DNA of 33,008 nt from an uncultured Lachnospiraceae bacterium (lineage in GTDB: Bacteria > Bacillota > Clostridia > Lachnospirales > Lachnospiraceae). A model generated the notes under the pieces. That model ran no database searches. It saw only the letters and a program-made list of their open reading frames with translations, and had not been told where the DNA came from. Location of the stretch: contig CAMKEX010000012.1 in the NCBI GenBank assembly GCA_946411695.1, forward strand, positions 1 through 33,008. The letters run 5' to 3'. Below are positions 1-33,008 of the stretch, one piece after another (positions within the stretch are counted from its first letter, which is position 1; each line of letters begins with the position of its first letter). The translations under genes were made by a program, and so were the position numbers.

Positions 1-265
1 TGAGAAAGCTATCAAAATACATCTGTTCAAGATCGTGATCCTGAGAAATAATACCGCTGACAAAGCCAAGGAACTGATCACTGTTCTCAATCATATAATC
101 GTTTACATTGATCAGACGAATTCTGGTCTTGAGCTCATACATATGCTGAGCATTCTTGTCCAGATAGCAGATGCTTCCGAGAATGTCCTTCACAGCCTCA
201 TTGGCCTTGTTCAGCATCCACTTCGTCTTTCCTTTGCCCTTGTTGCCGGTGATCAGATGAACCAT
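1..265 (-). CDS. Small P-loop ATPase-like protein, 3' part cut by window edge
   Basis: An open frame on the minus strand starts at ATG 265 and runs off the left edge, so only the first 88 codons are visible. The N-terminus begins MVHLITGNKGKGKTKW; GNKGKGKT at residues 7-14 is a Walker A motif, so the product should bind ATP or GTP. A strong Shine-Dalgarno sequence (AGGAGG) sits 7-8 bases before the ATG. It has its own promoter and a leader with two hairpins, and so is transcribed separately from the carboxypeptidase gene that ends at 543. I think similar short P-loop proteins in Clostridia are annotated as hypothetical or loosely as PilT-like, but I cannot assign a function. Confidence is high that this is a gene and low for its role. 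Confidence 0.75.
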   Translation of the reverse strand, partial: MVHLITGNKGKGKTKWMLNKANEAVKDILGSICYLDKNAQHMYELKTRIRLINVNDYMIENSDQFLGFVSGIISQDHDLEQMYFDSFL

Positions 266-300
266 TTGACGAAACCTCCTACTAATACGTTACTGTGTCA

Positions 301-355
301 ATACACCGCATGTTTCCCACCAGTGTATCCCATAAAGATGCTGTTACCATCTTTA
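301..355 (-). promoter_or_regulatory. Two hairpins in the leader of the P-loop gene
   Basis: The leader holds a perfect 8-bp stem (TAAAGATG/CATCTTTA, 333-355) beginning almost at the predicted transcription start. A second stem (ATACAC/GTGTAT, 301-328) follows, before the AGGAGG. Neither is followed by a run of U. They may stabilise the mRNA or control translation. No known riboswitch class was recognised. Confidence 0.45.
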
Positions 356-362
356 GACTCTC

Positions 363-391
363 ATTATAGATGAAATACCTGTAAAATACAA
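363..391 (-). promoter_or_regulatory. Sigma-A-type promoter of the P-loop gene
   Basis: On the minus strand TTGTAT (386-391) is followed after exactly 17 bases by a perfect TATAAT (363-368). Transcription would start near 356, giving a leader of about 90 bases before the ATG at 265. Confidence 0.7.
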
Positions 392-485
392 TTCATCAGG
401 TTTTAAAAAAAGTGAAAGAAGTGTTAACAAAAATCTTTACCTGCCCCCGGTCCTGTGTGACCCCGCGGGCGGTCTTACTCACTCT

Positions 486-536
486 TTCCGGCCATGCCGC
501 TCGTCAGAGCGGCATCCGCGAGGAGAAATCCCGGAA
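486..536 (-). terminator. Hairpin downstream of the carboxypeptidase gene
   Basis: A perfect 9-bp stem with a 4-base loop (494-515) is nested inside a 6-bp outer stem (TTCCGG 486-491 with CCGGAA 531-536), just after the stop codon of the carboxypeptidase gene. On the minus strand no U-tract follows directly, so termination is plausible but not canonical. The rest of 266-542 holds the promoter and leader of the next gene and nothing else I recognise. Confidence 0.4.
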
Positions 537-542
537 GGGGTT

Positions 543-1583
543 TTATTCTTTATAACCTCTCTCCTTCCTGAGAAGGCGGTTCATGGACACATAGACCTCA
601 TTTCCGTCCACTGCTCCCAGAACAACAGAGATGAATTCCCTGTCGTCAGCATTTCTGGACAGGAGGATCAGGCAGGAACCCGCCTGGTCAGTCGTTCCCG
701 TCTTGCCGCCGATAACATTGATATGGGCAGGCGGATTGACATAGCCCATCAGATAGTTGTCCGTGGAGGGCACTTCGATGGCGCGGATATTGCCGTCCTT
801 ATCATGAAAGATCGTTGAATAATAGTTGATATCGATCAGCTCGCGGAACTTTGGATATTTCAGGCACTCTTTGAAGATCAGATAGAGATCATAGACCGTT
901 GTGTAGTGGTTTTCATCGTGCAGTCCGTGCGGATTGACAAAATGGGTCTTGGTCGCTCCGAGACGGGCCGCCTCCTTGTTCATCATATCGATAAAGGAGT
1001 TGTAGTCACCTCCTACATGCTCTGCGATCAGAACCGCCGCATCGTTGGCGGAATAGACCATGAGATAGTGAAGGGCCTGGTCAAGAGTCATGCGATCGCC
1101 TTTTTCAATGCCGATCTTCTGTGCCTGCCACTCCATGTCGGGGACTTTTGCGGATGCGGTCAGTATCTGGTCCATATCACCGCCGTATTTGATGGCCAGA
1201 AGTGCCGTCATGATCTTGGTGATACTGGCGGGATAGAGCCTCTCGGTAATATTGTTTTCGATGACCGTCTTTCCTCCGTCGAGGTCAAAAAGCGCCGCCC
1301 CGTAAACCGTGCCGATATCCAGTGCGCTTCCCTCTCCGGGAACCGCAATCCCTTCCGCAAACAGCTTTGCTCTGCCGTTGAAACTTGCGGGGGCCGCAGA
1401 AACCGCGGTCAGGGAATAATTGCTTCGGTGGATATTGTCATTATAGGACGATATATATCCGCGGCTGCAGCCTGTTGTCGTCAGTGCGCAGGCCGCAATG
1501 AGAAAAGAGCATAAAAAACGCACAGGCCTGACGCCCTTTGTGCCAGAGGCGCCTGTGCGTGAAGACTTTTTCAAAAAAAACAT
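543..1583 (-). CDS. D-alanyl-D-alanine carboxypeptidase (serine peptidase S11), probable lipoprotein
   Basis: This penicillin-binding D,D-carboxypeptidase would trim the terminal D-Ala from peptidoglycan stem peptides outside the membrane. From the chosen ATG at 1583 the protein has 346 residues. The three active-site motifs are present: S120-I-T-K123 (SxxK), S178-A-N (SxN) and K294-T-G (KTG). The N-terminus is basic, then hydrophobic, and ends in LTTTGC with Cys39, which fits a lipoprotein signal. The frame extends to a TTG at 1628, but the ATG has GGAG six bases upstream, so I prefer it. It follows mgsA, rodA and PBP2 on the same strand, at the end of a wall-synthesis cluster. Whether it is the DacF-type or another S11 enzyme cannot be decided here. 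Confidence 0.9.
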   Translation of the reverse strand: MFFLKKSSRTGASGTKGVRPVRFLCSFLIAACALTTTGCSRGYISSYNDNIHRSNYSLTAVSAAPASFNGRAKLFAEGIAVPGEGSALDIGTVYGAALFDLDGGKTVIENNITERLYPASITKIMTALLAIKYGGDMDQILTASAKVPDMEWQAQKIGIEKGDRMTLDQALHYLMVYSANDAAVLIAEHVGGDYNSFIDMMNKEAARLGATKTHFVNPHGLHDENHYTTVYDLYLIFKECLKYPKFRELIDINYYSTIFHDKDGNIRAIEVPSTDNYLMGYVNPPAHINVIGGKTGTTDQAGSCLILLSRNADDREFISVVLGAVDGNEVYVSMNRLLRKERGYKE

Positions 1584-1656
1584 TTTCAGCTCCGCCAAAA
1601 GGAAGGCAATCACAGTAAGCCACCGCAATTGCTTCCGTCAAAAGTAGAAACGAACA

Positions 1657-2052
1657 TTATTTGTAGATTTCACGCCATTCCATATCGCCCCTGTCAAGAG
1701 ACTTGACCAGGAGCTCTGCCGTGGCAAGATTGGTTGCAAGGGGAATATTGTGCATGTCACAGAGACGAACGACAATGTTTACATCCGGTTCATGGCGCTT
1801 GGCCGTGAGCGGATCGCGCAGGAAAATAACCAGATCGATCTCATTGTGTTCGATCTGCGCACCGATCTGCTGCATGCCGCCCAGGTGTCCTGCAAGCAGT
1901 TTATGGATGTTCAGATTGGTGACTTCTTCGATCAGCCTGCCGGTAGTGCCTGTCGCACATACCTCATTCTTCGCAAGAATGCCTCTGTAGGCAATGCAGA
2001 AATTCTGCATCAGTTTTTTCTTGGCATCGTGTGCAATCAATGCAATCCTCAT
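1657..2052 (-). CDS. mgsA: Methylglyoxal synthase homologue with altered catalytic site
   Basis: Methylglyoxal synthase converts dihydroxyacetone phosphate to methylglyoxal and phosphate in the cytosol, bypassing lower glycolysis. The 131-residue product is full length. It has the family signatures ALIAHD (D9), TGTTG (35-38 region) and FLRDPL (D80), plus H87 and D90. The residue matching catalytic Asp71 of the E. coli enzyme, normally in GGDQQ, is Met60 here ([11 protein letters not shown]), and the preceding GP is GH. All other catalytic positions remain. The gene lies between rodA and the carboxypeptidase gene, its usual place beside rodA in Clostridia. The start ATG follows GGGG at a normal distance. 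Family assignment is certain; activity is doubtful. Confidence 0.9.
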
Positions 2053-2145
2053 TTGTTACCCCGCTTTTTAATCTTGTTGTATCAATGAAGTGTCCGGCCT
2101 GATTGGAGGTCTTTAACTGTTACCCGCAGATTGATACTGTATATA

Positions 2146-3237
2146 TCATTGCTGCATTCGTACGTTCAGTATAAATCCTATCCCCGCATACAGACATACA
2201 AGGCTGGTGAGGCCGTAGCTTACGAAAGGAAGCGGAATACCTGTATTGGGAAGAAGTCCGGTTGCGACACCGATGTTGAGAAAACTCTGCAGACCGATCC
2301 ATGCACCCATTCCCGAAGCGATGATCCTGCCCTGTGCGTCCCTGGCATGAGCCGCGATCAGGAAGCACTTGACAGTGATCAGAAAGATCAGGATGACAAC
2401 TGCACAGCAGCCGATGAATCCGAAAGTTTCACCGATTACAGTGAAAATGAAGTCCGTCTGGGATTCGGAAATATAGCCTGTCTCCAGAAAGGAACTGGCT
2501 CCGTCAACACCCTTGCCGTACAGGCCGCCCGACCCGATGGCCATCATGGAGTTGGTGGTCTGATAGGCTGTTGTATCCGCAAAATTCTCGGGATGCAGCC
2601 AGGCGAGGATCCTGTTCCTCTGATACTGTGACAACACGCTGTTCTCGCCGCGGGTCGCCTGGAAAATGATCCAGGACACAGCGGGAATAAAAACCGCAGC
2701 AGCTGCCACTATGACCTGCCACTCGATTCCGCCCGTGAACATGACAACACAGAAAATCAAGAGCAGCATCAGGCTCGTCGAGAGGTCCGGTTCCCTGAAG
2801 ACAAGAAATACCGGAAACGCTATCAGTGCCAGGCAGGAAAGCAGATAAAGAGGCAGTTTCATTTTTTTCCTGTACATTATTATGTACTGTGCAAAAAATA
2901 AAATCAACAGGATTTTTGCCGCTTCAGAGGGCTGAAAGGTTATACCGAATAAAGAGATCCATCGCTGCGCACCGCCGCTTGAAGAACCTGTGACCAGCAC
3001 CAGGAGCAGGAGCACAATACATGCGCCGTATATAAACCAGTGCAGGCGGAGAACCTGATGATAATCAACCATGGAGACCAGAAGCATCAGTACGACACCG
3101 ATCCCGAAACCGATCAGCTGTTTTCGATACAGTTCCGGTGCGGCATTCTGAACCGCGATCAGTCCGCAATAGTTGAGTGCACAGACCAGCGCAACCAGAA
3201 AATAATCAAATTTTCGGAAAGAAAAAGTCTTGAACAT
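2146..3237 (-). CDS. rodA: RodA, SEDS-family peptidoglycan glycosyltransferase
   Basis: RodA polymerises lipid II into glycan strands in the cytoplasmic membrane, in a complex with a class B PBP. The 363-residue product is rich in membrane segments throughout. It has the SEDS signatures GGAQRWISLFGITFQPSE (88-104) and LPFVSYG (336-342). D262, in the sequence SQTDFIF, matches the essential Asp of the large extracellular loop. Its cognate PBP2 is encoded directly upstream, 114 bases away. In Clostridium-type clusters minCDE usually lies between these two genes, and here it does not. The ribosome binding site is modest (AGGT about 8 bases before ATG). FtsW is the main alternative, but the neighbourhood with PBP2 and mgsA favours RodA. 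Confidence 0.9.
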   Translation of the reverse strand: MFKTFSFRKFDYFLVALVCALNYCGLIAVQNAAPELYRKQLIGFGIGVVLMLLVSMVDYHQVLRLHWFIYGACIVLLLLVLVTGSSSGGAQRWISLFGITFQPSEAAKILLILFFAQYIIMYRKKMKLPLYLLSCLALIAFPVFLVFREPDLSTSLMLLLIFCVVMFTGGIEWQVIVAAAAVFIPAVSWIIFQATRGENSVLSQYQRNRILAWLHPENFADTTAYQTTNSMMAIGSGGLYGKGVDGASSFLETGYISESQTDFIFTVIGETFGFIGCCAVVILIFLITVKCFLIAAHARDAQGRIIASGMGAWIGLQSFLNIGVATGLLPNTGIPLPFVSYGLTSLVCLYAGIGFILNVRMQQ

Positions 3238-3351
3238 AAATGTTACCTGTGAATACCAATTCCGGCAAAGCTATAGCCGGTTAACCTCAGTGATCAGTCC
3301 TTCAAACAGTACAGATCCGTGATCTCAATGCCTTCAATGTCCTCGGATTGA

Positions 3352-6294
3352 TCATTCAGTACCGAAGAAGGCCTGCAGCACGTCTGAAGCGAGCTGTGCA
3401 GCGTAGGTGGAGGTGTAACCGTTCGGAATACGGACGGCCAGTGCGATATTTTCCTGCTGAGACAGTTCCTCGGCGTTCCAGGCGTTGGCCGCATAGTAAG
3501 GTGCATAGCCGACAAACAGAGCATTGTCCGGCATTCCGGTCTGCTGCGCAGTACCTGTCTTGCCGGCAACCGGGTGCTCCCACAGCGCGTTGAAGGCGGA
3601 ATAACCGGTTGCGACACGGCGCATGCCGCTGTGAATCGCTTCCCACTGACCGCTCGACAGGGGGATCGTATTCTCGATATACTTCTCATGTTTGCTGAAC
3701 TGCCCGTCTTCTGTCTGGATGGAGTCGATCAGTGTCAGCCGGTAATCCGTTCCTCCATTGGCAACTGCAGATACATATCTGGCAAGGCTGGCAGTGGAAT
3801 AGGCATTGGTATCCTGTCCGATGGCTCCGCGGATGGGGTCGGAGGAGAGCATGGTCGGCTCGGATTCGCTGACTTCCACGCCGGAGGTCTTGTCCAGGCC
3901 GTACATGGCAGCATATTTCTGCAGCCTTTGTATACCGTAATTGCTGTTGTAGGTATTGGAGCCGTCTGTACCAAGGCGGTATCCCATCTCATAGAAATAC
4001 ATGTTGCAGGAATTCGCGATGGCGCTCTCCAGGTTCATCTTGCCGTGCTTTTTGGGATAAATCCAGCACTTGGGAGGATTGGGATCCCCCTCCACTTTTG
4101 TGAAGGAAGCTTTCTTCTTGCAGTTGACCTTGTCCTGGATGTCGACGACGTCCTCACCAAGGGCAGCCGAGGCCGTGACCATCTTGAAGGTGGAGCCGGG
4201 TGCGGTCAGCTGCTGGGTCGCGTAGTTGAGCAGCGGGTTGGCGGGATCCTCCAGAAGTTTCTGATAATAGCCGGCATCGTTGATGCGGTTGAGGTCATAA
4301 CCCGGATAGGAAACCATGGCCAGCACATCTCCCGTATCGGGATCTGTCGCGACGACAGATGCCGTCGAGGGATACAGATGGAGCATGGCGGGGCTCAGAT
4401 CATTTTCCTGGATCCGGTTGTACATGAATGTAAAGGAGCTCTCTCCCCACTCGGATTCAAAGCTGTCCTGCTCTTCATCACTGACGCTGACAATGTCCTG
4501 GTCCATGAGGATCTGACAGATCTGGTCACCGGAGACGCCCTGGTCGATGACCAGATATTTATAGAGCGCGTTGCGCATGTCCCGGTCATTGAGGGAATCC
4601 TCTCCCGCTCCGATCACCTGCGCAAAGAACAGCATGACAGCATCATATTCGGAGACATCCGCTGCAATAAAGCGGCTGTCCTGATTGATCCAGCCTTTCT
4701 CCACAAATTCATTCACAAGATCACGGAGAGAGACAGTGCCCTTTTTCCAGTCCTGATAGACTGCATTGTCCTCAACATCTTCGTCCGCAATGACAATTCC
4801 GTAGTCAAACAGGGCCTGAGCGAGCAGGTTCTGGTAGGTCTGCATTTCCGTGCTCAGGGAATCCCTTGTGCCGCGTCCGTCCCGGATCTCGTCCAGGATG
4901 CTGTCGGAGCGTCCCCTGCGGAAATCTGTAAAGGCCGCCAGAACATCCTTTTCGGTATCACTGGCCTCCTCGGAGGTAAAATGCGTGCTGTCGATGATAT
5001 TGCACAGACAGGAGGTGTAAACATTGCTGATCGGGATCACGATCGATGAACCGTCGTCATTTTCAGAGATCACCTGATCATAGATGGAGTCCTGCAGCTT
5101 GGAAAGGATGATATTGCGCAGGTTTCTCTCCACGATCTTGTAGCACTCCTCCTGAAGATCTACGTCGATCGTGAGAGTCACGTCGCGGCCGTCTACAGCA
5201 CTGTAGGATTTCTGGGATGCAGGAAGTTCATCCTCATTTACAGCGTCATCCGTCACGCGTCCGATATTGTCTACGTTGAAGGTGTTCTGTCCGCTCTGTC
5301 CGTGAAGGATCTCCTCCTGGGAGGCCTCAATGCCGGTATAGCCGACCAGATCGCCTTCCCGGTAGATGGGATGACCGTATTCATCGGTTCCATTGTTGCT
5401 TTCCAGATAATCCGAGGAGACCTCACCGGTGTAGCCGACAATATTGCTGACATATTTGGAGTAATGGTACCTGCGGACAAGTTCCTGCTCGATCTGGACG
5501 CCGTCCTCTTCTGAACGGAACTGCGATTCGATGGCTTCGACTGTCTGATCGGATACATCCCTTGCCAGAACTGTGGCGATATACTTCTGATAATAGTTCA
5601 GGCTGAGATTGTAGCGGGCAATGACCATCTGAAGGAGTTTTTCCTTCTCTTCGGTACTGCCTCCCGAGAAGGCGATGTCGTACCTATCGGCAAGATCGGC
5701 GATGACATCTTCTGCTGTCCTGGAAAGTTCCTCAGAGGACATATCCGCGGGATCCGCATAGCCGTAGACATCCGCAAGGAAACGGTTTCTGGCGGTCTGT
5801 CCCAGATTATCCTTGTAGAAATAGGTTCCGCCGATCAGCTCGATGCTGAAATCGGTGACCATTTTGTCATCCTTTTCATTTTCACTGACAATATCAATGA
5901 TCCGGCTGATCCGGCTGTTGAGGACCTTGTTGTCCTCGGTGGAGTCATCGGTCAGGTCGTTCATAGTGATGTTATAAGTCGGCACGGTTTCCGCAAGTAC
6001 CTTGCCGTTCCTGTCCCGGATGGTGCCGCGCTTTGCCCTGACGACGACTGTGCGGCGTATGCGGCTCTGAAACTGCTCCTGATACTCCTCGCCTTTAATG
6101 ATCTGGAGAGTATACAGACGGAATACAAGGATCCCCGCCAGAACCAGGCTCAGGGCTGCGAGAAGATAGGATCTTCTCATTCCGCTCCTGCGGGCATTAT
6201 CCGAAATCTGCTGAGGACTTTTATCTTTGTTTCGTTTATTCGCAGGACCTGAAGGGTTCTTCCTGACCTGTCCGGCGCTGGATTGTGCTCTCAA
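3352..6294 (-). CDS. mrdA: Penicillin-binding protein 2 (class B transpeptidase of the elongation complex), unusually long
   Basis: This transpeptidase crosslinks new peptidoglycan outside the membrane and partners with RodA. The 980-residue protein has a basic cytoplasmic tail, one membrane anchor (about 43-65), a PBP dimerisation domain with RAKRGTIRDRNG (86-97), and a transpeptidase domain. Its motifs are S701-T-F-K704, S762-C-N764 and K912-T-G. Between the start of the transpeptidase domain (near residue 380-395) and STASVVATDP (643) there is an insertion of about 245 mostly acidic residues, which explains the length (family members are usually 600-720). The start is TTG at 6294 with GGGAG 7 bases upstream; an ATG at residue 39 also has AGGAG nearby. 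It follows radC by 78 bases and precedes rodA. Confidence 0.9.
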   Translation of the reverse strand: MRAQSSAGQVRKNPSGPANKRNKDKSPQQISDNARRSGMRRSYLLAALSLVLAGILVFRLYTLQIIKGEEYQEQFQSRIRRTVVVRAKRGTIRDRNGKVLAETVPTYNITMNDLTDDSTEDNKVLNSRISRIIDIVSENEKDDKMVTDFSIELIGGTYFYKDNLGQTARNRFLADVYGYADPADMSSEELSRTAEDVIADLADRYDIAFSGGSTEEKEKLLQMVIARYNLSLNYYQKYIATVLARDVSDQTVEAIESQFRSEEDGVQIEQELVRRYHYSKYVSNIVGYTGEVSSDYLESNNGTDEYGHPIYREGDLVGYTGIEASQEEILHGQSGQNTFNVDNIGRVTDDAVNEDELPASQKSYSAVDGRDVTLTIDVDLQEECYKIVERNLRNIILSKLQDSIYDQVISENDDGSSIVIPISNVYTSCLCNIIDSTHFTSEEASDTEKDVLAAFTDFRRGRSDSILDEIRDGRGTRDSLSTEMQTYQNLLAQALFDYGIVIADEDVEDNAVYQDWKKGTVSLRDLVNEFVEKGWINQDSRFIAADVSEYDAVMLFFAQVIGAGEDSLNDRDMRNALYKYLVIDQGVSGDQICQILMDQDIVSVSDEEQDSFESEWGESSFTFMYNRIQENDLSPAMLHLYPSTASVVATDPDTGDVLAMVSYPGYDLNRINDAGYYQKLLEDPANPLLNYATQQLTAPGSTFKMVTASAALGEDVVDIQDKVNCKKKASFTKVEGDPNPPKCWIYPKKHGKMNLESAIANSCNMYFYEMGYRLGTDGSNTYNSNYGIQRLQKYAAMYGLDKTSGVEVSESEPTMLSSDPIRGAIGQDTNAYSTASLARYVSAVANGGTDYRLTLIDSIQTEDGQFSKHEKYIENTIPLSSGQWEAIHSGMRRVATGYSAFNALWEHPVAGKTGTAQQTGMPDNALFVGYAPYYAANAWNAEELSQQENIALAVRIPNGYTSTYAAQLASDVLQAFFGTE

Positions 6295-6372
6295 ATCTCT
6301 TCTCCCTGTGGCAGTCCACCTTAGGATGTGACCGAATTGATGTGACCTGGGTATTATCTTTTCGTGAATGGA

Positions 6373-7170
6373 TTATGTTTCCGGGAGGAATCCGTCGGCA
6401 ATGCAGCCGTATTCCCGCAGACTGGTATAGCTGAGATCTCCGATGATCAGATGATCGATCAGCTGGATGCCCAGCATCTGACCTGCCCTGAAAATGCGCT
6501 CCGTGATCTCCCTGTCCATTTCGCTGGGAGTGGGATCTCCGCTGGGATGGTTGTGGAGCAGCATGATATTGACCGCTCCCCAGCGAAGTGCGCGCAGGAA
6601 AATCTCCCTGGGAGACAGCAGGGTGCAGTTGACGGTGCCCAGAGAGAGAACCTCCTCCCTGATCAGGGCCATCCTGTTGTCCAGCATGACAAGAACTGCA
6701 GTCTCTGTCTCCAGATGCCGCAGCTGCTCCATATAGTAGTCCGCGACAGCCGGGGGCGAGCTGAAGACAAGCCGGCTGGCTGCCCTCTCGCGCACCAGCC
6801 TTCTGGAAATCTCCGCGAGGGACAGAATCTTCACGGCCTTGACCTCTCCGATTCCGGGGATGCTCATCAGATCCTCCAGCGTCAGACGGTGCAGCGCCGA
6901 CAGATCCACGGCCCCCTCTTCAAAGAATCCCAGAATCTCCCTGCTGAGCATAGTGGCATTCTTTTCCCTGGTGCCGGTCCTCAGAATGATGGCCAGAAGC
7001 TCGGCATTTGTCAGACTGGATGCCCCGCAGGCAAGAAAACGCTCATAGGGCATCTCTTCTCTGCGCTGCACGGTATCCGTGCGCATAACTCTAACGTCCG
7101 GTGCCTTTCTATTGTCATCATAGCAGCTCCGGACGTCTTCATTATTGGGGTTGTAGTGTAAATTATTCAT
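6373..7170 (-). CDS. radC: RadC family protein (JAB/MPN metalloprotease-like)
   Basis: RadC proteins carry a helix-hairpin-helix domain and a JAMM metal-binding domain. Despite the old name their biochemical role is not settled. The 265-residue product shows the HhH segment LMSIPGIGEVKA (101-112) and the JAMM motif HNHPSGDPTPSEMD with H206, H208 and D219. The ATG has AAAGGA 6-7 bases upstream. It lies 48 bases after ynbB and 78 bases before the PBP2 gene. In related Clostridia radC is followed by mreB, mreC and mreD, none of which is present here. The first ~28 residues precede the conserved region and are poorly conserved-looking, but the ribosome binding site supports this start. Confidence 0.92.
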   Translation of the reverse strand: MNNLHYNPNNEDVRSCYDDNRKAPDVRVMRTDTVQRREEMPYERFLACGASSLTNAELLAIILRTGTREKNATMLSREILGFFEEGAVDLSALHRLTLEDLMSIPGIGEVKAVKILSLAEISRRLVRERAASRLVFSSPPAVADYYMEQLRHLETETAVLVMLDNRMALIREEVLSLGTVNCTLLSPREIFLRALRWGAVNIMLLHNHPSGDPTPSEMDREITERIFRAGQMLGIQLIDHLIIGDLSYTSLREYGCIADGFLPET

Positions 7171-7218
7171 GCGGTATCCTTTCCGCTCTCCGGGCAGAAA
7201 AGGATATACAAAGATATT

Positions 7219-8535
7219 TTATAGTGTAATCAGGCCACGGTCAAGAAAATTCTGTACTGTGCGCAGTATGCCCAGGCGGGCGTGGGGCCATGTGAGACCT
7301 CCCTGGAAATAGACAGCATAAGGAGGTTTTATGGGTCCGTCGGCACTCAGTTCTATGGAGGAGCCGGATACAAAGGCGCCTGCCGCCATGATGACGTCGC
7401 TGTCGTAGCCGGGCATGGGGGCCGGATAGGCTTCCACGAAGCTGTCCACAGGCGAAGAAGCCTGAATGCCCTGGCAGAAGGCGATGACGCCCTCGGGGCT
7501 GCCGAAGGTGATGGACTGGATAATATCGTGGCGGGATTCCTCTCCGTCCGGTAAAACGGCAAATCCCAGCCGCTCATAGAGGCAGGCCGCGAAAATCGCG
7601 CCCTTGAGGGCTGCCGCCGTCACAGTGGGGCCCATGAAAAAGCCCTGGTAGAGAGAGGGAAGAACTTCCAGTGAGGGACCGACCTCTTTGCCCAGACCGG
7701 GAGAAGAAAGGCGCACGGCGGCATTTTCCACACACTCCTGTGTGCCTGCGATATAGCCGCCGACGGGAGCGAGTCCGCCGCCGGGGTTCTTGATCAGGGA
7801 GCCCACCACCATATCCGCGCCGACATGGGAGGGCTCGATGCGCTCGACAAATTCTCCGTAGCAGTTGTCAGTCATGCAGATGACGTCGGGGCGGATCTTT
7901 TTGATCATGGAAATGGCCTCTCCGATCTGCGCGACAGACAGAGTGCGGCGGGTCTGATAGCCCTTGGACCTCTGAATGGTGACCAGACGGATCCTGTGGT
8001 CTGTATCTGCCCGGAGCAGGCTGCGGATACCCTCGAAATCAAAGCTGCCGTCCGCCTTCAGGTCCACCTGTCTGTACTCAATCCCGTATTCGGCAAGAGA
8101 GCCGCGGGAAGGCCGGATGCCGATCACTTCTTCAAGTGTGTCATAGGGCTTTCCGGCTGCGGAAACCAGGATATCCCCGGGCCGGAGATTTCCCATGAGG
8201 GCCAGGGCAAGGGCGTGTGTGCCGCAGCTGATCTGGGGCCGCACAAGCGCGTCCTGGGTCCCGAAATAGGAGGCATAGACTCTCTCGAGGCCGTCGCGCC
8301 CGATATCGTCATAGCCGTACCCCGTAGTGCCTTTCAGATGCGCTTCTCCGATGTGATTTTCCTGCATGGCCTGGATCACACGGAGCTGGTTGTATTCAGC
8401 GGTCTCGTCGATCATGTCAAAGCGGGGCCGCAGTTGATGCAATACGGGCTGCGCGAAACGAAGTACGTCTTCCGAAATTCCGAACGCGGCATAGCGGGCC
8501 GCAAGGGTTGTCTGCTCATTCTGTGTCTGTGTCAT
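7219..8535 (-). CDS. ynbB: YnbB-type PLP-dependent enzyme (methionine gamma-lyase-like, 'aluminium resistance protein')
   Basis: A fold-type I PLP enzyme of the family annotated as methionine gamma-lyase-like or aluminium resistance protein; its true substrate is not established. The 438-residue protein has the conserved KGTTGYGYDDIGRD block (68-81), CGTHAL (104-109), D223 in MTDNCYGEF (the Asp expected to contact the PLP nitrogen) and K249 in SLIKNPGGG, the likely Schiff-base lysine. The last base of its promoter -10 box is about 36 bases upstream of the ATG, with AAAGGA in between. The gene follows miaA, where B. subtilis has hfq between miaA and ynbB; no hfq fits in the 130-base gap here. 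radC follows after 48 bases and may be co-transcribed. Confidence 0.88.
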   Translation of the reverse strand: MTQTQNEQTTLAARYAAFGISEDVLRFAQPVLHQLRPRFDMIDETAEYNQLRVIQAMQENHIGEAHLKGTTGYGYDDIGRDGLERVYASYFGTQDALVRPQISCGTHALALALMGNLRPGDILVSAAGKPYDTLEEVIGIRPSRGSLAEYGIEYRQVDLKADGSFDFEGIRSLLRADTDHRIRLVTIQRSKGYQTRRTLSVAQIGEAISMIKKIRPDVICMTDNCYGEFVERIEPSHVGADMVVGSLIKNPGGGLAPVGGYIAGTQECVENAAVRLSSPGLGKEVGPSLEVLPSLYQGFFMGPTVTAAALKGAIFAACLYERLGFAVLPDGEESRHDIIQSITFGSPEGVIAFCQGIQASSPVDSFVEAYPAPMPGYDSDVIMAAGAFVSGSSIELSADGPIKPPYAVYFQGGLTWPHARLGILRTVQNFLDRGLITL

Positions 8536-8571
8536 TTTTAGAAGGTTCCTTTATTATGTTTTTTTTAATGA

Positions 8572-8600
8572 TTTATAAATGAAAATATATTCTCTGACAA
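8572..8600 (-). promoter_or_regulatory. Sigma-A-type promoter of ynbB
   Basis: On the minus strand TTGTCA (8595-8600) is followed after exactly 17 bases by TATAAA (8572-8577), each matching five of six consensus positions. It separates ynbB-radC transcription from the upstream miaB-mutS-mutL-miaA operon. Confidence 0.75.
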
Positions 8601-8605
8601 ATAAT

Positions 8606-8621
8606 AGATTCAGTTGAATCT
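8606..8621. promoter_or_regulatory. 16-bp inverted repeat next to the ynbB -35 box, possible operator
   Basis: AGATTCAGTTGAATCT has two perfect 7-base arms around a 2-base centre. It ends 5 bases upstream of the -35 box of the ynbB promoter, a usual position for a dimeric regulator. No known regulator motif was recognised. Confidence 0.4.
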
Positions 8622-8639
8622 GTATCTTTTGGCAAAGCG

Positions 8640-8653
8640 GCCGGGTATCCGGC
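8640..8653 (-). terminator. Short hairpin just after miaA
   Basis: A 5-bp GC stem with a 4-base loop (GCCGG/CCGGC) lies 12 bases beyond the miaA stop codon. No U-tract follows on the minus strand, so it is at best a weak terminator or an mRNA 3' end stabiliser. Confidence 0.3.
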
Positions 8654-8665
8654 ACAAAGGCAGGC

Positions 8666-9637
8666 TCAGAGATCCAGTCTCCTGCGGATCTCCCTCTCCA
8701 TATGGTCGACGAGTGCCTCCGGACAGGAAAACTCGTCGAGATCGATCCAGGTGACATTCCTTTCCCGCCGGAACCAGGTGAGCTGGCGCTTGGCAAAGCG
8801 GCGGGAATCCCGCTTGATCAGGCGGACAGCCTCCTCCATGGGATACTCGCCGTCCAGCGCGCGCAGGATCTGTCTGTAGCCTATGCCCTGCATGGAGACA
8901 TCCTCCGCAGTCAGTCCCTGTTCCTTCAGGCGCTTCACTTCTTCAACAAGTCCCTTTTCCATCATCCGGTCCACCCGGGCATCGATCCGCTGGTAGAGTT
9001 CTGCACGGTCCATGGTGAAGACAAAAAAGACTGCGTCGTAGGCGGGAGCCCGCATGTGTTCGCTGCGGTTATGCTCGGAAATGCGCAGGCCGCCGCTCTT
9101 TTGGGCGAATTCCAGGGCCCGGATGATCCGCTTGACATTGTTGGGATGAATGGCCTGAGCCGCCTCGGGATCCACCTCCTGCAGGCGCTGATAGAGGGCC
9201 TGGGCCCCGCCGTTTTCGGCTTCCTGCTCCATTGCAGTGCGGCAGTCCGTGTCGGCATCCATTTCCGTGAAGTCGATCCCGTAGAGGAGGGCCTGGATAT
9301 AAAAGCCCGTGCCGCCCACAAGGAAGGGCAGGCGGCCTGCCCCGCAGATCTCCTCTGCGGCCTCCCGGGCTTCCGCCTGAAAGCGCACGACATTCCAGGG
9401 ATCAGAGGGATCAGCGACGTCGATCAGATAGTGGGAGATCCCCTGCATCTCTTCTTCTGTGACCTTAGCGGAGCCTATGTCCATGCCGCGGTAGACCTGC
9501 ATGGAGTCAGCGGAAATGATGCTGCCGCCCATCCTCTTTGCGAGTTCGACGGAAGTGAATGTCTTTCCGGTCGCTGTCGGGCCCGCTATGATGACCAGCG
9601 GTCTCTTCTTGTGTTCCGTAGTGAAAATGTCGGCCAT
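8666..9637 (-). CDS. miaA: tRNA dimethylallyltransferase
   Basis: MiaA transfers a dimethylallyl group to N6 of A37 in tRNAs reading UNN codons, making i6A, the substrate of MiaB, which is encoded earlier in the same gene run. From ATG 9637 the product has 323 residues. It has the P-loop GPTATGKT (19-26), the SADSMQVYRGMDIGSAK block after it, and the QLTWFRRE segment near the C-terminus. The frame also has a GTG at 9667 overlapping the mutL stop codon, but GAGAGG lies 6 bases before ATG 9637, so I chose the ATG. The mutL stop ends about 26 bases upstream, consistent with an operon. Confidence 0.93.
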   Translation of the reverse strand: MADIFTTEHKKRPLVIIAGPTATGKTFTSVELAKRMGGSIISADSMQVYRGMDIGSAKVTEEEMQGISHYLIDVADPSDPWNVVRFQAEAREAAEEICGAGRLPFLVGGTGFYIQALLYGIDFTEMDADTDCRTAMEQEAENGGAQALYQRLQEVDPEAAQAIHPNNVKRIIRALEFAQKSGGLRISEHNRSEHMRAPAYDAVFFVFTMDRAELYQRIDARVDRMMEKGLVEEVKRLKEQGLTAEDVSMQGIGYRQILRALDGEYPMEEAVRLIKRDSRRFAKRQLTWFRRERNVTWIDLDEFSCPEALVDHMEREIRRRLDL

Positions 9638-9663
9638 TGTATACCTCTCGTGCCCGTATGTGA

Positions 9664-11898
9664 TCACACGATGCGCTTGAATTTGCGGTCCACTTCGTAC
9701 TGTGTCATGACGATCATGGTAGGTCTGCCGTGGGGGCAGTGATAGGGGTTTTCCAGGGTCAGCAGTTCGCCGATCAGCGCCCTGGCCTCTGCCTCGGAGA
9801 GGCGGCTGTTCCCCTTCACGGCCGCCTTGCAGGACATGGATGCCACCTTGGAGATGATCACCTGGGGAGTGCCGCTGATGCGCTCGTTCATGATCTCCTC
9901 GAGGATCTCCCGCAGCAGGCTGTCTGCCGTCTGCCCGAAGAGCTCTGTGGGGACGGCGCGGATGGCATAGCTTCCCCCTCCAAAGTCCTCGATCTCATAT
10001 CCCATGGAAGCAAAGACCTCCTGAAACTGCCGGTAGGCGTTTTCCTCCCTGCCGCTGAGTTTTAGAACGATCGGGGGCATGAGCTGCTGGGAGGCGACTT
10101 CCGAGGCCTGTCTGCCCTCAATGCGCCGCATCATGCGCTCGTAATTGACTTTTTCATGGGCGGCGTGCTGGTCAATGATCAGCAGACGCTTATCGTATTC
10201 TATGATCCAGTAGGTTCCGAAGATCTGTCCAATGTATTTAAAATTCTCTGCCTTCTGCGGCGTGAGGATATGGTCGGCTTCTCCCTCTGTCTGTGAGCAA
10301 GCATCCGCTGCCGAAGCCGCAAACAGATTTTCCAGTGACAGCTGGCCGCCGGGAAGGTTGTCTTCATTGCCGGCAGGCGAAGGATCCGCCTGCTTTTCGA
10401 GAGAATCCGTCTGCTTTTCCAGTGAATGGGTTTTCTTTCCCGGAGAATCCGTCTGCTTTTCCAGTGAATAGGTTTGCTTTCCCGGAGAATCTGTCTGCTT
10501 TTCCAGTGAATCGGTTTGCTTTTCCGGTAAATCCGTTTGCTTTTCTGAGGCGGCAGTCTTTTGATCATCCGCAGCAGGCTCTTTGCGTACGTCATCGTCC
10601 CCATGGAGCACATGGATCCGGTAATCCGTCTTCTGACTTTGTGACTGCGGAGATTTTGCCCCGTAGGGGCGTCTGTCTTCAAAGACAAAATCATCCGCCG
10701 CTGCAGGAAGGGGAGCAGCCGCAGAGGAAACTGCGGGTTTTGTCGGAAGCCGGTCGGTCCTTCCTTTCTCGAACGCCTCGTAATGGGGGCCGTTCTGCAG
10801 CTGCTTTTGCTTGAGCTGTGCCTCTTTTCTGGTCTGCGCGCGCTCCTCCCTGGCAGTGTTGAGGTTTGCCCTGGGGATAAGTTCCACGGAGCTCAGTGCA
10901 TTGTGCACACTGGTATCAAGGAATTGAAAGACTGCCCTGCGGTCCGTAAAGCGCACTTCCATCTTGGAGGGATGGACATTGACGTCCACATGCTCGGGAG
11001 GCATGGTCAGATGCAGGACAGCAAAGGGAAAGCGGTGCTGCATGAGGTCGGTCCGGTAGCCCTCCTCCAGGCCTGCGGAAAGTTCTTTGCTTCGCAGCAT
11101 CCTTCCGTTGATAAAAAAAGTCTCGAAGGATCTGCTGGAGCGGCTGACCTCCGGTTTTCCCAGGAAGCCGTCGATCGTCATGCCGGTATCCGGGTCCTCC
11201 GCATGAATGGGGATGATGGCCCCTGCCGTCTCCCGGCCGTAGATGCGGTAGATCAGCTCCCGCAGATTGCCGTTGCCTGTGGTGTGGAGTTTATCCTGTC
11301 CGTTGACCCTGTAGTGGAAAGAGATCAGTGGATGGGACAGGGCCTGTTTTTCCATCAGATCCGTGATATAGCCGGCCTCGGTCTGGGGCTGGCGCAGGAA
11401 TTTCCGCCGGACAGGGATCTTTCCGAACAGGTTGCGGACGATGACCGTTGTTCCGTCCGGTGCTCCGATCTCCTCCAGGTCGATCTGCACGGGGGCATCG
11501 GGGGAATAAGCCGCCAGGTGGTCATTAACCGCCCTGGTCCCCGAGAGGGCGCCGCGCACCTTTGTGATCATTTCCACCTGGGCGACGGCGGCTATACTGG
11601 CCAGCGCCTCTCCGCGAAAGCCCAGGGAGGACAGGTGGGACAGATCCTCCGCATCCTTGATCTTGCTGGTCGCGTGACGGACAAAAGCGCGGGCAATCTG
11701 GTCCTTCTCGATCCCGCATCCGTTGTCCGTGACGCGGATCATGCTGATGCCGCCGTCCCGGATCTCAACGGTGACGGCGGTCGATCCCGCGTCGATGGAA
11801 TTTTCCACCAGTTCCTTGACAACGTTGAGCGGTCTCTCGATCACTTCTCCTGCCGAGATGCGGCTGATGGTTTCCTCTGTGAGGAGTCTGATTTCCAT
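9664..11898 (-). CDS. mutL: DNA mismatch repair protein MutL, endonuclease type, with repeat-expanded linker
   Basis: MutL links mismatch recognition by MutS to strand excision. The 744-residue protein has an N-terminal GHKL ATPase: ELVENSIDAG (29-38), DNGCGI (58-63) and GFRGEAL (93-99). The C-terminal domain has the metal-dependent nicking motif DQHAAHEKVNYE starting at D576 and a CPHGRP motif near the end, so it is an endonuclease-type MutL of a bacterium lacking MutH. The flexible linker holds eight 7-residue repeats rich in Lys, Gln, Thr, Asp and Ser (DNA 10378-10545). The start ATG has AAAAGGAAAC about 5-6 bases upstream, inside the last copy of a 38-bp repeat. It follows mutS by 88 bases and precedes miaA. 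Confidence 0.95.
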   Translation of the reverse strand: MEIRLLTEETISRISAGEVIERPLNVVKELVENSIDAGSTAVTVEIRDGGISMIRVTDNGCGIEKDQIARAFVRHATSKIKDAEDLSHLSSLGFRGEALASIAAVAQVEMITKVRGALSGTRAVNDHLAAYSPDAPVQIDLEEIGAPDGTTVIVRNLFGKIPVRRKFLRQPQTEAGYITDLMEKQALSHPLISFHYRVNGQDKLHTTGNGNLRELIYRIYGRETAGAIIPIHAEDPDTGMTIDGFLGKPEVSRSSRSFETFFINGRMLRSKELSAGLEEGYRTDLMQHRFPFAVLHLTMPPEHVDVNVHPSKMEVRFTDRRAVFQFLDTSVHNALSSVELIPRANLNTAREERAQTRKEAQLKQKQLQNGPHYEAFEKGRTDRLPTKPAVSSAAAPLPAAADDFVFEDRRPYGAKSPQSQSQKTDYRIHVLHGDDDVRKEPAADDQKTAASEKQTDLPEKQTDSLEKQTDSPGKQTYSLEKQTDSPGKKTHSLEKQTDSLEKQADPSPAGNEDNLPGGQLSLENLFAASAADACSQTEGEADHILTPQKAENFKYIGQIFGTYWIIEYDKRLLIIDQHAAHEKVNYERMMRRIEGRQASEVASQQLMPPIVLKLSGREENAYRQFQEVFASMGYEIEDFGGGSYAIRAVPTELFGQTADSLLREILEEIMNERISGTPQVIISKVASMSCKAAVKGNSRLSEAEARALIGELLTLENPYHCPHGRPTMIVMTQYEVDRKFKRIV
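10378..10545 (-). repeat. Eight 21-bp tandem repeats inside mutL
   Basis: Eight in-frame units encode variants of the heptapeptide EKQTDSL (EKQTDLP, EKQTDSL, EKQTDSP, GKQTYSL, EKQTDSP, GKKTHSL, EKQTDSL, EKQADPS). Alternate units are more alike, suggesting expansion through 42-bp pairs. They lie in the linker between the ATPase and the endonuclease domain. Other frames stay open across the repeat, which explains spurious ORFs there. Confidence 0.92.
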
Positions 11899-12010
11899 AT
11901 TGGTTTCCTTTTACTCCGTATTTGAGCGATTCTCCCTAATGTTCCCTTTAACTCCGCATTCCGGCGGTTCTACCTATTGTTTCCTTTTACTCCGCATTCC
12001 AGCGGTTCTT
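11897..12010 (-). repeat. Three 38-bp tandem units spanning mutS stop to mutL start
   Basis: Units at 11973-12010, 11935-11972 and 11897-11934 share the core GGAATGCGGAGTAAAAGGAA, with substitutions. The first unit contains the mutS C-terminal codons and stop; the last contains the working mutL Shine-Dalgarno and most of its start region. The ribosome-binding segment AAAGGAAAC or AAAGGGAAC is thus present three times. Confidence 0.9.
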
Positions 12011-14776
12011 GAGCCGGCTCTGCAGCCGGTAGAGGGTGTTGAGGGCATCCAGAGGGGTGAGGTTGGGTATATCGACTTCCGAGAGTTCTTTGAGAACATC
12101 CTCATCGGAGGTCGTGTCAAAGAGAGACATCTGGGCCAGATCCACGTCATCATAATGAACGGGCTTTGCGGGATTCTTTTTCCCGCTGCCGCCGCTTCCT
12201 GCCGTCTCAAAGTTCTGCAGCTTCTCGGTGATGTCATTGTCGGTGAGCTGGGCCACCAGTTCGCTGGCCCTGTCAATGACGATGTCGGGAAGACCGGCCA
12301 GACGGGCGACCTGGATGCCGTAGCTCTTGTCGGCCCCTCCGCGGATGATCTTGCGCAGGAAGGTGATCTGGTCACCGCTCTCGCGAACGGCCACGCAGTA
12401 GTTTTTCACACCGGGGATCTTGCCCTCGAGTTCTGTCAGTTCATGGTAATGGGTGGCAAAGAGGGTCTTTGCTCCCAGATAGTGGCGGTTGCTGATATGC
12501 TCGACGACCGCCCAGGCGATACTCATGCCGTCGTAGGTGGAGGTGCCTCTGCCGATCTCATCGAGGATGAGCAGGCTCCTGGAGGTGGCATTGCGGAGGA
12601 TATTGGAGACCTCGTTCATCTCCACCATGAAGGTGCTCTGTCCGCTGCCCAGGTCATCGGTGGCGCCGACGCGGGTGAAAATACGGTCCGTCACGCACAG
12701 TCTGGCCTTTTCGGCCGGCACGTAGCTGCCGATCTGGGCCAGGAGGGTGATGAGGGCAACCTGCCGCATATAGGTCGATTTGCCCGCCATGTTGGGGCCT
12801 GTAATGATACAGATACAGTTCTTTTTGCCGTCCAGGAGAGTGTCATTGGGGATGAATTCCCCCGGCTGCATCTGTTCGACGACCGGGTGCCGGCCGCCGG
12901 TGATGCGAATGGTGCCGCTCTCATTGAAGACAGGGCGCACATAGTGGTTACGCTCTGCGACCAGAGAAAGTGACGCATAGACGTCCAGGTGAGCCAGTGC
13001 CGCGGCAGCCCGCTGGAAGGAGGTGATGCGTTCGGCGCACGCCTCGCGCACCTGACAGAAAACGTCGTATTCGAGGGTGTTTAACTTGTCCTCGGCATTG
13101 AGGATGCTGTCCTCCAGCTCCTTGAGGCGGCGGGTGGTGTAGCGCTCCGATCCCACCAGAGTCTGCTTGCGGATATAGTCATCGGGAACAAGGTTCTTGA
13201 AGGAATTGGTGACTTCAAAATAATATCCGAAAACCTTGTTGTACTTGATGCGCAGGTTCTTGATGCCGGTGCGCTCACGGTCCTCTGTCTCCAGGTCCAT
13301 CAGCCATTTCCTGCCGTTGTCGCGGGCATCCCGCAGATGGTCGATATCCGCATCGTAGCCGGATTTAATGATCCCTCCCTCGCGGATGGTGAGGGGAGGC
13401 TCGTCGACAACGGACCGCTCCAGAAGGTCGGTCAGGTCGGAAAAATCCTCGATCTCTTCGTAGAGGGAGGCCAGGGCGCAGGCGGGACTGCCGGGAGCGT
13501 CTTCTGTCTGACCGGGGGCTGCCGGCTCCTCCTGCATAGTCCCGAAGTCCCGGAGGACATTTTTGATGGGGACGAACATGCGGAGAGAGTCCCGCAGGGC
13601 GATCATGTCCCTGGGGTTGGCGGACCCGTAGGAAATGCGGGTCATCAGGCGCTCCAGGTCATAGACGGCGCGCAGGTATTCGCGGAGCTCGTCGCGGTCC
13701 ACACTCCGTTCGCACAGGGCCTGCACACAGTCCAGGCGCTGTTCAATCTGAGCCCTCTCCGTGAGGGGCTGTTCCAGGAAGCGGTGCAGGAGGCGGGCGC
13801 CCATGGCCGTGCAGGTCTTGTCAAGGACCCACAGTAAGGACCCCCGTTTTTTCTTGTCCCTGAGGGTCTGTGTCAGTTCGAGATTTCTGCGGGTCGAGCT
13901 GTCCAGCAGCATGTATTTGCCGGAGGCATAGGCCCGCACTCTGGTCAGATTTGAGAGCGCGTTTTTCTGCGTGTCATAGAGATACCTCAGAAGGGCGCCT
14001 GCGGCGAGCGTTCCTGAGGGAAAATCATCCAGGCCAAGGGAGAGCAGTGAGGAGGTCCTGAAATGCTCCAGGAGCAGGGTCACTGCGGAGGACTCTTCAA
14101 AATAGCTGTTGGGGATGGTGCTGACCTGCATGGAGAGTCTCTCCCGAAGATCGGAGAGATTGAGACTGCTCATGAGAAGGGGCTCATTGCACAGAAGTTC
14201 CGCGGGGCTGTAGCCGATGATCTCATCGAAGAGCTTTGCTGTATCGGACACCTCGGAGACCAGAAAGTCACCTGTGGAAATATCCGCCGCCGCGATGCCG
14301 ATCTGGCCGGAATTGTAGAAGGCGCTGAAGATATAGTTGTTTCTGCCCTCATCCAGGGCGTTCATATCCAGATTTGTGCCGGGCGTTACGATGCGGACCA
14401 CTTCCCGGCGAACGATCCCCCTGGCGCTGCGCGGATCCTCCATCTGTTCGCAGATGGCGACCTTGTGCCCCAGTTCCACCAGTCTGGTCAGGTAGGTGTC
14501 CACGGCGTGGTAAGGGACGCCGCACATGGGCGCGCGCTCCGAAAGCCCGCAGCTCTTTCCGGTGAGTGTCAGTTCCAGTTCCCGGGAAACTGTCACCGCA
14601 TCGTCAAAGAACATCTCATAAAAGTCTCCCAGACGGTAAAAAAGCAGGCAGTCCGGGTTTTCATGTTTTGTGCGCAGATAATGCTGCATCATCGGCGACA
14701 GCTGCGCCATCAGGGAGGCGTCTTCCGCCATTTTCGCCGAAGATGCGTATTTCGTATAATCGTAGAGATTTTCCAT
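11987..14776 (-). CDS. mutS: DNA mismatch repair ATPase MutS
   Basis: MutS recognises mismatches and small loops and recruits MutL. The 929-residue product has the mismatch-wedging motif GDFYEMF with F52 and E54, core and lever domains, the Walker A GPNMAGKST (660-668), a Walker B ILDEIGRG and the C-terminal helix-turn-helix/dimer region. It is somewhat longer than the usual 850-880 residues; part of this is a Pro/Ala/Gly-rich insertion in the lever region near residue 415-430 and a Gly/Lys-rich segment near the C-terminus. AAAGGA lies 7 bases before the chosen ATG. It follows miaB after a 135-base spacer full of degenerate repeats and precedes mutL. Confidence 0.96.
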   Translation of the reverse strand: MENLYDYTKYASSAKMAEDASLMAQLSPMMQHYLRTKHENPDCLLFYRLGDFYEMFFDDAVTVSRELELTLTGKSCGLSERAPMCGVPYHAVDTYLTRLVELGHKVAICEQMEDPRSARGIVRREVVRIVTPGTNLDMNALDEGRNNYIFSAFYNSGQIGIAAADISTGDFLVSEVSDTAKLFDEIIGYSPAELLCNEPLLMSSLNLSDLRERLSMQVSTIPNSYFEESSAVTLLLEHFRTSSLLSLGLDDFPSGTLAAGALLRYLYDTQKNALSNLTRVRAYASGKYMLLDSSTRRNLELTQTLRDKKKRGSLLWVLDKTCTAMGARLLHRFLEQPLTERAQIEQRLDCVQALCERSVDRDELREYLRAVYDLERLMTRISYGSANPRDMIALRDSLRMFVPIKNVLRDFGTMQEEPAAPGQTEDAPGSPACALASLYEEIEDFSDLTDLLERSVVDEPPLTIREGGIIKSGYDADIDHLRDARDNGRKWLMDLETEDRERTGIKNLRIKYNKVFGYYFEVTNSFKNLVPDDYIRKQTLVGSERYTTRRLKELEDSILNAEDKLNTLEYDVFCQVREACAERITSFQRAAAALAHLDVYASLSLVAERNHYVRPVFNESGTIRITGGRHPVVEQMQPGEFIPNDTLLDGKKNCICIITGPNMAGKSTYMRQVALITLLAQIGSYVPAEKARLCVTDRIFTRVGATDDLGSGQSTFMVEMNEVSNILRNATSRSLLILDEIGRGTSTYDGMSIAWAVVEHISNRHYLGAKTLFATHYHELTELEGKIPGVKNYCVAVRESGDQITFLRKIIRGGADKSYGIQVARLAGLPDIVIDRASELVAQLTDNDITEKLQNFETAGSGGSGKKNPAKPVHYDDVDLAQMSLFDTTSDEDVLKELSEVDIPNLTPLDALNTLYRLQSRLKNRWNAE

Positions 14777-14911
14777 TCAGGTTTCCTTTGGATCTTTGGT
14801 TCCTTAAGACCTTGGGTCCCGTTTATGATTCGGTCCTGTTAATCTTTTCTTTGGTCCCGTTCATGATCGGGCTTCCTTAAATCTTCGGTTCCTTTCCATC
14901 TTTGGTCCGGT
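14777..14911 (-). repeat. Degenerate repeats in the miaB-mutS spacer
   Basis: On the minus strand the spacer is built from about five related elements of the form ACCAAAGATnnAAAGGAAcc. Within it are two longer related segments containing ATCATGAACGGGACC and ATCATAAACGGGACC. Each element ends in a Shine-Dalgarno-like AAGGA or CAGGA; the last one is the mutS ribosome binding site. No promoter was evident inside. Confidence 0.7.
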
Positions 14912-16369
14912 TCAGACCACGCTTCCGAAGAAATAAAAGCCGCGGCATTCATCCAGGCGGACCTGCAGCATTTTTCCGATCATAGAGGGGTCGCCGGGCA
15001 CATGGACCAGCATGTTGTTGGAAAGACGCGCAGTGATGTAGCTGCTGTCCTTGACATTGACCTCCTCCGCCAGGGCTTCCATGGTGCGTCCGGTGAGTTT
15101 TTCGGCGCGGCCGTGGGCGGTCTCCTGGACTGCGGCAAGGACCCGGTCGAACATGCGGTTCTTGTCCTCATCGGGAACCTGGTCGGGCATTTTGGCTGCT
15201 GGAGTCCCGGCGCGCTTTGAATAGATAAAGGTAAAGGCGTTGTCAAATCCCACACGGCGGATGACATCGATCGTATCATCGATGTCGCAGTCCTGCTCGC
15301 CGGGGAAGCCCACAATAATATCGGTGGTGATGGCGACATCAGGGATCTGCCCGCGGATCTTCTGCGCCAGGGCGATGTACTGCTCTTTGGTGTAATGGCG
15401 GTTCATCCTCTTCAGGATCCTGTCGGAGCCGGACTGCAGGGGCAGATGGATATGGCGGGCAATCTTCTCATTATCACGAACGACCCTGATGACATCGTCG
15501 GACAGATCCTTGGGATGAGGGGTCATAAAGCGGATCCGCTTAAGTCCCTCTATTTTGCAGACCTCGGTCAGAAGTTCCGCAAAGGTGCAGGGGGTATCCA
15601 GATCCTTGCCGTAGGAATTGACATTCTGGCCCAGCAGCATGATCTCCACGACACCGTCGCTGACCAGGCGCTCGCACTCGCGCAGGATCTCGAGGGGCGT
15701 GCGGCTCCTCTCCCTTCCTCTCACATAGGGCACGATGCAGTAGCTGCAGAAGTTGTTGCAGCCGAAGGTAATATTGGTTCCGGATTTGAAGGGATATTTG
15801 CGGGCAACGGGCAGGGCCTCGACGATTCTGTCCGCCCGGTCCCAGATCTCGACCACCATTCCGTCGGACTCCAGGCAGGTGCACAGATATTCCGCAAAGC
15901 GGTAGAGATTGTGGGTGCCGAAAACAAGATCGACAAAGCGGTAACTCCTGCGGATCTTTTCGACATTGCTCTTTTCCTGGACCATACAGCCGCAGACAAC
16001 GATCTTCATGCCGGGATTCTTTTTCTTGAGATGGCTGGCGCGGCCCAGACGGCCGAAGACGCGCTGGTCGGCGTTGTCGCGGACCGTGCAGGTATTGTAG
16101 ACGAGAAAATCGGTGTCTTCGGAAGGCGCCTCTGTAAATCCCGCGCTCTCAAGGATGCCGACGATCTTCTCGGAATCCCTGGCATTCATCTGACAGCCGA
16201 ATGTCTCCACGCGGAAAGTAAGGGGTCTTCCCGCCTCCTCCATGCGCCTTTGGGTCAGCAGTCTGGCTCTTGCGAGGAACCAGGCCTGGCGGGCAGGCTC
16301 ATTTTCCGGTGCGGGGCTGTTGATGTCCGTCTTGCGGACAAGTTCTTCAAATCTTTCGTTGATTGCCAT
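14912..16369 (-). CDS. miaB: tRNA-2-methylthio-N6-dimethylallyladenosine synthase
   Basis: MiaB is a radical SAM methylthiotransferase that converts i6A37 in tRNA to ms2i6A37, acting after MiaA, whose gene is in the same run. The 485-residue protein has the N-terminal cluster cysteines C59, C94 and C128 (GCQMN, NTCTVR, CGCM), the radical SAM motif C204-x3-C208-x2-C211, and a C-terminal TRAM domain. An N-terminal extension of about 50 residues precedes the conserved part, which is usual in Clostridia. AGGA lies about 9 bases before the ATG. It lies 40 bases after the uncharacterised nuclease-like gene and is followed by mutS. Confidence 0.95.
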   Translation of the reverse strand: MAINERFEELVRKTDINSPAPENEPARQAWFLARARLLTQRRMEEAGRPLTFRVETFGCQMNARDSEKIVGILESAGFTEAPSEDTDFLVYNTCTVRDNADQRVFGRLGRASHLKKKNPGMKIVVCGCMVQEKSNVEKIRRSYRFVDLVFGTHNLYRFAEYLCTCLESDGMVVEIWDRADRIVEALPVARKYPFKSGTNITFGCNNFCSYCIVPYVRGRERSRTPLEILRECERLVSDGVVEIMLLGQNVNSYGKDLDTPCTFAELLTEVCKIEGLKRIRFMTPHPKDLSDDVIRVVRDNEKIARHIHLPLQSGSDRILKRMNRHYTKEQYIALAQKIRGQIPDVAITTDIIVGFPGEQDCDIDDTIDVIRRVGFDNAFTFIYSKRAGTPAAKMPDQVPDEDKNRMFDRVLAAVQETAHGRAEKLTGRTMEALAEEVNVKDSSYITARLSNNMLVHVPGDPSMIGKMLQVRLDECRGFYFFGSVV

Positions 16370-16409
16370 AGATTATAATCCTGTATTTCTGTTATTTATT
16401 GAGTCGATT

Positions 16410-17207
16410 TTACCAGTCCTGTGTCACGCGGTAGAGGTAATACCTGCCTTTTTTGCCCACACGCTCGACAACGCCCATCTCTGTCAGGAGCAGGAGGACT
16501 GTGGAGACGCCCTTTTTGCTGAATCCTACTGCCTTTGAGAAGTCCGCAGAGGTAAAGGGCTCGGCAAGTCCTTCCGGAACAAGCTGCATGTAATCCTGGG
16601 GACAGGTCAGGACCAGCCTGTCCCTCAGCCGCAGGGGGATCCTCTCATAGCGGTGGGAGCCGCGCTTTTTATCCCTGCTCCAGCCGTCCAGAAGCCGGTA
16701 TTCATCCAGATCGATCAGCAAAAGTTCCAGGGACAGGTTTTCCTCCCCGAGAAAGGGCCTGATGCGGTAGAGCTCCTTAAAGGCGTGGAAAAAGCTCCCC
16801 CGAAGGGGAGACCTGTTTCTTTTGACCAGTTCACCGGTTTCCGGATCGATCCAGATGATCCATTTTTCCGCAGGGATGGGGTAAACAATGCGGACGGGAT
16901 ACTGCGGCAGAAAGCAGGCGAGTTTGGCCCGCATGGTACCCATCTTTGCGGTCTGGATCTCCGTGATCGTTCCGTCATGGTAAATGTCGGCTATATAATT
17001 GTCAACCGGGATTTCCTGATGGTCCTCGTCGGCATCGATATAATTCTTGAGCACGGCGTGAAGGGTCTTCTCCGACTGCATGCCGATGCCGTGCCTCTCC
17101 CTGGGCGTCAGCGTGATGGTCCGGGAGCGCGCGGCGTCAAAACGGCGTATGGCGTCGGCAAGGTCTCCGCCTGCATCATTTGGAAAGCTTGCTTCTGACG
17201 TAGGCAA
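16410..17207 (-). CDS. Uncharacterised protein: possible PD-(D/E)xK nuclease-like domain plus winged helix
   Basis: I do not recognise a named family with certainty. The 265-residue frame contains E46 in a helix (SEKTLHAVLKNY), D74 in YIADIYHDG and E83-x-Q85 in ITEIQTAK. This order resembles the CoiA-like variant of the PD-(D/E)xK nuclease core, where the last motif is ExQ. The C-terminal ~50 residues (SADFSKAVGFSKKGVSTVL and the following basic hairpin) look like a winged helix. A DNA-processing or DNA-binding role is inference. The start is a TTG at 17207 preceded by GAGAGG at 9 bases, overlapping the upstream gene by 32 bases; ATG at residue 43 (17081) is an alternative with a poorly spaced site. 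It precedes miaB. Confidence 0.7.
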   Translation of the reverse strand: MPTSEASFPNDAGGDLADAIRRFDAARSRTITLTPRERHGIGMQSEKTLHAVLKNYIDADEDHQEIPVDNYIADIYHDGTITEIQTAKMGTMRAKLACFLPQYPVRIVYPIPAEKWIIWIDPETGELVKRNRSPLRGSFFHAFKELYRIRPFLGEENLSLELLLIDLDEYRLLDGWSRDKKRGSHRYERIPLRLRDRLVLTCPQDYMQLVPEGLAEPFTSADFSKAVGFSKKGVSTVLLLLTEMGVVERVGKKGRYYLYRVTQDW

Positions 17208-17883
17208 ATGTATATTCCTCTCCCCTCTCGGCCAGCATCTGCAGCAGCTTCTTCAGGAGCGCAGCCGTTTCGGGATGCATGAACTGACGGGCACGGCCTC
17301 CGTCGAAATATTTGAGGGGAGCCTCATCGGTATAGGCGTCCCCCATATAGATCTTGCTGGCCGCTATGCGGTCCATCAGCATCTCCACGACATACCTGCC
17401 CGGCATTTTGACCGGGATCAGAGGGGATTCCCCCTCCTTGCCGCGAAGATTGTAGTCGACCCAGAACTCAAAGTGATGGCGGTTTCTACCCTTGTGATGG
17501 AGCCAGGAGGTCGAGTATCCGATGTCCTCTCTCTCCGCGTTATTGGGGCTGCGGTTGCCCTGAAAATAGCGGGCACCGACCAGAAATTCCGTCGGGGAGT
17601 ACTTGGAGAGATCATGCAGGATCCCCTGCCGGTAGAGGCCGACTTTCCAGCACCCCTCGAGCACAAGCATCTTGTGGCGGGTAACGGTCCGCAGATGTCC
17701 CATAAATTTCTCCCTGGTGATGGGCGGACGGTCGCGGTGCGAGAATTTTCCTGTGTACATTTTCACCAGTCCGTCCGCAGCCGGAGTCACTTTGAATTCG
17801 GAAGCACTGTCCGCCGTCTGCGGTACTGAGGGACAATCCGCCGTCTTGTGAAGTTCGTTTTCTCTATGTGTGGAATCTGTCAT
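17176..17883 (-). CDS. DUF5662-like protein with HD-hydrolase-type residues
   Basis: The 235-residue product resembles DUF5662 proteins, recalled from HDLSKYSPTEF and its surroundings. Conserved-looking residues occur in the order H70, H90-D91, H129-H130, H136-H137 and D171, similar to the metal ligands of HD-domain phosphohydrolases, so a metal-dependent hydrolase is possible but unproven. The frame is open to 18072, but ATG 17883 has GGAG seven bases upstream and conserved sequence begins well after it, so I chose it. Its 3' end overlaps the next gene by 32 bases, which suggests translational coupling. The first ~40 residues are low in conserved features. Confidence 0.75.
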   Translation of the reverse strand: MTDSTHRENELHKTADCPSVPQTADSASEFKVTPAADGLVKMYTGKFSHRDRPPITREKFMGHLRTVTRHKMLVLEGCWKVGLYRQGILHDLSKYSPTEFLVGARYFQGNRSPNNAEREDIGYSTSWLHHKGRNRHHFEFWVDYNLRGKEGESPLIPVKMPGRYVVEMLMDRIAASKIYMGDAYTDEAPLKYFDGGRARQFMHPETAALLKKLLQMLAERGEEYTFAYVRSKLSK

Positions 17884-17916
17884 TTTTCCGCTCCATATGG
17901 TGTGGATCCGTCCGCG

Positions 17917-17940
17917 TAAATGTAAAAATAAATGTAAAAA
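17917..17940. repeat. Perfect 12-bp tandem duplication
   Basis: TAAATGTAAAAA occurs twice head to tail on the plus strand, in the spacer before the DUF5662-like gene, about 34 bases upstream of its ATG. Confidence 0.9.
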
Positions 17941-17973
17941 TCCTGTGGATTCATAAAGAGCTTTGCCCGACCT

Positions 17974-17995
17974 TAAAACATGTATAAAACATGTA
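17974..17995. repeat. Perfect 11-bp tandem duplication
   Basis: TAAAACATGTA occurs twice head to tail, immediately after the stop codon of the GH13 homologue gene. Confidence 0.9.
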
Positions 17996-17998
17996 TTT

Positions 17999-20257
<2,259 letters not shown>

Positions 20258-20355
20258 ATGGTGGACCTCCTTTTATAAAATGTGTAAAAAACACGAAACA
20301 GCCTTGCAATGCCGGAGCCGGTCTTGCGCCTTGTGAAAAGGCAAAAGTACATTTT

Positions 20356-20384
20356 ATTGTATCATAGAATGCAAATGTGCACAA
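20356..20384 (-). promoter_or_regulatory. Promoter of the GH13 homologue operon
   Basis: On the minus strand TTGTGC (20379-20384) and TACAAT (20356-20361) are separated by exactly 17 bases. A leader of about 90 bases follows, containing a small hairpin (GCCTT/AAGGC) and a strong AGGAGG before ATG 20257. Confidence 0.6.
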
Positions 20385-20402
20385 TCAGTTCGACCCGCCC
20401 TG

Positions 20403-22361
20403 CTATGACTCGAACAAAGGAAGGCCGAAAGCGCTGAGAAATCTGGACGGCGCTGCCGGCCGGTCGGGTGTGCCTTCCAGATAGGTGATCGTCAGATTTC
20501 TCTTCGCCCTTGTCATGGCGACATAGAGAAGCCTCCGCTCCTCTTCCACCTGGTCCTGTCTCCAGGACCGTTTGGAGGGAACATTTCCCTCGTTGACATC
20601 CGGAATGAAGACTGTGTCAAATTCCAGCCCCTTGCAGGCGTGCATGGTAAGGATCCTTGCGCCTTCATCCGCGTTCTCCCGGCTGCTGCTCTGTGCAGCA
20701 TCCCTGCTGCGGGACTTCTCCTGCAGGGTCTCGAGGTGCCTGAGCCACTGCCGGACACCGGAAAACCTGCCCGCTTCCGCCTCCAGTTCCTCCAGGACCG
20801 TGCCCGCCCGGTCAAAGTCGGAAAGGGCACAGGCGCGGTATCCGACAGAGTCCAGCAGATAGCGCATGGAATAGACAGGTGAGAGGGAATCCAGAAGCTC
20901 CAGGTCCCGGACCAGTTCCCTGACTGTCTCTCTCTCACAGCCGGCATATTGCAGAAGGTTCCTTTTGTCCGGCACTCCGGGACCAAGGAAACTTCCTGAC
21001 AGAAACCTCTCAGGACGGTTCATGATCTGCAGAAGATCTTCCCGCAGATTACCCGCTGCAGGATAAAAGCGGCCCTGCCCTCCTGCTGCCCCGGCCCCGA
21101 GACTTATGGCAGCCCTGTAATAGGCGCACAGGTCCTGCAGGATCCTGGTCCTGTCCGTGGGGACAGCCTGTCTCCTGCCTGTACCTGCAGCAAGAAAAGG
21201 CACTTGCTGCTCATGCAGAAGGCGCACAAAGGAGGCGGCCGCACCGTGGGTCCTGAAGATCACTGCTGTCTGTCCCCGCTCCTTTCCGCTCATCTTTTTG
21301 AGCTCTGCGGCAATATAGCTGTACTCAAGGTCCCGGTCCGAGAACGGCAGGCAGAGAAAACTCCCCTGCAGATTCGTGCCCGGCCGGAAAGCTTTGTCAA
21401 TGCGGTACTTGTTGCAGCGGATCAGGGAAGAGGCTGCCCGGATCACCTGACTCCCGCAGCGGTAATTGGCCGTCAGAAAAACGATCCGGTCCTCCCTGTC
21501 CGGGGAACCTGTCATCCTGTCCTGTGAACCTGTAAGGCCGGCCCGGCTACCTGCCGCCCTGTCCTGTAGATCTGTCCCCCCGTCCTGTGCCTTTGTCACA
21601 TAGTCCGACAGAAAGCGCTGCATGATCAGGGGGTCTGTCCCGCGGAATCCGTAGATGGACTGATCGTCATCCCCCACGACAAAGAGATTGTCGGCGGGAG
21701 CCGCCAGGAGCTGCAGGGCCCGGTACTGGGAGGGGCTGACATCCTGAAATTCATCGACCAGGATCCATTGAAACCGCTCCCGCCAGACAGCGAGCAGGTC
21801 CGGTTTTTCCTGCAGGAGCCTCACACAGCGGAGGATCATGTCATCAAAGTCCAGCCAGCCGCGCCCCTCCAGATAAGTGTCGTAGATCTCCACAAGAGCA
21901 GGGACCCAGCTCTGCCTGCAGGCAAGGCCGTTTTTGTACCTGCTGATCAGAAGCTGCAGTTCCTCCGCCGTGGTCTTTTCAGGCAGAAAAGGCAGAGGCA
22001 GGCCGCACAGATGGCGAAGGTAGTCCTGTTTTGCGGCCGGATCTATGAGCTTTAGCCTTGCGGCGGCCGACTCCTGCAGGATCCTGAAAAAAACGGAATG
22101 AAATGTTCCGAATACCGTCTCAGGATGCGGACAGGAATGTAAAAAGCGCCTGCGCATATGTGCGGCAGCCGCCCTGGAGAAGGTGAGGACCAGTATGGAG
22201 GATGGATCGACGCCCCGCTCTTCGATCAGACAGCGGATGCGCTGCACCAGTACCAATGTCTTCCCGCTTCCCGGTCCGGCAATAACGGCACAGGGCCCCG
22301 CCCCCTTTCGGATGGCGGTTTCCTGTGCCGGATCAGCTTTCTGTTCACTTCTGTTTCCCAT
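20403..22361 (-). CDS. UvrD/PcrA-like superfamily 1A DNA helicase, compact form
   Basis: An ATP-dependent 3'-5' helicase of the UvrD/Rep group, acting on DNA repair or replication intermediates. From ATG 22361 (GAGG five bases upstream) it has 652 residues, shorter than PcrA/UvrD (about 720-740). Motifs in order: Walker A AGPGSGKT (28-35), TFSRAAAAHM, DEFQD, GDDDQSIYGFRG, NYRCG, MHACKGLEFDTVF and LYVAMTRAKRNL. Between GDDDQSIYGFRG and NYRCG there are four 7-residue repeats (DNA 21495-21578), an unusual place for low-complexity sequence. The frame continues to an ATG at 22433, which has no good ribosome binding site. It follows gltX by 119 bases and is the last gene before the GH13 promoter. 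Confidence 0.9.
   Translation of the reverse strand: MGNRSEQKADPAQETAIRKGAGPCAVIAGPGSGKTLVLVQRIRCLIEERGVDPSSILVLTFSRAAAAHMRRRFLHSCPHPETVFGTFHSVFFRILQESAAARLKLIDPAAKQDYLRHLCGLPLPFLPEKTTAEELQLLISRYKNGLACRQSWVPALVEIYDTYLEGRGWLDFDDMILRCVRLLQEKPDLLAVWRERFQWILVDEFQDVSPSQYRALQLLAAPADNLFVVGDDDQSIYGFRGTDPLIMQRFLSDYVTKAQDGGTDLQDRAAGSRAGLTGSQDRMTGSPDREDRIVFLTANYRCGSQVIRAASSLIRCNKYRIDKAFRPGTNLQGSFLCLPFSDRDLEYSYIAAELKKMSGKERGQTAVIFRTHGAAASFVRLLHEQQVPFLAAGTGRRQAVPTDRTRILQDLCAYYRAAISLGAGAAGGQGRFYPAAGNLREDLLQIMNRPERFLSGSFLGPGVPDKRNLLQYAGCERETVRELVRDLELLDSLSPVYSMRYLLDSVGYRACALSDFDRAGTVLEELEAEAGRFSGVRQWLRHLETLQEKSRSRDAAQSSSRENADEGARILTMHACKGLEFDTVFIPDVNEGNVPSKRSWRQDQVEEERRLLYVAMTRAKRNLTITYLEGTPDRPAAPSRFLSAFGLPLFES
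21495..21578 (-). repeat. Four 21-bp repeats inside the helicase gene
   Basis: Four in-frame units encode GTDLQDR, AAGSRAG, LTGSQDR and MTGSPDR; the second is diverged. The unit length (7 residues) equals that of the mutL repeat, but the sequence is unrelated. Confidence 0.8.
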
Positions 22362-22480
22362 CTTTGCCTCACGATGATTTGAACCGGAGAACACGGTCCT
22401 TTCACATACCATGCCCGGGATAAATGAAGGCATGTTTTTTCAGAACAAAAAATGTATCCCCTTCCGTGAACATTGTCAGA

Positions 22481-23926
22481 TCAGGAAAGCTTGTCAATGG
22501 ATCTGCGGATTCTGGAGAGCGACTCCTCTTTGCCCAGGATCTCCAGGATCTCTGTCGCTCCGGCGGGTGTCACGCTCTTGCCGGATACCGCGATGCGGAC
22601 AGGCCAGAGAACATAGCCGTTCTTGTAGCCTTTTTCCGCAATAAAGGCCTTGAGAGCCGCAAAGAGGTCCTCGTTGGTCCAGGAATCCTGCGCCTCGAGG
22701 ACAGGCAGGACCTCCTGCAGGACAGTCAGAGCTGTCTCGGGATTGGTCTTCATCTTCTTGTGGCGGAAAAGCTCCGCATCATAGTCGGGCAGTTCCTCAA
22801 AGAAGGAGACCATATCCGGAATATCGGGCCAGATCTCGATGCGGGTGCGCACCATCTCAGAGATCTTGCGCAGGTCGAGGTCTTTGCTGATGGCCTTCCT
22901 GAGCCAGGGCTCCGCCTGTGCAAAGAAGACATCGGGATCCATGGCCTTGAGATATTCGCCGTTCATCCAGCGGAGTTTTGTGTAATCGAACACAGAGGGG
23001 GAACGGCCCATGCGGTGGTAGTCAAACTGCTCCACCAGTTCCTCGAGGGAGAAGATCTCCCGGTCGCTGTCGGGGGACCATCCCAGAAGAGCGATAAAAT
23101 TGACAACCGCTTCGGATACAAATCCCTGTTCGATCAGATCCTCATAGGAGGAGTGGCCGCTGCGCTTGGACAGCTTGTGGTGCTCCTCGTCTGTGATCAG
23201 CGGGCAGTGGATATACTTGGGAATCTCCCAGCCGAAGGCCTCATAGAGGCGGTTGTACTTGGGCGTGGAGGAGATGTACTCATTGCCGCGGATGACATGG
23301 GTGATACCCATGAGGTGGTCGTCGACGACATTGGCGAAATTGTAGGTGGGATAGCCGTCGGACTTGATGAGGATCATGTCGTCAAGCTCTTTGTTCTCGA
23401 CCGTGACATCGCCGTAGAGCTCGTCCGTGAAGGTCGTGGTGCCTTCCTGGGGATTGTTCTGGCGGATGACATAGGGCTTGCCCGCAGCGAGATTTTTCTC
23501 CACTTCTTCTTTGGACAGATGGAGGCAGTGCTTGTCGTAGACATTGATCTCCTTGCCCTCGATGGTCTGTGTCAGTGAAGCCAGACGTTCCGGTGTGCAG
23601 AAGCAGTAATATGCCTCTCCCTTTTCGATCAGTTCCTTTGCATACTTTGTGTAGATGCCTGCTGCGACACGCTCGCTCTGAACATAGGGACCGACGCCGC
23701 CGTCCTTGTCAGGGCTCTCGTCGGGGATCAGTCTGGTCTCCTCCAGTGTGCGGTTGATGATCTCCACCGCTCCCTCGACCTGGCGGACCTGGTCGGTATC
23801 TTCGATCCGAAGGATGAAGTCTCCGCCTTCGTGTTTGGCGATGAGATAGGCATAAAGCGCTGTGCGCAGGTTTCCGACATGCATGCGGCCCGTAGGACTG
23901 GGCGCGTATCTGGTTCTGATTTTCAT
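22481..23926 (-). CDS. gltX: Glutamyl-tRNA synthetase
   Basis: A class I aminoacyl-tRNA synthetase that charges tRNA-Glu. In bacteria lacking GlnRS it also charges tRNA-Gln. The 481-residue protein starts [13 protein letters not shown] with the HIGH-type motif at H16 (HVGN) and has the KMSKS-type motif KLSKR at 251-255. The frame is open upstream to 24112, but ATG 23926 has GGAG six bases before it and matches the conserved N-terminus, so the longer form and its overlap with the preceding gene are artefacts. No T-box leader was seen in the 121-base spacer. It lies between the RNase HI-dUTPase fusion and the helicase gene. Confidence 0.96.
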
Positions 23927-24031
23927 AGTCTGCTCCAATGTATTGTGTAGGGTTAAAAAGTAGCGTTGAATGACTTGGTTTTTCAATAAAAGAAGGCAGA
24001 AACAGCAGGATGAAAATCCGCGGCCGCTTCC

Positions 24032-24059
24032 TTCTATTGTAGTCCTTCTATTGTAGTCC
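24032..24059. repeat. Perfect 14-bp tandem duplication at the stop codon of the RNase HI-dUTPase gene
   Basis: TTCTATTGTAGTCC occurs twice head to tail on the plus strand. The upstream copy (46-59 side) encodes the final codons and stop TAG; the second copy lies just beyond the stop and would encode the same ending. Confidence 0.92.
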
Positions 24060-25106
24060 GGTGGATCCGAATCCGCCCCGGTCCTCGCTGTCCAGATGAT
24101 CGACTTCCTCAAAAATGAGGTCGGGCTGGCGGCGTTCTATACGGAACTGGCAGATCCTGTCGTTGATATGGATGTGTGTGTCCCGCATGGCGATGACGGG
24201 CATTCTCCACAGATCGCCGTCTCCGCAGTAGGAATTGTCGACGACACCGTGGTGATTGGCCTGAATGATGCCGAAATTCTTGTAGGTGCTGCTGCGGGGA
24301 ACGATATGGGCTTCGTATCCCTCGGGGAGTTTCATGGCCACCCCAAGGCTGATGAGGCGGAAATCACCCTTTTTGAGTTCAACGTCCTCCGCGGAGCGAA
24401 GATCGACCCAGTTGGCGCTGTTGGTCGGCGGCTGCAGCTTGTCAATCTGATCGCTCAGATAGCGGACACGGATGGTCTGCACAGGTTCCGTCCGGGGCGT
24501 CTGAGATGTCACAGATGTCCCTGACAGGCGGGAGGAAGTCCGGTCGGGTTCCGCAGCTGCAGGTGCGGCCTGCCCGGCTTCTTCAGACCTGGTATCGAGC
24601 CATTCCGACGCCTGTGTCAGAGGGGCGGCAGTGTCGTCAAAACTCCAGCCCACCTTGTCCGCCGCGGCTGTCGCCAGCTGGTCGCAGCGCTCGTTTTCCG
24701 GGTGGTCGGCGTGGCCCTTGACCCAGCGGAAGGTCATTCTGTGGGGCGCAAGCGCTTTCAGGAGACGCGTCCACAGGTCCTGGTTCTTGACAGGCGCCTT
24801 TGAAGAGGTCACCCAGCCGTTCTTCTGCCAGTTGCTGATCCAGTTCTTTGCAAAAGCGTCCACAACATACCTGGAATCCGAATAGATCACGCCTTCACAG
24901 GGCTCGCCCAGGCGGCCGATCTCTTCCAGGGCCGCAATGACCCCCATCAGTTCCATGCGGTTGTTGGTGGTGTGGGGATAACCGCCGGAGAGTTCTTTTT
25001 CAAGAGTCTGCCCCTGCGCATTCTGCAGGCGGACGATTGCCCCGTAACCACCGGGGCCGTCCGGGTTGCCGCGCGCGGCTCCGTCTGTAAAAATAATGAC
25101 TTTCAT
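24048..25106 (-). CDS. RNase HI - dUTPase fusion protein
   Basis: One uninterrupted 352-residue frame holds two complete enzymes. Residues 1-~150 are RNase HI, with the catalytic set D8, E52, D77, H132 and D142 ([40 protein letters not shown]). Residues ~210-352 are a trimeric-type dUTPase, with motifs D235-L-R-S-A, P270-R-S-S, GVVD290NSY, R317-I-C-Q and R343-GGFGSTG. A linker of about 55 residues rich in Ala, Thr, Ser and Pro joins them, with no internal ATG at the dUTPase start. RNase HI removes RNA from RNA-DNA hybrids; dUTPase keeps uracil out of DNA. AAGGA precedes the ATG by 10 bases. The MutS-like gene ends 24 bases upstream. Confidence 0.93.
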
Positions 25107-25130
25107 ATAGTCTGTTTCCTTTTATCAGTT

Positions 25131-26837
25131 TTACTGCCAGTTCCCCTCCTGCAGAAATCTGTCAGCCCGCTCCCTGGCCTTGTCAACGATGGCGCGGTCA
25201 TAGCCCAGGGTACCCAGAAGGGCAATGGCATTGCAGGAAGTCGAAGGTCCCTTCATCAGTCTGTAGGAGAAGCGGACGTCCCCGTCCACGATCTCCTCTC
25301 CGAAGTGGTAGTTGTCATAGACATCCTGCAGAAGACCTGTCAGTTCAAGGTCGTGGGTAGCCGCAAAGCAGAGGGTCTTTGTCCCCGCAAAGCAGCGCAG
25401 GATCTCCGCGGACGCGGCGATGCGCTCCACGGTATTCGTGCCTCTGAGCACCTCATCGATACAGCACAGGACCGGGTTCTGCTGCCTGGAGGCGTCCGTT
25501 TTCTGCTCCGCCGCAGCGAGGATCCTTCGAAGGGATTTGATCTCCACAATAAAATAGCTTTCTCCGTCCTGCAGGCTGTCCCTGAGTGCCATGGAAGAAT
25601 AGATCCTGTAGCAGCCGGCGCGATAGCTCTCAGCGGGAGCGATGCCCGCCGTCTGGGACAGCAGGGCGCATAGGGCCGCCGCCTTCAGGAAAGTGGATTT
25701 TCCGGAGGCGTTGGAGCCGGTCAGAAGGACAGGGCGGGACGCTTCTATGCTGTTGCTGACAGGATCAGCCAGAAGCGGATGATACAGGTCCCGGGCACTA
25801 AAGGATGCATCCTCTTCCAGGACGGGAACCGCATAAAAAGGCAGGGTCTGCCTCCAGGATGCAATGCTGATACAGGCATCGATCCGTCCGGTGATGGTCA
25901 GAAGGGCATCGATCTCCTCCTGCCTTCCCCGCATCTGTGCCAGCATTTTGTTGAATTTGATGAGATCCAGATGAAAGAGGATCCGCACATATTCCATGAT
26001 GAAGCCGAAGGGGTCTGAATCCGTACCCGCACTTCCCAGCAGCAAAGAAGATCCTCTGCGGAAACCGGCAAATGCCTTCAGCAGTCCGGGGATCTGCCGG
26101 GTCTCCTCCTCGACAGCCGGGCATTTCTCTTTTTCCAGGGCCTGTGCGCAGTCCAGCAGGCGGAAAATGTAGTTGAACACCTGAAAATAGGGCGCGATGA
26201 CAGCCTTTTCCCTGAAATACGTGCGCAGATTCCAGGCAAAAACGAACAGAAGCACGAGAATGCCGATCCCTGTGTGCAGGAACATCAGACCGAAGGCTGC
26301 AAAGGGCGCAATGGCTGCAATATAATGGGGCAGATTTCTGCGCTCCCCCAGAGCAGTCGTAAAATCGAGGTAGTCGTACAGGGAATACCGGCCCGCGTGC
26401 CCCAGCTCTGAAAGGATCTCCTGCAGGCGGATCCTGGTCTCCTCATTGGCAGGGTCCGAAAACCAGTCATACTTTTCCTGCTTGAAAGCAAGCTCCCGGG
26501 CACTCATGGAGGGCGTCCGCAGAAGGTAATACATATACTCCTCCCCTGACGCGCTGCAGGTGCTGTCCATCACATGGAAGAGACGGTCCAGATCAAGATC
26601 GTTCCAGGTGATGTCATCGATCTGGAAGCCCTGCCTGTGGTGCAGATAGTACTGCGGGATCTGGGCATAGCGCTCCGGCGGCGTCTTCTTTGCAGAAGGC
26701 TTTCCGAAACCGCTGCGCAGTGACTGAATCAGTTTTGCGCGGGTCCTCTTCCGCTCCTGCATGCCCAGCATCAGAGTGATGACAGCAAACAGGATGAGAA
26801 GACCCGCAAATGAAAAGATCGGCTGAAATTGTCCCAT
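25131..26837 (-). CDS. Membrane-anchored MutS-like ATPase
   Basis: A 568-residue member of the MutS superfamily, distinct from the true MutS encoded at 11987-14776. It lacks the FYE mismatch-recognition domain. It has an N-terminal membrane segment (about 9-26), a second hydrophobic region that could form two further segments (about 171-206), a MutS-like core, and the ATPase domain with Walker A GSNASGKST (374-382) and Walker B CCIDEVLRGTN (D461, E462). Proteins of this kind are widespread in Firmicutes and Bacteroidetes, but I know of no settled function. The ribosome binding site is weak (GGAG about 14 bases before the ATG). It lies 34 bases after the beta-helix gene and 24 bases before the RNase HI-dUTPase gene. 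Confidence 0.85.
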   Translation of the reverse strand: MGQFQPIFSFAGLLILFAVITLMLGMQERKRTRAKLIQSLRSGFGKPSAKKTPPERYAQIPQYYLHHRQGFQIDDITWNDLDLDRLFHVMDSTCSASGEEYMYYLLRTPSMSARELAFKQEKYDWFSDPANEETRIRLQEILSELGHAGRYSLYDYLDFTTALGERRNLPHYIAAIAPFAAFGLMFLHTGIGILVLLFVFAWNLRTYFREKAVIAPYFQVFNYIFRLLDCAQALEKEKCPAVEEETRQIPGLLKAFAGFRRGSSLLLGSAGTDSDPFGFIMEYVRILFHLDLIKFNKMLAQMRGRQEEIDALLTITGRIDACISIASWRQTLPFYAVPVLEEDASFSARDLYHPLLADPVSNSIEASRPVLLTGSNASGKSTFLKAAALCALLSQTAGIAPAESYRAGCYRIYSSMALRDSLQDGESYFIVEIKSLRRILAAAEQKTDASRQQNPVLCCIDEVLRGTNTVERIAASAEILRCFAGTKTLCFAATHDLELTGLLQDVYDNYHFGEEIVDGDVRFSYRLMKGPSTSCNAIALLGTLGYDRAIVDKARERADRFLQEGNWQ

Positions 26838-26871
26838 AGTTGTAATGAATTCTCCGGATCAGAGGAAAAGA

Positions 26872-27552
26872 TCATTCCTCGACGATTTTCTCCACGACAT
26901 GGTCTTTGTCTTTGTAAACATGCCAGGCGGGAACCGTGCCTCTGATCATGGAAAGAGGGTAAATGTTAGTGTGAGGTCCGACAACACTGCCGGGATTGAG
27001 TACGGAGTTACAGCCGACATCGACCCAGTCGCCCAGGATGGCGCCGATCTTGCGCAGGCCGGTCGCTGTATGTGTCCCGTCGCAGTGGATCATGATGTTC
27101 TTCTTGTCAGCCTTGACATTGGAGGTGATGGAACCCGCGCCCATGTGTGCATGGAATCCCAGAACACTGTCGCCGACGTAATTGTAATGGGGCACCTCGA
27201 CCTTGTTGAAGAGGATCACGTTCTTGAGCTCGGTGGAATTGCCGACTGTCGTTCCCTTTCCCACGATGGCGCTTCCGCGGATAAAGGCGCACTGACGGAC
27301 CGTAGCGTCCTCATCGATGATGCAGGGGCCGCCGATATAGGCACTGTCAAAAACAGTTGCGCTCTTTGCAACCCAGATGTCCTCGCCCCTCTGCTCGAAG
27401 CGGTCAGCCGGAAGTGTGGGGCCGATCCTGCGGATAAAGTCGCTGATCATGGGCAGCACTTCCCATGCATATGTGGTCTGTGTAAAGAGTTCAGCTGCAA
27501 TGGTCTCATTGAGATCAAAAATCTTCTCATTGGTAAAATCTGTAAGCTGCAT
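26872..27552 (-). CDS. Left-handed beta-helix (hexapeptide repeat) protein resembling the GlmU C-terminal domain
   Basis: The 226-residue protein has a short helical N-terminus and then hexapeptide repeats from about residue 58 onward. These include the block VEVPHYNYVGDSVLGFHAHMGAG, split across 118-140, and SITSNVK, which resemble the acetyltransferase half of GlmU. The nucleotidyltransferase half of GlmU is absent, so calling it a UDP-GlcNAc pyrophosphorylase, as such proteins often are, would not be supported. It probably is a trimeric acyl- or acetyltransferase with a sugar-nucleotide-like substrate. AAGGAGG lies five bases before ATG. It lies 58 bases after topB and 34 bases before the MutS-like gene. 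Confidence 0.8.
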   Translation of the reverse strand: MQLTDFTNEKIFDLNETIAAELFTQTTYAWEVLPMISDFIRRIGPTLPADRFEQRGEDIWVAKSATVFDSAYIGGPCIIDEDATVRQCAFIRGSAIVGKGTTVGNSTELKNVILFNKVEVPHYNYVGDSVLGFHAHMGAGSITSNVKADKKNIMIHCDGTHTATGLRKIGAILGDWVDVGCNSVLNPGSVVGPHTNIYPLSMIRGTVPAWHVYKDKDHVVEKIVEE

Positions 27553-27610
27553 ATTATCCTCCTTGACTAAAAATTACTTTTCACGGGGTGCAGAATTGTA
27601 TGTACTATGA

Positions 27611-29938
27611 TCAGCTGCCGGATTCCTCTCCGGCTGCAGGTTTCTTTTTGCCGGACCTTTTGCCGGAGGATCCTTTTTTTGCAGAAGTTTTCTGCCAAGA
27701 GCCGCCCCTGCGGGCTCCTGCTCCCGAAGATCCCGTCCCGGTCTTTTTGGAAGAGGTCCTCTGCTTTTTCGAAGCGGACTTCTCAGGATACAGAGACGCG
27801 TCCCTGGCGTACTGGGGGATCAGCATCTGATGAAAATCCGTCTCCTTGATGTAGTTGGTCCTGCGCGCGATAAAATCGTTGAGTTTCTGCGTGTACTCTT
27901 CACTGGTTACAGTGCCTTCCGCGACCTGGGTCAGTCCCAGTTCCCAGCTGGCCGTCAGCCTGGGATCCAGAAGGGGTCTGAGGGCGCAGCTGCAGGTGTC
28001 GAAGATCATTTCCCCGGTCTGTGAAGGAGTGATGACCTGGGTCTTGCTGTTCAGGCGCAGATAGTCATTGTTGAACAGCTTTTTGAGGATCTCCGCCCGG
28101 GTCGCGCTCGTCCCGATCCCGCTGCCCCGGATCTGTTCGCGCAGTTCCTCCTCTTCGATCAGCTGTCCGGCATTTTCCATGGCCAGGATCATGCTGCCCG
28201 AGGTGTAGCGCTTGGGCGGAGAGGTCTCGCCCTCCCGGATGGAAAAGGGTCCTGCCTGGAGCCTTGTGCCCTTGCGCGCGGTCTTGAGAAATTCCGGCAC
28301 GGCGGCCTCTTCAGAGGAAATCCCGTCCCCTGTGCCGCCCGGATCTTGTTCCTTTCTGACTGTCGGCTGTTCACCGCCTGCCGCCGCTTTTTCCTCTGCC
28401 GTCCCCGGCTCCTGTCCCTGCTGCCCATCTTTTTTGCGGAAAAAAGAATAGTCCAGGGCATCCAGATATCCCCGCTCGACACAGGTCCTGAGAGAAGCAG
28501 TGAAGGCCTCCGTGCGGATACGCAGGGTCAGAGAGACCCTGTCATAGACAGCGGGCGGATAAAAAACGGAGATAAAGCGGCGCACGATCAGCTCATAGAT
28601 ATTCCTCGTCCTCGCGGACAGAGAGGGAAGGGCCTTGAGTCCGTCGCCGGTGGGGATGATCGCATAGTGGTCGGTGACCGCCTTGTCGTTGGTATAGCGT
28701 GTTTTGCCGATCTTTTTCCAGGATCCGCTCTCCAGGACCGGAAGGAGCAGGTCCCGGTACATGGGGACCGTGGAAATGCCCCGCAGGTTTTTGCCGATCT
28801 CTTTTGCAACGGCAGTTGTCAGGACACGGGCATCTGTGCGCGGATAGGTCGTGAGTTTTTTCTCGTAGAGTTCCTGGGCGGCGGCCAGTGTCTGGTCGGG
28901 GCTGATCTTGAAAAAGCGGGAGCAGTCGTTCTGCAGTTCCGCCAGGTTGTAGAGAAGAGGCGGATTTTTCTTTTCTTTTTTGCGCTGGATCTTCTCCAGC
29001 ACAGCGGGAACGCGGCTGCCGGCCGCCTCCGAAGACAGCTCTGCTGGCACAGCACTTTGAGCGGAAAAAATATCCGCTTCCGCCCTTCCTGTCAGATAGA
29101 GGATCATTTTCTCCGCATCCTCTCTGCGGAGGAATCCCGTGTCCCTGTACAGACGGGGAGAGCCGCAGCAGATGCTCTGCTCATCGACCTGCCACTGGGC
29201 AGTAAAGGAAGGGGCTCCTTCGGGAGCTCCCGGCTGGGTGATCACCGCCTGAACGCGGAAAAAGGGCGTTTTTACAAAAGAGCGGATCTCCCGCTCACGT
29301 CTGACGACCATGCCCAGGACACAGGTCATGACACGGCCGACAGCGATAGTCGTATGGTCGGTTCCCAGCGCCCGGCTCATGGCATCGCTGTAGCGCAGGG
29401 TCAGCGCGCGGGAAAAGTTGATGCCCATCAGGTAATCCTCCTGGGCGCGCAGATAGGCCGCGGACCCCAGGTTGTCATAGGCTGAGGAAGGCTTTGCCTC
29501 GCGGATCCCCCGCAGGATCTCCTCTTCTGTCTGGGAGTCGATCCAGACCCGGAGCTCTTTCTTGCTCCTGACGCCTGCCTGGGCAGCGACCAGGCGGTAA
29601 ATGTACTCGCCCTCCCGCCCGGAGTCCGTGCAGATATAGATCGTGCCGACCTCCGGATCCGTAAGGATGCGTTTGACAATGCCGAACTGCTTCTTTACGC
29701 CGTCGATCACCTGATACTTGTATTGGGAAGGGATGAAGGGAATCGTCGCCATGGACCACTTCTTCAGAGAAGCGTCGTAGGCATCCGGGTAGGACATGGA
29801 GACCAGGTGTCCCACGCACCAGGTGACGATCGTGTCATCCGCCTCCATATATCCGTCCGAATTGCGGAAATTTCTGCCCAGCGCAGCCGCAAAGGCACGC
29901 GCCACGCTCGGTTTCTCCGCTATATAAACTGTCTTCGT
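27611..29938 (-). CDS. topB: Type IA DNA topoisomerase (topoisomerase III), apparent ACG start
   Basis: A type IA topoisomerase that passes single strands through a transient break, helping resolve replication and recombination intermediates. Read from ACG 29938 it has 775 residues beginning (M)KTVYIAEKPSVARAFA, the conserved N-terminus with catalytic Glu (E8) and Lys (K9). The first standard start codon in frame is GTG 29905, which would remove these residues. AGGAGG lies six bases before the ACG. The TOPRIM motif is D105-S-G107-R-E109, where the usual second Asp is Gly. The likely active tyrosine is Y365 in TTYPRTDAR. The C-terminal ~55 residues are Lys/Ser/Gly-rich, typical of a nucleic-acid-binding tail. 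It follows asd by about 115 bases. Confidence 0.9.
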   Translation of the reverse strand, partial: TKTVYIAEKPSVARAFAAALGRNFRNSDGYMEADDTIVTWCVGHLVSMSYPDAYDASLKKWSMATIPFIPSQYKYQVIDGVKKQFGIVKRILTDPEVGTIYICTDSGREGEYIYRLVAAQAGVRSKKELRVWIDSQTEEEILRGIREAKPSSAYDNLGSAAYLRAQEDYLMGINFSRALTLRYSDAMSRALGTDHTTIAVGRVMTCVLGMVVRREREIRSFVKTPFFRVQAVITQPGAPEGAPSFTAQWQVDEQSICCGSPRLYRDTGFLRREDAEKMILYLTGRAEADIFSAQSAVPAELSSEAAGSRVPAVLEKIQRKKEKKNPPLLYNLAELQNDCSRFFKISPDQTLAAAQELYEKKLTTYPRTDARVLTTAVAKEIGKNLRGISTVPMYRDLLLPVLESGSWKKIGKTRYTNDKAVTDHYAIIPTGDGLKALPSLSARTRNIYELIVRRFISVFYPPAVYDRVSLTLRIRTEAFTASLRTCVERGYLDALDYSFFRKKDGQQGQEPGTAEEKAAAGGEQPTVRKEQDPGGTGDGISSEEAAVPEFLKTARKGTRLQAGPFSIREGETSPPKRYTSGSMILAMENAGQLIEEEELREQIRGSGIGTSATRAEILKKLFNNDYLRLNSKTQVITPSQTGEMIFDTCSCALRPLLDPRLTASWELGLTQVAEGTVTSEEYTQKLNDFIARRTNYIKETDFHQMLIPQYARDASLYPEKSASKKQRTSSKKTGTGSSGAGARRGGSWQKTSAKKGSSGKRSGKKKPAAGEESGS

Positions 29939-29968
29939 GCCGCACCTCCTGCCGGTCGTAAAACCGGC
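29936..29968 (-). promoter_or_regulatory. topB translation start region: hairpin, AGGAGG and ACG
   Basis: A perfect 6-bp stem GCCGGT/ACCGGC (29951-29968) abuts AGGAGG (29945-29950), followed after six bases by ACG (29936-29938). The optimal spacing points to ACG as initiation codon. The adjacent hairpin could influence ribosome access. Confidence 0.65.
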
Positions 29969-30002
29969 GCTGTTTTCCTGCCGATTCCCTGCGGGATCCT
30001 GA

Positions 30003-30036
30003 ACGCGGACGGGACAGCCGGAACCGTCCCCCGCGT
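30003..30036 (-). terminator. Hairpin between asd and topB
   Basis: A 6-bp outer stem (ACGCGG/CCGCGT) and a 5-bp inner stem (GGGAC/GTCCC) form a stable structure 17 bases after the asd stop. No U-tract follows on the minus strand, so it may attenuate rather than terminate. Confidence 0.35.
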
Positions 30037-30053
30037 CTCATATCATATTTGTC

Positions 30054-31139
30054 TTATTTGCGGTTAATATAGCCCGTGGCCTTGAGGAGCTCGGCGCAGA
30101 GAACGCCGCCGCCCGCAGCACCGCGGATGGTGTTGTGGGAGAGGCCCACGAACTTCCAGTCAAAGAGAGTGTCGGGACGGAGTCTGCCGATGGAGACGCC
30201 GAAGCCGCGCTCATAGTTGACATCCAGCTGGACCTGGGGACGGTTGTCCTCCTCGAGGTACTGGATGAAATTTTTGGGGGCATTGGGCAGATTGAGTTCC
30301 TGGGGAAGGCCGCGGAATGCGCGCAGCTTCTCAATGAGTTCCTCTTTGTCTGCTTTTTTTCTGAAATTGACAAATGCAGTCGCAGTGTGGCCGTAGAGAA
30401 CGGGCACGCGGATGCACTGGCTGGTGATGGCCAGGTTGTCAGCGGGACGGATCACGCCGTTTTCGATGGAACCGAAGACGCGGAGGGGCTCGCGCTCACT
30501 CTTCTCTTCCTCACCGCCGATGTAGGGGATGATATTTCCCTCCATCTCGGGCCACTCGCGGAAGGTCTTGCCTGCGCCGGAGATCGCCTGATAGGTGGAG
30601 ACCAGGGCCTGATAGGGCTCATATTCCTTCCATGCCGCCAGAGCAGGGGTATAGCTCTGAATGGAGCAGTTGGGCTTGACCGCGATGAAGCCGCGGGTGG
30701 TGCCCAGGCGCTTTTTCTGGAACTCGATGACGCCTGCGTGCTCGGGGTTGATCTCCGGAATGATCATGGGAACATCGGGTGTCCAGCGGTGGGCGCTGTT
30801 ATTGGAGACAATTGGGGTCTCGGTCTTCGCGTATTCTTCCTCGATGGCCTTGATCTCGTCCTTGGACATATCGACAGCGCTGAAGCAGAAGTCGACTTCC
30901 GACGCGACGGCTTCGACATCCCTGACATTTTTGACGACAATATTGCGGACTGCTTCGGGCATGGGAACTTCGAGTTTCCAGCGTCCCTCTACACACTCGC
31001 CGTATGTCTTGCCGGCGCTGCGGGGACTGGCCGCGATCGTTGTCACCTCAAACCAGGGGTGATTGTCCAGCAGGGAAATAAATCTCTGTCCCACCATACC
31101 TGTTCCGCCGAGAATACCTACGCGTAATTTTTCACTCAT
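30054..31139 (-). CDS. asd: Aspartate-semialdehyde dehydrogenase, archaeal/fungal type
   Basis: This enzyme reduces beta-aspartyl phosphate to aspartate semialdehyde with NADPH, the branch point to lysine/diaminopimelate, threonine and methionine. The 361-residue protein has the nucleotide-binding GILGGTGMVGQRF (8-20), the catalytic Cys158 in VKPNCSIQS and His251 in VLYGHTA. The PNCSIQS form and overall length fit the archaeal/fungal subfamily rather than the classical E. coli type; Clostridia often carry this form. AAGGAG lies eight bases before ATG. The leader of about 138 bases contains a degenerate tandem duplication but no recognisable lysine riboswitch or T-box. topB follows. Confidence 0.94.
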   Translation of the reverse strand: MSEKLRVGILGGTGMVGQRFISLLDNHPWFEVTTIAASPRSAGKTYGECVEGRWKLEVPMPEAVRNIVVKNVRDVEAVASEVDFCFSAVDMSKDEIKAIEEEYAKTETPIVSNNSAHRWTPDVPMIIPEINPEHAGVIEFQKKRLGTTRGFIAVKPNCSIQSYTPALAAWKEYEPYQALVSTYQAISGAGKTFREWPEMEGNIIPYIGGEEEKSEREPLRVFGSIENGVIRPADNLAITSQCIRVPVLYGHTATAFVNFRKKADKEELIEKLRAFRGLPQELNLPNAPKNFIQYLEEDNRPQVQLDVNYERGFGVSIGRLRPDTLFDWKFVGLSHNTIRGAAGGGVLCAELLKATGYINRK

Positions 31140-31204
31140 TTTTCTTGCTCCTTATAACCTGTAAAAATAATCTATGTTAATCCCCTTTACTGTCCGTAAA
31201 AAGT

Positions 31205-31272
31205 CCTCTGTTCAGGCAGCTGCTCCACGAAGGAAAAACCTCTGCTCAGGGGAATGATCCGGTTCGGAAAAA
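31205..31272. repeat. Degenerate 34-bp tandem duplication in the asd leader
   Basis: Two adjacent 34-bp units begin CCTCTGTTCAGG (31205) and CCTCTGCTCAGG (31239), and both end in GGAAAAA. About two thirds of positions match by eye. On the transcript they read CCTGAACAGAGG and CCTGAGCAGAGG. Confidence 0.6.
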
Positions 31273-31284
31273 AGGATTACCCGC

Positions 31285-31293
31285 ATAATAGCA
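31285..31293 (-). promoter_or_regulatory. Probable extended -10 promoter of asd
   Basis: On the minus strand TGCTATTAT gives an extended -10 element (TGn plus TATTAT, a 5/6 match). The -35 region 17 bases upstream is poor (CAGACG). The start would be near 31278. The remainder of 31294-31426, up to the argH stop codon, is AT-rich with nothing else recognised. Confidence 0.5.
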
Positions 31294-31426
31294 CAAGACT
31301 TCCGGAACGTCTGCTGTTTGGGAAAATAAAATCACCTCTTTTTAAAATCTCCTGTTTTCAATACCGATCCACACAGGAAATTTATTAAAAAGAAAGCAGA
31401 TATCCCCAAAAGCCCGGATTCTCTTC

Positions 31427-32809
31427 TTATTCCTGGGCCTGCAGCCAGCTGCGGCTTGCGGCGATCTCCTCCGCCATGGCCTCCTCTCCGGGGGCGCCGG
31501 CTGTCAGTCTTCTGTTCACGCAGGCGCGCAGGGAGATCGCCTCGAAGACGTCCTGTTCAAACTGATCGGAGAACTCCTGCAGTTCCTGCAATGTAAGCTC
31601 TTCAATGCCCTTGCCTGCGTCGATGCAGTGAAGGACCAGGCGTCCGATGATCCCGTGGGCATCGCGGAAGGGGACTCCCTTTCCGACCAGATAATCCGCC
31701 GCATCCGTGGCATTGGTAAAGCCGCGCATGGCGCTCTTTTCCATGACGTCTCTGTTGAATTTCATGGTGCTGAGCATATCGGCGAAGAGCGGGATGCAGG
31801 CCAGCGCCGTATCGATCGCGTCAAATGCCGGTTCCTTGTCCTCCTGCATATCCTTGTTGTAGGCAAGAGGCAGTCCCTTCATAGCTGTCAGCAGCGACAT
31901 CAGATCGCCGTAGACACGGCCGACCTTGCCGCGGACGAGCTCGCAGATATCGGGATTTTTTTTCTGAGGCATGATGCTGCTGCCGGTGGAGAAGGCGTCA
32001 TCCATCTCTACGAAGCGGTATTCATTGGAATTCCAGATGATGAGTTCCTCAGAAAAACGGGACAGGTGCATCATCAGGATGGACAGATCCGAGAGGAATT
32101 CCAGCAGATAATCGCGGTCGGAAACGCTGTCCATGGAATTGCGCGTGGCGCAGTCGAAGCCGAGCTCTCCGGCCACAAAGGCGCGGTCCAGAGGATAGGT
32201 CGTACCAGCCATGGCGCCTGCGCCCAGGGGACACTCGTTCATGCGCCGGCGGCAGTCCGCAAGCCTGGTGCAGTCCCTGCGCAGCATCTCAAAATAGGCG
32301 CCCAGATGGTGGGCCAGTGTGGTGGGCTGCGCCTTCTGCAGATGGGTGAATCCCGGCATATAGGTGTCCGTATTCTGCTCCATCAGATCCAGGATCACAC
32401 CGAGCAGGTGCAGGGTCTGCGCGCGGACATCCTCCACGGCCTTCCTGGTGTACAGACGCATGTCCAGGGCCACCTGGTCGTTGCGGCTGCGGCCTGTGTG
32501 AAGGCGCTTGCCGGCGTCGCCGATCCGGTCGATGAGATTGGCCTCCACGAAGCTGTGGATATCTTCATACTCCGAAGTGATCTCCATCCGGCCGCTCTCG
32601 ATATCGGAAAGAATTCCCTGCAGGCCGGCTTCAATCGCCTCACAGTCCTCCGCCGTCAGGATGCCCTGTTTTCCCAGCATCTTCGCGTGCACCTTGCTTC
32701 CTTCGATATCCTGCCTGTAGAGGCGCTTGTCGAATCCGATGGAATCATTGAAAGCCTTTACTGCCTGGTCAGTCTGTTTTGTAAATCTGCCGCCCCATAA
32801 CTGCGCCAT
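31427..32809 (-). CDS. argH: Argininosuccinate lyase
   Basis: ArgH splits argininosuccinate into arginine and fumarate, the last step of arginine biosynthesis. The 460-residue protein is full length. It has the superfamily signature GSSIMPQKKNPD (276-287, catalytic Ser in the flexible loop), HTGRSRNDQ (104-112) and the TH pair T155-H156. AAAGGAG lies six bases before ATG. No argG is adjacent. The spacer upstream holds a small inverted repeat (GGGTC-T-GACCC) and the terminator of the tRNA gene; I found no convincing promoter there, although transcription must begin between the tRNA terminator and the ATG or read through. asd follows after 287 bases. Confidence 0.95.
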   Translation of the reverse strand: MAQLWGGRFTKQTDQAVKAFNDSIGFDKRLYRQDIEGSKVHAKMLGKQGILTAEDCEAIEAGLQGILSDIESGRMEITSEYEDIHSFVEANLIDRIGDAGKRLHTGRSRNDQVALDMRLYTRKAVEDVRAQTLHLLGVILDLMEQNTDTYMPGFTHLQKAQPTTLAHHLGAYFEMLRRDCTRLADCRRRMNECPLGAGAMAGTTYPLDRAFVAGELGFDCATRNSMDSVSDRDYLLEFLSDLSILMMHLSRFSEELIIWNSNEYRFVEMDDAFSTGSSIMPQKKNPDICELVRGKVGRVYGDLMSLLTAMKGLPLAYNKDMQEDKEPAFDAIDTALACIPLFADMLSTMKFNRDVMEKSAMRGFTNATDAADYLVGKGVPFRDAHGIIGRLVLHCIDAGKGIEELTLQELQEFSDQFEQDVFEAISLRACVNRRLTAGAPGEEAMAEEIAASRSWLQAQE

Positions 32810-32873
32810 ACTGTTCTCCTTTGATCGGGGATCGGGTCAGACCCAACCCTGTATTACATTTACGTTATCTGTT

Positions 32874-32928
32874 AAAAAAAGATGCGCAGACATGCTCTAC
32901 CGCTCTTCGGTCATGCATATCTGCGCAG
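32874..32928 (-). terminator. Rho-independent terminator of the tRNA-Thr gene
   Basis: An 8-bp stem (TGCGCAGA 32920-32927 with TCTGCGCA 32883-32890) continues into inner paired segments (ATGC/GCAT, ACCG/CGGT). Seven U residues (32874-32880) follow after two bases on the minus strand. Confidence 0.85.
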
Positions 32929-32933
32929 AAAAG

Positions 32934-33006
32934 AGCTGGAAAAGGGACTCGAACCCTCGACCTACTGATTACGAATCAGTTGCGCTACCGACTGCGCTAT
33001 TCCAGC
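32934..33006 (-). tRNA. tRNA-Thr, anticodon CGU
   Basis: A 73-base cloverleaf is clear on the minus strand: acceptor arms GCTGGAA/TTCCAGC, D-stem GCGC/GCGC, anticodon stem ACTGA/TCAGT with loop TTCGTAA, T-stem GAGGG/CCCTT with loop TTCGAGT, and discriminator T. The anticodon CGT reads ACG (Thr). The 3' CCA is not encoded. A strong terminator follows. Confidence 0.95.
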
Positions 33007-33008
33007 AT

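Follow-up and report, generated by a model that had tools for sequence, protein, structure and literature searches.

The window, a stretch of 33,008 nucleotides from an uncultured Lachnospiraceae bacterium of gut or rumen, carries on its minus strand a single open frame of 352 codons that runs from an ATG to a stop codon through an RNase HI domain, a low-complexity linker and a dUTPase domain. An SD-like AAGGA lies about 10 nt upstream of the ATG, and a scan of positions 23800-25300 returned no promoter-like site and one terminator-like site, on the plus strand, a number below the shuffled mean. The gene, its parts and the two flanking genes are as follows.

25131..26837, minus strand: gene of a MutS-like ATPase (MutS domain V), upstream of the fusion gene by 24 bases
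24048..25106, minus strand: RNase HI-dUTPase fusion gene, single open frame, 352 codons (352 aa), ATG to stop
24657..25106, minus strand: RNase HI domain, aa 1-150 (PF00075, NF001236; D8, E52, D77, H132, D142)
24474..24656, minus strand: low-complexity linker, aa 151-211 (61 aa), including the tail at aa 151-169; the remainder is hypervariable between species
24600..24656, minus strand: fusion-specific tail, aa 151-169, 19 residues, ending in W169
24051..24473, minus strand: dUTPase domain, aa 212-352, YncF/YosS-like, five motifs (PF00692, PDB 2xcd, motif strings)
24048-24050, minus strand: stop codon of the fusion gene
22481..23923, minus strand: gltX (glutamate-tRNA ligase), downstream of the fusion gene; homology from about 23923, within a TTG frame that extends to 24112

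The two domains of the fused protein

The N-terminal part is matched by the Pfam model PF00075 (RNase_H) at aa 2-149 with an E value of 6.6e-40 and 137 bits against a cut-off of 25.8, and it also passes the NCBIfam cut-off for RNase HI (NF001236; 183.1 vs. 160 bits). D8, E52, D77, H132 and D142, which we take to be the equivalents of the E. coli catalytic residues D10, E48, D70, H124 and D134, align to RNase HI chains and are identical in 10/10 fused proteins. The protein resembles E. coli-type RNase HI (NF001236, PF00075) over aa 3-149, including the catalytic D/E/D/H/D set, and differs from it in the added C-terminal tail, linker and dUTPase.

The C-terminal part is matched by PF00692 (dUTPase) at aa 234-350 (E 1.5e-10; 41.4 vs. 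a cut-off of 22 bits) and contains the strings DLR (235), PRSS (270), GVVD (287), RICQF (317) and RGGFGS (343), the five conserved motifs of trimeric dUTPases, with the catalytic Asp in motif III; D290 is identical across the aligned fused proteins. Besides RNase_H and dUTPase, the only further Pfam match in the fusion protein is a sub-cut-off match to DCD. The NCBIfam dUTPase models matched as well, with none passing its cut-off (TIGR00576, 68.7 vs. 102.55; NF001862, 61.1 vs. 103; NF010561, 32.6 vs. 223), which we read as a consequence of the domain belonging to the YncF/YosS branch. The best solved relatives of the dUTPase domain are indeed YncF/YosS (PDB 2xcd, E 2.9e-52), and with the full-length query 2xcd gave an E value of 4.1e-51, and the other dUTPases among the best 60 of 106 matches reached 8.2e-13 at best. 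B. subtilis YncF and SP-beta YosS (2xcd, 4ao5, 2baz; E 2.9e-52 to 3.4e-50) align with the domain at its motifs in two alignments, but these chains stand alone, at 142-145 aa, unlike the fused domain.

The fusion is real. An earlier note on this DNA had proposed RNase HI and dUTPase in one polypeptide, with both catalytic sets complete, and this is borne out: the frame is one, both Pfam models are above cut-off, and the catalytic residues and motif strings of the two enzymes are present. The note had also placed the gene 24 bases after a MutS-like ATPase, in agreement with the end of the MutS-like frame at 25131. Among Pfam models this ATPase matches MutS domain V only, and the MutS1, MutS2 and KamC models matched it far below their cut-offs.

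Distribution, neighbourhood and history

In a scan of named genomes, 9 of 79 loci (from the best 80 stretches of 212 relatives) were single-frame fusions. One record with such a fusion, NZ_FNFZ01000018, is from Sarcina sp. DSM 11001, apparently a cultured carrier, judging from the collection number and from a record title that is not marked as MAG. The assembly behind the window is a draft of 301 contigs, and a sequencing or assembly artefact that joined two frames, with a stop or frameshift hidden in the junction (the outcome that the earlier note had named as fatal to its claim), might be suspected for that reason; however, nine other species, NZ_FNFZ01000018 included, carry the same open frame with different linkers, which rules this candidate out and leaves its probability negligible.

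Within the genus, 59 of the 62 sampled genomes gave a match and the region was compared in 58 (G002, G033 and G367 were left out as having no match, and G032 as having fragments only). Ten of the 58 are fused, 45 have adjacent but separate rnhA and dut genes, and three are assignable neither way, since the contig ends inside the junction (G009) or one gene is seen near a contig end (G380 and G007). Five genomes (G034, G024, G364, G379 and G365) had appeared fused by open-frame length, and direct ORF reading resolved them into separate ORFs. Where the genes are unfused, the gap between the aligned domains is 1-162 nt, and the dUTPase is of the same type as in the fusion in 19 genomes and canonical in 26.

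rnhA and dut are same-strand neighbours in all 55 genomes with both genes on one piece, and a mutS-like gene stands directly before rnhA in 54 of these 55 pieces; the order mutS-like, rnhA, dut, gltX, uvrD-like is found in 43, the other 12 being without one or more of these genes within the piece. topB is present in 26/55 pieces and a hexapeptide transferase in 29/55, all of these counts being based on homologues of the window's genes only, such that other genes may stand between the named ones. Unfused rnhA-dut neighbours also occur outside the genus (e.g., in G064, L235).

Among the matches listed in samples of 299 family, 293 class and 299 phylum genomes (the last searched at an E limit of 1e-20), both domains in one stop-free frame were found only in the window's own genome, a search that could miss a reverse-order fusion or a divergent dUTPase. 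The earlier note's view that Clostridia normally keep the two proteins separate fits these data, as they are otherwise separate among the matches listed in the sampled Clostridia. Reading 24 long frames from other taxa for the missing partner gave RNase HI and dUTPase together in 0/24; these comprised 11 RNase HI and four dUTPase places, five RNase HI and one dUTPase from the phylum sample, and G596, G470 (RNase HI) and G054 (dUTPase). A phage or plasmid origin was rejected: of the 1774 matching phage records and 819 matching plasmid records, none covers 80% of the query in a single place, and 13 viral-contig loci matched only from aa 184 onward. An Alicyclobacillus phage match over aa 130-350 is a frame of 314 residues in which a dUTPase is present and RNase HI gave no match.

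Frames chosen for their length show other partners. Pfam places a C-terminal Nudix domain after RNase HI in four Clostridia genomes with two family codes (L221:1267-2316, L222:699-1730, L223:766-1860 and L225:1265-2287); these proteins, with frames of 341-365 aa, are likewise RNase HI with a C-terminal domain of nucleotide-hydrolase type, and differ in having Nudix in place of dUTPase and in their family codes. By eye, L243 and L244 (G596 and G470) resemble these RNase HI-Nudix proteins. IspD is fused in front of RNase HI in three genomes with different family codes (L227:465-1703, L228:555-1700, L229:1329-2630), RNase HI-GNAT (L224:1272-2360) and HIT-RNase HI (L226:745-1662) occur in one genome each, and in the phylum sample RNase HI is followed by a PNP_UDP_1 phosphorylase domain (L237:1513-3162) or a beta-propeller (L238:1385-2782). 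On the dUTPase side, L240:534-1616 has about 200 in-frame residues, HNH/AP2-like by eye, before a YncF/YosS-like dUTPase (Pfam matched the dUTPase part only), and in L245:793-1815 (G054) a canonical dUTPase is followed in frame by a domain that is Nudix-like by eye.

The ten fused genomes and G009 form one clade (100/100) in a mutS-like+gltX tree of 58 rows, in which several long branches meet and the flagged rows lie outside the fused clade, and an earlier quick tree agrees at 100. Trees of the single domains, with 56 rows for RNase HI and 57 for dUTPase, each set the ten fused rows apart by a branch with an SH-aLRT of 100. The fused species being one clade, a single fusion of the neighbouring genes is therefore the simplest history, and one joining of adjacent rnhA and dut in a small group of related species is what these trees make most likely, with the precursor state supplied within the genus by the 45 of 58 genomes in which the genes are adjacent and unfused. 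The dUTPase itself is less stable at this position: two distantly related types swap in the same slot beside rnhA (genus loci L148-L203), forming two groups in the dUTPase tree that are scattered on the neighbour-gene tree and need about four changes, and hence the dut gene beside rnhA seems to have been exchanged in place more than once.

Each of the ten fused genomes, and G009 as well, has a single PF00075 match and a single PF00692 match (11/11), and with these models no second RNase HI or dUTPase was found elsewhere in the fused genomes. RNase HII was found in 10/11. The dimeric dUTPase model PF08761 matched in 0/11, a negative of limited weight as the model reached its cut-off in 0/14 control genomes. 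The fusion gene is therefore the evident supplier of both enzymes, and this sole-copy claim, with completeness of the 11 genomes ranging from 75 to 98%, is firmest for the five that are at least 90% complete with no more than 5% contamination.

Linker, tail and selection

The linkers of the ten fused species are 47-100 aa long, all open, and different in sequence, with 76-83% of residues being A/G/S/T/P/E/K/D/Q/N. Under base shuffling the chance of each linker being stop-free is 0.018-0.18, and the product is about 1e-12, a value that is indicative only, as the species are related. The earlier note's description of a low-complexity junction without a stop stands; its length of about 55 residues becomes 61 aa by the boundaries used in this analysis, and its statement that the junction holds no start codon does not, given in-frame GTG triplets at codons 152, 199 and 209.

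Variable as the linker is, its first ~20 residues are similar in most fused proteins (about GWSxxDxAxPFxxxSEW). W169, the last residue of this tail, is identical in 11 aligned fused sequences (10 species, one of them twice); the linker start of G029 keeps little of the pattern apart from the Trp, and a Trp in the RNase HI tail was seen in 0 of the 45 unfused congeneric genomes. The linker of G368 (L036) contains a near-repeat, KASSNGSWPE, which suggests linker growth by slippage.

No SD-like motif stands at the tested spacing before the three GTG codons of the window linker, and the ten fused genes share no conserved internal start in their linkers, the positions mostly differing by species. 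G011 (only GTG152) and G027 (only GTG160) have their single start far upstream in the linker, and G014 has no internal in-frame start at all. An SD-like motif lies near an internal start in just two of the ten genes scanned, G374 (GTG215, AGGA at 4 nt) and G018 (GTG171, GGAG at 12 nt). Internal initiation is accordingly possible in some species, given GTG215 of G374; with starts mostly species-specific and absent in G014, separate translation of the dUTPase is therefore no conserved feature.

Selection has acted unequally on the parts. For the closest pair (G000 vs. G011), the only pair examined whose dS stays well short of saturation in every part, dN/dS is 0.040 for RNase HI, 0.056 for dUTPase and 0.62 for the linker. 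Over the six pairs tried, it ranged from 0.040 to 0.113 for RNase HI and from 0.013 to 0.087 for dUTPase, with dS frequently above 1 and many values other than those of G000-G011 saturated or near saturation. In the poorly aligned linker, four pairs gave 0.28-0.62 and two had infinite dS and no usable ratio. As judged from these substitution patterns, purifying selection is strong on both domains and far more relaxed in the linker.

What the fusion may do

Taken together, these observations make it very probable that the gene encodes one bifunctional housekeeping enzyme, derived from a single fusion of rnhA and dut, in which a probably trimeric dUTPase would carry tethered RNase HI domains. 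Under this model, the two genes would have fused in a common ancestor of one clade of Lachnospiraceae, rnhA losing its stop and dut its start, with a flexible linker left behind, and translation from the rnhA ATG would yield one chain, whose RNase HI domain is predicted to cut the RNA in RNA-DNA hybrids and whose dUTPase domain is predicted to convert dUTP to dUMP. The dUTPase part would probably form the usual homotrimer, with three RNase HI domains hanging from its N-termini on tethers and with the C-terminal dUTPase motif V left free by the domain order; RNase HI would be trivalent only if this dUTPase trimerises as its relatives do. The two active sites would most likely be largely independent, the shared chain fixing their ratio and co-localising the domains. 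According to passages of one paper (PMC4531489), beta-retroviral NC-dUTPase is a working trimeric dUTPase with an N-terminal nucleic-acid-binding domain, and to that extent it offers a precedent for such an addition to a trimeric dUTPase.

Whether joining the domains brought anything beyond co-translation is a separate matter. Nearly an even prospect, in our estimate, is that the fusion is neutral: adjacent genes would have merged by stop-codon loss, both enzymes would have continued to work, and the state would have been kept since re-splitting is hard and retention cheap. The hypervariable, relaxed linker is consistent with this, as is the fact that one origin suffices, and RNase HI is joined elsewhere in Bacillota to Nudix, IspD, GNAT, HIT, phosphorylase and beta-propeller domains, mostly with no evident common pathway. 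Indeed, these other fusions of RNase HI and of dUTPase indicate that both partners tolerate fusion, and fusion alone is therefore weak evidence of joint function. However, all ten readable species of the clade have retained the fusion, with a tail ending in an identical Trp, and rnhA and dut have stayed neighbours in 45 further genomes despite about four changes of the dut type; this persistent adjacency and the conserved Trp speak in favour of some link between rnhA and dut. Functional coupling, either as a trivalent RNase HI that would bind hybrids more tightly or as dUTP removal brought to replication forks or R-loops, is possible but, in our judgement, rather less probable. The domain order that leaves motif V free, a W169 tail that could be a docking motif, the MutS-like and UvrD-like genes nearby (and topB in just under half of the pieces), and lentiviral Pol, which keeps dUTPase beside RNase H in the passages cited (PMC4531489), would all suit it. 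On the other side, the neighbourhood also includes gltX and often the hexapeptide transferase, free dUTP diffuses such that local hydrolysis may gain little, and a role of coupling in genome sanitation is weakened by RNase HI being fused to IspD and GNAT as well, without obvious link. Its most elaborate form, a trivalent hybrid-clamping RNase HI docked through the W169 tail to a partner in replication or repair, as a single machine that would exclude both ribonucleotides and uracil from new DNA, we consider improbable.

The chain might alternatively not persist as one, or not be the only product. A host protease could cut the exposed linker and release two ordinary enzymes, and the linker composition given above is typical of protease-sensitive disorder; the lentiviral dUTPase is released from Gag-Pol by proteolysis (PMC4531489). 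The variable part of the linker shows no evident conserved cleavage site, though, and the nine window proteins scanned with Pfam and NCBIfam included no protease, so that we hold a mere precursor to be quite unlikely. Still further down the scale, and very unlikely, is a second product, with the dUTPase also made alone from a start inside the linker: GTG199 and GTG209 of the window gene and GTG215 of G374 with its AGGA could serve, but the start positions differ in most species, SD-like motifs are confined to G374 and G018, G014 has no such start, and those of G011 and G027 lie far upstream. We favor the intact bifunctional enzyme.

Known systems offer partial parallels. The bifunctional RNase H/acid phosphatase of NF005567 (which we take to be Rv2228c) likewise has RNase H with another enzyme attached at its C-terminus, but that enzyme is a phosphatase, and the fusion protein scores 47.3 against the cut-off of 326 and has no phosphatase domain in the Pfam scan. 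Non-primate lentiviral Pol has a dUTPase between RNase H and integrase, i.e., the same RNase H-dUTPase order, in the passages of PMC4531489; it is, however, a protease-cut viral polyprotein with RT and integrase, domains that Pfam does not find in the fusion protein. A 2007 survey of prokaryotic RNases H mentions, in the passages concerned, a dsRHbd domain and the RNase H-acid phosphatase enzyme (PMC1950709), and terms beginning with "dutp" or "fusion" are absent from its main text. Among the papers listed in searches of the open-licence literature, we found no description of an RNase HI-dUTPase fusion, and "dUTPase domain" and "RNase H domain" occurred together only in three papers that are, by title, on retroviruses.

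In conclusion, the domain architecture is real; it combines two ordinary enzymes, apparently arose once and within a narrow range of species, and had no earlier description in the literature searched. Two enzymes of genome sanitation are here cleanly joined in nature, their precursor state is still visible in 45 congeneric genomes, and with that precursor state and an apparently cultured carrier at hand, the effect of joining rnhA and dut is directly testable, intact vs. split.
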